Of a DNA stretch of 64,000 nt, positions 1-64,000 are shown in pieces. Origin of the DNA: Planotetraspora sp. A-T 1434 (GTDB taxonomy: Bacteria; Actinomycetota; Actinomycetes; Streptosporangiales; Streptosporangiaceae); the NCBI RefSeq assembly GCF_025420585.1, contig NZ_JAOEGB010000006.1:1-64000 (forward strand), written 5' to 3'. The position numbers were made by a program, and so were the translations under genes. The stretch's first letter is position 1. Each line of letters begins with the position of its first letter. The notes below the pieces were generated by a model that had not been told where the DNA came from, did not search any database, and saw nothing but the letters and a program-made list of their open reading frames with translations.

Positions 1-1050
1 GCGTTAGAGCCCCGATCCCGGCGACCGAAGATCTCACCCACCGCGATCGACGCCGCCACCGTCGAACTGATCGTCCGCCTCCGCAAGGAACTGTCCGGCC
101 AGGGCCTGGACGCCGGGCCGGACACGATCGCCTGGCACCTTCGCCACCACCACCGGCAAACGGTGTCGCGAGCCACGATCAGCCGCTACCTGACCCGGGC
201 CGGCCTGGTCACCCCCGAGCCGAAGAAACGACCGCGATCCTCCTACATCCGCTTCCAAGCCGAGCAGCCAAACGAGACTTGGCAGGCCGACTTCACCCAC
301 TACCGGCTCGCCGACGGCACCGACACCGAGATCCTCACATGGCTGGATGACCACTCCCGCTACGCCCTGCACGTGACCGCTTGGCCCCGCGTCACCGGCC
401 CGATCGTGCGCGACACCTTCCGCCACGCGGTGGCCGCCCACGGCGTGCCCGCCTCCACCCTCACCGACAACGGCATGGTCTTCACCACCCGCCTGGCCGG
501 CGGCCGCGGCGGGCGCAACGCCTTCGAACACGAACTGCGCCGCCTGCACGTGACCCAGAAGAACTCCACCCCCAACCACCCCACCACCTGCGGCAAGGTC
601 GAACGCTTCCAGCAGACCATGAAGAAATGGCTGGCCGCGCAAGCCACCCAGCCGACCTCCGTCTCCGACCTGCAGGCCCTCCTCGAGACCTTCGTCGAGC
701 TCTACAACCACCGCCGCCCGCACCGATCGTTGCCCCACCGCGCCACCCCCGCTGCGGTCTACCACAACCGGCCCAAGGCGCTGCCAGCCGGCAGCCGCGA
801 CAGCGACACCCACACCAGGGTCCGACACGACCGCGTCGACCACACCGGCGTCGTCACCCTCCGTGTGAACGGTCGGCTCCACCACATCGGCATCGGACGA
901 ACCCACGCCCGAACCCACGTCATCCTTCTCGTCGACGATCTCCACGTCCGCATCGTCGCCGCCACCACCGGAGAACTCCTCCGCGAGCTGATCATCGACC
1001 CCACACGCGACTACCAACCCCAGTACACAAAGAAACCCCCGAACCCGTAG
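1..1050 (+). CDS. IS481-family transposase (5' partial)
   Basis: DDE-type transposase. The reading frame is open from base 1, so the start lies outside the window; the first in-window start codon (GTG at 163) is internal. The protein shows the end of an HTH region (TISRYLTRAGL) and then the rve integrase core: first Asp in WQADFTHYRL, second Asp in LTDNGMVF, and the Glu in GKVERFQQTMKKWL. A short beta-rich tail follows (VTLRVNGRLHHIGIG). The catalytic triad looks intact, so the element could be active if its missing left end is complete. Confidence 0.9.
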   Translation, partial: ALEPRSRRPKISPTAIDAATVELIVRLRKELSGQGLDAGPDTIAWHLRHHHRQTVSRATISRYLTRAGLVTPEPKKRPRSSYIRFQAEQPNETWQADFTHYRLADGTDTEILTWLDDHSRYALHVTAWPRVTGPIVRDTFRHAVAAHGVPASTLTDNGMVFTTRLAGGRGGRNAFEHELRRLHVTQKNSTPNHPTTCGKVERFQQTMKKWLAAQATQPTSVSDLQALLETFVELYNHRRPHRSLPHRATPAAVYHNRPKALPAGSRDSDTHTRVRHDRVDHTGVVTLRVNGRLHHIGIGRTHARTHVILLVDDLHVRIVAATTGELLRELIIDPTRDYQPQYTKKPPNP

Positions 1051-1083
1051 GTTCGAGGGTTTCCGATGTCTTGCGACATCACA
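1..1083 (+). mobile_element. IS481-family insertion sequence, 3' part (left end outside window)
   Basis: The transposase gene runs in from the window edge. Beyond its stop, the sequence up to about 1083 ends in TTGCGACATCACA, which I take as the right terminal repeat because TGTGATGTCGCAAG-type ends occur on actinobacterial IS481 relatives. The proposed end lies four bases from the 3' end of the tRNA-Ser-like gene. The left terminal repeat and any target duplication cannot be checked inside this window. Confidence 0.6.
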
Positions 1084-1086
1084 GAG

Positions 1087-1174
1087 CGGAGAGCGTGGGA
1101 TTCGAACCCACGAGACCGGTCACCCGGCCTAGCGGTTTTCAAGAACGCTACGGTTGCGCGCTCCCCCGGTCTCC
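1087..1174 (-). tRNA. tRNA-Ser(UGA)-like gene, diverged or only a 3' portion intact
   Basis: Read on the minus strand, the 3' part is a canonical tRNA: T arm GTGGG-TTCGAAT-CCCAC, acceptor strand GCTCTCC with discriminator G, a long variable arm (GGCCGG/CCGGTC) typical of type II tRNAs, and anticodon loop CTTGAAA with UGA at 1139-1141. The 5' part is poor. Acceptor GGAGACC has a C-C mismatch, the anticodon stem has one mismatch, and I cannot fold a D arm with the usual GG. The 88-nt length suits tRNA-Ser. It may be a diverged tRNA or the 3' tRNA fragment left at an attachment site. CCA is not encoded. Confidence 0.55.
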
Positions 1175-1204
1175 TTCGCTAACGCGGAACGACCCGATGG
1201 ATCC

Positions 1205-1456
1205 ATGCACCCGCATCAGCGGGACCTCCAGCCCGCCAAAGTACCCCGCGACTCCTTCGGCTGGCGCGGCCACCGCGTCGAGCAGACCATGAGCGTCAAT
1301 GGCAAACGCGCCTCCGTCAGCACCCTGCTCCTCCTGCAACGCGGCCCCATCGTGCTCGCCCTGAACTACACCAACTACACGCCCACGACGCCCGAACAGA
1401 CCCTGCGCGCCTACAACATGACCATTCTCCGCAAAATCCTCGCCCACCCTGCCTGA
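1205..1456 (+). pseudogene. C-terminal remnant of an unidentified (probably exported) protein
   Basis: About 80 codons with coding character, including GWRGHRVEQTMSVNGKR and LLLLQRGPIVLALNY, resemble the end of an extracytoplasmic sensor or lipoprotein domain. No convincing start or ribosome-binding site is present and the frame runs back into the tRNA-Ser-like gene. I read it as the tail of a gene truncated by recombination next to the IS and tRNA fragment. Assignment to a family is not possible. Confidence 0.35.
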
Positions 1457-1707
1457 TCACAAGCGCTGGACTTGCCTATCTGCTGGCGCACCACCTGACG
1501 AACCCTGGTCCCGAATGATCCACTTCGTGCCTGACGGGGCCGTCAGACGGGCGCCTTTACGCTGTAGATCTCTAATTCGTTTGAACACGGCCCGCACGAC
1601 CACCCCAGGGAGCGGCGAATACGGTGACACGCTGGACAGACATGTGTCACCCGACGGCACCCAGCGGGAGGGCGACCTTTGATGACACCTGGGTGACACA
1701 AGAGAAA
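1457..1707. other. Non-coding stretch, nothing recognised
   Basis: No open frame with actinobacterial third-position bias was seen on either strand between the remnant gene and the terminator of tRNA-Pro. Confidence 0.5.
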
Positions 1708-1739
1708 AGCCACAGTATCCGATCTTGGATACTGTGGCT
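1708..1739 (-). terminator. Intrinsic terminator of tRNA-Pro
   Basis: Perfect 13-bp stem AGCCACAGTATCC / GGATACTGTGGCT with a 6-nt loop. On the minus strand it is followed by TTTTCTCTT and begins 20 bases past the 3' end of tRNA-Pro. Confidence 0.8.
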
Positions 1740-1758
1740 CCGACCTGCGAAAACGCGG

Positions 1759-1832
<74 letters not shown>

Positions 1833-1920
1833 TTTCCCGGCTGGCCGGGCTTCACCAACCTTAGCGCAGTTTCGGGCCCGGTGCGTACACGGTTACCCCT
1901 CCGCGCCTAAGCTTTGGATC

Positions 1921-2367
1921 ATGGGAAGGAAGCCTCGGGTCGATCAAGAGGAGCTCGGCCGCCTGACCGCCGAAGGATGGTCCAATGCCCAGCTGGCCGC
2001 GCACTTCGGCGTGACCGAATCCGGGATCCTTCAGGCCAAGCGGGCGGCGGGCCTGTCGAAGCAGATGACGGATCACAGCCGGGCCCTGCCCTGGAAGCTC
2101 AGGCGTGAGCACGGCCAGACCGGCCCGGCCACGAACCTCCGCAACCTCTCCGCCGTGGCGCAGGGCCGTACGATCACGAAAGAGAAGCTCAACACCGCCA
2201 TCCGGTGGGCGGGCCGCCTGGTCGACAACAGCCTCGACATCACCTATGACCCTGATCAGGGCTTCCGGGAGGTTCCGGCTGAGGGGGCCTCACATGTCGC
2301 CCGGGTGCTCGCCGAGGCACGGGAGGCCCTCGGCCTCACCGACGGCCCTCAAGATCCCCCCGAATAG
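1921..2367 (+). CDS. Small HTH-type DNA-binding protein, function unknown
   Basis: 148 residues from the ATG at 1921. Residues 1-45 look like a resolvase/Hin-type helix-turn-helix: EELGRLTAEGWSNAQLAAHF followed by GVTESGILQAKRAAGL. The rest is a helical C-terminal region (LNTAIRWAGRLVDNS, VARVLAEAREALGL) with no recognised domain. The open frame extends upstream through the tRNA-Pro gene, so the ATG is the first sensible start. It stands alone between tRNA-Pro and a convergent membrane-protein gene. Possibly a phage- or element-derived regulator; no target is evident. Confidence 0.6.
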   Translation: MGRKPRVDQEELGRLTAEGWSNAQLAAHFGVTESGILQAKRAAGLSKQMTDHSRALPWKLRREHGQTGPATNLRNLSAVAQGRTITKEKLNTAIRWAGRLVDNSLDITYDPDQGFREVPAEGASHVARVLAEAREALGLTDGPQDPPE

Positions 2368-2425
2368 CCTTCCGATCCGCTCAACGGCCACGACCTACCG
2401 GTCCAAGCCCGAAGACAAGCGGGCG

Positions 2426-2761
2426 TCAGACGTCCTCGCGGCGAATGGGCGTGGTCTCCTCGCGGACGTGCACGTGCCGTTCGTTCGGGTGCACGGTCGT
2501 GTGCGACTCGGTCTCCTGGACATGGACATGCGGCTCGGCGGACGGGTCCACCGTGTACATAATGTCCGGTTCGATGGTCTCGACCGTGTCCTCGGCATGC
2601 GGACGGCGCGTGTAGAGGCCTGTCAGCAGCGCGCCCGCGACACCGACGGCCATCAGGATCCAGCCGATCATCTGCAGGTCGATTCCGGGAATGTCCCACT
2701 TCACAGCGAAGGCGAGGACTGCGCCGATCGCGATGAAGGCGAGACTGGCTCCGAAGCCCAT
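2426..2761 (-). CDS. Small two-TM membrane protein (DUF6458-like)
   Basis: 111 residues with two predicted membrane helices, at about residues 4-22 (ASLAFIAIGAVLAFAV) and 30-50 (MIGWILMAVGVAGALLTGLY), then a hydrophilic tail rich in His, Glu and Thr (HVHVQETESHTTVHPNERHV). This matches the layout of the DUF6458 family common in actinobacteria. The start follows a strong AGGAGG site. Function is unknown. The tail's alternating His pattern may be cytoplasmic and could bind metal, but that is only a guess. Confidence 0.75.
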   Translation of the reverse strand: MGFGASLAFIAIGAVLAFAVKWDIPGIDLQMIGWILMAVGVAGALLTGLYTRRPHAEDTVETIEPDIMYTVDPSAEPHVHVQETESHTTVHPNERHVHVREETTPIRREDV

Positions 2762-2882
2762 GGTTACCTCCTGTGATGGTAATGACGGCCCCTACCCGTC
2801 AAACCGCTGATTACGCAGGCGTGAAGGGTGCTTTCGAGGGCAGTGCGAATGAACAACGCACATTCACCCCTGGGAGGCAGAT

Positions 2883-3476
2883 ATGTCCGCCGCAGCATGG
2901 GTGGTCGTCGTCATAGCCGCATTGGTGGTCATCCTGGCGATCGGCTACTTCGTCACGACTCAGAATCGCCGGCGTCACCTGCAGGAGCGCTTCGGGCCGG
3001 AGTACGACCGGACGGTGGAGGAGAGGGAGAGCCGCCGGGAGGCCGAGCAGGAGCTTCTCGCCCGTGAGGAGCGTCACGCCAAGCTCGACATCCGGCCGCT
3101 CGACCCCGAGACGCGGGAGACCTACGCGAAGAAGTGGACGGAGGTCCAGGAGCGGTTCGTCGACGCGCCGGGTTTCGCCGTCACCGAGGCCGACGCCCTG
3201 GTCAGCGCAGTCATGGCCGAGCGCGGATATCCCACGGACGAGTTCGAGCAGCGCCTGAGCGACCTGTCTGTGGCCCACGCCGCCACGCTCGACCACTATC
3301 GCCAGGCCCACGACATCAGCAGCCGCGCCGCCCGGCAGGACGCCAGCACCGAGGAGCTCCGCCAGGCGATGGTCCACTACCGCGCGCTCTTCCAGGAGTT
3401 GCTCGGCGAGACGGCCGGCGACCCCGGGAACGACCGGCACGCCGCACGCTCCACGGCCGAGGAGGCTGACCTCTGA
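2883..3476 (+). CDS. Membrane-anchored protein with an unnamed W..FVD.P..ADALV domain
   Basis: 197 residues, with a GGGAGG site upstream of the ATG. One N-terminal membrane helix (residues 4-25, VVVVIAALVVILAIGYFV), then a charged, coiled-coil-prone stretch (EERESRREAEQELLAREE), then a C-terminal helical domain from about residue 80: W.EVQERFVDAP...TEADALV...ELRQAMVHYRALFQELLGE. The same domain closes the next protein, whose start codon overlaps this stop (ATGA). Related proteins occur in many actinobacteria as hypotheticals. Inference: the pair are subunits of one membrane-associated assembly. Confidence 0.75.
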   Translation: MSAAAWVVVVIAALVVILAIGYFVTTQNRRRHLQERFGPEYDRTVEERESRREAEQELLAREERHAKLDIRPLDPETRETYAKKWTEVQERFVDAPGFAVTEADALVSAVMAERGYPTDEFEQRLSDLSVAHAATLDHYRQAHDISSRAARQDASTEELRQAMVHYRALFQELLGETAGDPGNDRHAARSTAEEADL

Positions 3477-4675
3477 TGAAGAACAACCCTTATGACAACC
3501 GGTACGGCACGACCGAGCAGCCGACGCCGGAGACGCCCGAGCCTCTGGAGGAGGAGGCCCGCAGGGAGGAGGCCCTGGCCGGCAGCCGGCACGACGCGCA
3601 CGAGGGCCCGGGCCCGGTCTACTCCGCCGGAGGCGCCGACCTGGACGACTCCCGCTACACCGGCGAGTCCGGCTACGCCGACGGCAGGGAGGACACCCGA
3701 AACGCCGAGTCCGACTCCCCCGGCACCTGGGTCGCCGGCAGCGGCGTCACCGCCCACACCGCCGACAGCCGGACCTCGCAGACCGCGGAACACACCGCCG
3801 ACAGCCGGACCTCGAGCCGGACCTCGGAAGCCGCGGAAGACACGGCCGACATAGAGGACACTGCCGACACCGCCGACGGCCGTACGGTAGACCGTCGCTC
3901 CGGCGACGGAGCGTACGTCTCGGAGGCTCCGGGCGACCGGACCTTCGACGCCGGCACGGTTGAATCGGTCTCCGCCGACCGGACCTTCGACGCCGGCACG
4001 GTTGAATCGGTCTCCGCCGACCGGACCTTCGACGCCGAGGCGGTTGAATCGGTCCCCGCCCCACGGACTGGGGACAGTCCCGCGGCCCGCGAGTCGCTGG
4101 AGCCGGTGGACGCCCGCGACGACGTGCTCGCGCCGGATCTGGACGGGCGTACGGCCACGCAGCCGAAGGATGTCGAGTCCCCCAGCGCCGAATCAATAGC
4201 CGGCTCCACGGGACCCGGCGCCGAATCCACGACTGGCACAACGCGGCCCGACGCTGAACCAACGGCCGGCTCCACGCGCCCCGGCGCTGACCCGGCGACC
4301 GGAACCACACGGTCCGATGCCGAATCGACGACCGGCGACACGATCACCGGCGTCGAATCGACCGCCGCCCCCGGCATCGACGCCGAGACGGCGTCCAGCG
4401 AGAGCCTGGCCGCCGCTGAGGCCGCGCCCGCCATCGACTTCGACAGGCGGTGGCACGAGATCAAGGCGGGTTTCGTGGACGACCCGCGGAGCTCCGTCGA
4501 GCAGGCCGACGCGCTCGTCGAGGAGGCGGTGGCGGTCTTCACCACCCGCCGCCAGGCCCTGCTGGACCGGTGGAAGAACCGTGACCACAACGACAGCGAC
4601 CACAACGACACGGAGGCGCTGCGGCTCGCCCTGCGCGACTACTACGCCCTCCTCCTTCAGCTGACCGGAAAGTGA
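3476..4675 (+). CDS. Acidic, repetitive, probably disordered protein with a shared C-terminal domain
   Basis: 399 residues, translationally coupled to the previous gene by ATGA. Residues about 1-320 are low-complexity, rich in Asp, Glu, Ser, Thr and Ala, with internal repeats (three copies of DRTFDAGTVESVSA with changes; TADSRTS; TGTTRPDAE-type units). There is no signal peptide or membrane segment. The last 75 residues hold the domain seen in the upstream gene: RRWHEIKAGFVDDP, QADALVEEAV, ALRLALRDYYALLLQLTGK. The long acidic linker could hold the domain at a distance, but no enzymatic motif is present. Confidence 0.75.
   Translation: MKNNPYDNRYGTTEQPTPETPEPLEEEARREEALAGSRHDAHEGPGPVYSAGGADLDDSRYTGESGYADGREDTRNAESDSPGTWVAGSGVTAHTADSRTSQTAEHTADSRTSSRTSEAAEDTADIEDTADTADGRTVDRRSGDGAYVSEAPGDRTFDAGTVESVSADRTFDAGTVESVSADRTFDAEAVESVPAPRTGDSPAARESLEPVDARDDVLAPDLDGRTATQPKDVESPSAESIAGSTGPGAESTTGTTRPDAEPTAGSTRPGADPATGTTRSDAESTTGDTITGVESTAAPGIDAETASSESLAAAEAAPAIDFDRRWHEIKAGFVDDPRSSVEQADALVEEAVAVFTTRRQALLDRWKNRDHNDSDHNDTEALRLALRDYYALLLQLTGK
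3935..4060 (+). repeat. Three in-frame 42-bp tandem repeats
   Basis: Units at 3935-3976, 3977-4018 and 4019-4060, each encoding a version of DRTFDAGTVESVSA. The first two are essentially identical at DNA level, which indicates recent duplication. Confidence 0.9.
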
Positions 4676-4682
4676 GGCATCC

Positions 4683-4874
4683 ATGCTCGCCATCGCCGCT
4701 GCGATCGTCTTCGGCATCGCCTTCCTGCTCGACCTGCTCAACGCCAGCATCGGCATCGGGCTGACCGCGCTGATCGCGCTCGGGCTGTGCCTGCTGGCAC
4801 TGCACCAGGCCGGCATCGGCACGGCCGGTGTGAACTCGTGGCGCGGCAACTGGCGTGGCCGCGCCCGCCGCTGA
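4683..4874 (+). CDS. Small membrane protein
   Basis: 63 residues, 7 bases after the preceding stop, so probably the third gene of the operon starting at 2883. Two hydrophobic helices (IAAAIVFGIAFLLDLL and GLTALIALGLCLLALHQ) and a basic tail (WRGNWRGRARR). No family assigned. It could provide a membrane partner for the two upstream proteins. Confidence 0.65.
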   Translation: MLAIAAAIVFGIAFLLDLLNASIGIGLTALIALGLCLLALHQAGIGTAGVNSWRGNWRGRARR

Positions 4875-4927
4875 CCTCCTTGAGGCGGACCGGGTCGAAG
4901 ACCCCAAAGCCTCTCGCCACAAGCCAG

Positions 4928-4977
4928 CCGATCCCCGCCGATCCCCCGCCGATCCCCGCCGATCCCCGCCGATCCCT
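4928..4977. repeat. Short tandem repeat CCGATCCCCG
   Basis: Five imperfect copies of CCGATCCC(C)(C)CG/CGCCGATCC in the 120-base gap ahead of the CBS gene. No reading frame or hairpin explains it. Confidence 0.7.
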
Positions 4978-4994
4978 ACGCCAAGGAGAGCCAC

Positions 4995-5414
4995 ATGTCG
5001 CAGAGAGTCGAAGAGATCATGACTCCGGTCCCCGTCGCGCTGCCGGAGGAGGCTCCGATCGTCAAAGCCGCCAAGCTGATGCGCGACCAGGGCATCGGCG
5101 ATGTCCTGGTGGTCAGGGGCGACCAGTTGTGCGGCCTGGTGACCGACCGGGACATCGTCGTCCGGGCGGTCGCCGAGGCGCGCGACGTCAGCGCCACCCC
5201 TGTCGGGACGCTGTGCACGTCCGAGCTGATCACGGTCACCCCTGACCAGGACGCCGACGAGGTGATCCGCCTCATGCGCCAGAAGGCCGTGCGGCGAGTC
5301 CCGGTCGTCGCCGATGGCCGTCCCATCGGCATCGTCACCCTCGGAGACATGGCGCTGGAGCGGGACCCCGCCTCCGCCCTGTCCGACATCTCCGCCGCTT
5401 CCCCGAACAGCTGA
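4995..5414 (+). CDS. CBS-domain protein
   Basis: 139 residues, AAGGAGAG site upstream. Two CBS repeats fill the protein: IMTPVPVALPEEAPIVKAAK...GIGDVLVVRGDQLCGLVTDRDIV and CTSELITVTPDQDADEVI...VRRVPVVADGRPIGIVTLGD. Stand-alone CBS pairs bind adenosine nucleotides and act as energy or stress sensors. A second protein of the same kind lies at 43095-43523. The partner is unknown; the gene may be expressed alone or with the upstream membrane genes. Confidence 0.85.
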   Translation: MSQRVEEIMTPVPVALPEEAPIVKAAKLMRDQGIGDVLVVRGDQLCGLVTDRDIVVRAVAEARDVSATPVGTLCTSELITVTPDQDADEVIRLMRQKAVRRVPVVADGRPIGIVTLGDMALERDPASALSDISAASPNS

Positions 5415-5440
5415 GCCGTACGGCCGGCCGTGATCGGGCG

Positions 5441-5532
5441 GACCGGAAGAAGCCGACCGTAAGAAAGGGGCGACCGGAAGAGGCCAATCGTAGGAAACGC
5501 GACCGTGGTGAACGCGACCGCCGACACGCCGG
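5441..5532. repeat. Degenerate 14-17 nt tandem repeat
   Basis: Successive units GACCGGAAGAAGCC, GACCGTAAGAAAGGGGC, GACCGGAAGAGGCC, AATCGTAGGAAACGC and GACCGTGGTGAACGC lie between two convergent genes. No coding frame was found. Confidence 0.55.
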
Positions 5533-5618
5533 GACCCGCACCACGACCGTCGCGTGCGGCACCTGCGACGGGACGAAGACGAAGCCGCCGATGAGAGCCG
5601 CCCATGAGACACGAGCAA

Positions 5619-5650
5619 GCCGCGTGACCCTGGAGCCCGGGTCACGCGGC
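5619..5650. terminator. Bidirectional terminator hairpin
   Basis: Perfect 12-bp stem GCCGCGTGACCC / GGGTCACGCGGC with an 8-nt loop, between the convergent CBS and NADH dehydrogenase genes. No U tract, as is usual in actinobacteria. Confidence 0.7.
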
Positions 5651-5678
5651 ATCTCGCTAGGGAGGACGGAAAGCCTGA

Positions 5679-6977
5679 TCACATCCGGGCGGCGAGCTTG
5701 AACTCCTCGCGCGGGCGCTGCAGGGCGCCCAGCGACACGATCTCCCTGGGGAAGAACAGCCCGAGGGTCCAGTCCATCAGGATGCGGGTCTTCTTGTTGA
5801 CGGTCGGCATCCGGGTCAGGTGGTAGGTCCGGTGCATGAACCAGGCGGGGAACCCGCGCAGCTCACGGCCGTAGATCTGCGCCACTCCCTTGTAGAGCCC
5901 GAGGCTGGCCACCGATCCGGCGTTCTTGTGCCGGTACGGCTCTCGCGTGCCGCCCCTGATGGTCGCCAGGAGGTTGTCGGCCAGCCGCCTGGCCTGCCGT
6001 ACGGCATGCTGGGCGTTGGGCGGGCACATCTCGCCCGGCCTGGTGAGGTCGGGGACGGCGGCCGCGTCCCCCGCGGTGAAGGCGAAGGGCGCCCCCTCGA
6101 TCTGCAGGAACGCGTTGGCCTTGACCCGGCTCCTGTCGTCCAGGGGCAGGTCTCCGGCCTTGACGAGCGGGTTCGGCTTGACGCCCGCCGTCCACACGAG
6201 CGTCTCGGCGTCGAACTCGTCACCGTCGTCGAGCACGATGTGCCCGCCCTCCATCGACTTCAGGCGGGTGCCGGTGCGAACCTCGATGCCGCGTCTGCGC
6301 AGCTCCTGGGCGGTCCACCGGCCCATGTCGGCCCCGACCTCCGGCAGGATGCGGTCGGTGGCCTCGACGAGGATCCAGCGCATGTCCTCCCGGCGGAGAC
6401 CCTCGAAGAACTTGAGGGCGTCGCTGGCCATGTCCTCCAGCTCGGCGAGCGCCTCGACGCCGGCGTATCCCCCGCCGACGAAGACGAAGGTCAGCGCCCG
6501 GCGCCGGACCTCCTCGACCGGGGTGGAGGCGGCGATGTCGAGCTTGCCGAGCACGTGGTTGCGGAGGTGGATGGCCTCCTCGACGGTCTTGAAGCCGATG
6601 CCGTGCTCGGCCAGCCCGGGAATCGGGAGGAGCCGGGACACCGAGCCGGGGGCGAAGACCAGGTAGTCGTAGTCGATCGTGAGGTCGGGGCCCTCATGGG
6701 GCTGGAACTCGGCCTTGCGGTCGGCCAGGCGCACGGAGGTGACCCGCCCGCTGAGGATCTGACACGAGGGCAGGACCCGCCTGAGCGGGACGACCACGTG
6801 GCGCGCCTCGATGTTCCCGGCGGCGGCCTCTGGGAGGAACGGCTGGTAGGTCATGTAGGAGTCGTAGTCGGCGACGGTGATGCGGGCCTCGCCGCGGTGG
6901 AGCTTGCGCTGCAGGCGGAGAGCCGTGTACATGCCGACGTACCCGCCGCCGACGATCAGGATCCGTGGGACAGCCAT
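5679..6977 (-). CDS. ndh: Type II NADH:quinone oxidoreductase
   Basis: 432 residues, close to the usual NDH-2 length. It oxidises NADH and reduces menaquinone at the membrane without pumping protons. FAD-binding GGGYVG at residues 10-15, a second Rossmann motif VGGGYAGVEALAEL for NADH near residue 170, and the FAD-contacting FTAGDAAAVPD near residue 295 are all visible. The C-terminal region (FPAWFMHRTYHLTRMP) contains the amphipathic membrane-association segment. It stands apart from its neighbours, with a convergent terminator downstream. Confidence 0.92.
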   Translation of the reverse strand: MAVPRILIVGGGYVGMYTALRLQRKLHRGEARITVADYDSYMTYQPFLPEAAAGNIEARHVVVPLRRVLPSCQILSGRVTSVRLADRKAEFQPHEGPDLTIDYDYLVFAPGSVSRLLPIPGLAEHGIGFKTVEEAIHLRNHVLGKLDIAASTPVEEVRRRALTFVFVGGGYAGVEALAELEDMASDALKFFEGLRREDMRWILVEATDRILPEVGADMGRWTAQELRRRGIEVRTGTRLKSMEGGHIVLDDGDEFDAETLVWTAGVKPNPLVKAGDLPLDDRSRVKANAFLQIEGAPFAFTAGDAAAVPDLTRPGEMCPPNAQHAVRQARRLADNLLATIRGGTREPYRHKNAGSVASLGLYKGVAQIYGRELRGFPAWFMHRTYHLTRMPTVNKKTRILMDWTLGLFFPREIVSLGALQRPREEFKLAARM

Positions 6978-6995
6978 GGGTGTCCCCTACCCGGT

Positions 6996-7409
6996 CTAAA
7001 CCAGGAAACGCATGGTGACTGTCGTCCCATTGGCCCCGGTTCGCGCGTCGAGGTCCGCGCTCAGCAGCCGGGCCACCCACAGCCCCATTCCGCTGGTGGC
7101 GTTCTCCCTCGGCGGTGTGTGCCCGGGAGTCCCCTCCGGATGCCACTGCCTGCCATCGTCGTGGACCTCGACCACGAGGGCCTCACCGTCGTCCCATATG
7201 CGCAGCCGCGCCTTGGTGGAACCGTGGGTCACGGCGTTCGTGGCGACCTCGTTGAGCGCCACGAGGAAGTCCCCGACGGCGTCCTCGCTCATGCCGCGCC
7301 GGCGTGCCTGGGCAGCGGCGAACTCCCGCACGTCGGGCAGATCGGCTAAGGAGAAGGTCAGGTCCTTGGCCGTCTCTGCGACGGGCGGCGGAACGCCGTC
7401 TTCATTCAC
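6996..7409 (-). CDS. RsbW-like anti-sigma factor / serine kinase (HATPase_c_2)
   Basis: 137-residue GHKL ATPase of the RsbW/SpoIIAB type. The N box is intact (LNEVATNAVTHG), the G1 region reads VEVHDDGRQW, and the G2 box reads SGMGLWVARLL. Such proteins sequester a SigB/SigF-type sigma factor or phosphorylate a STAS antagonist. It lies just downstream of the sigma-factor gene on the same strand and close to a STAS gene, so it is the obvious kinase for this cluster. Partner identity is inferred from position. Confidence 0.88.
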   Translation of the reverse strand: MNEDGVPPPVAETAKDLTFSLADLPDVREFAAAQARRRGMSEDAVGDFLVALNEVATNAVTHGSTKARLRIWDDGEALVVEVHDDGRQWHPEGTPGHTPPRENATSGMGLWVARLLSADLDARTGANGTTVTMRFLV

Positions 7410-7531
7410 CCGGTAACGCCTCCCACCGGATATCGCTCAGCCGTACGACCTGGAGGGTCGCGGCATACGGACGAAGATACCCCGGGGCACCGCCGCCGTG
7501 GCGGCGGTGCCCCGGGCACCGCTGTGCGCCG

Positions 7532-8311
7532 TCATCCCGCGACGAGCTCGGAACGCAGCTGGTCGAGGGTCTTGCGGAGGATCCGCGAGACGTGCATCTG
7601 AGATATGTCGAACTCCGCGGCGATCTCGGCCTGGGTCATGTTGCCATAGAACCGCAGCAGAAGGATGTTCTTCTCCCGCTCGGGGAGAAGGTCGATGAGG
7701 GGCTTCACGGCCTCGCGGTCCACGAGGGTGGCCAGTGCGTCGTCCTCATCGGGGAGGACGTCGCCGAGCGCGGCCGCGTCGTCGTCCGCGCCCAGCGGCG
7801 CGTCGAGGGAGAGCGTGCTGTACGCCGCGGAGGCGTCCATGGTGAGCAGCATGTCCTCTTCGGAGATGCGCATCTTCTTCGCGAGCTCGGCGACCGTGGG
7901 GAACCGGCCGAGCTCCTGGGTCATGTCGGCGACGAGCCGGTTCAGCTCGGAGCGCCGCTCCTGGTAGAGGCGGGGCACCCGGACGGCCCAGGTGCGGTCG
8001 CGGAAGTGCCGCTTGACCTCGCCCGTCATGGTGACCATCGCGTAGCCGCGGAAGCTGTGCCCCAGGCTGGGGTCGAAGCCGTTGATGGCCTTCATCAGAC
8101 CCACGTAGGCGGCCTGGAGAAGGTCCTCCATGGGCTCGCCCCGGTTGAGGTACCGCCTGGCGATGTCCCTCGCCATGGGGCGGTGCATCTCGACGATCAT
8201 TTCGCGGAGGCGTTCCCGCCGCTCCTCGGACAGGCCGTCCTCGGCCAGCTCGGCCAGAAGTTCCTCGGCGGTCGGATTGCTGATGGTCGCTACTCGGACC
8301 TCGGCAGCCAT
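7532..8311 (-). CDS. SigB/SigF-family RNA polymerase sigma factor
   Basis: About 259 residues. The frame extends to 8365, but the ATG at 8311 has a GAGGGG site at good spacing, so I prefer it. Region 2 reads MARDIARRYLNRGEPMEDLLQ...GFDPSLGHSFRGYAMVTMTGEVKRHFRD; region 3 has RSELNRLVADMTQELGRFP; region 4 has REKNILLLRFYGNMTQAEIA and DISQMHVSRILRKTL. This is the SigB/F/G group controlled by partner switching, and the adjacent RsbW-like kinase and STAS gene fit. It probably directs a stress or development regulon. Confidence 0.92.
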   Translation of the reverse strand: MAAEVRVATISNPTAEELLAELAEDGLSEERRERLREMIVEMHRPMARDIARRYLNRGEPMEDLLQAAYVGLMKAINGFDPSLGHSFRGYAMVTMTGEVKRHFRDRTWAVRVPRLYQERRSELNRLVADMTQELGRFPTVAELAKKMRISEEDMLLTMDASAAYSTLSLDAPLGADDDAAALGDVLPDEDDALATLVDREAVKPLIDLLPEREKNILLLRFYGNMTQAEIAAEFDISQMHVSRILRKTLDQLRSELVAG

Positions 8312-8496
8312 CTGCGCAGTCCCCTCGTATTTCTTGCGAGGCGCCGACGGCCGGGGGTCACCCACGCAGAAGGCATGCCTCGCTACAGTATCGAGACGAG
8401 GCCCTCTGCTGGACCTCTGGTTCAGTATATTGCCCCAAAATCGGGAGTATCACCACCCCTTCGGCACCAGTAATGTTGCCGCAGAGGAGGCGCGAG

Positions 8497-8853
8497 GTGT
8501 CTAACAACGGTCTGTTGTCCCTGAGCTCCACCACGGCCGGTGGCATCGTGGTGGTCCATATCGACGGCATTCTCGACGCCACGACTCGGGAGCAGTTCTC
8601 GGACTACCTGGACACGGTGGCGGAGGACCACGGCCCGGACATGATCCTCGACCTGGGCAAGGTCACGTTCATGGACTCCCGGGCACTCGGCCTTATCGTG
8701 CACCACTGGCAGCGCTCCACCACCGCCGGCGGTAACTTCGCGCTGGTCTCCGTGCAGTATCCGAGCTCCAAGGTGATGTGGGTGACCGGCCTGTCGCAGC
8801 GCCTGCCGCTCTTCGACACCCTCGACGAGGCGCTCGCGGCCTTCACCGCGTGA
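8497..8853 (+). CDS. STAS-domain anti-sigma factor antagonist
   Basis: 118 residues from GTG 8497, chosen because GAGGAGG sits six bases upstream; an ATG at 8473 in frame lacks a site. Single STAS domain: IVVVHIDGILDATTREQFSDYL, then DMILDLGKVTFMDSRALGLIV. In SpoIIAA/RsbV the loop reads DSSG or DSTG with the phosphorylated Ser/Thr second; here it is DSRAL, with Arg at that position. The neighbouring Ser remains. Divergent from the sigma-factor gene. Antagonist role is inferred from family and context. Confidence 0.87.
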   Translation: MSNNGLLSLSSTTAGGIVVVHIDGILDATTREQFSDYLDTVAEDHGPDMILDLGKVTFMDSRALGLIVHHWQRSTTAGGNFALVSVQYPSSKVMWVTGLSQRLPLFDTLDEALAAFTA

Positions 8854-8913
8854 ACAGCCGCCCAGCGTGAACAGCCGCTCGCCGCCTTCGCCGCGTAAAA
8901 CAGTCCGCAGCCG

Positions 8914-9621
8914 CTACGGCGTGGCGCCCCCGTGCTTCTGCTGGTGCTCGGTCACGAGCAGCCTGGCCAGGTCGGCGACCTTGACCTGGTGGTGCTGGGA
9001 CACCCTTCTGAGCTCCTCGAACGCCGCCTCGGCCGAGCATCCGCTCTTCGACATGATGATGCCCTTGGCCTGGTCGATGACCGACCGCCCGGCGAGCGCC
9101 TCCTGCATCTGGGCGGCCCCCGTGAGGACGTCGTCGTACTCCCAGATGTTCGCCAGGGCCACCGTGATCTGCTCGCGGAGCAGGCCCATCAGCGACTCCC
9201 CGTCTGTGAACACGCCGGGCCGCACGCCGTACAGGCCGACGATCACGACCGCGTGGTCCACCTCGATCGGCAGGACGAGCACCGACCGCACGCCGTGCCG
9301 TACGGCCGTCGCCGCGTAGCGGGGCCAGCGGGGGTCGCGCATGACGTCGGGGACGGCGACCTGCCGCCCGGAGGACAGCGCCTCCCTGGACGGGCCCTCG
9401 CGGAGGTCGCGCTCGCGGTCGGTCAGCGCGATGAGCTCGCTGTGGGAGGCCGCGAGCAGGACCCGTTCCTCCATCCACAGCTCGGCGGTCCCGCCCGCGC
9501 AGCCCGGCACGCCGTGCGCGACGGCCTCGGTGATGCCACGAAGGACGCTCTCGCAGGATGTTCCCTCGGTCACACGCCCCAGAGCGGCGAGGTCACGCGC
9601 GAGGATGGATGTTGTCTCCAT
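8914..9621 (-). CDS. GAF-ANTAR transcription antitermination regulator
   Basis: 235 residues. An N-terminal GAF domain covers about residues 15-150 (ELWMEERVLLAASHSE, VPDVMRDPRWPRYAATAV, VRSVLVLPIEV). A C-terminal ANTAR RNA-binding domain covers about 165-225 (ALAGRSVIDQAKGIIMSKSG, EAAFEELRRVSQHHQVKVAD). ANTAR proteins bind paired hairpins in nascent RNA to prevent termination. Divergent from the SpoIIE-type phosphatase gene with a 98-base shared promoter region. The GAF ligand is unknown; the RNA targets are not visible here. Confidence 0.9.
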   Translation of the reverse strand: METTSILARDLAALGRVTEGTSCESVLRGITEAVAHGVPGCAGGTAELWMEERVLLAASHSELIALTDRERDLREGPSREALSSGRQVAVPDVMRDPRWPRYAATAVRHGVRSVLVLPIEVDHAVVIVGLYGVRPGVFTDGESLMGLLREQITVALANIWEYDDVLTGAAQMQEALAGRSVIDQAKGIIMSKSGCSAEAAFEELRRVSQHHQVKVADLARLLVTEHQQKHGGATP

Positions 9622-9719
9622 GGTAGAAAGACCATTCCCATAGTTTCCGTGTTAATCCGGGCTGGATCGATTACATCCGGTCTTTGGCGTAGCGTCTACG
9701 TCGTGAGAGGGGGGCAGCG

Positions 9720-11525
9720 TTGGCCGACATAGCCGAGCTTGAGCGCGCGCTGAGCGGGCTCGCCGACCGCATCGCCACCCTACGGGACAAACCCGAGCCG
9801 GGTGCCGCCCTGCGCGAGCTGGAGGCGGCGGAGGAGCTGCTCAGGAGCGCGCTGGGCGAGCTGGTGCGCGGCCGCAGACGCAAGGACGGCGGCAACCAGA
9901 GGGAGCAGAAGCTCCTGCGGCAGGTCTTCCGCGCGCTCCCGGTGCCGGTGATCATCATGGACACGGGCGGCACGGTCCGGCGGATCAACAACGAGACCAC
10001 GCGCCTCCTCGGCAGCCCCGCGGGCTACCTCATCGGCCGGGCCTTCCCGCTGCTGATCGACGTGGCCAGCCGGGCGGCGTTCCGCTCACACCTGACGGCC
10101 GTCCTGCGCAGCGAGGAGAGCGCGGCGTTCCAGACCCGCCTGGCCCACCAGGGCCGGACGCACACGGTCCGGCTGGTCCTCAGCAGGCTGCGCATGCCGG
10201 GCGAGCCGCAGGAGATGATCGCGGCGGTCGCGCTGCCCACGGAGGTGCAGCTCCTGGAGGCCCCCGATCCCGGCGGAGCCCCCGACGAGTCGGTGATCAT
10301 GGCGGCGGCCCGGCGGCATGAGCTGCTCTCCCGGCTGACCAGGCTCCTGCTCGACGAGGAGAGCCTGCGCGAGCCGGTGGCGCTCATACGGGCCGCCCGC
10401 CTGCTCGCCGCGGAGACGGCCGACTGGGTGGTCGCCGACGTGATCAGGGACGGGGTCCTCCACCGGGCGACCGTCATCGGCCCCAGCGACCAGCCGATCA
10501 CCCGCCTACAGCGGGCCATGGAGACGATGCCCCCGGCCGCCGCGCCGATCGTCGGCCAGGTCCTCGCCACGCAGAGCGGCATCGTGCACGAGATGCTGTC
10601 CGACGACTCGCTGCTGGGCGGCGACGTGCTGCAGGCCATGCGGGCCGGCTCGCTGCTCAGCGTGCCCATCCGCACCGACGACGAGGTCCGCGGCGTCCTC
10701 ACGCTGGTACGGCTGCGCGACCGGCCGCCGTTCGGCCTGGCGGACCTCGGCCTCCTCGAGGAGATCGGCCTCCACCTGGGGCTGGCCATGCGGGCGCAGC
10801 GCAGCTTCCAGCGGAGGGCGCACGCCGCCGACACGTTGCAGACGGGCGTCCTCCCCCGCACGTTGCCGGACATCCCGGGCTTCGAGACGGCGGCGATCTA
10901 CCACCCCGGGTCGGGGCTGCGGGCGATCGGCGGCGAGTTCTACGACGTGTTCCCGGTGAAGAACGGCTGGGGCTTCATGATCGGCAGCGCGGCCGGCAGG
11001 GGCGAGGAGGCCGCCGCCGTCACCGCGATGGTCCGCAACGGGCTGCGCGTGCTCAGCGTCTACGAGAGCGATCCGGGTGAGGCTCTGCGCAAGGTCAACG
11101 ACGCGCTCGTCGCGCAGAACACGGGGCTGTTCGTGATGGCCGCCGCTGGCTTCGTGCGCGGCCGCAAGGTACGGCTGGCCTCCGCCGGGCACCACCCCGC
11201 GGCGTTGCTCCAGCCCGACGGCGGCGTCCGGTTCTCCGATGGCGGCGGCGTCCCCCTCGGGTTCGAGGAGGGCTCGGTGCCCGCCACGGAGGAGCTGACC
11301 CTGGCCGCCGGGGAGACCCTCGTCCTCTACTCCGACGGCCTGGTCGGCTCACAGAGCGCCGCCGGGGAGAACTACGGCGAGGACCGGCTCACCGAGGTCC
11401 TCGCCCGCTGCGTGGGCCAGCCGCCCGCCGGTGTGGTGAAGGCGATCGAGGAGGACCACCGGGCGTTCTGCGGCGCCCACGTCGTCGACGAGATCACCGT
11501 GCTGACCCTGCGACGGTCGCGATGA
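9720..11525 (+). CDS. PAS-GAF-SpoIIE (PP2C) serine phosphatase
   Basis: 601 residues from a TTG start at 9720 preceded by GAGAGGGGGG. Order: coiled coil (1-55, LERALSGLADRIATLRDK), PAS (about 70-180, VPVIIMDTGGTVRRINNE), GAF (about 195-365), and a C-terminal PP2C-like SpoIIE domain (about 385-600) with GGEFYDVFPVKNGWGFMIG, LASAGHHPAALL and LVLYSDGLVGSQ. The usual GGDWYD/GD metal motifs are altered: GGEFYDVF and IGSAAGRGEEA in place of IGDVxGHG. RsbU/RsbP-like enzymes dephosphorylate STAS antagonists. Catalytic competence is uncertain because of the altered second motif. Confidence 0.88.
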   Translation: MADIAELERALSGLADRIATLRDKPEPGAALRELEAAEELLRSALGELVRGRRRKDGGNQREQKLLRQVFRALPVPVIIMDTGGTVRRINNETTRLLGSPAGYLIGRAFPLLIDVASRAAFRSHLTAVLRSEESAAFQTRLAHQGRTHTVRLVLSRLRMPGEPQEMIAAVALPTEVQLLEAPDPGGAPDESVIMAAARRHELLSRLTRLLLDEESLREPVALIRAARLLAAETADWVVADVIRDGVLHRATVIGPSDQPITRLQRAMETMPPAAAPIVGQVLATQSGIVHEMLSDDSLLGGDVLQAMRAGSLLSVPIRTDDEVRGVLTLVRLRDRPPFGLADLGLLEEIGLHLGLAMRAQRSFQRRAHAADTLQTGVLPRTLPDIPGFETAAIYHPGSGLRAIGGEFYDVFPVKNGWGFMIGSAAGRGEEAAAVTAMVRNGLRVLSVYESDPGEALRKVNDALVAQNTGLFVMAAAGFVRGRKVRLASAGHHPAALLQPDGGVRFSDGGGVPLGFEEGSVPATEELTLAAGETLVLYSDGLVGSQSAAGENYGEDRLTEVLARCVGQPPAGVVKAIEEDHRAFCGAHVVDEITVLTLRRSR

Positions 11526-11550
11526 CGATCGGGCAGAGCAGGGCGGTGAC

Positions 11551-12420
11551 GTGGGATTTGCCGCCGGACTCGCTCGGATGGTGCACTTGGCTGTTGTGAA
11601 GATGCGGCCAGGAGACCATCGCTCGGTGACCTACTCGGACGAGGCCGAGCTCGAGCCGGTGCTCGCCCCTTTCGTTTCCGAAGGGCTGGCGGGATCCGAC
11701 AAGGTCCTCTACTTCACCGACGTCACCCATCCGGCCATCGTGACCGGGCTGCTGCGGGCGTGGGGCGTCGGCCCCGACGCGTACATCGCGGACGGGCGGC
11801 TCGACGTGCGCCAGATGGAGACGACGGACCCCGATCTGCTGGTGGACCAGCTCGCCGACGCCGCCCGGCAGGCGCGGGCCCAGGGCTACCGGGCTCTGCG
11901 CGTCACCGGCGAGATGAGCTGGGCCGTCCGCGAGGGCACGGCCAGGCTGGCCGCCTACGAGACCAAGGTCCAGACCCTGTTCGACACCGGCCTCGCAATG
12001 GGGATCTGCCAATACGACCGGCGGCTCTTCCAGCCAGTCGTTTTGGCCGAATTACAGCGGATACATCAGGGAAGAGACATGGACCTGGAGTTCGACGGCG
12101 CGCTTCTGCGCATCCGGCGAACCGTCCATCCGCCCGGCATCCGCGTGGAAGGCGAAGTGGACGCGAACACGCTCGGAGAGCTGAACAAGGCACTCGCGTC
12201 GGCGGTGCTCCGACAGCCGGGCGACGTCCACGTGGACCTGGGCGAGGTCTCCTTCATCGATCTTTCCGGCCTGCGGGCGCTCGTCGACACCGCGGCCAGG
12301 ATCGGCGACGGCCGGTCCCTCGTGCTGGACCCCGTTCCCGAGCACGTCCTCCAACTGATCAAGCTGATCGGCTGGGACGGCACACCCGGTTTGAGATTGC
12401 GTGGGGGCGATCCCCGATGA
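11551..12420 (+). CDS. MEDS-STAS fusion protein
   Basis: Up to 289 residues; alternative starts exist at 11578 and nearby. The N-terminal MEDS (DcmR-like sensory) domain spans about 20-165: HRSVTYSDEAELEPVLAPFV, KVLYFTDVTHPAIVTGLL, LRVTGEMSWAVREG, AMGICQYDRRLF. The C-terminal STAS domain spans about 180-285: IRVEGEVDANTLGELNKAL, VHVDLGEVSFIDLSGLRALV. The STAS loop IDLSG keeps a Ser at the phosphorylation position. Its stop overlaps the ATG of a second MEDS protein carrying an ATPase domain, so the two are probably made together and act as a sensor pair. Confidence 0.87.
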   Translation: MGFAAGLARMVHLAVVKMRPGDHRSVTYSDEAELEPVLAPFVSEGLAGSDKVLYFTDVTHPAIVTGLLRAWGVGPDAYIADGRLDVRQMETTDPDLLVDQLADAARQARAQGYRALRVTGEMSWAVREGTARLAAYETKVQTLFDTGLAMGICQYDRRLFQPVVLAELQRIHQGRDMDLEFDGALLRIRRTVHPPGIRVEGEVDANTLGELNKALASAVLRQPGDVHVDLGEVSFIDLSGLRALVDTAARIGDGRSLVLDPVPEHVLQLIKLIGWDGTPGLRLRGGDPR

Positions 12421-13346
12421 GCGAAATGATCCATCAGGCCAGTCTGTACGGCTCGGACGCGGAGTTCCTCGAGATGGCCGTGCCGTTCATCCGGGACGGC
12501 CTGGCGAACGGCGAGCCGGTCATGGTGACGACGACGTCGGGCAACCTCGAGCTTCTCGGCGAGGCCCTGGGCGACGACGCCAGGCACGTCGACTATGCCG
12601 AGACGGCATATTTCGGCCGAAGGACGGCGCAGCGGGCCACGGCGTTCCTCCGCTACTGGCAGCGCTACGCCGACCACAAGCGGGTGCGGATCCTCGCGGA
12701 GCCCGTCTGGTCGGGGAAGTCGGCCCGGGACGTGCTCGCGTGGAAGCGGATGGAGTCGGGCCTCAACCTGATCCTCGCCGGGACCGGCGTCTGGATGATC
12801 TGCCCGTACGACACCCGCACGGTCGGCGCCGACGTCGCCCGGGACGCCATGCGGACCCACCCGTCGCTGAGCTCGGACGGCAGGCAGATAGAGCCGTCAC
12901 CGACCTACGCCGACCCGGTGGACTTCATCGGCCAGTGCGACGCGGCGCCGCTGCCCGAGGCCCCGCGGGGCTGCCTCACCGTAGCGATCGACGACCTGCA
13001 GGACGTGCGCCGCCTCGTGGCCGAGGAGGGGCGCCGGCGTGGCCTGACCGGCGAGCGGGCGACCATGCTGGCCGTGGCCGTCCACGAGGCGAGCCGCTAC
13101 CTGGGCGTGCCGCTCAGTGCCCGCATCTGGGAGAGGTTCGGCGCTCTCGTCTGCGACCTGCGAGGACAGCGCGGCCCGATCTCCGACCCCCTTGCCGGGT
13201 TCCGGCCGCCGGGTCCGGAGGAGCGGCAGGAGGACGGCCTCTGGCTGGCCCGGCAGGTCTGCGAGTACGTCGACATCCGGTCGGACGACTCCGGCTGCAC
13301 GATCAGGCTCCAGGCGGCCACGTCACGCCTGCAAGAGAGCGCATGA
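12417..13346 (+). CDS. RsbA-like MEDS-HATPase anti-sigma regulatory protein with degenerate ATPase
   Basis: 309 residues, start fixed by the ATGA overlap at 12417. MEDS domain at about 1-165 (SDAEFLEMAVPFIRDGLANG, VRILAEPVWSGKSARDVLAW, WMICPYDTRTVG), then an RsbW-type fold at about 195-305. The N box is degenerate: AVAVHEASRYLGVP, where active kinases have E-x3-N (compare NEVATN in the 6996-7409 protein). The G2 region is reduced to EDGLWLARQVC. It probably binds partners without normal kinase activity. Related RsbA proteins are known in actinobacteria. Confidence 0.85.
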   Translation: MSEMIHQASLYGSDAEFLEMAVPFIRDGLANGEPVMVTTTSGNLELLGEALGDDARHVDYAETAYFGRRTAQRATAFLRYWQRYADHKRVRILAEPVWSGKSARDVLAWKRMESGLNLILAGTGVWMICPYDTRTVGADVARDAMRTHPSLSSDGRQIEPSPTYADPVDFIGQCDAAPLPEAPRGCLTVAIDDLQDVRRLVAEEGRRRGLTGERATMLAVAVHEASRYLGVPLSARIWERFGALVCDLRGQRGPISDPLAGFRPPGPEERQEDGLWLARQVCEYVDIRSDDSGCTIRLQAATSRLQESA

Positions 13347-13457
13347 TTTTCCCGATTAGGTGTTTAGCGGGAATCAGACTAAGGTAAACAGCATCATAGA
13401 TCGTGCCTAAGACGCAGGCACACCCTTTCAAGCCTTTCCGTCTTGAGGTGTGCTGCC

Positions 13458-14504
13458 ATGGATATCGCGATCGTTTCCGCTCACGAGCTGACCCCTGACA
13501 CCCCGGCCATCGCGCGCGAACTGGCTCGGGGCCACCGGGTGACTGTCTACACGCGTTCCAAGGCCAAGGGGACCTCCGTCGAGCATGTCCCGGCCGGGCC
13601 CGACATGGAGCTCTCCGAGAGCGACCTTCTGCCCTACATCTCCGACTTCAGCGCGGGGCTGCGGCGGCGGTGGGCGAAGAACCGCCCCGACATCATCCAC
13701 GCGCACTCGTGGACCAGCGGCCTCGCCGCCATCGCCGGCTCCGAGGGGCTCGGCGTTCCGGTCACCCAGACCTTCCACGCGCACGACACCGAGACGCCCG
13801 CGCCGGTCCGGCGGCTGGAGTGCGCGATCGGCCGCCGCGCCCGCGCCGTGATCGCCACCTGCGCGGACGAGGAGTCCGAGCTGATCCGGATGGGCGTCCC
13901 CCGGCGCAACATCTCCGTCGTCCCCCACGGGGTCGACATCGAGCGGTTCCGCCGCCAGGGCCCGGCGTTCCCCCGCGGGGAGCGGCCGCGCCTCCTCCAC
14001 GTCGGGCACATCGGGGCCGCCAGCGCGGTGGACGCGCTGCTCACCGTCCCGGAGGCCGAGCTGGTGATCGCGGGCGGCGACGACCTCAGCATCGAGCGGC
14101 TGCGCGTCCGCGCCAAGGACCGCGGCGTGGCCGACCGGGTCGAACTGCTGGGCATGGTGCCCCACACGGCGATGCCGAAGCTCATGCGCAGCGCCGACCT
14201 CGTGCTGACGCTCCCGCCGGCCGTTCCGACCGGCACGGCGGCGCTGGAGGCCATGGCCTGCGGCATCCCGGTGATCGCCTCGGCCGCCGGAGCCCACCTC
14301 GACTCGGTCGTGGACGGCGTGACCGGCTTCCTGATCCGGCCGGACCGGCCGGCCGAGCTGTCCGTGCGGATCCGCCAGCTCCTGGGCGACCCGACGCTGC
14401 GCACGGCGATCGGCTACGCCGCCGCCGACCGCGCCCGCTCCCGCTACTCGGTGGAGCGCATCAGCATGGAGCTCCTCCGGGTCTACGAGAAGACCTGTGC
14501 CTGA
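13458..14504 (+). CDS. Glycosyltransferase family 1/4 (GT-B)
   Basis: 348 residues from the ATG at 13458, preceded by GAGGTG; a TTG at 13443 is in frame but less likely. GT-B fold: N-terminal domain with IIHAHSWTSGLAAIAG and VTQTFHAHDTETPAP, C-terminal sugar-nucleotide domain with VVPHGVDIERFRR, RLLHVGHIGAASAVDALL and the E-x7-E element GTAALEAMACGIPVIAS. It resembles group 1 transferases that build cell-surface glycans or glycolipids. No operon partner, so donor and acceptor are unknown. Could be connected with the following GH16-type lipoprotein. Confidence 0.85.
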   Translation: MDIAIVSAHELTPDTPAIARELARGHRVTVYTRSKAKGTSVEHVPAGPDMELSESDLLPYISDFSAGLRRRWAKNRPDIIHAHSWTSGLAAIAGSEGLGVPVTQTFHAHDTETPAPVRRLECAIGRRARAVIATCADEESELIRMGVPRRNISVVPHGVDIERFRRQGPAFPRGERPRLLHVGHIGAASAVDALLTVPEAELVIAGGDDLSIERLRVRAKDRGVADRVELLGMVPHTAMPKLMRSADLVLTLPPAVPTGTAALEAMACGIPVIASAAGAHLDSVVDGVTGFLIRPDRPAELSVRIRQLLGDPTLRTAIGYAAADRARSRYSVERISMELLRVYEKTCA

Positions 14505-14586
14505 GCGGACGGTCCTTAACGGGGTTACGGATGCGGAATTGGCGCGATTCCGTTATAGAAGTTAAATGACGTGATTTGATGCGTTC

Positions 14587-15831
14587 ATGTCACTTCATGG
14601 ACCTGGTTTAGCGGTGGCGGCGGCGATGATCATCGCCGCCGCCACCGCGTGTGCGGGCGGGGATTCCACGAAGGTCTTCACCGCCGCCGGCGAATCCGCC
14701 GCCGACGTGTCCTCCACCTCCGGCGGGGCGGCGGTGACGGCCACACTTACGGCCACAGTCACGGCGACGGTCACCGCCACGGTTCCGGCGGCGGCCCCGG
14801 CCACCCCGTTCAAGCGGCGGGTGACGCCGACGCCCCGGCCGACACCCCCGCCGGCCCACCGGCCGGCACCGCCGGCGCTGACCCTGGCCAAGCCCGCGAA
14901 ACCGAAGCCCCGCGATGTGACCATGATTCCGCCGGAGCCCGCTCCGGACGACGGCTACACGCTCGCGGACCAGCCGTCCGCCAAGGAGGGAACCGTCGTC
15001 CCCGAGCAGCAGGGCGGCGGCGCCTACGGCACGCAGCCGCCGAGCCCGTCCGGCGCCGCCGGCTCGACGGGACGGCCGGGTTCCTCGGGCTCGTCAGGCG
15101 GCGCCAACGGTTCCACCGGCTGGGGCGGCGCCAACGATTCCGGTGGCTCTGGTGGCTCCGGTGGCTCGGGTGGCTCCACGACGGGGGCCGGATGGGGCAG
15201 CCCCATCCTGGTCGAGGACTTCAACGGCACGCAGATCGACCACGGCAAGTGGGGCGTCTACAACTCCCCCAGCGCGCGGACGAACCCCCGAACCTCGCAG
15301 GCGACCAGCGTCGGCGGCGGCATGCTGCGTCTCACCGACGGCTTCTACGGCGGCCGGGACATGTCGGGCGGCGTCTCCAGCTCGCTGAACCAGATGTACG
15401 GCCGGTGGGAGGTCCGCTTCAGGACCGAGCGGGGCGCCGGGTATTCCCCCGTCGTGCTGCTGTGGGGCGAGGAGCGCAAGGCGGAGTTCGCCGAGATCAA
15501 CATCGCGGAGATCGGCGACCCGACCCGCCAGAAGGCCGGCATCTTCGTCCACGTGGGCCACCAGACCGTGGCGCAGAGCGTGATGCGGGCCGACTTCACC
15601 CAGTGGCACACCGTGGCCGTGGACTGGCTGCCCGACCGGCTGACGTTCTGGCTCGACGGCAGCCCGGTCTGGAACTACACCGGTCCCCGGATCCCCGGGA
15701 ACCAGACCATGGGCCTGACGCTGCAGAACGACATCGTGTGCACCCAGTGGGCGCCGTGCCGCGACGCCACCACCCCCGACGCGGTCACGATGTACGTCGA
15801 CTGGGTGCGGATCTACCGGGCTCCCCGGTGA
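14587..15831 (+). CDS. Lipoprotein with GH16-like (concanavalin/glucanase) domain
   Basis: 414 residues. The N terminus has a short lipoprotein signal (VAAAMIIAAATACAGG, lipobox Cys at 22), then a Thr/Pro/Ala linker with TVTATVTATV and a Gly/Ser-rich spacer (SGGSGGSGGSGG), then a GH16 fold from about residue 205 (ILVEDFNGTQIDHGKWGVY, YGRWEVRFRT, WHTVAVDWLPDRLTFWLDG). The catalytic strand reads AEFAEINIAEIGD, where GH16 enzymes have E-x-D-x(x)-E: the central Asp is Asn. It may bind rather than cleave glucan. The 3' end overlaps the convergent PucR gene by 47 bases. Confidence 0.85.
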   Translation: MSLHGPGLAVAAAMIIAAATACAGGDSTKVFTAAGESAADVSSTSGGAAVTATLTATVTATVTATVPAAAPATPFKRRVTPTPRPTPPPAHRPAPPALTLAKPAKPKPRDVTMIPPEPAPDDGYTLADQPSAKEGTVVPEQQGGGAYGTQPPSPSGAAGSTGRPGSSGSSGGANGSTGWGGANDSGGSGGSGGSGGSTTGAGWGSPILVEDFNGTQIDHGKWGVYNSPSARTNPRTSQATSVGGGMLRLTDGFYGGRDMSGGVSSSLNQMYGRWEVRFRTERGAGYSPVVLLWGEERKAEFAEINIAEIGDPTRQKAGIFVHVGHQTVAQSVMRADFTQWHTVAVDWLPDRLTFWLDGSPVWNYTGPRIPGNQTMGLTLQNDIVCTQWAPCRDATTPDAVTMYVDWVRIYRAPR

Positions 15832-16975
15832 GGGTGGCCGCCTTCAGGGACAGGTGAAGGAGCAGGCGGTCGCCGCCGTCGGCGAGGTCGAGCCCGGTGA
15901 GGTGCTCGGCCTTGCCCAGCCGGTAGTAGAGCGTCTGGCGGTGGACGCCGAGCCGGGTGGCCGTCTCCTGGGCGTGGCCGGCGTGGTCCAGGTACGCCTC
16001 GACCGTGCCGGCCAGCTCACCTCCGGCGATCGACAGCGGAGCCGACTCGGCCGCCAGCTCGGCCAGGTCGCGGGGCGACAGCTTGGCGAGCAGGCGGTAG
16101 ACGCCAAGCTCGGGCCAGCTTGCGACGGGGGCGTGCCGTTCTACGTGCTCGGCGACCCGAAGGGCCACCAGCGCCTCCCGCCAGCTCTCCCACGCCTCCT
16201 CCGGGTCGTCGCGGGGTCCCCCGATTCCGGCGGCCCTGCCGTACAGGTCGTGCAGCCGTCCGGCGACCTCGGCGGCCTGCGGCGCGGGGGCGAGCACGGC
16301 GACGAGCGGCTCGTCGGGGCTGGGGTCGGTGAGCACGCCGCGCGGGAGCGTCCAGGGCGCGCCCGCGCGGTCCGGCGAGGTCCGTACGGCTATCGCCGCC
16401 ACGGGGGCCTCGGCCGTCACGCCGGCGGCGGCCCGGATGCCGGGGTCGGCGGAGAAGAAGTCGCGGAGCCGGGCGTGCCGGCCGCGCGCCTCCCGTGCCA
16501 GGCGCGCCGCCGCGCGGGCCACCAGCGGCGCCACCGCGGCCAGCCGTTCGTCGGTCAGCCCCTTCGAGCCGGCGGAGCCGGAGTCGACGGAACCGGAGTC
16601 GCCAGGGCCCGCGCCAGGAGAGCCCGCGTCCGTTGGACCCGCGTCCGCTGAGCGCGAGTCCGCGGGGCCCGCGTCCAGCACCCAGAGGTAGCCGTAGTTG
16701 ACCCCGCCGTGCCGCAGCGGCACGCACACCCGGCCGAGCATGCCCGGCAGACCGGGGATGCGGACCGGCCCGGCCGCCGTGGCGATGCCGTACGCCTCGA
16801 AATAGGCGCGCACCTCGTCGGTGGCCCGCCTGCGGAGGATCGACTCCTGCCGGACCGTGTCGATGGTGCCGCTCTGCGCGCCGTACGCCAGGAGGTTGAA
16901 CGAGCGGTCCTCGATCGTGACCGACGCGTCGAGCAGCCGGGCGATCTCGTCGGCGATGTCCTGCATGCGGTCCAT
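15785..16975 (-). CDS. PucR-family transcriptional regulator (probable proline-catabolism regulator)
   Basis: 396 residues. N-terminal sensory region (MQDIADEIARLLDASVTIED...YGIATAAGPVRIPGLPGMLGRVCVPL), a central GGDEF-like fold, and a C-terminal PucR HTH (LDHAGHAQETATRLGVHRQTLYYRL, residues about 335-375). A low-complexity insert of Ser/Ala/Gly/Asp repeats (DAGPTDAGSPGAGPGDSG) sits near residues 125-165. It is divergent from the proline dehydrogenase operon with a 75-base spacer, as for PruR-type activators of proline use in streptomycetes. The regulatory role is inferred from that arrangement. Confidence 0.85.
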   Translation of the reverse strand: MDRMQDIADEIARLLDASVTIEDRSFNLLAYGAQSGTIDTVRQESILRRRATDEVRAYFEAYGIATAAGPVRIPGLPGMLGRVCVPLRHGGVNYGYLWVLDAGPADSRSADAGPTDAGSPGAGPGDSGSVDSGSAGSKGLTDERLAAVAPLVARAAARLAREARGRHARLRDFFSADPGIRAAAGVTAEAPVAAIAVRTSPDRAGAPWTLPRGVLTDPSPDEPLVAVLAPAPQAAEVAGRLHDLYGRAAGIGGPRDDPEEAWESWREALVALRVAEHVERHAPVASWPELGVYRLLAKLSPRDLAELAAESAPLSIAGGELAGTVEAYLDHAGHAQETATRLGVHRQTLYYRLGKAEHLTGLDLADGGDRLLLHLSLKAATLTGEPGRSAPSRRTS

Positions 16976-17050
16976 TGTTGTACATCTGTATGAAAACGCT
17001 GTGGCGGATGTCCGTGGACCAGCCGTGAGCTGCGGATTTAGCCTGTTGAC

Positions 17051-17962
17051 ATGCTCGGTTCACTGCTTCTCGCGGGCTCTCGGAGCCCGCTCGCCCGGAA
17101 GGCCGTCTCAGGGTTCCCGCTCACGCGCGGGGTCGTCGACCGGTTCGTCGCCGGGGAGTCCACCGCGGACGCCGTCGCCGCCACCCGCCGCCTGACCGGC
17201 TCGGGGCTGGCCGTGACGATCGACCACCTCGGCGAGGAGGTCCGCGACGCGGGGGCCGCGATCGGCACGGCGAAGGCGTACGTGACCCTGCTGGACGCGC
17301 TCCGGCCGCTCGGGCTGGGCCGCCGCGCCGAGGTGTCGGTGAAGCTCTCGGCCGTAGGGCAGGCGCTCGACGGCGCCATGGCGCTCGAACACGCCCGGCA
17401 GATCTGCTCGGCCGCCCGCGACTGCGGCTCCACCGTCACGCTGGACATGGAGGACCACACCACGGTCGACTCCACGCTGGAGATCCTCCGCGCGCTGCGC
17501 GAGGACTTCCCCGAGACCGGCGTCGCGATCCAGGCCTACCTCTTCCGCAGTGAGGCCGACTGCCGTGATCTCGCCGGGTCGCGGGTGCGCCTGGTCAAGG
17601 GGGCCTACCGCGAGCCCGCCTCGGTCGCCCACCAGAGCAAGACCGAGGTGGACAAGGCGTACGTCCGGTGCCTGCGCGTTCTCATGGCGGGCACGGGATA
17701 TCCCATGGTGGCCACCCACGACGACCGGCTGATCGCCATCACGGAGCTGCTCGCGGACCGCAACGACCGCGAGCGGGACAGCTACGAGTACCAGATGCTC
17801 TACGGCATCCGGACCGACAAGCAGGAGGCGCTCGCCGGCGCCGGGTCGCGGGTCCGGGTCTACGTCCCCTACGGCGACGACTGGTACGGCTATTTCATGC
17901 GCCGCCTCGCCGAGCGCCCGGCCAACGTCGCCTTCTTCCTGCGTTCTCTGAGGGGTAAGTAA
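17051..17962 (+). CDS. Proline dehydrogenase (monofunctional)
   Basis: 303 residues, typical of stand-alone PRODH. It oxidises L-proline to pyrroline-5-carboxylate with FAD, passing electrons to the quinone pool. A TIM-barrel with family motifs: VSVKLSAVGQ, VTLDMEDHTTVDSTL, IQAYLFRSEADC, VRLVKGAYREPASVA, YEYQMLYGIR, and the Arg-rich substrate end VYVPYGDDWYGYFMRRLAERP. The next gene starts at the very next base after the stop, so both enzymes of the pathway are co-expressed. Probably controlled by the divergent PucR gene. Confidence 0.93.
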   Translation: MLGSLLLAGSRSPLARKAVSGFPLTRGVVDRFVAGESTADAVAATRRLTGSGLAVTIDHLGEEVRDAGAAIGTAKAYVTLLDALRPLGLGRRAEVSVKLSAVGQALDGAMALEHARQICSAARDCGSTVTLDMEDHTTVDSTLEILRALREDFPETGVAIQAYLFRSEADCRDLAGSRVRLVKGAYREPASVAHQSKTEVDKAYVRCLRVLMAGTGYPMVATHDDRLIAITELLADRNDRERDSYEYQMLYGIRTDKQEALAGAGSRVRVYVPYGDDWYGYFMRRLAERPANVAFFLRSLRGK

Positions 17963-19588
17963 ATGGATGCGATCACGAACGTCCCGGTGCCGGCGAACGA
18001 GCCGGTGTACGGCTACGCGCCCGGCAGTGCCGAGCGCTCCGCCCTGGAGAACCGGATCAAGGAGCTCCAGGGCGCCCAGCTCGACCTCACGATGACGGTC
18101 GGCGGCGAGCGGCGGATGGCGGGCGGCGCCCCCATCGACGTCGTCCAGCCGCACAACCACGCCTCGGTGCTCGGCCGGATGGCCGACGCCACCGCCGCCG
18201 ACGTGCGGGCCGCGATCGACGCCTCCCTTAAGGCCGCCCCCGCCTGGCGGGCGCTGCCGTTCGAGGAGCGGGCGGCGATCTTCCTCAAGGCGGCCGACCT
18301 GCTGAGCGGCCCGTGGCGGGCCACTCTCAACGCCGCCACGGTCCTCGGGCAGTCGAAGTCGGCCCAGCAGGCCGAGATCGACGCGGCCTGCGAGCTGATC
18401 GACTTCCTGCGGTTCAACGTGTCGTACGGCCGGCAGCTGCTGAACGAGCAGCCCGTGTCGTCTCCCGGCGTGTGGAACCGCATGGAATATCGGCCGCTGG
18501 AGGGCTTCGTGCTCGCCATCACGCCATTCAACTTCACCGCCATCGCCGGAAATCTGCCGACTTCTGCGGCTTTGATGGGAAATGTCGTCGTATGGAAGCC
18601 GTCGCCGACGCAGCAGTTCGCGGCGCACTTCACGATGCGGCTGCTTGAGGCGGCCGGGCTGCCGCCGGGCGTCATCAACATGGTGACGGGCAACGGCGCC
18701 GCCGTCTCCGAGGTGGCGCTGGCGCATCCGGAGCTGGCGGGCATCCACTTCACCGGCTCCACGGCCACCTTCCAGCACCTGTGGCGCACGGTCGGCGAGA
18801 ACATCGCCGGATACCGGGGCTACCCGAGGATCGTCGGCGAGACCGGGGGCAAGGACTTCGTGGTCGCCCATCCCTCGGCTTCCGCCGAGGTGCTGACGAC
18901 GGCCCTGGTCCGGGGCGCGTTCGAGTATCAGGGCCAGAAGTGCTCGGCGGCCTCCCGGGCGTACGTGCCGAGGTCGCTCTGGGCGCGCATGCGGGACGAC
19001 TTCGTCTCCGTGGCCGAGTCGCTTACGGTCGGCGACGTGGCGGCCGACCTGTCCACCTTCATGGGCGCCGTAATCGACGAGCGGGCGTTCGCCAAGCACA
19101 GGAAGGCCATCGACCGGGCCCGCTCGACCGGCTCCATCAACGTGCTCACCGGGTCGTACGACGACTCGACCGGATATTTCGTGAAGCCGACCATCCTGGA
19201 GTGCTCCGACCCCACGGACGAGGTCTTCGTGAAGGAGTACTTCGGCCCCATCCTCGCGGTCCACGTCTACGACGACTCGTCGTACGACGCGGTCCTCGAC
19301 CAGATGGAGAGTGTCACGCCGTACGCGCTGACCGGCTCGGTCATCGCCCAGGACCGGTACGCCATCACGGCCGCCGCGGAACGGCTGCGCTTCGCGGCGG
19401 GCAACTTCTACATCAACGACAAGCCCACCGGGGCGGTGGTCGGCCAGCAGCCGTTCGGCGGCGCCCGGGCCTCCGGGACCAACGATAAGGCGGGGTCGAT
19501 CTTCAACCTGATCCGCTGGGTCAACGCCCGCACTATCAAGGAGACCTTCGTCCCGCCCACCGACCACCGCTACCCCCACATGGGCTGA
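17963..19588 (+). CDS. pruA: L-glutamate gamma-semialdehyde (P5C) dehydrogenase
   Basis: 541 residues, the usual length for this ALDH branch. It converts glutamate semialdehyde to glutamate with NAD, the second step of proline catabolism. NAD-binding region GNVVVWKPSPTQQFAAH and IHFTGSTATFQHLWR; general-base Glu in GETGGKDFV; catalytic Cys in YQGQKCSAASRAYVP; DEVFVKEYFGPILAVHVYD; and the C-terminal GGARASGTNDKAG. ATG directly follows the proline dehydrogenase stop. Its last 27 bases recur at 24675-24700, marking a probable insertion boundary at its 3' end. Confidence 0.94.
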   Translation: MDAITNVPVPANEPVYGYAPGSAERSALENRIKELQGAQLDLTMTVGGERRMAGGAPIDVVQPHNHASVLGRMADATAADVRAAIDASLKAAPAWRALPFEERAAIFLKAADLLSGPWRATLNAATVLGQSKSAQQAEIDAACELIDFLRFNVSYGRQLLNEQPVSSPGVWNRMEYRPLEGFVLAITPFNFTAIAGNLPTSAALMGNVVVWKPSPTQQFAAHFTMRLLEAAGLPPGVINMVTGNGAAVSEVALAHPELAGIHFTGSTATFQHLWRTVGENIAGYRGYPRIVGETGGKDFVVAHPSASAEVLTTALVRGAFEYQGQKCSAASRAYVPRSLWARMRDDFVSVAESLTVGDVAADLSTFMGAVIDERAFAKHRKAIDRARSTGSINVLTGSYDDSTGYFVKPTILECSDPTDEVFVKEYFGPILAVHVYDDSSYDAVLDQMESVTPYALTGSVIAQDRYAITAAAERLRFAAGNFYINDKPTGAVVGQQPFGGARASGTNDKAGSIFNLIRWVNARTIKETFVPPTDHRYPHMG

Positions 19589-19590
19589 CA
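19564..19590. repeat. Left copy of island-flanking direct repeat (3' end of pruA)
   Basis: CCACCGCTACCCCCACATGG followed by G and CTGACA. The same sequence lacking that one G is found at 24675-24700. The left copy spans the last codons and stop of pruA. Confidence 0.8.
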
Positions 19591-19795
19591 CCCCGCAGAC
19601 GGGATGGCAGCAGCCGGATTTGAAGGACCTCGGCTACAAATAGCCTCCCGCCAAAAAGTAGCCGGACAATCGCGACGCCCCAGAACTCCTATTCGGGTTC
19701 CGGGGTGTCGGCCTCGACCTCGAATTGGTGGCACCCAGGTCCTTCCTGGCGAGTAGGAGTCCTGGGTCCAGGCTTGGTGACCGTCCTCGGCGGGT

Positions 19796-20198
19796 CTAGA
19801 GAGCCCGGGGAAGAAGCGTCAGCGCGGGAACATGACACGGCCGGATCACCGTGAAGTGTCGCCGGTCCACGGTCGCCACCTGATGAACTCCCAACCGTTC
19901 CGCGAGCGCCACCACCGACGCGTCCACCAGCCCCAGGCGAAGGTCGGCATACGTGCGCACCAATTCCGATGCCCGCCACAGATCAGCTGGGAGCAGTTCC
20001 GTCATCTCCAGCTCTCCCTCGGCCATCGACTCCAGGAACGCCGCCTCGGCCTTGGCCCCCAGATGCTTCTCAACGTGCCAGGAGGTCTCGGTCAGCACGG
20101 TGGTCGGCACCAGCAACCGGCCGCGAAGCATCGTCAACAGCCGAGCCGACTTCTCATGATGCGCATCCGACCGGTCGATGGCGGCATACAAGGCGGAT
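19796..20198 (-). pseudogene. VapC-type PIN-domain toxin, body of the gene, 5' end lost to IS30
   Basis: The frame encodes most of a PIN RNase: SALYAAIDRSDAHHEKSARLL, PTTVLTETSWHVEKHLG (conserved TE), LRLGLVDASVVALAERL (D.S motif) and VATVDRRHFTVIRPCHVP (TVDRRHF). The N-terminal strand with the first active-site Asp is missing, because the coding sequence runs into the IS30 end at 20199. The residues that would precede SALY now come from the IS. A possible N terminus lies on the other side of the IS (21642-21681), but joining the two does not restore the frame. Confidence 0.75.
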
Positions 20199-21641
20199 TC
20201 AACCGATCGTCGCAACACTCCGTCCCTGGAGGTGTTGTGCATGGGCCTGGGCAACAAGCAGCGGGCTGTCCGGTTGTATCGCGGTCAGATTCCGTCACCG
20301 GGGCGGCCAACGGTCGCCTGGCGACAGGACCGCATCCGGTTCTGGCAAGCGATCGATCGAGGGTTGACTTCGGAGGACGCCGCAGCGGAGATCGGCGTGT
20401 CGCCAGCGGTCGGGACGCGCTGGTTTCGCCAGGCTGGCGGGGTGAATCCACGCCTTGCCCCGACCGTGTCGGGCCGCTACCTGTCGTTCGCCGAGCGGGA
20501 AGAGATCGCCTTGTGCCGCGCCCGGAAGGCCGGCGTGCGCGAGATCGCCCGGCGCCTGGGACGGTCGCCGTCGACGATCTCCCGCGAACTGCGGCGCAAC
20601 GCCTCGACGCGGACGTATGACGTGGAATACCGGGCGACGGTCGCACAATGGCATGCCGAGCGCCGGGCTCGGCGGCCGAAGACCGCCAAACTGGCGGCTA
20701 ACCAGCAACTGCGCGAGTACGTGCAGGAGCGGCTGGCCGGACAGGTCCGCCACCCGGACGGCACGCCGGTCGCGGGACCACAGACGGCACCCTGGAGGGG
20801 ACGCAACAAACCCCGGCGGCAGGACCGTCGCTGGGCGAGATCCTGGAGTCCCGAACAGATCGCCCATCGGCTGAAGGCCGACTTTCCCGTGGATGACACC
20901 ATGCGGATCTCGCACGAGGCTATCTACCAGGCCCTGTTCATCCAGGGGCGAGGAGCGCTCAAGCGGGAACTGGTCGCCTGCCTGCGCACCGGGCGGGCCC
21001 TGCGGGTCCCGCGCGCACGCACCCGGCGCAAGAACGGCGGCCACGTGACGCCTGAAGTTCTGATCAGCGAGCGGCCCGCCGAGGCCGACGACCGCGCGGT
21101 CCCGGGCCACTGGGAAGGTGATCTCATCATCGGCACCGGTCGCTCAGCGATCGGCACCCTGGTGGAACGTACGACCCGATTCACCCTGCTGTTGCACCTG
21201 CCACGGATGGAGGGCTACGGCGTTCAGGAGCGGGTGAAGAACGGTCCGGCATTGGCCGGCCGCGGCGCCGAGGCCGTGCGGGACGCGATCACCAAGGAGA
21301 TCACCGGGTTGCCCGGACAGCTACTCCGCTCGCTGACCTGGGACCGGGGCACAGAACTGGCCCAGCACGCGCAGCTGCGCATCGACACCGGCGTGCAGGT
21401 CTATTTCGCCGACCCGCACAGCCCCTGGCAGCGAGGCACCAACGAAAACACGAACGGACTGCTGCGCCAGTACTTCCCCAAAGGCACCGACCTGTCTCGA
21501 TGGAGCGCCGAGGACTTGGCGGCCGTGGCGTTCACGCTCAACACCAGGCCCCGAAAGACTCTCGGATGGAAGACACCGGCCGAAGCCTTCAGCGAGCATC
21601 TGACCTTGCTGATGAGCAGCAGTGTTGCGACGACCGATTGA
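20199..21641 (+). mobile_element. IS30-family insertion sequence, complete
   Basis: 1443 bases bounded by inverted repeats of about 21 bp that share the block TCGTCGCAACACT and differ at two positions. The transposase stop codon lies in the right repeat. The bases just outside the two ends (GGAT and GCCC) do not form a target duplication, which suggests a deletion or rearrangement after insertion. It interrupts a vapBC locus. Confidence 0.85.
20241..21641 (+). CDS. IS30-family transposase
   Basis: 466 residues from ATG 20241, which has GGAGG eight bases upstream; the frame is open further upstream. N-terminal HTH regions (GLTSEDAAAEIGVSPAVGTRWF; LSFAEREEIALCRARKAGVREIARRLGRSPSTISREL), then the IS30 DDE core: first Asp in PGHWEGDLIIG, second in SLTWDRGTELA, Glu in PWQRGTNENTNGLLRQYFP. 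All three catalytic residues are present and the frame is unbroken, so it may still be mobile. Confidence 0.93.
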   Translation: MGLGNKQRAVRLYRGQIPSPGRPTVAWRQDRIRFWQAIDRGLTSEDAAAEIGVSPAVGTRWFRQAGGVNPRLAPTVSGRYLSFAEREEIALCRARKAGVREIARRLGRSPSTISRELRRNASTRTYDVEYRATVAQWHAERRARRPKTAKLAANQQLREYVQERLAGQVRHPDGTPVAGPQTAPWRGRNKPRRQDRRWARSWSPEQIAHRLKADFPVDDTMRISHEAIYQALFIQGRGALKRELVACLRTGRALRVPRARTRRKNGGHVTPEVLISERPAEADDRAVPGHWEGDLIIGTGRSAIGTLVERTTRFTLLLHLPRMEGYGVQERVKNGPALAGRGAEAVRDAITKEITGLPGQLLRSLTWDRGTELAQHAQLRIDTGVQVYFADPHSPWQRGTNENTNGLLRQYFPKGTDLSRWSAEDLAAVAFTLNTRPRKTLGWKTPAEAFSEHLTLLMSSSVATTD

Positions 21642-21681
21642 GCCCAAGCAACACACCGGTGTCAATAAGGGTGACCGTCAC
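21642..21681 (-). pseudogene. N-terminal fragment of a VapC PIN toxin
   Basis: Thirteen codons from a GTG that overlaps the stop of the upstream antitoxin gene (GTGA) encode VTVTLIDTGVLLG, the first beta strand of a PIN domain with its catalytic Asp. The frame then enters the IS30 right end. Confidence 0.6.
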
Positions 21682-21920
21682 AAGAGACGATCCAACCCCT
21701 CCCGGAGGATTTCGTCATGCCGTTCGGACACATCCGAGCGCCCAGAGGAACCGAGCCCGATGAACGAAAGGTCCCGGCCGTCGATCTCATCCTCGGCGGC
21801 GTCGACAAACCTGGCCAGCTCAGGATCGGACTCCACCAGCAGCCGCAACCGGCGCACCCCCGCAGGGGGCAGCAGGTCCACGAGATGATGCATCTCCTCG
21901 TAGTCATGGGCAGCCGTCAT
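21678..21920 (-). CDS. VapB-like antitoxin of the IS-interrupted vapBC locus
   Basis: 80 residues (EEMHHLVDLLPPAGVRRLRLLVES, DAAEDEIDGRDLSFIGLGSS, HDEILREGLDRLL). Small, acidic and helical, ending in the typical D-E-I-L-R-E-G-L tail of antitoxins that precede PIN toxins in actinobacteria. The stop overlaps the GTG of the truncated vapC. With its toxin disrupted, this antitoxin is orphaned. I infer its role mainly from position. Confidence 0.65.
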   Translation of the reverse strand: MTAAHDYEEMHHLVDLLPPAGVRRLRLLVESDPELARFVDAAEDEIDGRDLSFIGLGSSGRSDVSERHDEILREGLDRLL

Positions 21921-22011
21921 ACCCGCCAGTGTACGTACACCGCACCCTAAGACCGCGAGGCACCGTGCCCCCGATTATCGGCGGACATTTAGGGAAATCC
22001 CACCCCGCGCG

Positions 22012-22165
22012 CCATCGAGACGAGAAACGCCGCCTCGGCCCTGCCACCGAGATTCTTCTCCGCATGCCAGGAGGTTTCGACCAGCACAGTGGCCGGCACG
22101 AGCAACCGGCCGGGACAGGACGCGTGAGAGAGCAACCGAGCCGACACTGCGTGATGATGGCCCAG
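22012..22165 (-). pseudogene. Remnant of a second vapC
   Basis: About 150 bases align, with gaps, to 20024-20170 inside the first vapC: both contain GAACGCCGCCTCGGCC-like and CCAGGAGGT(T/C)TCG blocks and GGCAC(G/C)AGCAACCGGCCG. The reading frame is not kept. It lies upstream of the VapB-like gene on the same strand, so the locus once held tandem vapBC units. Confidence 0.6.
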
Positions 22166-22201
22166 GATCTGGCCGACATTCCGGCCAAATTAATAGCACT
22201 C

Positions 22202-22488
22202 ATGGAGACAATCCCGATCAGCGAAGCGAAGGATCGGCTGACCGAGTTGGCCGACCGGGCCGCCCGGGAGCACGACCACTCACGCTCACCCGGAATGGAC
22301 GACCACACGCCGTGATCGTGTCTGTGGCCGAGTGGGAGTCTTTTCAGGAGACTCTGGAGCTTCTCGCCGATTCAGAGATGCGCGCTGATCTGGTCGAGGC
22401 CGCAGCCGCCGAGGCACGAGGCGACGTGACCACCGAGGAGGAGATGGCCCCCGTCATGGCTGCCCGCCTCGGCAAGGCGAGCGCGTGA
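22202..22488 (+). pseudogene. Phd/YefM-type antitoxin, broken by a single-base deletion
   Basis: ATG 22202 begins METIPISEAKDRLTELADRA and continues to AREHDH; then the frame is lost and stops at 22315. Shifting by one base near 22276 restores the family sequence (VTLTRNGR, then HAVIVSVAEWESFQETLELL, ending in MAPVMAARLGKASA) to a stop at 22486-22488. The repaired protein would be about 95 residues, normal for Phd/YefM antitoxins. The relE-like start overlaps its stop (GTGA), as in an intact operon. Either a real mutation or a sequencing error. Confidence 0.75.
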
Positions 22489-22756
22489 GCGACCGCTACA
22501 CCGTCCTACTCGCCCCTCCGGCCCGACGCGCCCTTACTTCGGGTTTGCCCGAAGGCGTGGCCGCAGCGGCCTGGGAACTCATCAGCGGTGCGATCGCCCA
22601 GGAGCCATGGCGGGTAGGCAAGCCCCGCAAGAGCCGTACGAGGGGCTGTATGTCGCCCGTCGCAGGACCTATCGCCTGGTCTACCGCATTGACGAGGACA
22701 AACGTACCGTGACGATCCAAACCATCAAGCACCGGCGAGACACCAACCACCCATAA
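22485..22756 (+). pseudogene. RelE/ParE-type toxin, broken by a single-base deletion
   Basis: GTG 22485 starts SDRYTVLLAPPARRAL and the frame holds to WRVGKP. After CCCCG near 22627 the family sequence continues one frame over: EPYEGLYVARRRTYRLVYRI, then EDKRTVTIQTIKHRRDTNHP, to TAA at 22754-22756. Without the shift the product ends at 22712 and lacks the catalytic half. The repaired protein is about 90 residues, typical for RelE mRNA interferases. The change lies by a C run, where sequencing errors also occur. Confidence 0.77.
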
Positions 22757-22851
22757 CGGCTGATGGGTTGCTTTCGCCATGCGATGACCGCCGTCCGATC
22801 GTTCAGCCGCTGGCAGTTGGCGAAGTTCCGGCTTCCCGGTATTCGCGGCCC

Positions 22852-23733
22852 TCAGGCCAGGAGATGCCCCGCGAGTTCATGCCACTGGCGTGTCGGCGGT
22901 GTCCCGGGCGTGGCCGTGAGGACGTAGAGGCTTACATGGTCGGCCCCGGCCTCGATGTGTTCTTCGACCCGGTGCGCGATGTCGTCAGCGCTCCCGCGAA
23001 CTATGAGCGCGTTGACAAGCCGCTCATCCAGTGAATCGACCTCCTCGAATCCGAGGTCGTGCAACAGCGCGCTCCGGTTGGGCAGCAGTGCGGCGGCATA
23101 GGAGCGGGCCAGGTCGGCGGAGTTCGACCGGCCCTGGTCCAGGATCACCAGCTGAGTGACCGCCAGCAAGGCGCCCGGCCCCAGCACAGCCCTGGCGTTC
23201 TTGGTGTGTTCGACCGGCATGCCCAGGGGGTTTGCACCCCATGCCAGTTCACCCGCGAGCTTGACCATTTCGGTGTCCAGCGCCACGAGCAACCGGCGCG
23301 GCACACCCGATAGCCGTGGCGGCCCGAACGGGGCCGCATCCATCGCTTCCAAATAGCGCCGCATGGTCGCCACCGGTACGCCGAAGTCGTGGCCGCGAAC
23401 GTCTTCGGCGAGGCTGGGATGACTCTCCCAGAGTCCCAGGAGAAACCGTCCCGGAAAGGCCTCGTCCAAGGTACGTTGCGCGGCCGCGGTCGTCACGGCG
23501 TCCCGCGCGTAGATGTCGGCGGTGCCGGCGGCCACCACGATCCGGCGGGTGGCCGACAGCAGGATCCCGGCCTGCGCCATGGCCTCTCGCCCTGTCGTCT
23601 CGGGGAACCACAGCGTTCCGTAGCCACCGTCCTCGATCACCGCCACGGCCTCGCGGACTGCGGCCATGGGGTAGCTGTCGAGGTCGCCCGCCCAGATCCC
23701 GATGCGCCCGATGTCGGGCACGTGGCCGCTCAC
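22852..23733 (-). CDS. LLM-class F420-dependent oxidoreductase
   Basis: 293 residues of the luciferase-like TIM barrel: RIGIWAGDLDSYPMAAVREA, GYGTLWFPETTGREAMAQAG, VVAAGTADIYARDAVTTAAA, GRFLLGLWESHPSL and a C-terminal LIVRGSADDIAHRVEEHIEAGADHV split over the family's last strand. Probable F420 use follows from the family subgroup (TIGR03620-like); the substrate is unknown. Starts at a GTG overlapping the stop of a truncated NmrA-like frame (GTGA), so the two were once an operon, probably controlled by the divergent TetR gene. Confidence 0.88.
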   Translation of the reverse strand: MSGHVPDIGRIGIWAGDLDSYPMAAVREAVAVIEDGGYGTLWFPETTGREAMAQAGILLSATRRIVVAAGTADIYARDAVTTAAAQRTLDEAFPGRFLLGLWESHPSLAEDVRGHDFGVPVATMRRYLEAMDAAPFGPPRLSGVPRRLLVALDTEMVKLAGELAWGANPLGMPVEHTKNARAVLGPGALLAVTQLVILDQGRSNSADLARSYAAALLPNRSALLHDLGFEEVDSLDERLVNALIVRGSADDIAHRVEEHIEAGADHVSLYVLTATPGTPPTRQWHELAGHLLA

Positions 23734-23900
23734 ACGTCTCGCTTGGGAGCACGCTGAGCGGTCAGGTCGTCACCGGCCAGCTCGATCGCCCGCCCGATCC
23801 AGTCCTGCGGCCGGGCGAACGCCGGAGCGATGAAGGCTTCGACGTCATCGACGGCCACGATGTGCCGAGGCGCGACCACGATGGTCTTTCCCCTGTCCAC
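23730..23900 (-). pseudogene. C-terminal remnant of an NmrA-like NAD(P)-binding protein
   Basis: 56 codons from GTG 23900, with AGGAGA just upstream, encode HIVAVDDVEAFIAPAFARP and WIGRAIELAGDDLTAQRA, the hallmark C-terminal segment of NmrA-type reductases (AVDDIG...GR.IELAGDELT). The Rossmann half is absent and the frame is open upstream without it. It overlaps the LLM gene start by four bases. It may be translated, but cannot be a working NmrA enzyme. Confidence 0.6.
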
Positions 23901-23946
23901 GTCTCTCCTGAAGTTCAGGCGTGTGCGGCGGACCCATCCGATTAAC

Positions 23947-23995
23947 TGGGGTGGCCCTCCGGTTCTTCGCGGTTACGATATGGAGGACCACCCCA
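23947..23995. promoter_or_regulatory. Inverted repeat, probable TetR operator
   Basis: Arms TGGGGTGGCCCTCC (23947-23960) and GGAGGACCACCCCA (23982-23995) pair with one mismatch around a 21-base centre that includes TTACGATAT, a possible -10 region. It lies between the TetR gene and the divergent NmrA-remnant/LLM genes, where an autoregulator would bind. Confidence 0.6.
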
Positions 23996-24020
23996 ATTCC
24001 GCAAGCCCACTGGAGCTCCA

Positions 24021-24641
24021 GTGCCTCGAGACAGCGCTACACCGGTTTCAGCCGGACGGCCGCTACGCGCCGACGCGCGCCGCAACTATGACCGGATCCT
24101 CGCTGCGGCGGGGGCGGCCATGGCACAGCACGGAGCCGAGGCGTCCCTGGAGGAGATCGCCCGACACGCGGGAGTCGGCTCGGCCACCCTGCACCGGCAC
24201 TTCCCCTCCCGCCGAATGCTGCTGGAGGCCGTCTTCCGAGACCGGGTGAAGGCCCTGTGCGCGAAGGCACGCGATCTGGCCGCCGCACCTGATCCTGGGC
24301 CTGCGCTGGACATTTGGCTGCGCGCCGTCGGCGCACACGCCACCTCCAACCGGGGGCTGGCCGCGGCACTGATGCTCGGCGCCCGTGACGGCGACCCGAA
24401 GCTGGGCGTCACCTGCCACACGATGATCGTGGATGCCGGCGACCGGCTACTGGGTCGCGCCCGCCAGGCACACGCCGTACGCTCCGACGTCGCCATCACC
24501 GATCTGCTCAAACTCGTCAGCGCCATCTCGCTGGCCACCGAGAACGAGCCCGGTGGCGCGACCGAGACTGACCGGCTGCTCACACTCGCCCTCGACGGCG
24601 TAAGGCCTCAGCAAGGAACCGGTGCCCGCAGCAGGCGATGA
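24021..24641 (+). CDS. TetR-family transcriptional regulator
   Basis: 206 residues from a GTG with GGAG upstream. N-terminal HTH at about 20-65 (ILAAAGAAMAQHGAEASLEEI, ARHAGVGSATLHRHFPSRRM), followed by a helical ligand-binding domain like that of the TetR subgroup regulating NmrA/quinone-reductase genes. The divergent neighbours and the inverted repeat between them suggest that it represses the LLM oxidoreductase unit and itself. The ligand is unknown. Confidence 0.88.
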   Translation: MPRDSATPVSAGRPLRADARRNYDRILAAAGAAMAQHGAEASLEEIARHAGVGSATLHRHFPSRRMLLEAVFRDRVKALCAKARDLAAAPDPGPALDIWLRAVGAHATSNRGLAAALMLGARDGDPKLGVTCHTMIVDAGDRLLGRARQAHAVRSDVAITDLLKLVSAISLATENEPGGATETDRLLTLALDGVRPQQGTGARSRR

Positions 24642-24674
24642 GATCGCATCTGTCATGCGGGACCGCCGTGCAGC

Positions 24675-24700
24675 CCACCGCTACCCCCACATGGCTGACA
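24675..24700. repeat. Right copy of island-flanking direct repeat
   Basis: Matches 19564-19590 in 26 positions with one base missing (CCACCGCTACCCCCACATGG then CTGACA). In phase it still reads HRYPHM, the last residues of pruA. Confidence 0.8.
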
Positions 24701-24710
24701 TACCGCACGT

Positions 24711-24736
24711 CCCGGGGTTCGCTAACGAACCCCGGG
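24711..24736. terminator. Strong hairpin terminator, probably the original pruA terminator
   Basis: Perfect 11-bp stem CCCGGGGTTCG / CGAACCCCGGG with loop CTAA, ten bases beyond the right copy of the pruA end. It also lies at the convergent boundary between the TetR and vapC genes. Confidence 0.75.
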
Positions 24737-24769
24737 GCGCCGGCATCGCGGCTCCTGACGGCCTTTCGT

Positions 24770-25183
24770 CTAGGTCAAGGGGGGTGGGTAGCGGTGGATC
24801 TCCGCTCGGTGCCCTGTCGCGCCGGCGAATTTCGCGTCGTCGGTGAGCAGGGGCACCCCCAGCATTTCGGCGAGCGCAACATACATGCCGTCATAGGCGG
24901 TGAGGTTGTTCCGAAGCTCCAGCACGCGCGACTGCAAGGGGAGCATCCGATGCCGAATGATTTTGAGCTCGGCATAGCGCTCCAGCATGACACGGGCCCG
25001 CGCCTCGGAGATGCGCACCCCCGGCTTGCTGGTGATCACATGTCCGCGCACCACCGAAGCGACCTCGACATCGATCAACGCCGGAGCGTGCAGCTTCCGG
25101 GCCAGCCTCTGGCGGAGAAGATCGTCGCCTTTCACGTTCGCCAGCAGACGGAAAACGATCGAGGCGTCGACGACCAGACTCAC
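24770..25183 (-). CDS. vapC: VapC-type PIN-domain ribonuclease toxin
   Basis: 137 residues, full length. First active-site Asp in MSLVVDASIVFRLL, the conserved Glu in APALIDVEVASVVRG, Asp in NNLTAYDGMYVALAEML, and Asp in VPLLTDDAKFAGA. PIN toxins cleave specific tRNA or rRNA. The start overlaps the antitoxin stop by four bases, so both are translated from one message. This pair is intact, unlike those inside the adjacent island. Confidence 0.9.
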   Translation of the reverse strand: MSLVVDASIVFRLLANVKGDDLLRQRLARKLHAPALIDVEVASVVRGHVITSKPGVRISEARARVMLERYAELKIIRHRMLPLQSRVLELRNNLTAYDGMYVALAEMLGVPLLTDDAKFAGATGHRAEIHRYPPPLT

Positions 25184-25404
25184 CGGCGGCCCTCACGCAT
25201 CGTCTCGCGAACGAAGTCGGGGTCGTACGGCACGGGCTCATCCGCGGCGATCTTCGCCATCACCTCATCCAGCGTGGGGGTGGCCGCCTCCTCATTCAGA
25301 AGGTCACGCACATAGGCCGTCAACGACTTGCCTTCGCGCTCGGCCCGAGCCTTCAGGGTCCGCTCAGTGGCGTCAGGGACATCCCGGATCTGCATGGTTC
25401 CCAT
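25180..25404 (-). CDS. vapB: VapB/FitA-type RHH antitoxin
   Basis: 74 residues. Ribbon-helix-helix at the N terminus: MGTMQIRDVPDATERTLKAR, then AEREGKSLTAYVRDLLNEEA; the C-terminal tail (DEVMAKIAADEPVPYDPDFV) should wrap the toxin. It neutralises the downstream PIN toxin and probably binds its own promoter. The stop/start overlap with vapC is standard for these modules. Confidence 0.9.
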   Translation of the reverse strand: MGTMQIRDVPDATERTLKARAEREGKSLTAYVRDLLNEEAATPTLDEVMAKIAADEPVPYDPDFVRETMREGRR

Positions 25405-25598
25405 GCAAGCACATTAGCATGCAAACCGCATGCAGCTCCCAGCCGCCGGGCTTCTCTCGCCGTCTCGCCCAGGCGTTGATCGCCGCAAGTGCGGGATCGT
25501 CCGTCATGCGCTCCCCCTGAGACCGGAACGGTCCTTGTAACGGTGGGTGAGGCTTCGTCCAAGTAGGGGTGTGTCCAGACCCGTGGCAAGGAGCGCTG

Positions 25599-26180
25599 AT
25601 GCGCCCTAAACAGACGAGCCCGAAACAGACCAGCCTGGCGGACGTCGTCCGCGATCCCGAGGCGTTCGAAGCCTTCTACCGGCGTCACTTCGACGACGTG
25701 ACCCGCTTCCTGGCCAGGCGGGTGGCCGACCCGCACACCGTGGCCGATCTCACCGCCGAGGTGTTCCTCGCCGTCCTCGACTCGGCGCACACCTACCGGG
25801 CGGGGCGTGGCAGCGAGACCGCCTGGCTGTACGGCGTGGCGCGCAACACCCTCCACGCCGAATGGCGGCGCTCGGCCAGGGAGTCGCGCGCGACCAGCCG
25901 GATGGCGGGGCATCGCCCGCTCGAGCCCGACGACGTGGTGCGCCTGGAGGACCGGATCGACGCCGAGGCACCGGCCCGCCGCGCCCTTGAGGCCATGGCC
26001 GAGCTGCCGGAGAGCGAACGCGCGCTGCTGGAGTTGGTGGCCGTCGACGGCCTCAGTCCCGCCGAGGCCGCCGCCGCGCTCGGCATTCGGCAGGGCACCG
26101 CCCGGGTCAGGCTTCACCGCGCCCGGCGCTTCATCCAGCAGGTTCCCGGTGTCGTGCCGGTGATGGGAGGAACAAAATGA
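25599..26180 (+). CDS. ECF-type RNA polymerase sigma factor
   Basis: 193 residues from ATG 25599, chosen for the AAGGAG five bases upstream (the frame opens at 25569). Sigma region 2: FEAFYRRHFDDVTRFLARRV, DPHTVADLTAEVFLAVLDSA, ETAWLYGVARNTLHAEWRR. Region 4: LPESERALLELVAVDGLSPAEAAAALGI then RQGTARVRLHRARRF. The stop overlaps the ATG of a membrane-anchored protein that is its probable anti-sigma partner. The inducing signal is unknown. Confidence 0.9.
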   Translation: MRPKQTSPKQTSLADVVRDPEAFEAFYRRHFDDVTRFLARRVADPHTVADLTAEVFLAVLDSAHTYRAGRGSETAWLYGVARNTLHAEWRRSARESRATSRMAGHRPLEPDDVVRLEDRIDAEAPARRALEAMAELPESERALLELVAVDGLSPAEAAAALGIRQGTARVRLHRARRFIQQVPGVVPVMGGTK

Positions 26181-26860
26181 ACAGCACTTTCGAGGACCGG
26201 CTGCTCGCGGAGCTCAAGGCGGAGATCGCGGCACGGGCGGCACAGGGGCGCGCCCCGGCCGCGCGCCGGTTGACCGGCCGGCGGTTCCTGGCCGTGGCCG
26301 GAGTGGTCGCGGTCGCCGCGGGCACAGCGGTCGCCGCGCCCATGGTGATCGGGTCGCAGACCCGGGCCTACGCGGTGACGAAGAACGCGGACGGGTCGAT
26401 CAACCTCTGGCTCAACGAGTTCAGGGATCCGCGGCAGGTCGAGAGGGACCTGGCAGAGCTGGGTGTGCGGGCCGACATCACCTACCTGTCGCTGGGCAAG
26501 CGGTGCGGGAACGCCCGCGCCCCCTTCGTGGCGGGCGATCACACCCCCACGACTCCAGAGGAACTGGCGAGCAAGGACCCGGCCGTCCAGGCGAGGATAC
26601 GGAAGAGGGCGGAGAAAACGGCTTCCGCCAAAGCCATCCGCCCGGAGAACGGCATCACGATCTATCCCCGATACATCAAGCCCGGCCAGATCGTCCTCAT
26701 CGAGGTGATGGAGAACCCGGTGGAGCCGACCGTGAAGCACCCGGGGGTCGCTTGGCAGTTCAGCGGCCGCCTGACGGACGGCCCGGTCGGACCCTGCCAG
26801 ATCGTCGACGACCCCTCGGCGTTCGACATCGGAACCGGCACGCCACCAGCCGGCAGCTGA
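26177..26860 (+). CDS. Single-TM protein coupled to the ECF sigma factor (possible anti-sigma partner)
   Basis: 227 residues, coupled by ATGA. A short cytoplasmic N terminus (FEDRLLAELKAEIAARA), one membrane helix at about 38-60 (FLAVAGVVAVAAGTAVAAPMVIG), then an extracytoplasmic region (AYAVTKNADGSINLWLNEFR, YIKPGQIVLIEVMENP). The layout resembles CU044_5270-like proteins found after this class of ECF sigma factors. No zinc-binding HxxxCxxC anti-sigma motif is present, so the regulatory role is inferred from position alone. Confidence 0.75.
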   Translation: MNSTFEDRLLAELKAEIAARAAQGRAPAARRLTGRRFLAVAGVVAVAAGTAVAAPMVIGSQTRAYAVTKNADGSINLWLNEFRDPRQVERDLAELGVRADITYLSLGKRCGNARAPFVAGDHTPTTPEELASKDPAVQARIRKRAEKTASAKAIRPENGITIYPRYIKPGQIVLIEVMENPVEPTVKHPGVAWQFSGRLTDGPVGPCQIVDDPSAFDIGTGTPPAGS

Positions 26861-26885
26861 TCCCCCGTGCCGTACGGATTCCGTG

Positions 26886-26914
26886 TGCCGTACGGCTCCG
26901 CGGGCCGTACGGCA
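26886..26914. terminator. Hairpin terminator between convergent genes
   Basis: Stem TGCCGTACGG / CCGTACGGCA with a 9-base loop, no U tract. A further copy of GTGCCGTACGG lies just upstream at 26868-26878. Confidence 0.55.
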
Positions 26915-26960
26915 CGGCCGGACGCCGACGGCGAGGCCCGCGGGCCTGTGATGAGGGGCA

Positions 26961-27932
26961 TCACACGGTGATGACGACCTTGCCGCGTGCGTGGCCGTTC
27001 CGCAGGTGCCGGACGGCGTCGGGGACCTCTTTCAAGGGGTACGTCCTGTCGATGACCGGCGTCACCTTGCCGGCCTCGATGAGCTCCCTCAGGAGCCGCA
27101 GGTCCTCCTTGGGCTGCGTCGCGAACAGCCCGCGCAGGTCGTGGCTCACGAGCGGCGACAGCATGAGCGCCTTGAGCAGGCGATCGGTGCCTCCGAACCA
27201 CCGTCCTCCCCCTTCACCGCCGACGATGACGAGAGTCCCCCGGGGGGTGAGGGCACGCCGGAGGTGGGACAGCGAACGGCTGCCCGCGGTGTCGAGGATG
27301 AGGTCGTAGCGGCGCGCCCCGTCCGCGAAGTCGTCGCGCGTGTAGTCGATCACGTCGTCCGCGCCGATCGATCGGACCAGGTCCGCCTTACCCGTGCCGC
27401 ACACTCCGGTGACCTCCGCGCCGAACGCCTTGGCCAGCTGCACCGCGAACGTTCCCACGCCCCCCGCCGCACCGATGATCAGGACCTTCTGTCCCGGCCG
27501 CACCCGTCCCTGGTCGCGAAGGCCCTGGAGGGCGGTGCAGGCGGATATGGGGACGGCAGCCGCCTGCTCGAAGGTGAGGTTCGCCGGCTTCGGCGCGAAC
27601 CTCTCCTCGTGAGCACACGCGTACTCGGCGAAGGAGCCGTCGCAGGTGCCGAACACCTCGTCTCCCGGCCGGAACCGGGTCACGTTGGCGCCGACCGCCT
27701 CGACGCGCCCCGCGACGTCGGTGCCCCGGACGCGGACGTTGGGCGCGCGGAGCCCGTAGCCGAAGGCGCGGACGAGGTACGGCAGGCCGGTCATGAGGTG
27801 CCAGACGCTCGGATCGACGCCGGCCGCGTCCACCCGCACGAGCAGGTCGTTCTCCCCGGCCACCGGCTTGTCGACGTCCCTGAGCTCCAGGACGTCCGCT
27901 GAGCCGTACCTGTCTTGGACGATCGCCTTCAT
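26961..27932 (-). CDS. Zinc-independent MDR-family NAD(P)-dependent oxidoreductase
   Basis: 323 residues. GroES-like N-terminal domain (VLELRDVDKPVAGENDLLVRV, VRGTDVAGRVEAVGANVTRF) and Rossmann domain (KVLIIGAAGGVGTFAVQLAK). The catalytic zinc Cys/His ligands of alcohol dehydrogenases are absent, so it belongs with quinone-oxidoreductase-like enzymes that use NADPH. It begins inside the end of an XRE regulator gene (four-base overlap), suggesting that the regulator controls it. Substrate unknown. Confidence 0.87.
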   Translation of the reverse strand: MKAIVQDRYGSADVLELRDVDKPVAGENDLLVRVDAAGVDPSVWHLMTGLPYLVRAFGYGLRAPNVRVRGTDVAGRVEAVGANVTRFRPGDEVFGTCDGSFAEYACAHEERFAPKPANLTFEQAAAVPISACTALQGLRDQGRVRPGQKVLIIGAAGGVGTFAVQLAKAFGAEVTGVCGTGKADLVRSIGADDVIDYTRDDFADGARRYDLILDTAGSRSLSHLRRALTPRGTLVIVGGEGGGRWFGGTDRLLKALMLSPLVSHDLRGLFATQPKEDLRLLRELIEAGKVTPVIDRTYPLKEVPDAVRHLRNGHARGKVVITV

Positions 27933-28156
27933 GGCGTCTCCTCTTCACTGTCCGGGTACTGGAACACGTCGTCGAGCGGGACCTTGAAGACCCGGGCGAT
28001 CTGAAACGCCATTTCAAGGGAGGGCGAGTAGCGGCCCTGCTCGATGGCGATGACGGTCTGGCGGGTCACGCCGATGCGGTCCGCCAGATCCGCCTGCGTC
28101 ATCTCCCCGTGCGCGAATCGGAGGGATCGGATGCTGTTCGTGACCCTGGTCGGCTT
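27929..28156 (-). CDS. XRE-family helix-turn-helix regulator
   Basis: About 75 residues from GTG 28156 (the frame is open to 28201). The whole protein is one HTH_3 domain: NSIRSLRFAHGEMTQADLADRIGV with TRQTVIAIEQGRYSPSLEMA and FQIARVFKVPLDDVFQYPD, the small YgzD/transcriptional-regulator type. Overlaps the oxidoreductase start by four bases. Probably represses its own two-gene operon; no operator was identified. Confidence 0.85.
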   Translation of the reverse strand, partial: KPTRVTNSIRSLRFAHGEMTQADLADRIGVTRQTVIAIEQGRYSPSLEMAFQIARVFKVPLDDVFQYPDSEEETP

Positions 28157-28320
28157 CACCACGGCAGTCCCCGGAGGTTGTCCGCGGCAGCGCGGCGTCA
28201 CCCGCTTCTGATGTCGATGCGGCGTGGCGTACGGTCACCACTCTCACCGAGCTGCCCTCACTGCTCCGCGAAGCGGTGGGGAGGTGAACCCTGTGAACCG
28301 TATGGACGCTGTGAACCTAT

Positions 28321-28354
28321 GAACGGTGTGACGCTGTGAACGGTGTGACGCTGT
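28321..28354. repeat. Two perfect 17-bp tandem repeats
   Basis: GAACGGTGTGACGCTGT occurs twice head to tail, with diverged partial copies on both sides (from about 28286 to 28366). The 264-base stretch 28202-28465 otherwise holds only the shared upstream region of two divergent genes. Confidence 0.85.
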
Positions 28355-28465
28355 GAACCCTGTGGACCCTCTCAGCTCATCTCAGCTTCGCCACAGCATC
28401 TCCCACATAAATTGCGGAACATGAGGACGCGCCGCGTATCACGGAACCGCTCCGATGGTCCGATC

Positions 28466-29560
28466 ATGACTGAAATCGCACGTACGGCGAACGTGTCACC
28501 ACCTGGATGGCGGCGTCGGCGGTCGTCGTGGACCGGGTACGCGGCCTTCGGCTGGGCGGCGCTGTACGGAGGGTTCGGCCTGGTCTCGGCGCTGACCGGA
28601 ACCGCGGTGTTCTACCGCGCCGCGGAGCCGCTGCCGGTCGGCCTGAACTGGGCCGTCGTGGCCGTGGCCGTCCTGGCGGCGATGGCGGCCCTGGCCACCG
28701 TACGGCCCTGGGGCCGGCGGATTCCCCGGCCGGTCGTTTCCGTCACGCTGGCCGGGCTGTGCGTGTTGAGCGGCGCGGCCGCGTTCGGCCTGCTGATGGA
28801 CATGATCACTTTCGCCTTCAATCAGACCGTCGACAGTGAGATGGCGTTCGCCAACCGGGTGCTCGCGGCGGTTGGCGTGGTGCTGCTCATCGCCACGGCC
28901 CGCTCCCACCGTTCCTCCGCGTACGGCACCTGCCCGCGGTGCGGCGCCGTACATACCTCCTCCATCACACGGAGCAGGCCGGAGCCCACGCACGCTCCGC
29001 GGCGCGTCCGCGCACTGGCCTATGTGGGCGCCGTGGCGTTCCTGCCGTACGCGGCCATGAAGATGACGTGGGCGCTGGGCGGGACCTTCGCCGGTGTCAG
29101 CGGAGCACAGATGCTGGCGATAGCCGGGCGCAACGGCGCCTCGGGGGTGTGGCTCACCCTGGCACATTTGGGCATCGACGCCACGGTGCTGCTGGCCGCG
29201 CTCGGGGTGTTCCTCATCCTTGGTCTGGTACGGCCGTGGGGGCAGGTGTTCCCTCGGTGGACGCTCGCCCTGCGCGGCAGGCGGGTGCCGCGCTGGCTGC
29301 CGCTCACCCCCGCGCTGATCGGTGCCGCGACGCTCGCACCCTACGGAGCGGCCGGAACAGCCTACGCCGCGCTCGGCACGGCAGGTGTGGTGACCGTCTC
29401 CCGGGGGGACTTCCCCACTTCGGGAGACGCCCTGCTGGTGACCTGGTTCGGGGTCGGCGCCTTCGCCGCGTACGGCATCGCACTGGGCGCGGCTGCCTGG
29501 TCCTACCTGCGCCGCACCCAGCCGGTCTGCGTGAACACCAGAGCGGAGGTCCCGTCATGA
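28466..29560 (+). CDS. Polytopic membrane protein, function unknown
   Basis: About 364 residues from ATG 28466 (an upstream start at 28412 is possible). Roughly eight membrane helices, for example AAFGWAALYGGFGLVSALTG, WAVVAVAVLAAMAALATV and ALAYVGAVAFLPYAAMKMTW. Between helices 4 and 5 there is a short Cys motif, CPRCGAVHTSS, which could bind zinc. No transporter or enzyme signature recognised. Similar hypothetical membrane proteins occur in actinobacteria. Confidence 0.75.
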   Translation: MTEIARTANVSPPGWRRRRSSWTGYAAFGWAALYGGFGLVSALTGTAVFYRAAEPLPVGLNWAVVAVAVLAAMAALATVRPWGRRIPRPVVSVTLAGLCVLSGAAAFGLLMDMITFAFNQTVDSEMAFANRVLAAVGVVLLIATARSHRSSAYGTCPRCGAVHTSSITRSRPEPTHAPRRVRALAYVGAVAFLPYAAMKMTWALGGTFAGVSGAQMLAIAGRNGASGVWLTLAHLGIDATVLLAALGVFLILGLVRPWGQVFPRWTLALRGRRVPRWLPLTPALIGAATLAPYGAAGTAYAALGTAGVVTVSRGDFPTSGDALLVTWFGVGAFAAYGIALGAAAWSYLRRTQPVCVNTRAEVPS

Positions 29561-29697
29561 AACACGTGGTCCGGTTGCGCTCGACGGTCAGCCGAGCCCG
29601 CCGGGGATCGGCGGACAGGTCGGGGGCTCGGGGACATGTCAGGCGGAGCCTTCCATACGGCGAGCCGGCCCGCGATCAGCGGCGCGTCGCCCGAGGG

Positions 29698-30030
29698 TCA
29701 GCCCCGCTCGGGGACGGCCATCTCGCCGAGGAGGGACCAGTCGTCCTGCGGAATCGTCATGTTGACGATGCGAGGCGTCTCGGCGAGGTGAGGCGGAAGG
29801 GTCCGCTGCGCCTTCTTGAAGTGCTCGGACTGGACGTGCGCCGCCCCGGCGTCCCCGTCCCTGAAAGCCTCGACCAGCACGTACTCGGCCGGGTCGTCGA
29901 CGCTGCGGGACCAGTCGAACCAGAGGCAGCCGGGCTCGGCACGCGTCGCCTCGGTGAACTCACCGGCGATCTCGGGCCACCGGTCGGCGTCCTCCGGCAG
30001 CACCCGGAACTTCGCGGTAATGAAAATCAT
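29698..30030 (-). CDS. ABM-domain monooxygenase-like protein
   Basis: 110 residues with a dimeric alpha-beta barrel: MIFITAKFRVLPEDADRWPE, TRAEPGCLWFDWSRSVDD, EYVLVEAFRDGDAGAAHVQS, EHFKKAQRTLPPHLAETP. The family includes quinone-forming monooxygenases, heme-degrading enzymes and YgiN-like proteins. None of the specific heme ligands is evident, so a small-molecule oxidation role is only general. Single gene. Confidence 0.85.
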   Translation of the reverse strand: MIFITAKFRVLPEDADRWPEIAGEFTEATRAEPGCLWFDWSRSVDDPAEYVLVEAFRDGDAGAAHVQSEHFKKAQRTLPPHLAETPRIVNMTIPQDDWSLLGEMAVPERG

Positions 30031-30147
30031 GAGATCTCTCTCGACGAATCAGCGGATACGCACCAACGATGCTAGTGACTCACCGATGAGCGCCTTCCCC
30101 GGAGGGATGGTCCGCGCCGATCGGCCCATGACCGCGAGGCGGGCTGG

Positions 30148-31011
30148 TCAGAGGGCGGCCACCGCGGGGATGACCTCGGCGCCCACCGTCTCCAGCGGCG
30201 TCAGCCGGTGGGCGTCCTTGACTTGGCCCAGCGCCTCGCTGAAGCCCAACTCGGCCAGGTGTCCCAGGTCGTCGACGATCTTCTGGGTGCCCTGGCCGAC
30301 GTCGTACACGTAATAGACGGTCTTGACGATCTCGTCGTAGTCGCGGCCCTCGGCCTCGCAGTGGGCGCGCAGCACGTCGAGCTTCCTGGCCAGGTCGGGA
30401 CCGGGGAACAGGTTGCACGCCTGCGCGTACCGCGCGACGAGGCGGAGGGTCTTCTTCTCCCCGCCGCCCCCGATCATGATCGGCGGATGCGGCCGGGACA
30501 GCGGCTGCGGCCGGTTCAGCGGGCGTTCCAGCTGATAGTGCCTGCCGTTGTAGGGGGTCTCGTCGCCCGCCCACATGCGCAGGCAGATCTGGACGGTCTC
30601 CTCCAGCCGCTCGAACCGCTCGGCGACCGGCGGGAAGGGGAACCCCAGCCCGCGGGACTCCTCGTCGTTCCACGCCGCGCCGACGCCGAGCCATGCCCGT
30701 CCGCCGGAAAGCACGTCGAGAGTAGAAATGATCTTGGCGAGGAGCCCGGGCTGACGATAAACGGTCCCGGTGACAAGCGTGAGCAGCTTGGCCCTGGACG
30801 TGTGGGCGGCCAGGTAGCCCAGGGTGGTGTACGCCTCCAGCATGTCGTTCTCCGGCGGGCCCACCACCCCGATCTGGAAGAAGTGGTCCATCACCGCGAC
30901 CGTGGCGAAGCCGGCGTCGTCCGCCGCCTTCGCGATCGCCGCCAGATCGGCGCCGAGCGTCGCCGGCCCGCCGGGATACGTGAAATCAGGGATCTGCAGT
31001 CCGACCTTCAT
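30148..31011 (-). CDS. LLM-class F420-dependent oxidoreductase (TIGR03560-like)
   Basis: 287 residues from ATG 31011, which has GGAGG upstream; an in-frame start at 31020 is less likely. Bacterial luciferase-like fold: MKVGLQIPDFTYPGG, VAVMDHFFQIGVVG, LLTLVTGTVYRQPGLLAKII, LDVLSGGRAWLGVGAAWNDEE, PIMIGGGGEKKTLRLVARYA. These residues match the F420-binding subgroup. Reaction unknown. Confidence 0.88.
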   Translation of the reverse strand: MKVGLQIPDFTYPGGPATLGADLAAIAKAADDAGFATVAVMDHFFQIGVVGPPENDMLEAYTTLGYLAAHTSRAKLLTLVTGTVYRQPGLLAKIISTLDVLSGGRAWLGVGAAWNDEESRGLGFPFPPVAERFERLEETVQICLRMWAGDETPYNGRHYQLERPLNRPQPLSRPHPPIMIGGGGEKKTLRLVARYAQACNLFPGPDLARKLDVLRAHCEAEGRDYDEIVKTVYYVYDVGQGTQKIVDDLGHLAELGFSEALGQVKDAHRLTPLETVGAEVIPAVAAL

Positions 31012-31264
31012 GAGAACCACCTCCGGGGGCGACGTTCATACCATTACATACTTACACGGAAACGCCCCCAAGTGGATCACGTCCCGAAGATCTCCCGCAC
31101 GGCGGGCCGGCTTTCGGCTCGGCAGTAGACGGGGATGACGCCGATGAGGATATCGCGCGATGTCACGGCCCCTCCGGCGAGGGGAATCCGCGACCAGCGA
31201 CCCTGCCGCCGTGTCGCGGAACCTCTGCACGTTCTACCCGTTCGTCTCAGGCGGAGACGTCGCG

Positions 31265-31690
31265 TCAGGCGGAGATCTCCCGCAGGGCGACGACATGATT
31301 CACGCGGAGCCGTACGAGCCACTCGCCGGGCACGCCGTTGCGCTCGCCGAACTCGGCGGCGCGGTCCTCCCCCATGTACCTGCCGCCGATCGCGGTGGCC
31401 CATTTGAGCAGCTCGTCGAGCTCGGACGACAGCGTGACCGTGCCCTCGATCATGACGTAGGAGTACGGCGGGAGCTGGTCGTCGACGCACAGGGTGGCCC
31501 GTGGGTCGCGCGCGAGCGCCTTGGCCTTGACGCTGGTCTCCCCCGTGTTGAACACCACGTCGTCGCCGTCGAGGACGAACCAGATCGGGGTCACGTGCGG
31601 CCTGCCGTCGGCCCGGGTGACCCCGAGCTTGCCCGTCCGCGTCCCCGCCATCACGAACTCGCGCCACTCGGCGTCGGTCATCCGTTCCAT
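31265..31690 (-). CDS. Pyridoxamine 5'-phosphate oxidase-like, probably F420-binding protein
   Basis: 141 residues from ATG 31690; no Shine-Dalgarno is seen, but TAGCGT lies about seven bases upstream, so the message may be leaderless. Split-barrel fold: KLGVTRADGRPHVTPIWFVL, VVFNTGETSVKAKALARDPR, ATLCVDDQLPPYSYVMIEGT. This matches TIGR03618-type F420-dependent enzymes. Ends with only 10 bases between it and the upstream acyltransferase stop, so it is transcribed in the same direction. Confidence 0.85.
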   Translation of the reverse strand: MERMTDAEWREFVMAGTRTGKLGVTRADGRPHVTPIWFVLDGDDVVFNTGETSVKAKALARDPRATLCVDDQLPPYSYVMIEGTVTLSSELDELLKWATAIGGRYMGEDRAAEFGERNGVPGEWLVRLRVNHVVALREISA

Positions 31691-31700
31691 GGATCCAACG

Positions 31701-32447
31701 CTACGCGGTGGATCGGCGGGGCTTCCTCGCGGCGGCATCGAGTGCGGCGGCCTCTTCGGGCGTGGGGGCGGTCCCGCCGAGGTGGGCGGGCTGCCACCAG
31801 ACCCCCTGCGAGGCCTCCGGGTAGTCTCGCTGCGCCCGGTCGAGGAGCTCCGCCATCCGCCGCCGCAGTTCCGTGGTGAGCGCGGCGATGTCGTCGCCCG
31901 GCTCCGGGTGCATGTGCTCGCCGATCAGGATGGTGATCGGCACATGCCGCTGGGTCAGCCTGCGCGGCCGTCCCTTGGTCCAGAGCCGCTGGCCGCCCCA
32001 GAGCGCGACGGGGATCAGAGGAACCCCGGCCTCGGCGGCCATCCGGATGGGGCCGCTCTTGATGTCCTTGACCGTGAAGGACCGGCTGATCGTGGCCTCG
32101 GCGAAGTTGCCGACGATCTCGCCCGACTTGAGAGCTTTCACCGCGGCGCCGAAGGCTCCCGCTCCCGCCGACCTGTCGACGGGGATGTGGTGCATGCCCC
32201 GCATCAGCGGCCCGGCGACCGGGTTGGCGAAGACCTCCTTCTTCGCCATGAACCGCACGAGACGCCCCGCGGGCCGCGCGGCGAAGCCGGCGAAGATGAA
32301 GTCGAGATAGCTGACATGGTTGCTCACCATGACCGCGCCACCCGTCCGCGGAACGCGTTCGGAGCCTTCGATGTGGAACTTGAGGTCCAGCAGCTTGAAG
32401 GCGGCCAGGGCGGTCCAGATGACCGGCGGGTACACGATCTCAGCCAT
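31701..32447 (-). CDS. PlsC-like 1-acylglycerol-3-phosphate acyltransferase
   Basis: 248 residues. Acyltransferase motif I HX4D in VMVSNHVSYLDFIFAG, motif II region GPLMRGMHHIPVDRSAG, motif III in GNFAEATISRSFTVKDIK (where many PlsC enzymes have FPEGTRS), and motif IV VPLIPVALWGGQ. Transfers an acyl group to lysophosphatidate or a related lipid at the membrane. The altered FAEAT in motif III is typical of an actinobacterial subgroup, so the acceptor may differ. Confidence 0.88.
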   Translation of the reverse strand: MAEIVYPPVIWTALAAFKLLDLKFHIEGSERVPRTGGAVMVSNHVSYLDFIFAGFAARPAGRLVRFMAKKEVFANPVAGPLMRGMHHIPVDRSAGAGAFGAAVKALKSGEIVGNFAEATISRSFTVKDIKSGPIRMAAEAGVPLIPVALWGGQRLWTKGRPRRLTQRHVPITILIGEHMHPEPGDDIAALTTELRRRMAELLDRAQRDYPEASQGVWWQPAHLGGTAPTPEEAAALDAAARKPRRSTA

Positions 32448-32496
32448 GCCTGAAACCGTAACCTACGACCCAGTAACTTGCCCCCCACCCCGGGGC

Positions 32497-32741
32497 GTGA
32501 TCATGCACACCTTCCCGAGTAACGGGTCCTGGCAGCCACAACCCCGCTCGTGATCATGCAAAGATTCCTCGCCACCCGGCCTGATCTGCTGCAACACGGT
32601 TCACGATCATGCATATGCCGTACTGCATGATCACGAATGCCCTCACGGCTGATCAGGGCTTGTGAGGAGGAATCTGCGCATGATCACGGAGTCCATGGCC
32701 CCTGCTTGACCAGCGTCTCCAGGAACCTGTGCATGATCACG
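32497..32741. repeat. Cluster of six TGCATGATCAC motifs in both orientations
   Basis: Copies at 32497-32507, 32550-32560 and 32602-32613 read (G/A)(T/C)GATCATGCA; those at 32624-32634, 32678-32687 and 32730-32740 read (T)GCATGATCAC. They fill the 298-base gap between the acyltransferase and the ThDP enzyme, where no gene is seen. Another copy is at 39036-39046. Confidence 0.75.
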
Positions 32742-32745
32742 GGGA

Positions 32746-34503
32746 TCAGTGGCCTCGGAAGGCCTCCTCCAGCCACCATGAGGCGTGATCGGCGGTCACC
32801 TTGGCGTGGACGACGAGCGGCCTGTCGCGCGGGCCTTTCAGCCACTCGGCGACCCCCACCAGATCGCCTGTCTGCCGTACGGTCACCGCCTCGCAGCCGA
32901 AGCCGCGGGCGATCTCCGCGATGTCCACCGGCGCGAAGGTCACGGTCTCCAGCGGAAACCCGTCCGGCCCGAAGTGATGGACCTCGGCCCCATAGGCTTC
33001 ATCGTCGTAGACCACGACCACCATGGGGATGCCCAGCCGTACGAGCGTCTCCAGCTCCGCGACGCTCATGAGCGCTCCGCCGTCGCCGAGGGCGGCCACC
33101 GGCAGGCGGTCCGGCCGGGCGAGGCCGGCGCCGATCGCGCTGGCCAGCCCGAGGCCGATGGACTGGAACGCCTGCGTGAAGCAGAACGACCCCTCGTCCG
33201 GCACCGACAGGAACATCGCCGGATATCCCATGTAATTGCCGGAGTCGACGGCGACGAGCCGTTCCTCCGGAAGCAGGTCGTCCAACTCGATCGAGAGCGT
33301 CCGCGGGTCGATCCGCCCGTTCCCGCTCCTGTCGTCGTACGGAACGTCCCGCCAGCGCGCCTCCCGCGCGATCCGTTCCGCGAGCTCCGGGCTCCGGTAA
33401 CCGCGGCTCACCGCGTCATCGGAGTCAGGGAAGTCACCGGAGGCCCCCAGTGCGGCATGCACAGCCCGCGCGGTTTCCCGTACGTCGCCAACGACGCCGA
33501 GATCGGCCGGGCGGTTGGCGCCGATGGCGTCGGGATCGAGGTCCACCTGGACGACCTTGGTGTCCGGCCCGATCAGCCTGCCGTGCCGGGTGGTCCACAT
33601 GGTGAGGGAGCAGCCCCAGGCGACGATGACGTCCGCTTCGCGGATCAGCTCCGCCGTCAGCGGCGACGAGAACCCGCCGCTCACGTCCAGGTCCCAGTGG
33701 CTGCCACGGAAGAGGCCCCTCATGACCGCCGATGTCGCCAGCAGGGCGCCCACCCGGCCGGCGAGGTCCTCCAGCTCGTGGCGGGCGCCCCTGGCCCCTC
33801 GCCCGGCCACGAACACGGGCCGCTCGGCCGCCGCCAGCAGCTCTCCGAGCCGGCCCACGGCCTCGGACGGCGAAGCGGGCGCGGCCGGCTCCTCCCCGGG
33901 GTCCTGGTCACTCGGGAAGGTGAGGCCCCACGGGGTGGCCGCCAACCGGCTCGCCGCCTCCTGGTGCCCGCGCCCGCGACCGGCCCGAAGTTCCTGTACG
34001 GCATGAGCGACCTCGTCGGGCAGGACCTCGGCCTGAACGTCTAGGGGCAGGTTGAGCAGCACGGTCCGGCGTCCCAGCAGCGCGGCGAGGAACGCCATCA
34101 CCGTGTCGTCCACCACGGTCTCCGCGGAGGACACCCGGGCCCCGTGCGCGCCCACCGCCGACGCGAGAGCGGCCTGGTCGATCCGGAAGTTGGACCGCGG
34201 AGCGGTCGCCTCAGGGGCGAGCACGATCAGAGGGGTGCGGCTCTTGGCCGCCTCGGTGATGCCGGTCAGCGCGTTGGTGAGGCCGGGCCCCTGGTGGACG
34301 CTGAGCACGGCGACGGTGCCGCTCATCCGGGCGTAGGCGTCGGCCATCGTCGCCGCTCCGCCCTCGTGCCGGGCGGCGACGTACCGCACGCCGTGCTCGA
34401 CGAGGGAGTTGGTGACGTGGAAGTTGCCGCTGCCGACGACGCCGAACGCCGCCCGGACGCCTAAGGAGGCGAGGACCGCGCCGACGGCCTCGGCGACGTT
34501 CAC
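32746..34503 (-). CDS. Thiamine-diphosphate-dependent enzyme, acetolactate synthase-like
   Basis: 585 residues with three domains: PYR domain with catalytic Glu47 in YVAARHEGGAATMADAYARM, a central domain (RPVFVAGRGARGARHELEDL), and a PP domain with the ThDP motif GDGGALMSVAELETLVRLG ending in VVVYDDEAYG. The usual second half of the motif is NN; here it is DD. Acetolactate synthase needs NN-type Mg contacts and a FAD site, so the reaction may be a decarboxylation or lyase instead. The start overlaps the stop of the cyclase-family gene (ATGA-type), so both act in one pathway. Confidence 0.87.
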   Translation of the reverse strand: MNVAEAVGAVLASLGVRAAFGVVGSGNFHVTNSLVEHGVRYVAARHEGGAATMADAYARMSGTVAVLSVHQGPGLTNALTGITEAAKSRTPLIVLAPEATAPRSNFRIDQAALASAVGAHGARVSSAETVVDDTVMAFLAALLGRRTVLLNLPLDVQAEVLPDEVAHAVQELRAGRGRGHQEAASRLAATPWGLTFPSDQDPGEEPAAPASPSEAVGRLGELLAAAERPVFVAGRGARGARHELEDLAGRVGALLATSAVMRGLFRGSHWDLDVSGGFSSPLTAELIREADVIVAWGCSLTMWTTRHGRLIGPDTKVVQVDLDPDAIGANRPADLGVVGDVRETARAVHAALGASGDFPDSDDAVSRGYRSPELAERIAREARWRDVPYDDRSGNGRIDPRTLSIELDDLLPEERLVAVDSGNYMGYPAMFLSVPDEGSFCFTQAFQSIGLGLASAIGAGLARPDRLPVAALGDGGALMSVAELETLVRLGIPMVVVVYDDEAYGAEVHHFGPDGFPLETVTFAPVDIAEIARGFGCEAVTVRQTGDLVGVAEWLKGPRDRPLVVHAKVTADHASWWLEEAFRGH

Positions 34504-35273
34504 CGCTCCACCAGGGCGAGAACGCGGGCCGGGCTGCCCGAGCCGCCGACGATCGGCAGCGGGCCGGCGACGACGACCGACCCCGTGGGCGGCAGCCGGT
34601 CGAGGTTGCGGAGCTGGGTCAGGCCGTACTTACCCGCGCCGAGGAGGAACGAGTGGCAGGGAAAGGCCGGGTCGAACGAGTGCGCCGCCCCGGCGTCGGT
34701 CCCGACGGTCTCGACGCCGATGCCGGCGATCGGCGTCTGCTCAGCGAGGTAACGCGCACATTCGACCGAGATGCCGGGCGTGTGCGGGCCGGTGTCGTCG
34801 GCGTTCAGGAACTCGGCCTGGTCGTGGGCGCGGGAGTCCCAGCCGGTGCGGAAGAGCAGCCAGCCGCCCTCCGGCAGCGGGCCGTGCTCCTTCTCCCATG
34901 CGGTGACGTGGTCGATCTCAAGCAGGAAGTCGGGATTCTGTTTCGCTTGTTCGGTGAAGTCGAGCACCACCGCGGGTCCGATGAGCTTGGCGGCGGGGAC
35001 CTGCGACACGTCCTCCCCGTCCCGCGCTGTCACCCAGTGGATCGGCGCGTCGAAGTGGGTGCCGGTGTGCTCTCCGGTCGAGATGTTGTTCCAGTACCAC
35101 GCGGGGCCGCGGTCGTCGTACCGGCTGATCTCCTGGAGCGTGAACGGCACGGTCTGCCCGAACTGTTCGGGCAGCAGCAGGATCGGTGTCGTCTCGCTCA
35201 ACGGCGCGGTCAGATCGAGCACCTCGATCCCCCCACTCCGGATGCCCTCCACCAGATCCCGCAACACCGACAT
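34500..35273 (-). CDS. Cyclase-family (kynurenine formamidase-like) metal hydrolase
   Basis: 257 residues from ATG 35273, preceded by GGAGG (frame opens at 35285). The family's metal-binding signature HTGTHFDAPIHW is clear, as are LLFRTGWDSRAHDQAEF and IGVETVGTDAGAAHSFDP. Members hydrolyse N-formylkynurenine, isatin or related cyclic amides and lactones. Overlaps the ThDP enzyme start by four bases; a formamide or lactone substrate feeding a keto-acid decarboxylation is plausible but not shown. Confidence 0.87.
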   Translation of the reverse strand: MSVLRDLVEGIRSGGIEVLDLTAPLSETTPILLLPEQFGQTVPFTLQEISRYDDRGPAWYWNNISTGEHTGTHFDAPIHWVTARDGEDVSQVPAAKLIGPAVVLDFTEQAKQNPDFLLEIDHVTAWEKEHGPLPEGGWLLFRTGWDSRAHDQAEFLNADDTGPHTPGISVECARYLAEQTPIAGIGVETVGTDAGAAHSFDPAFPCHSFLLGAGKYGLTQLRNLDRLPPTGSVVVAGPLPIVGGSGSPARVLALVER

Positions 35274-35285
35274 GCGCGCCTCCAA

Positions 35286-35553
35286 TCGTCTCCTGAACGC
35301 CCAAATCCTCCTACACCCCAGTGTCGAACGCCAGATCAGCCACGCTTCACAGTGCTGCGAATCCCATGAGGATCGCTCAGATCACGCCGCCGCGCCTGGC
35401 ACAGCCCGCTTAAGTAGCCTGATCCGCCAAGGAGATATCGGCGACACGGACCGAAGCGACTTCGGGATTGTCGCAGAGGGATACGACATCCTTGGGCCAC
35501 GCGCTGATAACCAACCCGGCATGGAGTTTTCCGGCAAGTCAAATTAGACGGCT
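35286..35553. other. Intergenic, no gene recognised
   Basis: 268 bases with lower GC than the neighbours. No ORF with normal codon bias and no hairpin with convincing terminator form was found. Confidence 0.5.
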
Positions 35554-36021
35554 CTAACCCATTCCAGAATCATAGATCAGCCACCTATCCGACGTCTTGT
35601 TCCGTCCAAGGTAGTAGCCCCAAGCTTGGCGTCCACTCGTCATTTCAGGGGAGTCTTGCTGTCGTTGCAGGTCGAATTTGACGCCCACGTAGACAACATC
35701 GCGAAATCTCCCGTGCGGGTCCGAATCCTTGAACACTCCGGTAACGATCACCGCTCGCACATGGTTCCACTCGCACAGAACACGGGCGGCCCCCGTTTGC
35801 TCCCGCCGCGCGAACGCGGGAGTGGAAACGGCGCTCATCTTCTCCGCGTCGTGGGCGTCGACTGCCGTCAAGTAAGCTACAACGGTCTTCGCGGGACGCT
35901 CCGCCGAAGTCGGAATTCGTACGTTCGAGGACGACTCAGAACAGTCCTTATCGTTCCCGCACCCTGCGACGCCGAGAATAAATACGAGAACCACTGCCAT
36001 CCCGATTCGCCTAAAACGCAA
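35554..36021 (-). CDS. Putative lipoprotein of unknown function
   Basis: 155 residues. N-terminal signal RRIGMAVVLVFILGVAGCGN with lipobox LGVAGC (Cys21), so it is exported and lipid-anchored. The mature part (KTVVAYLTAVDAHDAEKMSA, HGRFRDVVYVGVKFDLQRQQ, WGYYLGRNKTSDRWLIYDSG) resembles an NTF2-like/SnoaL-type secreted fold. Codon use is less G/C-biased than in neighbours, so it may be recently acquired. Confidence 0.7.
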   Translation of the reverse strand: MRFRRIGMAVVLVFILGVAGCGNDKDCSESSSNVRIPTSAERPAKTVVAYLTAVDAHDAEKMSAVSTPAFARREQTGAARVLCEWNHVRAVIVTGVFKDSDPHGRFRDVVYVGVKFDLQRQQDSPEMTSGRQAWGYYLGRNKTSDRWLIYDSGMG

Positions 36022-36204
36022 TGATCACCTCCACGGTGGGCCCTACCCTCGGACGGATTCAGCCGCACGAGGGCAGGGCACGGGCATGCTGTTGCTTGAA
36101 GCTGTTCGCCGTCGAGAGGTTGAGGGTAAGCTTCTCGACCGGAATGGCGACGGCATGCGAGCTTGCAGTGGAACACCATCACAACCGTGCGGTGTGCGGG
36201 CGGA

Positions 36205-36825
36205 TCAGAGAACGCGTCCCGATCGGGCATCGCTCGCATACTGCTTAAGAGACGGGCTGATTTCCGGCCGGGCGCGTAAGAAGCCGTCGATGATGGCCTC
36301 GGTCTCGTCCGGGTAGTTCAGATGCCAGTGCCCCAGCCCGTGGAGACCGCTTTCGACGCAGGCGACGTTGTCACTGCCGAGGGTTTCGCGCATCACGTCG
36401 AGCAGGACGGAGTCAATTTCGCGGGACTCCGGCCGGTCCGGTCTTCCCCAGGTGGGGAAGACGTCCCACCACATGTAGCAGATGCTGTTGAGCGGCTCGT
36501 CGCCCGAGCGCCCCTGCCTGCCGTTGCTCAACACCTTCTGGCAGAGCGGCGCGAACAGTTGCCTATACAGCTGACGGATGGACTCGGCGCACCGGACCCT
36601 CAGCGACTCGTCCACCCCTTCGTTATAGAGCTCATGAAGCATGTCGCATTCACCGACCAGGAACCACAGCCCGGCGTTTATCTGCGCCGTCGAATACTTC
36701 TCGGTGAGCCGTCCAGCCGACGAGAACAGTTCCGTCAGCCCGCGAACGACGTCGAGAGGGCCGACATCATCGGCGTCCCCATCCTTGACGACGAGCACAC
36801 GATGCGCCCACTGATCGAAATCCAT
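36205..36825 (-). CDS. Conserved hypothetical helical protein
   Basis: 206 residues from ATG 36825, which has GAGGT five bases upstream; the longer frame above it is antisense to dhaK. Features include DVGPLDVVRGLTELFSSAG, INAGLWFLVGECDMLHELYN, NSICYMWWDVFPTWGRPD and VESGLHGLGHWHLNYPDE. Similar proteins are common in Streptomyces as hypotheticals, often near immunity or integrative genes. The repeated helices with a His-rich LHGLGHWH look like a HEAT-type scaffold. No activity can be assigned. Confidence 0.75.
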   Translation of the reverse strand: MDFDQWAHRVLVVKDGDADDVGPLDVVRGLTELFSSAGRLTEKYSTAQINAGLWFLVGECDMLHELYNEGVDESLRVRCAESIRQLYRQLFAPLCQKVLSNGRQGRSGDEPLNSICYMWWDVFPTWGRPDRPESREIDSVLLDVMRETLGSDNVACVESGLHGLGHWHLNYPDETEAIIDGFLRARPEISPSLKQYASDARSGRVL

Positions 36826-36940
36826 CGCGACCTCATATGTCCGTTCCGGCCCCGTCGCTTGATCTTCCCAGCTGCCCGGGATTGCCGTATGGCAGATAGG
36901 GGCAGAAGTTGTCCTTAAGACCGATAAGGACGGCGGGGTC

Positions 36941-37933
36941 ATGAAGAAGCTCATCAACGGCGTCGACACGGTGGTCATCGACGCGCTGCGCGGCATGGCG
37001 GCGGCGCACCCCTCGCTCCGGGTGGACCTCGACAACAAGGTGATCTTCCGGAGGGACGCCCCGCGCCGGGGCAAGGTCGGGCTGGTCTCCGGCGGAGGGT
37101 CCGGCCACGAGCCGCTGCACGGAGGTTTCGTCGGGTACGGCATGCTCGATGCCGCGTGTCCCGGGGAGGTCTTCACCTCGCCCGTCCCCGACCAGGTGAT
37201 CGAGGCCAGCAAGGGAGTGGACGGCGGAGCCGGAGTGCTCCACATCGTCAAGAACTACACCGGCGACGTGCTCAACTTCGAGATGGCGGCCGAACTCTGC
37301 GCCGACGAGAGCATCGAGGTAGCGAGCGTGCTGGTCAACGACGACGTCGCCGTGCGGGACTCCCTCTACACCGCCGGTCGCCGGGGCACCGGCGCGACGC
37401 TGTTCGTCGAGAAGATCGCCGGGGCCCTCGCGGAGACCGGGGCGCCCCTGGCCGACGTCGCCCGGATCGGCCGGGAGGTCAACGAGCGCAGCCGGTCCTT
37501 CGGGGTCGCCCTCACGCCCTGCACCGTCCCCGCCGCCGGCAAGCCGACCTTCGAGCTGGGCGACACCGAGATCGAGCTCGGCATCGGCATCCACGGCGAG
37601 CCCGGACGCACGCGCACGTCGCACCGCGACGCACGCGAGATCGTACGGCTGGCCATGGACGCCATCTACGACGACCTTCCTTTGTCCGGCGAGACGCTCG
37701 TCCTGGTCAACGGGATGGGCGGCACTCCCCTCATGGAGCTGTACATCCTGTTCGCCGAGGTCTCCGCGTACCTCCACGAGAAGGGCGCGACAGCCGTACG
37801 CAGCCTGGTCGGAAACTACGTGACCAGTCTGGACATGCAGGGCTTCTCGGTCACGGTGTGCCGGTTGACCGACGAGCTCACCCGGCTCTGGGACGCGCCG
37901 GTGGAGACCCCCGGGCTCCGCTGGGGCCGATGA
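36941..37933 (+). CDS. dhaK: Dihydroxyacetone kinase, DhaK subunit
   Basis: 330 residues. Binds dihydroxyacetone covalently through a His; His218 lies in [10 protein letters not shown], at the same position as in the E. coli subunit. N-terminal [17 protein letters not shown] and [17 protein letters not shown] are family signatures. DhaK hands the substrate to DhaL, which transfers phosphate from its ADP cofactor. The stop overlaps the dhaL start (ATGA), and dhaM follows, giving a PTS-dependent dhaKLM operon. Confidence 0.95.
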
Positions 37934-38580
37934 CGACCGCCCACGAGGAGCCGCTGGTGGACACACCGTTCTTCCTGGCCTGGATCGAGGAGATGGCGAC
38001 AGCCGTACAGGTCGAGCGCGACCGGCTCACCGAGCTCGACGCCGCGATCGGCGACGCCGACCACGGCGCGAACGTGGACCGCGGCTTCACGGCGGTACGG
38101 CAGGCGCTCGCGGACGGGCCGCCGGAGACGCCCCGAGCCGTGCTCGTGCTGGCCGGATCCACGCTGATCCGCAAGGTCGGCGGTGCTTCCGGCCCCTTGT
38201 ACGGCACGGCCTTCCGGCAGATGGGACGAACGTTGCGCGACGCTCCCGAGGTGACCCTGGCCGAGCTGGCCGTGGCGTTCGACGCGGCGCTGGCCGGGGT
38301 TCAGAAGCTCGGCGGGGCCGCCGAGGGCGACAAGACCATGGTGGACGCGCTCGCCCCCGCCGTCCGGGCCCTGGCGCGGGCCGTACAGGACGGGTCGAAA
38401 CCGGAGGACGCGATGGCCGCAGCGGCGGAAGCGGCGGCCGAGGGCGCGCGGGCGACGGTGCCGCTCCAGGCGCGGAAGGGGCGGGCCAGCTATCTGGGGC
38501 CGCGCAGCATCGGGCACGAGGATCCCGGCGCCGCCTCGACAGCACTGATCTTCGCGGCGCTGCGCAAGGCGGCCGGATAA
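37930..38580 (+). CDS. dhaL: Dihydroxyacetone kinase, DhaL (ADP-binding) subunit
   Basis: 216 residues, start fixed by the ATGA overlap. Mg-ADP site Asp residues in [19 protein letters not shown], then [16 protein letters not shown] and [19 protein letters not shown], ending with [16 protein letters not shown]. It carries a tightly bound ADP that DhaM phosphorylates to ATP, which then phosphorylates dihydroxyacetone to DHAP for glycolysis. Confidence 0.95.
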
Positions 38581-38594
38581 CGGGGAGCCAGGAG

Positions 38595-38969
38595 ATGGTG
38601 GGAATCGTTCTGCTCTCTCACAGCGCCGGGCTGGCCGAGGAGGTGGTGGCTCTCGCCAGGCAGATCGCGGGCGCCGACGTGCCGGTCGCGGCGGCGGGTG
38701 GCACGGAGGACGGCGGCCTCGGGACGAGCCTGGACAAGGTCGGCGCAGCCGTCGAAAGCGTAGACCAGGGGGAAGGAGTCGTCCTCATCCCCGACCTCGG
38801 CAGCTCGGTGCTGACGGCCCGGCTGCTCGAGGAGCCGGGCTCAGTGATGATCGCGGATGTGCCGTTCGTCGAGGGTGCGATCGCCGCGGCGGTGGCGGCC
38901 GGAGGCGGCGCGTCCCTGGCAGCCGTCCTCGACGCGGCCGAAGAGGCCCGGACTTTCCGCAAGCTCTGA
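38595..38969 (+). CDS. dhaM: DhaM, EIIA-like PTS phosphotransfer subunit
   Basis: 124 residues, a lone PTS EIIA (mannose-type) domain. Active-site His9 in MVGIVLLSHSAGLAEEV; GTSLDKVGAAVESVDQG and VVLIPDLGSSVLTARL follow. Unlike E. coli DhaM there is no fused HPr or EI domain, so it must take phosphate from a general HPr encoded elsewhere. Last gene of the operon. Confidence 0.92.
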   Translation: MVGIVLLSHSAGLAEEVVALARQIAGADVPVAAAGGTEDGGLGTSLDKVGAAVESVDQGEGVVLIPDLGSSVLTARLLEEPGSVMIADVPFVEGAIAAAVAAGGGASLAAVLDAAEEARTFRKL

Positions 38970-39103
38970 CCAGCCGGCGTGCGGTCTCCCAAGGCGGTGA
39001 GTCGGTCACATCATGAGGGTGATCAAACACCCCCGTGCATGATCACAACCCTTCCCCCGCTTCCCTCTTCCCCGACCCTTCCCTTCGCTTCGTCCCTCTT
39101 CTC

Positions 39104-39358
39104 CTACCAGCGGAAGTAGACGAACAGGCGGCCGTGGTTCTTGGCGTCCTTGTCGATCCGGTGGTAGAGCGCCTTGATCTCCTTCTGCTCAAGAAAGCGG
39201 AGCACCTTTTTCTTGAGCTGGCCCGAGCCCTTGCCCGGGATTATCTCCACCTGGGTGGCCTTCTTCTGGACGGCCTCCTGGATGATGCCGCGCAGCGCCC
39301 GGTCGATCTCGCCGCCCTTGTTGTAGATGTCGTGGAGATCCAATTTGAGCTTCACGGA
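39104..39358 (-). CDS. Small Smr-domain protein
   Basis: 84 residues from a GTG at 39358 (frame opens at 39385). An entire Smr domain: LKLDLHDIYNKGGEIDRALR with the LDLH start, QVEIIPGKGSGQLKKKVLRF with the GxG(K) loop, and YHRIDKDAKNHGRLFVYFRW. Smr domains of MutS2 type nick or cut DNA/RNA. It is unusual in being so small and Lys-rich. Gene stands alone; partner unknown. Confidence 0.8.
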   Translation of the reverse strand, partial: SVKLKLDLHDIYNKGGEIDRALRGIIQEAVQKKATQVEIIPGKGSGQLKKKVLRFLEQKEIKALYHRIDKDAKNHGRLFVYFRW

Positions 39359-39460
39359 CACGAGTCTAGAGCCCGCTCCCAACACAAAGCAGATGCCAAA
39401 TCAACATAAAAGGCGATCTAGCTTTGAAAATGATCGTTAGTTAGACTCCCTGTCAGGTTC

Positions 39461-39480
39461 GGCCACCCGCACGGGTGGCC
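39461..39480 (+). promoter_or_regulatory. 5' UTR hairpin ahead of the subtilase gene
   Basis: GGCCACCC-GCAC-GGGTGGCC forms a perfect 8-bp stem about 113 bases before the subtilase start. A possible promoter (TAGACT at 39442-39447) lies just upstream. This may be part of a longer structured leader; I could not match it to a known riboswitch. Confidence 0.45.
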
Positions 39481-39592
39481 GTTCGCACGTCGCCCAAAGG
39501 GGGAGGGGCCGTACCTCCCATGCCAACTGGGCGGCACGACTTCTCCCTGCCCTGCGGGCGGCGGGTCCTCACCCGGTCTCCAGGGAGGTGTC

Positions 39593-42500
39593 GTGTCAAG
39601 GAAGCCCCCGCCTACCTACTTACGCACGGGCGCGGTCATCGCCGGTCTCGGCCTCATAACCGCGATGGTCCCCGCGGGATCCGCCGCCGCGGACCCGACC
39701 CCCACGCCGTCGCGGTCGTGGAACGCTACAGCGGTCACCGGCGCCGAGCGCGTCCAGGGCGCGAAGTCCCCGAGCGGTCAGCTCGCCAAGAGCGACGAGG
39801 CTCTGCTGAAGTCGCAGTCGGCGGCTCCGGCGAGCGTCGTGGTGAAGCTCGACTACGACTCGCTCGCCGCGTACAAGGGCGGCCTGCCCGGCCTGCCGGG
39901 CACGAGCCCGTCGGTCACCGGCAGGTCACTCGACGTCAAGAGCGCGGACGCCGCCAAATACACCAAGCACATCGAGGGCATCGAGAACACCTTCCTCAGC
40001 GAGCTGAGCAAGAAGGTCGCCGGGGCCAAGGTCGGGCAGAAGCTCCGCACGGTCTACGGCGGCGTGGCCCTCACCCTCCCCGCGAACAAGGCGGCCGACC
40101 TGCTCAAGCTGCCGGGCGTGGCCGCCGTCCAGGAGGACAAGAGGGAGCAGCCCCTCACCGACTCCAGCCCCGAGTTCATCGGCGCGGACACGATCTACAA
40201 CCAGCTCGGCGGCGCGAATTCCTCGGGCAAGGGCGTCATCGTCGGCATTCTCGACTCGGGCGTGTGGCCGGAGCACCCGTCGTTCGCCGACCCGGGAACG
40301 CTGCCGGCTCCCCCGGCGAAGGCCGACGGCACCCCGCGGACCTGTAACTTCGGCGACAACCCTCTCACGCAGGCGAGCGACGTCTTCGCCTGCAACCACA
40401 AGCTGATCTCCGGCCAGCCGTTCCTCGCGACGTACAACGCGCTGGTGGGCGGCGAGACGTACCCCGACAGCGCCCGTGACTCCAACGGCCACGGCACGCA
40501 CACCGCGAGCACGTCGGCGGGCGGCCCGGTGGAGCACGCCAACCCGCTCGGCATCGACCGCGGCGCGATCCACGGCATCGCGCCGGCCGCGCACGTCGCC
40601 GTCTACAAGGTCTGCGGCGCGGAGGGCTGCTACCAGTCCGACTCGGCCGCCGCGGTGGCGCAGGCCATCGCCGACGGAGTACGGGTGATCAACTTCTCGA
40701 TCTCGGGCGGCTCGGACCCCTACAGCGACCCGGTCGAGCTGGCCTTCCTCGACGCGTACGCGGCGGGCGTGTTCGTCTCGGCCTCCGCGGGCAACTCGGG
40801 TCCCGGCGCGGGGACGACCGACCACCGCAGCCCGTGGGTGACCACGGTGGCCGCCTCCACCCAGTCTCGGACGTTCCAGTCGACGATCACGCTCACCGGC
40901 GGGCCGTCCATCAAGGGCGCGTCGATCACGCAGGGGATCTCCTCGCCGCTTCCCGTGGTGCTCGCGTCGGCTCCGCCGTACAACGACGCGCTGTGCGTCA
41001 GCACGCCGCCGGCGGGGCTGTTCACCGGCAAGATCGTCGCCTGCCGGCGCGGCCCGAACCGGGTGCTCAAGGGCGCCCAGGTCAAGAAGGGCGGCGCCGC
41101 GGGCATGATCCTTTACAACTCGACGGCGGCGGACATCATGACCGACAACCACTGGCTGCCGGCCGTGCACATCGACAAGCCGGAGACCGACGTCCTGCTG
41201 AGCTGGCTCAGCTCCCACCCGGGCGCGACGGCCACCTTCACCCAGGGCGAGAAGGCCACCTGGCAGGGCGACGTGATGACCACGTTCTCCTCGCGGGGAC
41301 CGGGGGGCGACTTCCTCAAGCCTGACGTGACCGCGCCGGGCCTGCACATCCTCGCGGGCCAGACCCCCACTCCCGAGGCGGAGGTGGACGGTCCTCCGGG
41401 CAACCTGTTCCAGGCGATCGCGGGCACCTCGATGTCGTCGCCGCACGTCGCGGGCGCCGGCGCGCTGGTGTTCGCGCTGCACCCCGACTGGACTCCCGGC
41501 CAGGTGAAGTCGGCCCTGGAGACCACCGCGGTCACCAAGGTGACCAAGCCGGACCGGACCACGCCGGCCGACCCGTTCGACCTGGGCGGCGGCCGCATCG
41601 ACCTGTCCAAGGCCGGTGACGCGGGCCTGACCCTCGACGAGACCGCGGCGAACTTCCTCGCCTCGGCCGCCGACCCGCTGAACCGGATCGACCTCAACGT
41701 GCCTTCGGTGAACGCGCCCACCATGCCGGGTGTGATCACCGCCAAGCGCACGCTGGTGAACGCGACCGGCAAGACGCTCACCTACTCCGCGTCGGGCACC
41801 ACCGTCAGCGGGGCGAGCATCACCGTGCTGCCGCCGCTGTTCAGCGTGAAGCCCGGCAAGAGCGTCAAGGTCACCATCGTGATCGCCGCGCCGGACCTGC
41901 CCGACGGGCAGTACTTCGGCCAGGTGAACTTCAAGCAGATCGGCGGCACCAGGGAACAGCACCTCCCGGTGGCGTTCTTCCGTCAGGAGGGCGCGGTCCC
42001 GATCGACCAGACCTGCGCGCCGAGCACCATCCCCCTGAACACAGCGGAGTCCACCTGCACCGTGTCCGTCCAGAACAACACGCTGGAGAACTCCGAGGTC
42101 ACCGCCGTCAGCACGCTCAACTCCAAGCTGCGGCTCACCGGTGTCACCGGAGCCACCCAGATCGGCTCGCAGATCGTTACGGCCAAGACGACCCTCGCGG
42201 CCAGACAACCGGACAAGCCGGGCATCGCGCCCGGCGAGAACCCCGCCGGCGGCTGGCTGTCACTCGCGGACTTCGGCATCGCGCCGCAGCCCATCGGTGA
42301 CGAGGAGGCGCTGAACTTCAACGTCCCGGCGTACGTCTTCGCCGGCAAGACCTACAACAGGATCGGCATCGTCTCCAACGGCTACACGGTCGCGGGCGGC
42401 ACCAACGGCTCGGCGGACATCGCGTTCGCGCCGCAGACGCTCCCCGACCAGGCGCCGCCGAACGGCGTGCTCGCGTCGTACTGGACCGACCTCAACGGCA

Positions 42501-42925
42501 CCGGCGCGCCCGGCGTCTACGTCGGAACCCTCAGCGACGGGACCAACCGGTGGCTGGTCGTCGAGTGGCACGTCAACCTGTACGGCACGAGCGACCTCAA
42601 GATCTTCCAGCAGTGGATCGGGCTCAACGGCACCGAGGACATCACCTACGCCTACGACCCCGCCCACCTGCCGGGTGACCCCGGAGCGGCCTACGGCCTG
42701 ACCGTGGGCGCCGAGAACGCCGAAGGCAACGCGGGCGGCCAGATCAGCGGTCCGCCCACGCAGGACTACCGGATCACCAGCACGCCGGGCGCCCCCGGCG
42801 GCACGCTCACCTACTCCTTCAAGGCGAAGGGCGTGTCCAAGGGCACCGGAACGGTCACGACCGGCACCTCCACCCCGCAGGTGAGAGGCATCACGGTCGA
42901 GGTCGACAAGATCACCGTCCAGTAG
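39593..42925 (+). CDS. Secreted subtilisin-family serine protease (S8) with PA domain
   Basis: 1110 residues from a GTG preceded by GGGAGG. Signal peptide (about 1-34, ending SAAADP), inhibitor-I9-like propeptide (about 75-190), and a catalytic domain with Asp221 (VGILDSGVWPEHPSF), His300 (DSNGHGTHTAST), oxyanion Asn401 (ASAGNSGPG) and Ser613 (AGTSMSSPHVAGAGAL). A PA domain is inserted at about 455-550 (GKIVACRRGPNRVLKGAQVK), as in plant-type subtilases. After that come Fn3-like and a further beta domain (NRIGIVSNGYTVAGGTNGSA). It probably degrades extracellular protein. Confidence 0.93.
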   Translation: MSRKPPPTYLRTGAVIAGLGLITAMVPAGSAAADPTPTPSRSWNATAVTGAERVQGAKSPSGQLAKSDEALLKSQSAAPASVVVKLDYDSLAAYKGGLPGLPGTSPSVTGRSLDVKSADAAKYTKHIEGIENTFLSELSKKVAGAKVGQKLRTVYGGVALTLPANKAADLLKLPGVAAVQEDKREQPLTDSSPEFIGADTIYNQLGGANSSGKGVIVGILDSGVWPEHPSFADPGTLPAPPAKADGTPRTCNFGDNPLTQASDVFACNHKLISGQPFLATYNALVGGETYPDSARDSNGHGTHTASTSAGGPVEHANPLGIDRGAIHGIAPAAHVAVYKVCGAEGCYQSDSAAAVAQAIADGVRVINFSISGGSDPYSDPVELAFLDAYAAGVFVSASAGNSGPGAGTTDHRSPWVTTVAASTQSRTFQSTITLTGGPSIKGASITQGISSPLPVVLASAPPYNDALCVSTPPAGLFTGKIVACRRGPNRVLKGAQVKKGGAAGMILYNSTAADIMTDNHWLPAVHIDKPETDVLLSWLSSHPGATATFTQGEKATWQGDVMTTFSSRGPGGDFLKPDVTAPGLHILAGQTPTPEAEVDGPPGNLFQAIAGTSMSSPHVAGAGALVFALHPDWTPGQVKSALETTAVTKVTKPDRTTPADPFDLGGGRIDLSKAGDAGLTLDETAANFLASAADPLNRIDLNVPSVNAPTMPGVITAKRTLVNATGKTLTYSASGTTVSGASITVLPPLFSVKPGKSVKVTIVIAAPDLPDGQYFGQVNFKQIGGTREQHLPVAFFRQEGAVPIDQTCAPSTIPLNTAESTCTVSVQNNTLENSEVTAVSTLNSKLRLTGVTGATQIGSQIVTAKTTLAARQPDKPGIAPGENPAGGWLSLADFGIAPQPIGDEEALNFNVPAYVFAGKTYNRIGIVSNGYTVAGGTNGSADIAFAPQTLPDQAPPNGVLASYWTDLNGTGAPGVYVGTLSDGTNRWLVVEWHVNLYGTSDLKIFQQWIGLNGTEDITYAYDPAHLPGDPGAAYGLTVGAENAEGNAGGQISGPPTQDYRITSTPGAPGGTLTYSFKAKGVSKGTGTVTTGTSTPQVRGITVEVDKITVQ

Positions 42926-42937
42926 CGAAAGACAGGC

Positions 42938-42966
42938 GGGGCCCGGCGGATCGTCCGCCGGGCCCC
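42938..42966 (+). terminator. Strong hairpin after the subtilase gene
   Basis: Perfect 13-bp stem GGGGCCCGGCGGA / TCCGCCGGGCCCC with loop TCG, 13 bases past the stop. No U tract. Just downstream, short direct repeats of GGCGGCCACCTCTGC occur (43030-43080). Confidence 0.8.
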
Positions 42967-43094
42967 CTGCGTCTGTCACCTCTGTCCGTGACCCCGGGCG
43001 GCGGAGTCCAGTCCGTCACCACTGCCCGTCACGCTCTGGCGGCCACCTCTGCCCGTCGCACTCGGGCGGCCACCTCTGCGGGTTACCTCTGCCG

Positions 43095-43523
43095 CTACCT
43101 CCTGAGGTAGCCGACGAGGGCGTCCTTCTCGGTTTCCAGCTCCTCGATGGCGACCTTCACGACGTCACCGATGCTCACGATGCCCGCGAGCCTGCCGTCC
43201 CGCACGACCGGGACGTGCCGCACGCGGTGATTGGTCATGGTGCGACGAAGCTCGTCCACGTTCGCGTCTGGACCGCAGGTACGGACCTCCGACGTCATGA
43301 TGGACGACACCGGCTGGGTGAGAATGTCGGCCCCGCGCTCGTGCAGCCGCCGTACTATGTCACGTTCGGAGACGATTCCCGCGATGGTCACGCCGTCCTC
43401 CGACACCACCACCGCACCGATGTTGAGCTTGGCCAGCGTGGCCAGTAGTTCGGTGACCGTGGCATCAGGGGGGACCGTCGCCACACTGGTTCCCTTAGCC
43501 TGCAAGATCGAGCCGATGAGCAA
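43095..43523 (-). CDS. CBS-domain protein
   Basis: 142 residues from TTG 43523 (AAGG upstream); the frame runs on to 43637 but that part is low quality. Starts LLIGSILQAKGTSVATVPPD, with CBS pair ATVTELLATLAKLNIGAVVV...GIVSERDIVRRL and IMTSEVRTCGPDANVDEL...VRHVPVVRDGRLAGIVSIGD. The paired CBS domains bind adenylates and may report energy state. Divergent from the mce operon with a 313-base spacer that holds two inverted repeats. Partner unknown. Confidence 0.87.
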   Translation of the reverse strand: MLIGSILQAKGTSVATVPPDATVTELLATLAKLNIGAVVVSEDGVTIAGIVSERDIVRRLHERGADILTQPVSSIMTSEVRTCGPDANVDELRRTMTNHRVRHVPVVRDGRLAGIVSIGDVVKVAIEELETEKDALVGYLRR

Positions 43524-43779
43524 TCGACACCGCCTTTCCGGGGCTCCGGGGGGCGAACCCCGTCTCTCGCTCCGGCCGTACGGCGGGAGCGGCAAAGCCT
43601 GTTTTCCCAGGCAACAGTGCTTGCCCAACCCCGTCAAGTCCCCTGACCCAGGGCATGGAAAATATCACCCTTCCCTTGTCCGGAGCCCTGGCCGTCAACC
43701 GGCTCTCCCTTGATGGCCTTTGAACCGATATGCACTCTCCGTATCGTGTCCGTCGCACACAGTTTGCCAAAAGCGCCGA

Positions 43780-43803
43780 CTTACTGGACAACACGTCAGT
43801 AAG
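43780..43803. promoter_or_regulatory. Inverted repeat upstream of the mce operon
   Basis: CTTACTG and CAGTAAG separated by 10 bases, 34 bases before the first yrbE start. Arm length and spacing suit a dimeric TetR/GntR-type regulator. No regulator gene is adjacent. Confidence 0.5.
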
Positions 43804-43813
43804 GTGACTGCTT

Positions 43814-43828
43814 CATAGGCGACCTATG
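43814..43828. promoter_or_regulatory. Short palindrome between operator candidate and first mce-operon gene
   Basis: CATAGG-CGA-CCTATG, a perfect 6-bp inverted repeat ending eight bases before the ATG. Could be an operator or a small hairpin that influences translation. Confidence 0.4.
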
Positions 43829-43836
43829 GGGTGGTC

Positions 43837-44658
43837 ATGACGACACGGACGGCAACCGGCAGGACGGGCGGCAGGGCGGGCGGCAGGGCGGGCGGCAGGG
43901 CGGGCGGCCTCCTGTGGGTCGGCGACGTCTTCGTCCTCGCGCTGGAGGGATTCCGCCGCACCTGGGACGTCCGGAGCTGGTTCTGGGAGTTCGCCGAGCA
44001 GTGCTGGTTCCTGACCAGGGTCACGAGCGTCCCCGTCCTGCTGGTCTCGCTGCCGCTGGGCGCGACCGTCGCTCTCCAGGTGGGGGACCTCGCCTGGCAG
44101 CTCGGCGCCTCCTCCGTCACCGGGCAGGCCGTCTTCACCGGCACGGTCCGGGAGGTCGCCCCGATGGCGTCCGCGCTCCTCATCGCGGGAGCGGGCGGAT
44201 CCGCGATGACGTCCGACATCGGGGCCAGGCACATCCGCGACGAACTGGCCGCGATGGAGGTCATGGCCGTCAACCCGATCCACCGGCTGGTCACCCCCCG
44301 GCTCTGGGCGTCCAGCACGGTCGCCGTCCTGCTGGTCCCGCTCGTCATCCTCGCGGCGGCCGCCGGCGGCTACTTCTTCAACGTCGTCGTCCAGGGCGTG
44401 ACCCCGGGGGCGTACTTCGACGGCGCCACGCGGCTGCTCGTCCTGAGCGACCTGCTGGTCACGCTGTTCAAGGCGTGGGTCTTCGGGTTCGCCGCCGCGA
44501 TCGTCTCCTGCCACATGGGCATGACCTGCGACACCAGCCCGGTCGGCGTGGGCCGCGCGGTCAACAGGGCGACCGTCCTGACGTTCCTGCTGGTCTTCAC
44601 GCTGAACTATGTGATCTCGACCGTCTACTTCCTCGCCTACCCGCCGAGGGGGGTCTGA
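43837..44658 (+). CDS. yrbEA: YrbE/MlaE-family mce permease (first)
   Basis: 273 residues from ATG 43837. The N terminus has Gly-Gly-Arg-Ala repeats from a 12-bp tandem (43862-43906). The permease domain has five to six membrane helices and the family segments FTGTVREVAPMASALLIAGA, GARHIRDELAAMEVMAVNPI and VNRATVLTFLLVFTLNYVI. With its partner it forms the membrane channel of a Mce lipid importer. The stop shares a base with the next start (TGATG). Confidence 0.92.
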   Translation: MTTRTATGRTGGRAGGRAGGRAGGLLWVGDVFVLALEGFRRTWDVRSWFWEFAEQCWFLTRVTSVPVLLVSLPLGATVALQVGDLAWQLGASSVTGQAVFTGTVREVAPMASALLIAGAGGSAMTSDIGARHIRDELAAMEVMAVNPIHRLVTPRLWASSTVAVLLVPLVILAAAAGGYFFNVVVQGVTPGAYFDGATRLLVLSDLLVTLFKAWVFGFAAAIVSCHMGMTCDTSPVGVGRAVNRATVLTFLLVFTLNYVISTVYFLAYPPRGV

Positions 44659-45521
44659 TGGCGACGGTCCCCGGCGCGGAGACCGGGCCCGGTCCGTCCC
44701 GGCTGCCGCGCGAACTGCTCGAACGGCTGGCATCGCCGGCCGGCTGGACGCTGTTCGCGGGGAAGGTCGTGTTCTACAGCGCCCGCGACATCGTGCTGCG
44801 ACTCAGGTTCCCCAAGGTCGTGCTCCGCCAGATCAGCGACGTGGTCGTCGGCGTCGGGGCCACGATCGTCGGCGGCGGCATGGTGCTCGTGGTCTTCACG
44901 ATGGCCTTCTTCGTCGGCGCGACCGTCGGCCTCCAGGGCTACCAGGGCCTCCAGGCGATCGGGGCCGAGTCGTTCATGGGCCTGGTGAGCAGCTTCGCCA
45001 ACGTCCGCGAGATCACGCCCATCATCGCCGCGACCGCGCTGGCGGCCCAGGTCGGCTCCGCGTACACCGCCGAGCTGGGCGCGATGCGGATCTCCGAGGA
45101 GATCGACGCTCTTGAGGTGATGGGGATCGACGCCTTCACCTATCTCGTCTGCACCCGGGTGGTCGCGGCGCTGGCGGCACTGATCCCGATCTACCTGATC
45201 GCCCTGTTCGCCAGTTTCTTCGCGACCCGTTTCATGTGCGTGGAGGTCTTCGGCATGGCCCCGGGCGGCTACGACTACTACTTCCACCTCTACCTGCCGG
45301 TGATCGACATCGTCTACAGCGTGACCAAGGTGGCGGTCTTCGCGTTCGCGGTGGTCGTCATCCACTGCTATCACGGGTTCCACGCCACCGGCGGGCCCGT
45401 GGGCGTGGGACTCGCGGCCGGTCGGGCCATCCGGCAGTCGATCATCACGATCGTCGTGCTGAACCTACTGCTCTCCACCCTGTTCTGGGGGAACGGCGGA
45501 AGCGTGAGGCTGACCGGATGA
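44658..45521 (+). CDS. yrbEB: YrbE/MlaE-family mce permease (second)
   Basis: 287 residues. Permease domain with GATVGLQGYQGLQAIGAESF, FANVREITPIIAATALAAQV, GAMRISEEIDALEVMGIDAF (coupling helix) and VGVGLAAGRAIRQSIITIVV. Pairs with the preceding protein. Start set by the TGATG junction; the stop overlaps mceA (ATGA). The ATPase (MceG/MkL) that powers such importers is not in this operon. Confidence 0.93.
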   Translation: MATVPGAETGPGPSRLPRELLERLASPAGWTLFAGKVVFYSARDIVLRLRFPKVVLRQISDVVVGVGATIVGGGMVLVVFTMAFFVGATVGLQGYQGLQAIGAESFMGLVSSFANVREITPIIAATALAAQVGSAYTAELGAMRISEEIDALEVMGIDAFTYLVCTRVVAALAALIPIYLIALFASFFATRFMCVEVFGMAPGGYDYYFHLYLPVIDIVYSVTKVAVFAFAVVVIHCYHGFHATGGPVGVGLAAGRAIRQSIITIVVLNLLLSTLFWGNGGSVRLTG

Positions 45522-46570
45522 CCGGCGGCCACCCCTCTCCCGGTGTACGGCTCGGCGTACGGCTCGGTGTGGCCGTCCTCACCGTCGCCGCGGTCGCCGC
45601 CGCCGGGGCCCTCGTCGTACGGAAGGTCACGGGCGCCGAGGGCGTCCGCTACACGGCCGAGTTCGGCCATGCCGGGCAGGGGCTGGACACCTCCTCCCCC
45701 GTCAAGATCCGCGGCGTCACCGTCGGCGGCGTGACCTCGGTCGACCTCGACGACAGGGGACGCGCGGTGCTGACCCTGCGCGTGGATCCCGGCGTCCGCG
45801 TGCCGGACTCGGCCGCCGCCTCGATCGAGCCGTCGTCGGTTTTCGGCCCCAAGTTCGTCAACCTCATCCCCGGTGGTCACGAGGGCTCCGGGCCGTACCT
45901 GCCGGATGGCGCGGCGATCACCAGGACCGAGGATCCCGCGGACCTGTCCGACTCGTTCGGCGACGCCTACAGCGCGCTGAGCGCGGTGAACCCACAGGAG
46001 GTGGCCGTCATCGCGCACACGCTCGGCCGCGGGCTCGACGGGAAGGGCGGCGAGCTGCGTGACCTGGTTGGCAACGCCGGGACGGTCCTGGACGTGGCCT
46101 ACCGGCACAGGACGGACGCCGCGAAGTTCCTCCATGACGCGGGCGATCTCAGCACGGCCCTGGCGTCGAAGGGCGGCGACATCGTCGGGATCGCGGCCGA
46201 CACGAACGCGGTGACGCCGGACCTGGTCGCCCGTGCCGATGAGGTCCGGGCGATTCTCGCCGAGCTGGACTCCATCTCGAGCTTGACGGCGCACGGTCTG
46301 AAGAAGCACGGCGGCGACCTCAGGGCGGCGGTCAGTTCGGGAGAGCGGGCCGTCCGCGTCGTCTACGACCAGCTCGGCATCGCCGGGGACGGCGTGCGCG
46401 GCCTGACGAGGTTGCTCGCCACGCTGAACCGGCTGATCGCGGCCCCCGGCCCGGACGGGACGAGGCAGCTCGGGGTCGAGGCGTACGTTCTCACCGATCC
46501 CTGTCAGCTCCTCGCCGGCCTCTGCGACCCGGGAGGGCCCTCCCCGCGAGACGAGGTGAGCGGCCGATGA
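45518..46570 (+). CDS. mceA: Mce-family substrate-binding protein, MceA position
   Basis: 350 residues, start fixed by the ATGA overlap. One N-terminal membrane anchor (VAVLTVAAVAAAGALVV), the MlaD/MCE domain (YTAEFGHAGQGLDTSSPVKI, RGVTVGGVTSVDLDDRGRAV, SSVFGPKFVNLIPGG), and a helical C-terminal needle region (RADEVRAILAELDSISSLTA). Six such proteins build a hexameric tube that carries lipids across the cell envelope. Confidence 0.92.
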   Translation: MTGGHPSPGVRLGVRLGVAVLTVAAVAAAGALVVRKVTGAEGVRYTAEFGHAGQGLDTSSPVKIRGVTVGGVTSVDLDDRGRAVLTLRVDPGVRVPDSAAASIEPSSVFGPKFVNLIPGGHEGSGPYLPDGAAITRTEDPADLSDSFGDAYSALSAVNPQEVAVIAHTLGRGLDGKGGELRDLVGNAGTVLDVAYRHRTDAAKFLHDAGDLSTALASKGGDIVGIAADTNAVTPDLVARADEVRAILAELDSISSLTAHGLKKHGGDLRAAVSSGERAVRVVYDQLGIAGDGVRGLTRLLATLNRLIAAPGPDGTRQLGVEAYVLTDPCQLLAGLCDPGGPSPRDEVSGR

Positions 46571-46650
46571 GGCACCGGAGCGAACCGGGCGAGCGAGCGG
46601 CGCGCCGGACGTCCCCACACCCGCGAGACGAGGTGAGCGACCGATGAGGC
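46544..46650. repeat. 30-bp direct repeat containing the gene junction
   Basis: 46544-46573 and 46621-46650 are identical except for one base; both contain GAGACGAGGTGAGCG(G/A)CCGATGAGGC, i.e. a ribosome site, a stop and an ATG. Units start 77 bases apart. Confidence 0.85.
46567..46647 (+). CDS. 26-codon mini-ORF between mceA and mceB
   Basis: MRHRSEPGERAARRTSPHPR, then DEVSDR and a stop. Its ATG overlaps the mceA stop, and its stop overlaps the mceB ATG, so it would carry ribosomes across the gap. It arose from duplication of the junction. Very basic; a function as a peptide is doubtful. Confidence 0.45.
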   Translation: MRHRSEPGERAARRTSPHPRDEVSDR

Positions 46651-47675
46651 GACGCGCGCTGGGGTGGTTCGCGGTGTTCGCCCTCGTCACGGCTGGGCTG
46701 CTCGGCCTGATCGGCGCACGCATCGCCCGCCTTCAGACCGGGCCGGTCTACCGGCTGGTGGCCGTGTTCGACGACGTGTCGGGGCTGCGCGAGGGCGACC
46801 AGGTGAAGATCGCCGGAGCTCCCGTGGGGCAGGTCGAGACGATCAAGGTCCTGGACGGCCGAGCCGAGGTCACGATGGCGGTCGAGCGGGCCGTCAGGGT
46901 CCCATCGGACAGCGAGGCCGCCGTGCGGTGGCGCGACGCGATCGGCCAGCGGGTCGTCTACCTGCTGCCCGGCACCGCGACCGGCCATCTGACGGACGGC
47001 GCGCGGATCACTCACACCGCCTCGGTCGTGGACATCGGCCGGCTGGTGCAGGACCTCGGCCCGCTGACCCGCAGCCTCGACCCCGGCCAGATCAACCGGC
47101 TCCTCACCGCCGCCGGTCAGGCGCTCGACGGCAACGAGAGGAACATCCCCCGGCTCGTCGCGGGCCTCGACGACGTCACCGCCACGATCGTCGAGCGGAA
47201 GAAGGTCATCGAGCGGATGCTCGGCGACTACGCCACCGTCACCGGCGTCGTCGCGCGCCGCGACAGGCAGATCGGCCGGCTGGTCCGCAATCTTGTGACC
47301 CTGAGCGACGCCTTCGCCGCTAACCAGAAGGCCGTCGACGACGCGCTGGTGGAGCTGTCCGCGACGGTCCACACCTCGGACCTCGTTCTCGGGTCCAACG
47401 CGGAGCAACTCGGCACGGTGATCGACCACCTCGGCGGGCTCACCGGCGGCCTGCGGCGGCACGTGGCCGACATCCGGTCGGCCATGACGAGGCTCCAGCC
47501 GCTCCTCGCCCGCGCCTACGCGACGACGAGCCGGGGACGGTTCGTCACCACGGCCGTTCCCTGCGTGGCGCTCGGGCCGCCGCCCTGCCCGTACGGCATG
47601 AGCACTCCGCCGCCGCTGCGCGGAAGCGCCAGGCTGACGGGCGCCGGCCTGCGCGCGCTCATGGTGGGTGAGTGA
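46644..47675 (+). CDS. mceB: Mce-family substrate-binding protein, MceB position
   Basis: 343 residues. Single anchor helix (LGWFAVFALVTAGLLGLIGA), MCE domain (YRLVAVFDDVSGLREGDQVK, GAPVGQVETIKVLDGRAEVT, ERAVRVPSDSEAAVRWRDAI) and a long helical region (QALDGNERNIPRLVAGLDDV). ATG overlaps the mini-ORF stop. A ring subunit of the importer. Confidence 0.92.
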   Translation: MRRRALGWFAVFALVTAGLLGLIGARIARLQTGPVYRLVAVFDDVSGLREGDQVKIAGAPVGQVETIKVLDGRAEVTMAVERAVRVPSDSEAAVRWRDAIGQRVVYLLPGTATGHLTDGARITHTASVVDIGRLVQDLGPLTRSLDPGQINRLLTAAGQALDGNERNIPRLVAGLDDVTATIVERKKVIERMLGDYATVTGVVARRDRQIGRLVRNLVTLSDAFAANQKAVDDALVELSATVHTSDLVLGSNAEQLGTVIDHLGGLTGGLRRHVADIRSAMTRLQPLLARAYATTSRGRFVTTAVPCVALGPPPCPYGMSTPPPLRGSARLTGAGLRALMVGE

Positions 47676-48689
47676 ATGGCGCTCAAGTCGTTCCGCGACC
47701 GCGACAGGGTCGCCGTCGGCCTGGTCTCGCTCGGGGTCTTCGCCGCGATCCTGGCGGGAACCTTCCTCGTCGGCACACTGGGCGTCTTCGAGGGCGGCTA
47801 CCGCATGTCGGGCGTCTTCGCCGACTCTGGTGGCCTGAAGGCGGGCAACGACGTGCGCGTCGCGGGTGTGGTCGTCGGCAGAGTGACCGAGGTCCGGCCG
47901 GACTACTCTCGCGGCGTCGTGGTGGTGACCTGGAAGGTGGATGACGGCGTCCACCTGGGGCGGCGAACCCGCGCGGAGATCACCCTGTCGAACCTGCTCG
48001 GTGGCCGCTACGTCAGGCTCAGCGGCCCGGCCGCCCCGCCGTACCTCGACCGGCTTCCGGAGTCGGGGCGCGTGGTGCCGCTGGAGCGGACCGGCACGCC
48101 GGTGCTGGTCACGGACGCGCTCAAGGACGCCACGGGGGTGGTGCGGCGGCTCGACACCAAGGCCGTGGACCGGCTCCTCGACGAGCTCGCCCGGATCGGA
48201 CCGGGCAGGAAGGGCCGGATGACCCGGCTGCTCGCCGACATCGGCGAGCTGTCCGGCGTCATCAGCCGGAGCCGGCCGGAGCTGCGGAGGCTCATCGGCA
48301 ACGGCACCAAGATCATGGATCTGGTCCGGCGCAAGGACAAGGAGCTGGGCCGGCTCGTCGACTCCATCCAGATCATGCTGGCCGAGCTGCGGCGGCGCCG
48401 CGGCGAGCTGCGCACCCTGCTGGGCGGCGGCAGCGATCTCGTGGCCCGCATGTCGGCTCTCATCGACAGGCACGAAAAGAGCCTGCTGGCGGTGATCGAC
48501 GACGTGAGCGCGATCGGCGGCACGCTGGAACAGGGGGACGAAGACCTCAACGCCACGCTCGCGTGGGTCGGCCCGGCGTTCTCCGGCCTGTCCGGCATCG
48601 GCGGCCACGGCCCGTGGATCGAGGCCGTCACCACCGGCCTCGGGCCGATCGACCCCGGGGTCCTCGGCGGCCTCAGAGACGGCAGGTGA
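47676..48689 (+). CDS. mceC: Mce-family substrate-binding protein, MceC position
   Basis: 337 residues; ATG is directly after the mceB stop. Anchor (VAVGLVSLGVFAAILAGTFL), MCE domain (YRMSGVFADSGGLKAGNDVR, AGVVVGRVTEVRPDYSRGVV, ITLSNLLGGRYVRLSGPA) and coiled helices (DKELGRLVDSIQIMLAELRR). Part of the same hexameric assembly. Confidence 0.92.
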   Translation: MALKSFRDRDRVAVGLVSLGVFAAILAGTFLVGTLGVFEGGYRMSGVFADSGGLKAGNDVRVAGVVVGRVTEVRPDYSRGVVVVTWKVDDGVHLGRRTRAEITLSNLLGGRYVRLSGPAAPPYLDRLPESGRVVPLERTGTPVLVTDALKDATGVVRRLDTKAVDRLLDELARIGPGRKGRMTRLLADIGELSGVISRSRPELRRLIGNGTKIMDLVRRKDKELGRLVDSIQIMLAELRRRRGELRTLLGGGSDLVARMSALIDRHEKSLLAVIDDVSAIGGTLEQGDEDLNATLAWVGPAFSGLSGIGGHGPWIEAVTTGLGPIDPGVLGGLRDGR

Positions 48690-48695
48690 GCCGCG

Positions 48696-49808
48696 ATGAA
48701 CGCCAAAGGACCGCGACCCGCCGACACCGCGCCCGAGCGGCCGGTGAAGCGGAGACATCCGGTCAACCTGGGGATTGCGGCGGCCCTCGTCCTCGTGCTG
48801 CTGACCGGCGGGTGTTCGATTCTCCGGCTCACGGTCGTGTCCCGGGACGCGGGGCCGTACCGGGTCGTGGCCTATTTCGCGGCGGCGCCGTCCCTCTACG
48901 AGCAGGCCAAGGTGAAGGTCCTGGGAGTCGACGCGGGACGCGTCGACCGGATCCGGGTGGAGGGCCGGCGGGTCAGGGTCGAGATGACCGTGATCGGCGA
49001 GGTGCCGCTGCCGCCGGGCGTCAAGGCGGCGATCGCGCCGCAGAACACGCTGGGTGAGCGGAGCGTCGTCCTCTACCCGCCGTGGAAGCCGGGCGAGGCG
49101 AGGCTGAGGCCGGGCGCGATCATCCCCCTGGAGCGTACGGACCTCCCGGTGGAGATCGACGACGCGCTGGCCGCGTTCACGAAACTGACCGACGCGCTCG
49201 ACCCCGGCAGGGTGGGCGCTGTGGCGGGTGACCTCGCCACGAGCCTCGACGGCCGGGGCAGGGAGATCAACCGGGCGCTGTCCGGCACCGCCGAACTGAC
49301 CAGAACCCTCTCCGGGCAGGACGAGGAGCTCATCGAACTGGCCGCCGGGCTGCGCGACCTGGCGGCGTCCCTCAACCGCAGGGAGGGCCAGGTCCGTACG
49401 GCGATCGACGGGTTCGCCGGGGCCGCCGCGACGCTGGCCGAGGAGCGCGTGCGGATCCGGCGCTTCATCAGGGGACTCGCCGCCTTCGTGCGGAAGGGCG
49501 ACGTGCTGGTCCAGGCCTACCAGGAGCGCCTGCCGGGCGGAGTCGCCTCGGTGGCCGAGCTGATCCTGACGTTGAAGGCCGACAGCGAGTCGGTCTCCCG
49601 GGCGATCTCCAGCGCGTCCCGCTTCGCCGACGTGGTGATCGACTCCTGGGACCGGACGAACCACCTGATGAAGATCCGCGTGGCGCTGAGCCCGATGACA
49701 CGTGCGTGGCTGCGGCCGCTCTTCGACACGCTCGTCCTGCCGGGGAGGCTCGGCGAGGCGCGCTGCCTTCCCGGCCCGCTCGCCAACTGCGACAGGAGCA
49801 CCCGATGA
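48696..49808 (+). CDS. mceD: Mce-family substrate-binding protein, MceD position
   Basis: 370 residues. N-terminal hydrophobic segment VNLGIAAALVLVLLTGGCSI contains LTGGC, which fits a lipobox, so this subunit could be lipid-anchored as well as mceE. MCE domain: YRVVAYFAAAPSLYEQAKVK, LGVDAGRVDRIRVEGRRVRV, IAPQNTLGERSVVLYP. Helical tail follows (LDGRGREINRALSGTAELTR). Stop overlaps mceE. Confidence 0.9.
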   Translation: MNAKGPRPADTAPERPVKRRHPVNLGIAAALVLVLLTGGCSILRLTVVSRDAGPYRVVAYFAAAPSLYEQAKVKVLGVDAGRVDRIRVEGRRVRVEMTVIGEVPLPPGVKAAIAPQNTLGERSVVLYPPWKPGEARLRPGAIIPLERTDLPVEIDDALAAFTKLTDALDPGRVGAVAGDLATSLDGRGREINRALSGTAELTRTLSGQDEELIELAAGLRDLAASLNRREGQVRTAIDGFAGAAATLAEERVRIRRFIRGLAAFVRKGDVLVQAYQERLPGGVASVAELILTLKADSESVSRAISSASRFADVVIDSWDRTNHLMKIRVALSPMTRAWLRPLFDTLVLPGRLGEARCLPGPLANCDRSTR

Positions 49809-50968
49809 GGCCGCCCCTCACGCTGGCCGCCGCACTGCTGACGGCGGCGTGCTCGATCCAGACCGCGGGATCGATCCAGACTGCGGGCGCGCCGATGGGC
49901 GGCCACACGCTCAGCGCGACCTTCGACGACGTCCAGAGCCTGGTCGCGGGGCACGGCGTGCGGGTGTCGGGCGTGCCGATCGGCACGGTGACCGATGTCC
50001 GCCTCGACGGGTACCGGGCCAGGGTCACCATGTCGGTCCAGCGGAGGATGCCCGAAGGCACGACCGCGACCGTCGCCAAGACGTCGATCCTCGGCGAGAA
50101 CTACGTCGCGCTCGACCCGCCGCCCGGCCGCGATCTGGCCACGGGGCCGTTCCTCGCCGATGGAGCGACGATCACGAGGACCTCCGTCCGGCCCGATATC
50201 GAGCAGGTGACCCAGAAGGCCGGGCCGCTGATCGACGCCCTCGGCGCGCAGGACGTCAACGCGATCCTTTCGGCCGCGTCCACCGCCTTCGGCGGGAAGG
50301 GCCGGGACCTCAACCGGCTGATCAGCCGGACGACCGAGGTGACCGCGAGCTACTCCGCCGCCCGGCACGACCTCGCCCGGACGATCGACGGGCTCGGCAG
50401 GCTGGGCCACGACCTGGCCAAGGGCGGCGGGGAGCTCGACCGGCTGCCCGGCACGCTGGAGCGGGCCACCGCGCGGCTCGCCCACGGCCGCCACCACATC
50501 AAGAAGACGATCGTGGCGCTGACCGGGCTCGCCCGCACGGGCAACGCGCTCTTCCACCCGCGTCACGCGGCGCGATTGCGGACGCTCCTGACCCGGCTCG
50601 ACGCCGTGACGACCGCCATGCTGCGCGGCAGGGCGGACCTCAAGGAACTCGTGGCCGAGCTGCGGAAGTGGATCGACGCGCCGCCTGTCACCGCGAACGG
50701 CCGGCTGCTCGTCTACCTCTGGCTGAGGGGCCTCGCCGGGCCCGCCGCGCTCACCGGCCCGCTCGCGGACAAGCCGCGGAACACCGGGCTCCTCGGGGAC
50801 ACCCCGCTGCCGAACACCGGGCTCCTCGGGGACACCCCGCTGCGGATCACCGGACCCGGCGGCTTCGCGCTGCTCCTGCGGCCCCCGACCGAACCACCCA
50901 GTGAGCGGCCCAGTGAGCGGCCCAGTGAGCGGCAGGGCAAGCAGCAGGGCAGGGTGAGCGGGCGGTGA
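49805..50968 (+). CDS. mceE: Mce-family lipoprotein, MceE position (LprN-like)
   Basis: 387 residues from ATG 49805 (ATGA). Lipobox LLTAAC near residue 16, as in the usual lipid-anchored fifth Mce protein. MCE domain: LSATFDDVQSLVAGHGVRVS, GVPIGTVTDVRLDGYRARVT, AKTSILGENYVALDPP. The C-terminus has a duplicated block (NTGLLGDTPLP / NTGLLGDTPLR) and PSER repeats from a 12-bp tandem (50899-50934), which look recent. Confidence 0.9.
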   Translation: MRPPLTLAAALLTAACSIQTAGSIQTAGAPMGGHTLSATFDDVQSLVAGHGVRVSGVPIGTVTDVRLDGYRARVTMSVQRRMPEGTTATVAKTSILGENYVALDPPPGRDLATGPFLADGATITRTSVRPDIEQVTQKAGPLIDALGAQDVNAILSAASTAFGGKGRDLNRLISRTTEVTASYSAARHDLARTIDGLGRLGHDLAKGGGELDRLPGTLERATARLAHGRHHIKKTIVALTGLARTGNALFHPRHAARLRTLLTRLDAVTTAMLRGRADLKELVAELRKWIDAPPVTANGRLLVYLWLRGLAGPAALTGPLADKPRNTGLLGDTPLPNTGLLGDTPLRITGPGGFALLLRPPTEPPSERPSERPSERQGKQQGRVSGR

Positions 50969-50975
50969 GCGGCCG

Positions 50976-52121
50976 ATGAAGCCCCGCATCGCGGTCAACC
51001 TGGCGTTCTTCGCGCTGCTGGGCGTCGTCATGACGGTCTGGGCGTTCACCAGTGTCATCGAGCTGGACGCGCTGACCCGGCCCTACCGGGTGAGCGCCGA
51101 GTTCACCTCCTCCCCCGGCCTCGTCCCCGGGTTCGACGTGGCCTACCTCGGCGTCCGCGTGGGCAAGATCGGCGATGTACGGCTCGCGCCAGGCGAGATC
51201 GTGACGGGTCTCGACATCGACCGGGACGTCCGCCTGCCGCGCGACGTCACGGCCGAGGTCAGGCGGAAGTCCGCCGTCGGCGAGCCGTACGTCGAGCTGT
51301 CGCCCCCGGCCTCGGGGGCCGGCGGGGGGACGCTGGCGGCGGGCGACGTGATCCCGCTGAGCAGGACGTCGGTGCCGCCCGGCTACCGGAGGCTCTTCGA
51401 CGGCGTGGGCAGGCTGCTCAGGGCGGTGCCGCCGGAGGACGCCCACACGATCGTCCACGAGCTGGCCACCGGGCTCGACGGCCGGGAGGGCTCCGTCCGG
51501 GACGTCATCGACGACGCCCACGACCTGACCGGGACCCTCGCCCGGAGCTCCGGCCTGCTCGACGACCTCTCGGCACAGCTCACCCGGCTGACCGGCACGC
51601 TCGCGAGCAAGCGGGGCGAGCTCGCCACGGGCCTCGCCGACCTGCACGAGGTGACCGCGTCGCTGCGGCGGTCGCGGGAGGACCTGAACGCGTTCCTCGA
51701 CCGAGCTCCGGGCACGCTCCGGCGGATCGACCGCCTCCTCCGCGCCTCGCGGCCGGGGCTGTCCTGCGCCCTCACCGCGCTGGGGACGCACAACGGAATC
51801 GTCTTCACCAGGCGGAACGAGCGGTACATCCGCCATGTCCTCGGCGTCGTGCCGACCGCGCTCGCGCTGATGGACGACGTCGGCGACGTCCGCCCCGAGG
51901 GCACGTACGCCAGGGCCGCGTTCATCTTCAGCGTGCCCGGCGGGCCCCGGGAGCCGGAGGAATACCGGCGGCCCATCCGCCCGCCCGCCGTCCCTCCGCT
52001 CCGCCACTGCCCCGAGCCCCAGTCCCCGAAGCCCTCGAGTCCCCAAAACCCCCGAGTCCCCAAAACCCCCGAGTCCCCGAAACCCCCAGTCCCCGAAGCC
52101 CCGAGGAGGCGAGAACCATGA
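50976..52121 (+). CDS. mceF: Mce-family substrate-binding protein, MceF position
   Basis: 381 residues. Anchor (VNLAFFALLGVVMTVWAFTS), MCE domain (YRVSAEFTSSPGLVPGFDVA, YLGVRVGKIGDVRLAPGEIV, RRKSAVGEPYVELSPP), and a proline-rich repetitive tail (SSPQNPRVPKTPESPKPPVP) encoded by CCGAGTCCCCAAAACCC-type repeats at about 52020-52095. Last of the six Mce proteins. Confidence 0.91.
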   Translation: MKPRIAVNLAFFALLGVVMTVWAFTSVIELDALTRPYRVSAEFTSSPGLVPGFDVAYLGVRVGKIGDVRLAPGEIVTGLDIDRDVRLPRDVTAEVRRKSAVGEPYVELSPPASGAGGGTLAAGDVIPLSRTSVPPGYRRLFDGVGRLLRAVPPEDAHTIVHELATGLDGREGSVRDVIDDAHDLTGTLARSSGLLDDLSAQLTRLTGTLASKRGELATGLADLHEVTASLRRSREDLNAFLDRAPGTLRRIDRLLRASRPGLSCALTALGTHNGIVFTRRNERYIRHVLGVVPTALALMDDVGDVRPEGTYARAAFIFSVPGGPREPEEYRRPIRPPAVPPLRHCPEPQSPKPSSPQNPRVPKTPESPKPPVPEAPRRREP

Positions 52122-52735
52122 CGACGAAGCTCCCTGAAGAGACCGCCGCGCCGGAGACGTCCCGTACGGCGACTTCCTGGCGGGCCAGGGCGATCGGGGC
52201 GCTGACCGCGCTGGCGCTGGCCGGGGCCGTGACGGCCGGGGTGCTGGAGTGGCGGCGGGCCGGAGCCCTGCAGGAGGAGGGGACGACGCGGCGGGAGGTG
52301 GCCACGGCGGCGAGCGCCTTCGGGCGGGCCCTGCTCAGCTACGACCACGCTGACCTGCAGGTCGCCCGCGACCGGGTGCTCGGGCTGGCGGGTGAGGACT
52401 TCGCCAAGACCTATGACGAGGCGTTCACCGGCGGGCTCGAGGGAGTGATCAGCAAGCTCAGGGCGACGGCCGTCGCGTCGGTGCGCGACGTTTACGTCGG
52501 TGAGATCGACGGGTCGCGGGCCAGGGCGATCGCGGTGTTCGACTCCCAGGTGACGAGCGACACGGGCACCCGGCGGATGCTCGGCACCTACCTGGAGATG
52601 AAGCTGGTGCGGAGCAGGGGCAGGTGGCTGGTCGACGACGTCAACGCGGTGGGCGCGGCCAGTGAGACCCTGACCAAGCCCGACGGCACGGTGGTCCCCT
52701 CGGGTCCGGGGGCCTCGCCGGAGCAGGGCCGGTAA
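52118..52735 (+). CDS. Mce-associated membrane protein
   Basis: 205 residues, ATGA overlap with mceF. One membrane helix (AIGALTALALAGAVTAGVLEW) and an extracytoplasmic NTF2-like domain (FGRALLSYDHADLQVARDRV, LAGEDFAKTYDEAFTGGLEG, IAVFDSQVTSDTGTRRMLGT). Mas-type proteins end actinobacterial mce operons and stabilise the complex. Ends the operon. Confidence 0.9.
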   Translation: MTTKLPEETAAPETSRTATSWRARAIGALTALALAGAVTAGVLEWRRAGALQEEGTTRREVATAASAFGRALLSYDHADLQVARDRVLGLAGEDFAKTYDEAFTGGLEGVISKLRATAVASVRDVYVGEIDGSRARAIAVFDSQVTSDTGTRRMLGTYLEMKLVRSRGRWLVDDVNAVGAASETLTKPDGTVVPSGPGASPEQGR

Positions 52736-52795
52736 TCGGCCGTTCCCATGCCGCCAGTTCACCCGGTCGTCACATAGGTCCCATAGGGTGATCAG

Positions 52796-53443
52796 GTGCG
52801 CCCCCCACTGGCCGTGGCCGGCTACACCGACGAAGTGCTCGACGTCGTCGGAGGCACGCTCACCGAGGCGGAGCGCACCCGCGCGGAACGGTTCACCCGC
52901 AAGCAGGACCGCCTCGACTTCGTCGCGGCCCACCTGCTCGTACGGCACTGCGCGGCCGAGATCCTGGGCACCCGGGCCTGCATGCTCACGGTCGTCCAGC
53001 GGTGCGATCGCTGCGGCCAGGCCCACGGGCGGCCGTGGCTGGCCGAGGAGCCCGAGCTGTCGATCAGCCTGGCCCACACGTCCGGATACGTGTGCGCGGC
53101 CGCGGGCCCCGGCAGGATCGGCGTGGACGCCGAGCACGCGACGGGCGGCCCTGCGGACGAGAACCTCGCCGCGCTCGCGCTGACACCGGCCGAGTCGGCG
53201 CTGGTGGGGCGGGACAACCGCAAGCTCATCCGGCAGTGGGTGCGCAAGGAGGCGCTGGTGAAGCGCGGGGAGCTGGCCCTCGACCGGCTTCGGGACGTGG
53301 ACCTGTCCGGGCTTCCCGTCGATGACCTCCCGTCCGGGAGCCTTGAATGGGAGGGGCGCCACCTGCTCGAATGGACGGCGGGCACGGTGATCGCCACCGC
53401 GATCACGGACGAGCCCGCGAAGCTACGCCTGCTGGGGGGCTGA
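52796..53443 (+). CDS. 4'-phosphopantetheinyl transferase (Sfp-type)
   Basis: 215 residues from GTG 52796. Transfers phosphopantetheine from CoA to carrier proteins of PKS, NRPS or fatty-acid systems. Motifs: RKQDRLDFVAAHLLVRHCAA near the start, SISLAHTSGYVCAAAGPGRI, the metal-site IGVDAEH, and RQWVRKEALVKRGELAL for the W..KE(A)..K element. No biosynthetic cluster is next to it. Its 3' end overlaps the convergent CDF gene by 21 bases. Confidence 0.9.
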   Translation: MRPPLAVAGYTDEVLDVVGGTLTEAERTRAERFTRKQDRLDFVAAHLLVRHCAAEILGTRACMLTVVQRCDRCGQAHGRPWLAEEPELSISLAHTSGYVCAAAGPGRIGVDAEHATGGPADENLAALALTPAESALVGRDNRKLIRQWVRKEALVKRGELALDRLRDVDLSGLPVDDLPSGSLEWEGRHLLEWTAGTVIATAITDEPAKLRLLGG

Positions 53444-54376
53444 CCGGCCGGGCGTCGGGTCGAGGAACACCTGCCTGATCTCCGGGAACCGCTCGGTCAG
53501 GCACCGCTCCAACTGGTCGGAGGCCAGCTCCAGCCGCTCGCCGGTGGTCTCGTCCAGAAAGTCGATCTTGGCCGCGACCATGATCTGGTTGGGCCCGATC
53601 ATCAGCGTCACGAGCTCGACCACCGCCTCGACCTCCGGCTGCGCCACGAGCACGGCCCGGATCTCCTCCTGCAGCATCGCGGGGGCCGCCTGACCGATGA
53701 GGAGCGAGGCGTTGGTCCTGATGAGGACGAGCGCCACCACGAGCAGCAGCAGGCCGATGGCGATCGACGCGATCCCGTCCCAGACGGACGAGCCGGTGAG
53801 CTGCGCCGTCCCGAGACCGGCGCCCGCGATCGCGATGCCGACCAGCGCGGCGATGTCCTCGTAGATGACCGCCTTGAGCATGGTGTCGGCCGTCCGCCTG
53901 AGCAGCCGCCCGGAGCTCACCTGCCACCGGCCGGCCTCCTTGCGGAGCTGCGACAGGCCCTTCCACAGGGAGACCGACTCGATGGCGAAGGACACGGCGA
54001 GCACGATGTAGGAGATCCCGATGTCGCCCAGGTCCTCGCCATGAGTGATCGTGTGCCACCCGTGCGTGAGCGAGAAGCCGGCGCCGCCCACCAGGGTGAA
54101 CCCGGCCGCGACGATGGCCCACAGATAGCTGGCCGAGCCGTGCCCCAGCGGGTGCCGCCGGTCGGCGGGGCGCTCGCCGTGCCGGATCGCGGTGAAGAGC
54201 AGCACCTCGGTGATGGTGTCCGCGGCCGAGTGGGCGGCCTCGGAGAGCATCGACGACGACCCGCTGATGAGGCCGGCGACCAGCTTCGCCAGCGCGATGG
54301 CGAGGTTGGCCGCGCCCGCCACCAGAACCGTGCCGAGACTCTCGCCGTTCCCGTTCCCGTTCCCGTTCTCGCCCAT
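53423..54376 (-). CDS. Cation diffusion facilitator (CDF) metal transporter
   Basis: 317 residues from ATG 54376, which has GGAG upstream; the longer frame up to 54505 lacks this. N-terminal Asn-Gly repeats (NGNGNGNG). Six membrane helices with the metal-site segment KLVAGLISGSSSMLSEAAHSAADTI (split over its helix), DRRHPLGHGSASYLWAIVAA and ALVGIAIAGAGLGTAQL, then a cytoplasmic domain (EEIRAVLVAQPEVEAVVELV). Members export Zn, Fe, Co or Mn with proton exchange. Which metal is not evident. Confidence 0.9.
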   Translation of the reverse strand: MGENGNGNGNGESLGTVLVAGAANLAIALAKLVAGLISGSSSMLSEAAHSAADTITEVLLFTAIRHGERPADRRHPLGHGSASYLWAIVAAGFTLVGGAGFSLTHGWHTITHGEDLGDIGISYIVLAVSFAIESVSLWKGLSQLRKEAGRWQVSSGRLLRRTADTMLKAVIYEDIAALVGIAIAGAGLGTAQLTGSSVWDGIASIAIGLLLLVVALVLIRTNASLLIGQAAPAMLQEEIRAVLVAQPEVEAVVELVTLMIGPNQIMVAAKIDFLDETTGERLELASDQLERCLTERFPEIRQVFLDPTPGRSAPQQA

Positions 54377-54424
54377 CGCCACTCCGTCCGCTCTGCCCGG
54401 CCCCTGCGATCTTATGCTTTGCAC

Positions 54425-54892
54425 ATGGAAGACCCCCGCTGGCTCAGCCCGCAGGAGCAGCGCGCGTGGCGCGCTCACCTCGCCGCCCACCGGCTGCTGT
54501 CCCACCAGCTCGACCGGGAGCTGCAGGAGTTCGGGCTGTCACTCAGCGACTACGAGATCCTCGTCAACCTATCCGAGAGTCCCGATCATCGAATGCGCAT
54601 GAGCGAGCTCGCCGACGCCACCATCCAGTCCCGCAGCAGGCTGTCGCACCAGATCTCCCGCATGGAGGCGGCCGGCCTGGTGATCAGGGAGCACTGCGAG
54701 GACGACCGGCGCGGCACGTTCGCCGTCCTGACCGGCTACGGCTGGGACACCATCCGGCGGGTGGCCCCCGACCACGTGGCCAGTGTCCGCGGTCACTTCA
54801 TCGACCTCCTCACCCCGGCTCAGGTGGCCACCGTGGAGGAGATCTACACGCAGGTCGTCGACCACCTCCAGGAGATCCGCTCCGCCAGGTGA
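54425..54892 (+). CDS. MarR-family transcriptional regulator
   Basis: 155 residues from ATG 54425. A TATGCT box lies about eight bases upstream and no Shine-Dalgarno is seen, so the message may be leaderless. Winged-helix: LSDYEILVNLSESPDHRMRM, SELADATIQSRSRLSHQISR, GLVIREHCEDDRRGTFAVLT. Divergent from the CDF gene, with only about 48 bases between the starts, so it may regulate metal export or itself. Confidence 0.88.
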   Translation: MEDPRWLSPQEQRAWRAHLAAHRLLSHQLDRELQEFGLSLSDYEILVNLSESPDHRMRMSELADATIQSRSRLSHQISRMEAAGLVIREHCEDDRRGTFAVLTGYGWDTIRRVAPDHVASVRGHFIDLLTPAQVATVEEIYTQVVDHLQEIRSAR

Positions 54893-54975
54893 GGCCCTCG
54901 TCCGATCGGGCGGGTGCGCCAAACCGATACGCGCACAAACGCGTGCCGCCGTGGACCGATCGCTACGATCCGCGT

Positions 54976-55623
54976 GTGAGAAGAATCGTCTGGCTGGTCA
55001 TGGCCGCTCTCCTGCTCGCGACGGCCTGCAGCTCCAAGAGCGAGGCCGCGATCCCCAGCGGCGCAGACCTGCTGAAGAGGTCCGCGGAGGCGATGAAGAC
55101 CGTCAAGACCGTCGCCTTCACGATCGAGACCAAGGACCGCCCCGCCGTCCCCGTCAGGCACGCCGAGGGCAGCCTGACCAAGGAGGGCGACGCCAAGGGC
55201 ACGCTGCAGATCGACTTCGGCGGGCTGCAGGAGTTCGAGTTCGTGCTGGCCGGTGACACGGTGCACTTCAAGGGCCCGACCGGCGGCTTCCAGACGATGA
55301 CCCGCCAGCAACTCGCCGCCATCTACGACCCGTCGGCGGTGCTGACCGGCGTGCCCGAGCTGCTGTCCACGGCGAAGGACCCCCGGTCGGAGGCGGTCGA
55401 GAAGGTCGGCGGCGCGGACGCCTACCGCGTGGCGGTGACGCTGGCCCAGCAGGTCCTGGCCAAGCTCATCCCCGGTGTCCAGCAGGGCGTCAACGGAACC
55501 CTGTGGATAGACAAGGCCACCAGCAGGCTCGTCAAGATCGACCTTCCGCTCAACGGCGGCTCGGTCGCCGTCACCCTCTCGGACTACGACGCGCCCGTGA
55601 CGATCACGCCGCCCGCGTCATGA
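54976..55623 (+). CDS. lprG: LppX/LprAFG-family lipoprotein (LprG-like)
   Basis: 215 residues from GTG 54976, with TACGAT seven bases upstream and no ribosome site, so probably leaderless. Signal and lipobox LLLATAC (Cys18). Mature part has the LprG half-barrel features: [60 protein letters not shown]. In mycobacteria LprG carries triacylated lipids and works with the MFS protein P55. The stop overlaps the start of exactly such an MFS gene (ATGA). Confidence 0.85.
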
Positions 55624-57146
55624 CCGCCCCCGAAATGACCGTGGAGAGCCGCCGCGTCGCGCTCGGCGTCGGCGGCACCGCCGTGCTTCTCGCCGCCCTC
55701 GACGCGTACGTGGTCGTGACCGTCCTCGTCGACCTCGCCAAGGACGTCGGCGTCCCGCTGAACCACCTGGAGCGCGCGACGCCGACCGTCACGGGCTTCC
55801 TGCTCGGCTACGTCGCGGCGATGCCACTGCTCGGCCAGCTCTCCGACCGGTACGGCAGGCGCCCGCTCATCCACGCCTGCCTGGGCGGGTTCGCCGCCGG
55901 GTCGTTGGTCACGGCGCTGGCCCAGGACGTGCCGGGCCTGGTGGCGGGCCGTACGCTCCAGGGCGTGGCGGGCGGCGCGCTGCTGCCGATCACGATGGCG
56001 CTCGTCGGCGACCTGTGGGACGAGCGCTCCCGCCCGGTGGCGCTCGGGACCATCGGGGCGGCGCAGGAACTCGGCAGCGTGCTCGGCCCCGTCTACGGAG
56101 CCGGCCTGGCCGCACTCGCCGGCTGGCGGGGCATCTTCTGGATCAACGTGCCGCTCGCCCTGCTCGCCGCCGTGGCGGTGCACCGCAGCGTGCCCGCGAG
56201 GCGGGAGCCGTACGGCACGGCCCGGGTCGACGTGGGCGGCGGGGTGCTGCTCGCCCTCGCGCTGGGCCTGCTGGTGGCGGGGCTCTACAACCCGTCGCCG
56301 GACCGGTCGGTGCTGCCGCCGTGGGGCCTGCCGTGCGTGGCGGCGGGGGTGGTGGCGGCGGTGCTGTTCGTGGCGTGGGAGGTCCGCTCGCCGGTGCGCC
56401 TGCTCGACCTGACGGGCGTGCCCCGGCTGCCGCTGCTCGGGACGCTCGCGGTGAGCTTCCTCGCCGGAGCGGCGCTGCTGGTCACGCTCGTGGACGTGCA
56501 ACTGGCCGCGCAGACGCTCCTGGACAAGGACACCGTGGGCGGCGCGCTCGTCCTGACCCGCTTCCTGGCCGCGCTGGCCGTCGCGGCGTTCCTCGGCGGG
56601 GCGCTGACCCGGCGCTTCGGCGAGCGGCCGGTGGCCGTGGCCGGGATGGCGGTCGCCGCCGCCGGCTACCTCCTGATCTCCCGCTGGCCCGCCGACCTGG
56701 CCGCGGCCGGCTGGCGGGTGGACGCCGACCTGGTCGTCGCCGGGCTCGGGCTGGGCGCCGTCATCGCGCCGGTCTCGTCGGCGGTGCTGCGGGTCGTGCC
56801 CGCCGTACAGCACGGGGTGGCGTCGGCGGCGGTCGTGGTGGCGCGGATGATGGGCATGCTGCTCGGCGTGGCGGCCCTGTCGGCCTGGGGCTTCCACCGC
56901 TTCCAGTCACTCACGGCGAAGCTCGACACGCCGCTGCCGATCGGTGTGGACGCGGTGGAGTACGCCAGGAGGCTGGCCGACTACACCGCCAGGGTCCGGG
57001 CGGCTCTTCACCTCGAATACTCCGAGATCTTCCTGATCACGGCGGGTCTGTGCGCCATCGGCGCGGTGACGGCCCTCACCCTCCCGCGGCGCGAGCGTGA
57101 CAAGAGCATGGTCGGCGGTCCCGTCGCGGATGCCCACCCGTCCTGA
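55620..57146 (+). CDS. MFS transporter, P55-like lipid/drug exporter
   Basis: 508 residues, start fixed by overlap. Fourteen-helix DHA2-type layout. Motif A in [19 protein letters not shown], antiporter motif C region [20 protein letters not shown], plus [10 protein letters not shown]. The second half has a long periplasmic loop and [18 protein letters not shown]. Order lprG-MFS is the mycobacterial lprG-p55 operon, which exports glycolipids and lipids. Substrate by analogy only. Confidence 0.9.
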
Positions 57147-57317
57147 CCGGCAGGCGCCGACGCCGAACCGGGCGGCGGTGCGGATTTCCCGGTCCGGCAG
57201 GGACGACTGTCCCATGCGCCCGGGACGCCCGGCGCTCCACCATGGCCCCGTAAGACGCAAGTCCGTACGGCCCCGCAGAACCCCCGGGGCTTTCCGCTCG
57301 CTTCTGAGGAGCCCCCC

Positions 57318-57782
57318 ATGCGCAAGGCCTACTTCGTGCTGACGGTGCTGCAGCTCGTCGCCGTGCTCGCCCAGTTCTACTTCGCCACCTTCGGCGCGTT
57401 CGAGATCCCTCATCCGGCGCCCGGCGATCCCAACGCCGCCATCGGCTACCACATCATCAACGGCACGATGATCATCCCGGTGATCTCGATAATCGTCACC
57501 ATCGCCGCCGCGCTCGCCAAGGCCGGCGGCAGGCTCGTCGGCCTGTCGATCGTGCCGTTCGTGCTCGTCGCGGTACAGCTGTTCGTCATCTTCCCGCTGG
57601 CCGAGATCGCCGGCGCGACGGAGACGAAGACGACCACCGCCGCCCTCGCCGTCATGGGCTTCCACGCTCTCGACGGGGTGGCGATCCTCGCCGTGGCCGT
57701 TATCTTGGTCCGCAAGGCCCGCGCCCTGGCGAAGGACACCGTCCTCACGCGGTCCGGCACCGAGGTGACCACCCCAGCGTGA
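57318..57782 (+). CDS. Four-TM membrane protein (DUF6220-like)
   Basis: 154 residues, GAGGAG upstream. Four membrane helices: YFVLTVLQLVAVLAQFYFAT, TMIIPVISIIVTIAAALAKA, IVPFVLVAVQLFVIFPLAEI and ALDGVAILAVAVILVRKARA. Conserved polar residues HIING and FHALDG lie in helices 2 and 4 and could bind heme. Its stop overlaps the GTG start of the multicopper oxidase, so it probably serves that enzyme. Confidence 0.8.
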   Translation: MRKAYFVLTVLQLVAVLAQFYFATFGAFEIPHPAPGDPNAAIGYHIINGTMIIPVISIIVTIAAALAKAGGRLVGLSIVPFVLVAVQLFVIFPLAEIAGATETKTTTAALAVMGFHALDGVAILAVAVILVRKARALAKDTVLTRSGTEVTTPA

Positions 57783-59686
57783 CGACTGCCCAGCTGATCG
57801 CCCTCGATCAGATCCTGTTCATCCTGGTCGCGGCAGTGTGGGCCGCGGCCGGGGGCGTGGCCCTGACCGCGGCGCGGCAGCCTCGCGAGGCCGCCCGCCG
57901 CACCTTTCTGGCCGCCGCGGCGCTGTGCGCCGCGGCGATCGCCGTGACCGCCCTCCGCGTGCTCGTCACCGTGGGCCTCGCCCGCGCCGGCTGGTGGTTC
58001 GCCGCCGAGAAGGTGACCCTCGCCCTGCCGCTGGTCGTCGTCCCGGCGCTCGCCTCGGCCGTGATCAGCCTGCCCCGGCTGCTGCGGCCTGGCCCGGAAC
58101 CGTCCGCCCGGCGCGTCGCGTTCCCCCTCCTGGTGACCGCCTACGGAGCCGCCGCCGGGATCGTCTGCGGCATCGCCATCTCCTACCCCGTCACGGCCGG
58201 CGGGGTCGTGGCCGTCCTCGTCCTCTTCACAGCCGCCTCCGCCCTCACGTGGCGGCTCCTCGCTCCCGGGCGTCCCTCTGCCGGGCGCCGGTCCGGCGGC
58301 CGGTGGCGGCTCGCCGGGGTGAGCGTGCTCCTCGTCGCCTTGATCTGGGCGGTGTCGGGTAGCTGGTCCGGCGGCGGCCACCTGCACGCCGGGCACGACG
58401 CGACGGCCTTCGGCGTCCCCATCGACCAGCTGCTCGGCCCCTCCGGCAAGGACGCCCGCCGGTTCACGCTCACCGCGCAGCCCGCCACGGTCCGGCTGCC
58501 GTCCGGGCGGACGGTCGAGGCGTGGTCGTTCAACGGCCAGGTGCCCGGCCCGGTGTTACGCGTCCGCCAGGGCGACCTGGTGGAGGTCACCCTGCTCAAC
58601 CGGCTGCCCGGCCGGCCGGTCACCATCCACTGGCACGGCTACGACGTGCCGGGCGGCGAGGACGGCGTCCCAGGCGTGACGCAGGACGCGGTGAAGCCCG
58701 GCCAGTCGCACGTCTACCGGTTCCGGGCGACCGATCCCGGCACGTACTGGTACCACAGCCACCAGGACTCCAGCCTGGCCGTGCCGCGCGGCCTGTTCGG
58801 GATGCTCATCGTCGATCCCGCCCAGCCGCTGAAGGAGGACCACACGGTCGCGCTGCACACGTTCGGCGACCGCCTCACGATGTCGGTCGACGGCTCCGCG
58901 CCCACCGACGAGCGCGCCACGGCGAGCATCCCCCCTGGCAGCCCCGTACGGCTCCGGATCGTGGACACCGACTCCCTGCCGCTGACCCTCGGGCTGAGCG
59001 GCGTGCCGTACCGGATCGCGGCGGTGGACGGCGGCGACGTGCCGGGGGCGACGGACCTGACCGGGCAGCGCCTGCACCTGGCGGCGGGCGGGCGCTACGA
59101 CCTGACGTTCACCATGCCGTCCCGTCCGGTGCTGCTGTCCGCCGAGGGCCACCCCGGCCTGCTGATCAAGACCCCGGGCCCCGACGCCCCGGCCCCCGAC
59201 GCCGCCTCGGGGCCGGTCGTCGACATCACGCGGTACGGCTCGCGCGTCCCGGTGCCCGGTCGGTTCGACCAGGAGGTCACCTGGGTGCTCGACAAGACGC
59301 TGGCCCTCGTGAACGGCGTGCCGAAGCTCGGCTACACGGTCAACGGCAAGGCCTGGCCCAACATCCCCACCCCGCTCGTACGGCAGGGCCAGACCATCAA
59401 GATCACGGTCGTGAACCGGGGCAGGGACACCCATCCCATGCACCCGCACGGCCATCACGTCCAGATCCTGTCCCGCGACGGCGTTCCGGCCAACGGGCTG
59501 CTGATGGACACCTTCGACGTCGCTCCCGGCGAGGTCTGGGAGGTCGCCCTCGTAGCGGACAATCCAGGCATCTGGATGTCGCACTGCCACGACCTCAACC
59601 ACGCCGCCCAGGGCATGGAGTTCCACCTGGCCTACGAGGGGATCACCACCCCCTTCGACGTCTCCGCGGGCAACCACCCCGCCTGA
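57779..59686 (+). CDS. Membrane-anchored multicopper oxidase
   Basis: 635 residues from a GTG overlapping the previous stop. About six N-terminal membrane helices (residues 10-196), which is unusual, then cupredoxin domains with all copper motifs: TIHWHGYDVPGGEDGVPGVT, GTYWYHSHQDSSLAVPRGLF, HPMHPHGHHVQIL, and HCHDLNHAAQGMEFHLAYE. The type 1 site ends in Met (HAAQGM). Substrate may be copper, Fe or phenols. Paired with the DUF6220-like protein. Confidence 0.9.
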   Translation: MTTAQLIALDQILFILVAAVWAAAGGVALTAARQPREAARRTFLAAAALCAAAIAVTALRVLVTVGLARAGWWFAAEKVTLALPLVVVPALASAVISLPRLLRPGPEPSARRVAFPLLVTAYGAAAGIVCGIAISYPVTAGGVVAVLVLFTAASALTWRLLAPGRPSAGRRSGGRWRLAGVSVLLVALIWAVSGSWSGGGHLHAGHDATAFGVPIDQLLGPSGKDARRFTLTAQPATVRLPSGRTVEAWSFNGQVPGPVLRVRQGDLVEVTLLNRLPGRPVTIHWHGYDVPGGEDGVPGVTQDAVKPGQSHVYRFRATDPGTYWYHSHQDSSLAVPRGLFGMLIVDPAQPLKEDHTVALHTFGDRLTMSVDGSAPTDERATASIPPGSPVRLRIVDTDSLPLTLGLSGVPYRIAAVDGGDVPGATDLTGQRLHLAAGGRYDLTFTMPSRPVLLSAEGHPGLLIKTPGPDAPAPDAASGPVVDITRYGSRVPVPGRFDQEVTWVLDKTLALVNGVPKLGYTVNGKAWPNIPTPLVRQGQTIKITVVNRGRDTHPMHPHGHHVQILSRDGVPANGLLMDTFDVAPGEVWEVALVADNPGIWMSHCHDLNHAAQGMEFHLAYEGITTPFDVSAGNHPA

Positions 59687-59727
59687 CGCCCGCCTGACGC
59701 CCGCCTGACCAGAGCCTCAGGAGCGCA

Positions 59728-60375
59728 TCAGGAGCGGAGGTAGGCGAGCACCGCCAGGACGCGGCGGTGCTGGTCGCCGTCCTCGGCGTGGAGGCCGAGC
59801 TTCGCGAAGATGCCGCGGATGTGCTTCTCCACCGCGCCGTCGGTGACGACGAGCCGGCGACCGATGGCCGGGTTGGACTTGCCCTCGGCCATCAGCGCCA
59901 GGACCTCCCGCTCGCGCGGCGTCAGCGAGGCGAGGGGGTCGTCGCGGCGGCGCCGTACCATCAGCTGCGCGACCACCTGAGGGTCGAAGACGGTCCCTCC
60001 GGCCGCCACGCGGCGCAGGCCGTCCATGAACTCCTCGACGTCGACGACGCGGTCCTTGAGCAGGTAGCCGACCCCGCCGCGGGCGTCCGCCAGCAGGTCT
60101 TCGGCGTAGGACACCTCGACATACTGCGAGAGGATCAGCACGGGAGTGCCCGGGACCTTCTCCCTGGCCTCGACCGCGGCCTTGAGCCCCTCGTCGGTGA
60201 AGGTCGGCGGCATCCGCACGTCCACCACCGACACGTCGGGCCGGTGCCCGGCGACGGCCTCGACGAGCTCCCTCCCGGTCCCGACCGCCGCGACGACCTC
60301 GCAGCCGAACTCCTCCAGGAGCCGGACCAGGCCCTCCCTGATCAGGACGGCGTCATCGGCCACCACTACCCGCAC
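59728..60375 (-). CDS. NarL/LuxR-type response regulator
   Basis: 215 residues from GTG 60375. Receiver with acidic pocket MRVVVADDAVLIREGL, phosphorylation Asp52 in DVSVVDVRMPP, and VLILSQYVEVSYAEDLL. LuxR HTH at the end: LTPREREVLALMAEGKSNPA, VTDGAVEKHIRGIFAKLGLH. The start lies within the end of the histidine kinase gene, so the pair forms one transcript. Confidence 0.93.
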   Translation of the reverse strand: MRVVVADDAVLIREGLVRLLEEFGCEVVAAVGTGRELVEAVAGHRPDVSVVDVRMPPTFTDEGLKAAVEAREKVPGTPVLILSQYVEVSYAEDLLADARGGVGYLLKDRVVDVEEFMDGLRRVAAGGTVFDPQVVAQLMVRRRRDDPLASLTPREREVLALMAEGKSNPAIGRRLVVTDGAVEKHIRGIFAKLGLHAEDGDQHRRVLAVLAYLRS

Positions 60376-61616
60376 GGAACCTCCGCCACGATCATCGTCG
60401 GCCCGCCGGCCGGAGACCGCACGGCCAGCTCGCCCTCCACCGCCCGCAGCCGGTCTGCCAGGCCGGACAGGCCGTGCCCCTTGGCGACGTGCGCGCCGCC
60501 CACCCCATCATCGCCGATCGTCAGCAGCAGCGAGTCGCCGATCCTCGCGAGGGTGACCGAGCACGACGTGGCCCGGCTGTGCTTGGCCACGTTGGCGAGC
60601 GCCTCCGCGGTGACGAAGTAGACCGTGTTCTCCACCAGCGCGGGGAACCGCTCCGCGACCTGGACGTCGAGCTCCACCGGGACCGTGCAGCGGCTCGCCA
60701 GGGCGGCCAGTGCCGGGGCGAGGCCGCGGTCGGCCAGGATGGGCGGGGCGATGCCGCGTGACAGGGCGCGGAGCTCGTCGAGCGTCTCGCGGGTCGCGGT
60801 GATGGCCTGCCCGATGGTGGCATGGGCCGCCGAGGCGTCCCTCTTCAGCTCGCGCTGGGCCCGGGACAGCTCCATTGCCAGGTGGACGAGGCGCTGCTGC
60901 GGGCCGTCGTGGATGTCCCGCTCCAGCCTGCGCAGCGCGTCCGCTTCCGCGTGGGCGGCGGCGTTGCGCCCCTCGGTCAGGTCGTCGATGCGCTCGCGCA
61001 GCTCCGCCACGCCGGTCAGCAGCGCCTTCCCCAGGGACGCCTGCAGTACGGCACAGCCGCGGACGACCGGAAAGAGGGTGAGCCCAGCCAGCGCGCCCAG
61101 CACAACGTAGAACACGCTGTCCACGACATAGCCCCGGCCGAAGCCCAGCAGCTCGGGGAGCTGGTGGTTGCCGGGGATATTCGAGGTGATCCACCCGAAG
61201 AGGGGATATGTCAGCCCGAAGACCGTCACCGACCACCACGTCACCGTCACGCAGAACGTCGCGATGGCGACCGGGAACGCGACCACGGCGTGGAGCACGT
61301 CCAGCCACGGCTGGCCGCCCGTCAGCGGCGTGACCATCCGGCGGAGCCAGCCGGCGTCCGGGGGCGCGGCCGGGTAGCGGGGACGGGCCACGTCCCTGCC
61401 GAGGACCGCGCGCAACCGCACCCGCTCCACGTCGCCGAACCCCCGCGCCACGAGCATCGTGAGGGCGAGGACCGGCACCCCCACCCAGACCACCAGCAGC
61501 CCCGCGCCCGCCGACATCCCGGCGATGACGAGGCAGAACGCGATGATCGCGAGGGGCAGCCGGAGCAGCAGGTAGGCGGTGTCGCCGGCCAGGCGGCGGG
61601 GGAGCAGTCTTCGCAT
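60366..61616 (-). CDS. NarX/DesK-type sensor histidine kinase
   Basis: 416 residues. Four N-terminal membrane helices (LPLAIIAFCLVIAGMSAGAG, VGVPVLALTMLVARGFG, VAFPVAIATFCVTVTWWSVT, VVDSVFYVVLGALAGLTLFP), then a HisKA_3 box with His236 (RLERDIHDGPQQRLVHLAME) and HATPase with N box ENTVYFVTAEALANVAKHSR and G box IGDDGVGGAHVAKGHGLSGL. The membrane part resembles the DUF4129/sensor family common in Streptomyces. Signal unknown; partner is the adjacent regulator. Confidence 0.92.
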   Translation of the reverse strand: MRRLLPRRLAGDTAYLLLRLPLAIIAFCLVIAGMSAGAGLLVVWVGVPVLALTMLVARGFGDVERVRLRAVLGRDVARPRYPAAPPDAGWLRRMVTPLTGGQPWLDVLHAVVAFPVAIATFCVTVTWWSVTVFGLTYPLFGWITSNIPGNHQLPELLGFGRGYVVDSVFYVVLGALAGLTLFPVVRGCAVLQASLGKALLTGVAELRERIDDLTEGRNAAAHAEADALRRLERDIHDGPQQRLVHLAMELSRAQRELKRDASAAHATIGQAITATRETLDELRALSRGIAPPILADRGLAPALAALASRCTVPVELDVQVAERFPALVENTVYFVTAEALANVAKHSRATSCSVTLARIGDSLLLTIGDDGVGGAHVAKGHGLSGLADRLRAVEGELAVRSPAGGPTMIVAEVPCG

Positions 61617-61711
61617 GGTCCCAACGCTATTTCCCGCGGCCCCGCCCGATCGATCCCGTGGCCGAGAGTCTCCCTGGTAGGGCAGGCCCTACCCCGCGCG
61701 GCGGGGAGCCG

Positions 61712-63136
61712 CTACTTCTTCTTGCGCTTCTCGCGGATCTTCATCGTCACCTCGATCGGGGAGCCGGCGAAGCCGAACTCCTCACGGATGCGCCGCTCGA
61801 GGAAGCGCCGGTAGGTCTCCTCCAGGAATCCCGAGGTGAACAGCACGAACTTGGGCGGCTCGGTCGACGCCTGCGTGGCGAAAAGGATCTTCGGCTGCTT
61901 GCCGCCGCGCACCGGCGGCGGCGTGGCCTGCACCAGCTCGGTGAGGAACTGGTTGAGCCGGGCCGTCGGCACCCGCGTGCCCCAGGATTCCAGCGCCCGC
62001 TCGATCGCCGGGGTCAGCTTCTCGAGGTGGCGGCCGGTCTTCGCGGAGACGTTGACCCGGAGCGCCCACGGCGTGCGGACGAGCTGGCGGTCGATCTCCT
62101 TCTCCAGGTAGTAGCGCCGGTCCTCGTCGACGAGGTCCCACTTGTTGAACGCCACGACCATGGCGCGACCCGACTCGATGACCAGGCTGATGATCCGCAG
62201 GTCCTGCTCGGTCAGCACGTCGGAGGCATCGATCAGGACGACGGCGACCTCCGAGCGCTCCAGGGCGGCCCGTGTGCGCATGGCCGCGTAGAAATCGGCG
62301 CCCTTCAGCTCCCTGTCGCGGCGCCGAATGCCGGCGGTGTCGATGAAGCGGTAGGTCTTGCCGCCGAGCTCCACCAGCTCGTCGACCGGGTCGCGGGTCG
62401 TGCCGGCCATGGGGTCGACGAGCACCCGCTCCTCCCCCGCCACCTTGTTCAGCAGCGACGACTTCCCCACGTTGGGCTTGCCCAGCAGGGCGACCCGGCG
62501 CGGGCCGCGCTGGACGCCGAAGGTCTGCGGCGGCGTCTCGGGCAGCGCGTCGAGCACCACGTCGAGCAGGTCGCCGCTGGACCGGCCGTGCAGGGCGGAG
62601 ACGGGCTGCGGCTCGCCGAGGCCCAGCGACCAGAGACCGCCCGCCTCCAGCTCCATCTGCTGGTTGTCGACCTTGTTGGCCGCCAGCACGACGGGCTTGC
62701 CGGAGCGGCGCAGCACGGTCCCGACGGCCTCGTCGGAGTCGGTCACGCCCACGCTGGCGTCCACCACGAACAGGATCACGTCGGCCAGCTCGGCCGCGAT
62801 CTGAGCCTGCTCCGCGATGCGCAGCGCCATGCCGGTGGCGTCCGGGTCCCAGCCGCCGGTGTCCACCAGCGTGAAGCGGCGGCCCCGCCAGGTCGCCTCG
62901 TAGGTGACGCGGTCGCGGGTCACGCCCGGCACGTCCTCCACGACGGCCTCGCGGCGGCCGATGATGCGGTTGACCAGTGTGGACTTGCCCACATTGGGGC
63001 GGCCCACCACGGCGACGACCGGAAGGGGGCCCGCGTCGGGCTCCTCCTTCTCCTCGTCACCGGATAGCTCGGCGAGTTCGGCCTCGATCCAGCCGCCCTC
63101 GTCGCCGTATTCTTCCCCCGTCACGTCCCTGCCCAT
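61712..63136 (-). CDS. der: Ribosome biogenesis GTPase Der (EngA)
   Basis: 474 residues. Two tandem GTPase domains: first with [24 protein letters not shown] and NKVD; second with [24 protein letters not shown] and NKWD. A C-terminal KH-like domain follows ([20 protein letters not shown]) and a lysine tail. Acts in 50S assembly. The order cmk-der on the same strand, with 27 bases between them, is the standard bacterial arrangement. Confidence 0.96.
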
Positions 63137-63163
63137 CGCTTCCTCTCCCGATCCCGGAGAGGA

Positions 63164-63832
63164 TCAGGCTCGCTCCTTGACGAGCCGCAGAACCTCGGCG
63201 ATCACATCGTCCAGGGTCAGCGGCGTGGTGTCCAGCTCGATCGCGTCGGCCGCCGGTGTCAGTGGGTCGGCCTTGCGCGTGGAGTCCAGCCTGTCGCGGC
63301 GCGCCATGTCGGCCTTCTGCGCCTCTACGGTCGTGCCGTCCAGCTCGGCCGTACGGCGCTGGGCGCGGGCTTCGGCGCTCGCGGTCAGGTAGATCTTGAC
63401 TGCGGCGTCCGGGGCGACGACCGTGCCGATGTCCCGGCCCTCCACCACGACCCCGCCGCCCGGGAGGGACTCCGCGATGATCTCCCGCTGCAGGGCCACC
63501 AGGCGGCGGCGCACCTCGGGGACCGCGCTCACAGCCGACACGGCGCTCGTCACCTCCGCGCCACGGATCGGCCCCGAGACGTCGACACCGTCCACGGTGA
63601 TGCCGGGGGCGTCCGGGTCGGTGCTCACAGCAAGCGAGGGCTCGGCCGACCGGGCGGCGATCGCCGCGGGATCGGCCGGGTCGACGCCCCGCTGCAGCAT
63701 CCACCACGTGATCGCGCGGTACATCGCGCCGGTGTCGAGATAGCGCAGGCTCAGCGCCCGCGCGACCCCGCGCGAGGCGCTCGACTTGCCCGACCCCGAG
63801 GGACCGTCCATGGCGACGACCAGACCTGACAC
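63164..63832 (-). CDS. cmk: Cytidylate kinase
   Basis: 222 residues. Phosphorylates CMP and dCMP. P-loop MDGPSGSGKSSASRGVARAL, CMP site LSLRYLDTGAMYRAITWWML, VSGPIRGAEVTSAVSAVSAV, GRDIGTVVAPDAAVKIYLTA, and the lid RRDRLDSTRKADPLTPAADA. Length and motifs are standard. Upstream of der on the same transcript. Confidence 0.95.
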   Translation of the reverse strand: MSGLVVAMDGPSGSGKSSASRGVARALSLRYLDTGAMYRAITWWMLQRGVDPADPAAIAARSAEPSLAVSTDPDAPGITVDGVDVSGPIRGAEVTSAVSAVSAVPEVRRRLVALQREIIAESLPGGGVVVEGRDIGTVVAPDAAVKIYLTASAEARAQRRTAELDGTTVEAQKADMARRDRLDSTRKADPLTPAADAIELDTTPLTLDDVIAEVLRLVKERA

Positions 63833-63920
63833 CGGTCTCTCCTTCTCCCCTGCGGCTCACCTTCGAGCTGTCGCCCTTGAGGCTACCGGGAGTCGGCGCG
63901 GGGCCGCGCATCGGAAGGGG

Positions 63921-64000
63921 TCAAGGTGTGATCTTCCGCAGGGACCTGTAGGACGATCGGCGGCCCTCCGGGCGGAGCCCGGCGCAGTCCTCGATCTGCT
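63921..64000 (-). CDS. C-terminal end of an upstream gene (partial, unidentified)
   Basis: The last 25 codons before a TGA at 63921-63923 read ...EDCAGLRPEGRRSSYRSLRK, then ITP, with strong G/C in third positions, so a real gene probably enters from beyond the window. In other actinobacteria the position before cmk is often a pseudouridine synthase or prephenate dehydrogenase gene, but too little is seen to assign it. Confidence 0.4.
   Translation of the reverse strand, partial: QIEDCAGLRPEGRRSSYRSLRKITP

Follow-up and report, generated by a model that had tools for sequence, protein, structure and literature searches.

The window analyzed here is a stretch of 64,000 nucleotides from Planotetraspora sp. 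A-T 1434. Between positions 6996 and 13346, it contains seven genes with the domains described in the initial sequence-only reading, namely RsbW, sigma, STAS, GAF-ANTAR, PAS-GAF-PP2C, MEDS-STAS and MEDS-ATPase, flanked by an oxidoreductase gene (denoted below with our own label, ‘NDH-like') and a glycosyltransferase (GT) gene (Table 1). Sigma, RsbW with intact ATP boxes, a STAS protein with a serine and a PP2C phosphatase are encoded together, i.e. the complete RsbU/V/W set is present. The sigma factor is assigned to the SigB/SigF/SigG family (NCBIfam TIGR02980, 270.5 bits against a cut-off of 234.35), and the phospho-acceptor of the core STAS protein is Ser69 in FMDSRAL (codon 8677-8679). Judging by sequence, the residues needed for a functional phosphorylation switch are present in RsbW, in the core STAS protein (its Ser) and in PP2C.

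Table 1. Genes and leader elements of the partner-switching locus.
Feature	Coordinates	Strand	Basis or remark
FAD/NAD(P) pyridine nucleotide-disulphide oxidoreductase	5679..6977	-	adjoins rsbW downstream
RsbW-type anti-sigma kinase, 137 aa	6996..7409	-	HATPase_c_2 78.4 bits; NEVATNA, DDG, GMGLW
SigB/SigF/SigG-family sigma factor, 277 aa	7532..8365	-	SigBFG TIGR02980
Core STAS antagonist, 126 aa	8473..8853	+	Pfam and NCBIfam domain calls
GAF-ANTAR protein, 235 aa, predicted RNA-binding antiterminator type	8914..9621	-	Pfam ANTAR 69.8 bits
PAS-GAF-SpoIIE/PP2C phosphatase, 601 aa	9720..11525	+	Pfam SpoIIE 118.4 bits
MEDS-STAS, 280 aa from ATG 11578 (GTG 11551 start possible)	11578..12420	+	MEDS 109.2, STAS_2 56.7 bits
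MEDS-pseudoATPase, 309 aa, NCBI RsbA family	12417..13346	+	MEDS 107.6 bits; NF041045; AlphaFold
Degenerate SigF-like promoter candidate, GTTT-N16-AGGTAA	13362..13389	+	precedes the GT gene
P1 leader hairpin, conserved 7-nt loop	13403..13421	+	exact-copy search of family genomes
P2 competing hairpin, CACACC (13419-13424) with GGTGTG (13447-13452)	13419..13452	+	covers the presumed GT ribosome-binding site
GT4 glycosyltransferase, conserved neighbor	13458..14504	+	starts at ATG 13458

The gene order RsbW-sigma-STAS-ANTAR-PP2C-[slot]-GT is found in 34 of 120 stretches (the window plus 59 and 60 loci picked because they matched the two MEDS proteins), with the NDH-like gene also recognized downstream of rsbW in 29 of the 34 clusters and Ser retained at the core STAS phosphosite in all of them. 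Together these genes make up a partner-switching cassette, conserved in Streptosporangiaceae, that serves a sigma factor of the SigB/F type and bears out the original description of a partner-switching hub. The slot between PP2C and GT can hold both MEDS genes, either one, a bare STAS gene or nothing, and a single genus group (g71) shows both genes, either one and none. Of the 34 clusters, 8 have MEDS-STAS but no pseudoATPase, and 14 have the pseudoATPase with no STAS gene in the slot; these are not population frequencies given that the loci were chosen by matches to the two MEDS proteins, with the empty slots coming only from the sample drawn by the P1 hairpin. Because some clusters lack the MEDS module partly or wholly, the core does not need it.

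The genome has only two matches to MEDS, both in the window pair, and the two genes overlap by ATGA (12417-12420), as originally observed; a fixed ratio of the products is nevertheless not supported as a necessity, since either gene or both are missing from the slot in related genomes. Directly upstream of 62 MEDS-HAT ORFs lies a MEDS-STAS gene in 11 cases and a gene for a STAS protein in 12, whereas no STAS was recognized for the other 39, one of which has another MEDS-ATPase upstream. MEDS-STAS and MEDS-ATPase are neighbors in several lineages and form a single MEDS-STAS-MEDS-ATPase polypeptide in two Streptacidiphilus, a fusion that supports a physical link or functional coupling between the members of the pair. 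Compared across genomes, the pair is thus a real, recurrent arrangement but not an obligate one. Nor is it ‘matched' in the sense of recent copies: in a tree of 30 STAS-type and 117 ATPase-type MEDS domains (after thinning at 80% identity), the two types fall on the two sides of one branch (FastTree support 97), which rules out that a single MEDS domain was recently duplicated to give those of both genes. The two MEDS domains of the window align with each other in short stretches only (best 34 residues, 32%).

Both MEDS domains (PF14417) score far above the gathering threshold of 29.8 bits, and the MEDS-ATPase belongs to the NCBI RsbA family (NF041045, 289.2 bits against a cut-off of 210, residues 5-300 of 309). 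Conserved Cys and Asp residues of the MEDS domains are Cys129/Asp132 and Cys144/Asp147. Pfam is a misleading judge of the ATPase half: it yields no HATPase match at E 0.001 in the window protein, and its score for the L073 protein is under the cut-off. Despite the missing Pfam match, NCBIfam and structure prediction do bring out the fold, the AlphaFold model (pLDDT 92.5, pTM 0.88) realigning to the Bergerat fold of SpoIIAB with Z 15.0 (123 residues, 2.9 A) and to UsfX with Z 14.8; the top Foldseek rows are LvrC, a Leptospira response regulator, and SpoIIAB comes first after realignment. The RsbW fold initially assigned to this protein therefore stands, as predicted, minus the ATP-site residues. 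The N-box Asn is replaced by Tyr228, the G1 region (RGQRG) is devoid of Asp, and G2 reads EDG, i.e. lacks the first Gly of Gly-x-Gly, so that none of the three signatures of RsbW-type GHKL/HATPases is complete, although a divergent Mg/ATP site could exist. The N-box Asn is present in 105 of 166 distinct MEDS-ATPases, and none of the 61 without it has the G1 Asp. When ‘intact' is defined as Asn plus D/E/N at G1, 24 of the 25 MEDS-ATPases that have a sigma gene as well as a solo RsbW within 8 kb are non-intact compared with 19 of 87 elsewhere, the lineages in this comparison not being independent.

The MEDS-STAS protein (AlphaFold pLDDT 87.5, pTM 0.61) resembles RsfB in its STAS half (Z 15.0) and FlaH/KaiC in its MEDS domain (Z 15.3). 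Where RsbV and SpoIIAA have Ser/Thr after the conserved Asp, at the RsbV phosphorylation position, it has Leu229 (FIDLSGL), and there is no Ser/Thr at this site in any of 36 MEDS-STAS proteins or 18 solo STAS proteins encoded directly upstream of a MEDS-ATPase. The next residue, Ser230, shared by 8 of the 36, could in principle be phosphorylated. Loss of the phosphosite alone does not make a pair non-catalytic, because most RsbA-family members retain the ATP residues while their STAS neighbors have no phosphosite; the upstream STAS-ANTAR protein of locus L075 does have the Ser, beside an intact MEDS-ATPase.

The putative contact residues fare differently. Asp195 of MEDS-STAS, which by motif we take to be the counterpart of RsbV Asp23, is retained by 90% or more of the rows in a 14-row alignment but does not feature among the 90% columns when the set is widened. 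In the pseudoATPase, Glu224 is kept and nearly invariant in the alignment, and Arg198, invariant across 47 rows, aligns with position 20 of SpoIIAB and with what is presumably RsbW Arg23. In the crystal structure described in PMC7340262, RsbW Arg23 and Glu49 touch RsbV Asp23 and Ser56. The MEDS proteins are thus, by sequence, sensor-fused copies, one of the antagonist without its phospho-acceptor and one of the kinase without its ATP site, in which the fold is kept along with the residues that make the STAS-RsbW contact in a solved relative.

The adjacent GT gene is a likely output of the switch. A SigF-like pattern precedes GT where the sigma gene is linked, the promoter classes having been defined after inspection of the leaders; an exact scan for GTTT/GGTT/GTGT-N14-18-GGGTA across the 34 clusters gave 43 hits (overlapping hits counted twice) versus 5.0 expected. 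The exact pattern has no match in the window, where only the degenerate form is found before GT, and a looser pattern occurs in the SIG/STAS region of one locus only (L213). In 27 of the 28 family genomes sampled, the P1 hairpin, with the loop ANGACRC, occurs as an exact copy, once in each. In 24 selected rows, 15 of them distinct, all cells (100%) are paired and one pair is changed on both sides; shuffles scored as high in 31 of 500 cases on covariation and in 237 of 500 on pairs changed on both sides, a weak support that stems from P1 hardly varying. At least four pairs of P2 are found in 57 of the 58 leaders kept for this count, three leaders without GGTGTG (L009, L071 and L072) having been left out. 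In the window, P2 is stabler than forced P1 (-19.3 vs -14.2 kcal/mol), which is not the case in every row. Overall, the leader looks like an attenuator. ANTAR-target RNAs consist of two stem-loops with hexanucleotide loops carrying A1 and G4 (PMC8164766); with a single P1 hairpin, the GT leader was rejected as a canonical ANTAR target, and a search of positions 6500-14800 against Rfam gave no match over the gathering score, the eight weak matches being chance-like.

Given the loss of residues for ATP binding and phosphorylation, the two sensor-fused copies probably act by binding alone. The reading we favor, to which we assign about an even chance, sees in the MEDS proteins an accessory docking module, non-catalytic and gated by a ligand, that sits on the canonical switch, with GT4 among the likely outputs. 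The KaiC/RecA-like MEDS domain would bind a ligand and thereby gate docking; MEDS-STAS would serve as an antagonist immune to inactivation by RsbW; the MEDS-pseudoATPase would dock STAS proteins, heterodimerize with RsbW or restrain MEDS-STAS; and the pair would in this way move the set point of sigma release, with the adjacent GT4 gene a likely target in view of its SigF-like promoter pattern and attenuator-like leader. This reading is in line with purifying selection (the median dN/dS is 0.465 in the pseudoATPase half and 0.323 in the STAS half), and RsbW3 of Mycobacterium (M.) smegmatis offers a precedent for a non-catalytic accessory module. A more elaborate ‘shadow' switch, in which the chemistry-less pair, each member fused to a KaiC-like MEDS sensor, turns a metabolite signal into sigma release purely by competitive docking on the working RsbW/RsbV/PP2C switch, and sigma drives a GT with a family-specific, usually single-copy attenuator read by the ANTAR protein of the cluster, is rather unlikely to hold as a whole.

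A possible, if doubtful, alternative to the docking module is that the MEDS-pseudoATPase is a second, ATP-independent anti-sigma factor with MEDS-STAS as its dedicated antagonist, a scheme in which this sigma factor would be under two switches in parallel, the second one ligand-gated. The NCBI family name is anti-sigma factor RsbA, Arg198 matches a position in SpoIIAB, the structure of which was solved with SigmaF, and both proteins share one chain in Streptacidiphilus. A dedicated antagonist fits poorly, however, with the 8 and 14 clusters of 34 in which one partner occurs without the other, and PMC7693655 cuts both ways: M. smegmatis RsbW1 binds SigF and has no kinase activity on RsfB, whereas RsbW3 did not bind SigF.

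RsbT is an RsbW-like protein and RsbS a STAS protein, and the PP2C, MEDS-STAS and MEDS-ATPase genes follow in this order on one strand with short gaps. The MEDS-pseudoATPase might then activate the neighboring PP2C, with MEDS-STAS sequestering it, in the manner of RsbT, which stress frees from sequestration and the binding of which activates RsbU (PMC12143880). This scheme is improbable considering that PP2C is retained where the slot is empty or holds a single MEDS gene, and that the phosphatase already has PAS and GAF domains.

Decay of a dispensable module, i.e. the gradual loss of an earlier RsbA pair once a dedicated RsbW had taken its place, could account for the mixture of slots with both, one or no MEDS genes among related genomes, including g71, and evolution is faster in the pseudoATPase half than in RsbW (dN/dS 0.465 vs 0.248) or the STAS half, so that slow decay fits too. 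It is nonetheless very improbable as dN/dS is below 1 in both halves, the frame is open wherever the pseudoATPase gene is present (24 of 24 clusters), and the MEDS residues are strongly conserved. Least credible is the pair originally envisaged, a catalytic MEDS-kinase and a phosphorylatable MEDS-antagonist feeding both arms in fixed ratio, which the ATGA overlap and the family-level likeness to RsbW and RsbV would suit but which is weakened by the loss of the N-box Asn, G1 Asp and phospho-acceptor and by the occurrence of either gene in the slot without the other.

The type of protein is not new, because the MEDS-ATPase falls in the NCBI RsbA family and a link between MEDS and SigB had been hypothesized by 2005; what is new is an RsbA-family MEDS-ATPase with a predicted SpoIIAB-like fold in which N-box Asn, G1 Asp and the leading Gly of G2 have been lost. 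In the open-access literature, where absence is weak evidence, nothing was found on MEDS with STAS and anti-sigma factors, on MEDS with RsbW and STAS, or joining pseudokinase, anti-sigma factor and HATPase, and passages of PMC8727900, PMC1592074 and PMC8256260 have no bearing on the MEDS pair. Accounts of partner switching generally present it as a cycle of kinase and phosphatase, from which a conserved docking pair without chemistry in either kinase or substrate would, if true, depart. With both, one or neither gene in the slot among close genomes, the need for phosphorylation in sigma control would become directly testable, and the GT leader next to the pair provides a direct reporter of output. 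The pair could also reveal the role of MEDS in actinobacteria, so far found only as a prediction (PMC11507031).

As told in PMC11507031, small-hydrocarbon sensing has been proposed for MEDS, and the 2005 hypothesis was negative control of SigB in actinobacteria. Regulators of the DcmR and EtnR1 type have the Pfam MEDS domain in common with the window pair, the outputs of which are instead STAS and a pseudoATPase; the GDHLC cysteine, common to many other MEDS-STAS proteins, is replaced in that of the window. Other NF041045 RsbA proteins have the same full-length combination of MEDS and an RsbW-like ATPase, and the window sub-group differs in lacking the N-box Asn that the majority keep. ANTAR-target RNAs (PMC8164766) share with the GT leader a structured leader, a ribosome-binding site in a hairpin and a nearby ANTAR gene, and differ in having two hexanucleotide A1/G4 loops rather than one 7-nt-loop hairpin. 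M. smegmatis RsbW3, as described in PMC7693655, is comparable as an RsbW homolog that shows no kinase activity towards RsfB within a SigF switch; it does not bind SigF but binds RsbW1, its overexpression increases SigF-dependent expression, and its gene is itself SigF-dependent (GTTT-N17-GGGTAA). It differs in being a 194 aa protein with a 30-residue N-terminal extension, and the word MEDS is absent from that paper. With the Bacillus RsbU-RsbV-RsbW and SpoIIAA-AB-E systems, the locus shares the core of sigma, RsbW with intact boxes, a STAS Ser and PP2C, to which it adds two apparently catalytically silent MEDS-fused copies, a PAS-GAF phosphatase and a central ANTAR gene.

All seven partner-switching genes that the sequence-only reading placed in one segment are present with the domains it gave them, as is the ATGA overlap of the two MEDS genes (see table). 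A genome search found no other MEDS gene in this genome. At E <= 1e-45 and E <= 1e-30, respectively, MEDS-ATPase matches occur in 74 and MEDS-STAS matches in 126 of the 341 genomes of the family Streptosporangiaceae. Over its full length the MEDS-ATPase belongs to the NCBI RsbA family, so that the pairing of MEDS with an RsbW-like domain is already catalogued; a role of MEDS in negative control of SigB in actinobacteria had been hypothesised by 2005, as retold in PMC11507031.

Features of the segment, its flanks and related loci (L, sampled stretches; G000, the window's own genome; P1, leader hairpin; GT, glycosyltransferase)
Feature	Position	Strand	Basis
RsbW	first gene of segment 6996-13346	-	sequence/domain calls
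SigB/F-family sigma factor	second gene of segment 6996-13346	-	sequence/domain calls
STAS antagonist (core STAS)	third gene of segment 6996-13346	+	sequence/domain calls
GAF-ANTAR protein	fourth gene of segment 6996-13346	-	sequence/domain calls
PAS-GAF-PP2C phosphatase	fifth gene of segment 6996-13346	+	sequence/domain calls
MEDS-STAS protein	sixth gene of segment 6996-13346	+	sequence/domain calls
MEDS-ATPase	seventh gene of segment 6996-13346	+	sequence/domain calls
ATGA overlap of the MEDS genes	12417-12420		
GT4 leader: SigF-like promoter candidate, P1, competing hairpin	13362-13457; related leaders L294, L296-L321		
Second P1 copy, two mismatches (L295)	G000:C52:46785-46803		
FAD/NAD(P) oxidoreductase gene	5679-6977		
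Streptacidiphilus MEDS-STAS/MEDS-ATPase fusions	L239:8052-10041, L241:8049-10131		

The ATPase half of the window MEDS-ATPase is not recognised by Pfam and, aligned to RsbW, has Tyr228 at the position of the N-box Asn, lacks the G1 Asp and reads EDG at G2. The N-box Asn is present in 105 of the 166 distinct MEDS-ATPases compared, which come from 120 stretches and 80 named loci, and 97 of the 105 also have the G1 Asp; none of the 61 Asn-less proteins has that Asp. Most of the 61 do keep the first G2 Gly, which the window protein lacks. A tree built from the MEDS part alone requires three changes for its 24 ‘lost’ and 93 ‘kept’ rows, so that the loss is clustered by lineage. When ‘intact’ is defined as Asn plus D/E/N at G1, 24 of the 25 MEDS-ATPases that have both a solo RsbW and a sigma gene within 8 kb are non-intact (the exception is L053), compared with 19 of the 87 others, a contrast whose strength is exaggerated by the p-value because the genomes are related. 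The solo RsbW keeps its ATP boxes in 34 of 34 clusters of the type RsbW-sigma-STAS-ANTAR-PP2C-[slot]-GT.

The STAS side is similarly altered. Leu229 of the window MEDS-STAS occupies the position of the phosphorylated Ser of RsbV/SpoIIAA, and neither Ser nor Thr stands there in any of 36 MEDS-STAS proteins or of 18 solo STAS proteins directly upstream of a MEDS-ATPase; the core STAS carries FMDS at its phosphosite in all 34 clusters. There is, however, counter-evidence: a Ser lies one residue past the phosphosite in the window protein, as in 8 of the 36, and a STAS-ANTAR protein upstream of an intact MEDS-ATPase (L075) has Ser at the phosphosite itself. By profile matches only, ORFs directly upstream of MEDS-ATPase include STAS-ANTAR or ANTAR-STAS types (L075/L243 and L062), and a PP2C-HAT ORF lies near another MEDS-ATPase (L067).

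The AlphaFold models of MEDS-ATPase (pLDDT 92.5, pTM 0.88) and MEDS-STAS (pLDDT 87.5, pTM 0.61) are both confident, but the lower pTM makes the domain arrangement of MEDS-STAS less sure. The modelled ATPase half resembles SpoIIAB (Z 15.0, 123 residues, 2.9 A) and UsfX from mycobacteria (Z 14.8, 113 residues, 2.2 A), and the STAS half resembles RsfB (Z 15.0, 102 residues, 1.7 A). Given the matches of MEDS to FlaH and KaiC (Z 15.3 in MEDS-STAS, about 11 in MEDS-ATPase), the modelled domain looks like a RecA/KaiC-type fold. Arg198, invariant in 47 aligned MEDS-ATPases, aligns with what we take to be RsbW Arg23; Glu224 is nearly invariant; Asp195 of MEDS-STAS, presumably the motif match of RsbV Asp23, is nearly invariant in one alignment (14 rows) and not listed as such in another (18 rows). 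In the RsbV-RsbW crystal structure, as described in PMC7340262, RsbW Arg23 touches RsbV Asp23, and Glu49 touches phosphorylated Ser56. Judged from these alignments, the docking residues are largely kept where the catalytic ones are gone. Median dN/dS is 0.465 for the pseudoATPase half (ten close relatives) and 0.323 for the STAS half of MEDS-STAS (eight), compared with 0.248 (RsbW), 0.202 (sigma) and 0.138 (core STAS), values that indicate purifying selection on both halves.

Across the 34 clusters the core is constant and the MEDS module is optional. The slot between PP2C and GT holds MEDS-STAS plus pseudoATPase in 8, pseudoATPase alone in 14, MEDS-STAS alone in 8, STAS plus pseudoATPase in 2 and bare STAS in 2; in five more genomes, from a sample drawn by the leader hairpin, PP2C adjoins GT and no slot gene was recognised (L300, L301, L303, L314, L316). 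Among the named loci, the pseudoATPase stands by itself in Microbispora catharanthi, Planomonospora and Planobispora, and the full pair occurs in Microbispora corallina, Streptosporangium subroseum and five Planotetraspora loci. One genus group (g71) contains both genes, either alone, and none. Directly upstream of 62 MEDS-ATPase ORFs, in 60 stretches around first-search matches, lie 11 MEDS-STAS and 12 other STAS proteins, with no STAS recognised by profile for 39. In Streptacidiphilus jeojiense and S. carbonis, a single ORF (647 and 678 residues) encodes MEDS-STAS-MEDS-HATPase, with domains confirmed by Pfam, IDLEG at the phosphosite and Leu at the N-box Asn position; no other observation points as strongly to the two proteins working on each other. 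The genes and the association described by the sequence-only reading are real; the ‘matched sensor pair’, however, has lost its catalytic residues, is optional rather than obligate, and is evolutionarily split. Tandem MEDS-STAS/MEDS-ATPase pairs occur in L034 and L191, and Pseudonocardiales bins (L249, L251, L252, L254, L281) carry MEDS-ATPase genes in tandem. On the other flank, the oxidoreductase gene lies downstream of rsbW in 29 of the 34 clusters. The M. smegmatis SigF switch is described as reporting on the respiratory chain (PMC10950880); a tie of the oxidoreductase to the sigma switch would be speculation.

Directly downstream of the pseudoATPase lies the GT4 gene, with a 19-nt leader hairpin, GTGYYTANGACRCAGRCAC (P1). 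The exact pattern has one copy each in 27 of 28 sampled family genomes, the window's own included (G352 has none), before the GT gene in 27 of 27, and is absent from all 268 other class members searched; the reversed pattern gives zero matches. A relaxed search of the window's genome (up to three mismatches) gives two matches with the reversed control, so that the second copy, also before a GT gene, is by itself no evidence. The GT leader has a SigF-like promoter pattern in 33 of 36 P1-bearing stretches with the sigma gene compared with 1 of 10 without, and in 7 of these 10 a TTG-CANAAT-type pattern takes its place; these patterns were set after inspection, the window copy is degenerate and the lineages are not independent. 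The GT transcript would start just before P1. P1 has a competitor: in 57 of the 58 leaders that carry GGTGTG at the presumed ribosome-binding site of GT, this motif can pair instead with the 3' arm of P1 and the adjoining bases downstream, and in L015, L025 and L090 a T-run comes after this second hairpin, as in an intrinsic terminator. In the part of the window that holds this leader, no Rfam family passes its gathering score. An ANTAR gene is present in 43 of 46 stretches with P1 and 6 of 74 without (same lineages, not independent), which makes an ANTAR protein a candidate for acting on P1, although P1 lacks the form of a canonical ANTAR target. In seven stretches (L039, L055, L059, L063, L065, L068, L071), P1 precedes the GT, and a MEDS-ATPase gene that retains both the N-box Asn and the G1 Asp follows it on the same strand; these being other lineages, the link between GT and RsbA probably predates the cluster.

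In the classical RsbU/V/W cycle, RsbW both holds sigma and acts as the kinase of STAS, and PP2C reverses this. We infer that the window core can run this cycle; the MEDS proteins, as far as their residues tell, would be unable to join its chemistry. Because of this, and of a mycobacterial precedent, ligand-gated docking of the MEDS pair onto RsbW and/or STAS is proposed. If MEDS-STAS binds RsbW, sigma would be freed and the kinase could not reverse this, and the pseudoATPase may hold back MEDS-STAS or titrate RsbW. According to PMC7693655 and PMC10950880, M. smegmatis RsbW3 does not phosphorylate RsfB or bind SigF, binds RsbW1, raises SigF-dependent expression when overexpressed, and is assumed by the authors of that work to act through heterodimer formation. 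For a MEDS pair that appears, by its residues, catalytically silent, and that is optional and evolutionarily split on an otherwise canonical switch, RsbW3 is the precedent nearest in logic.
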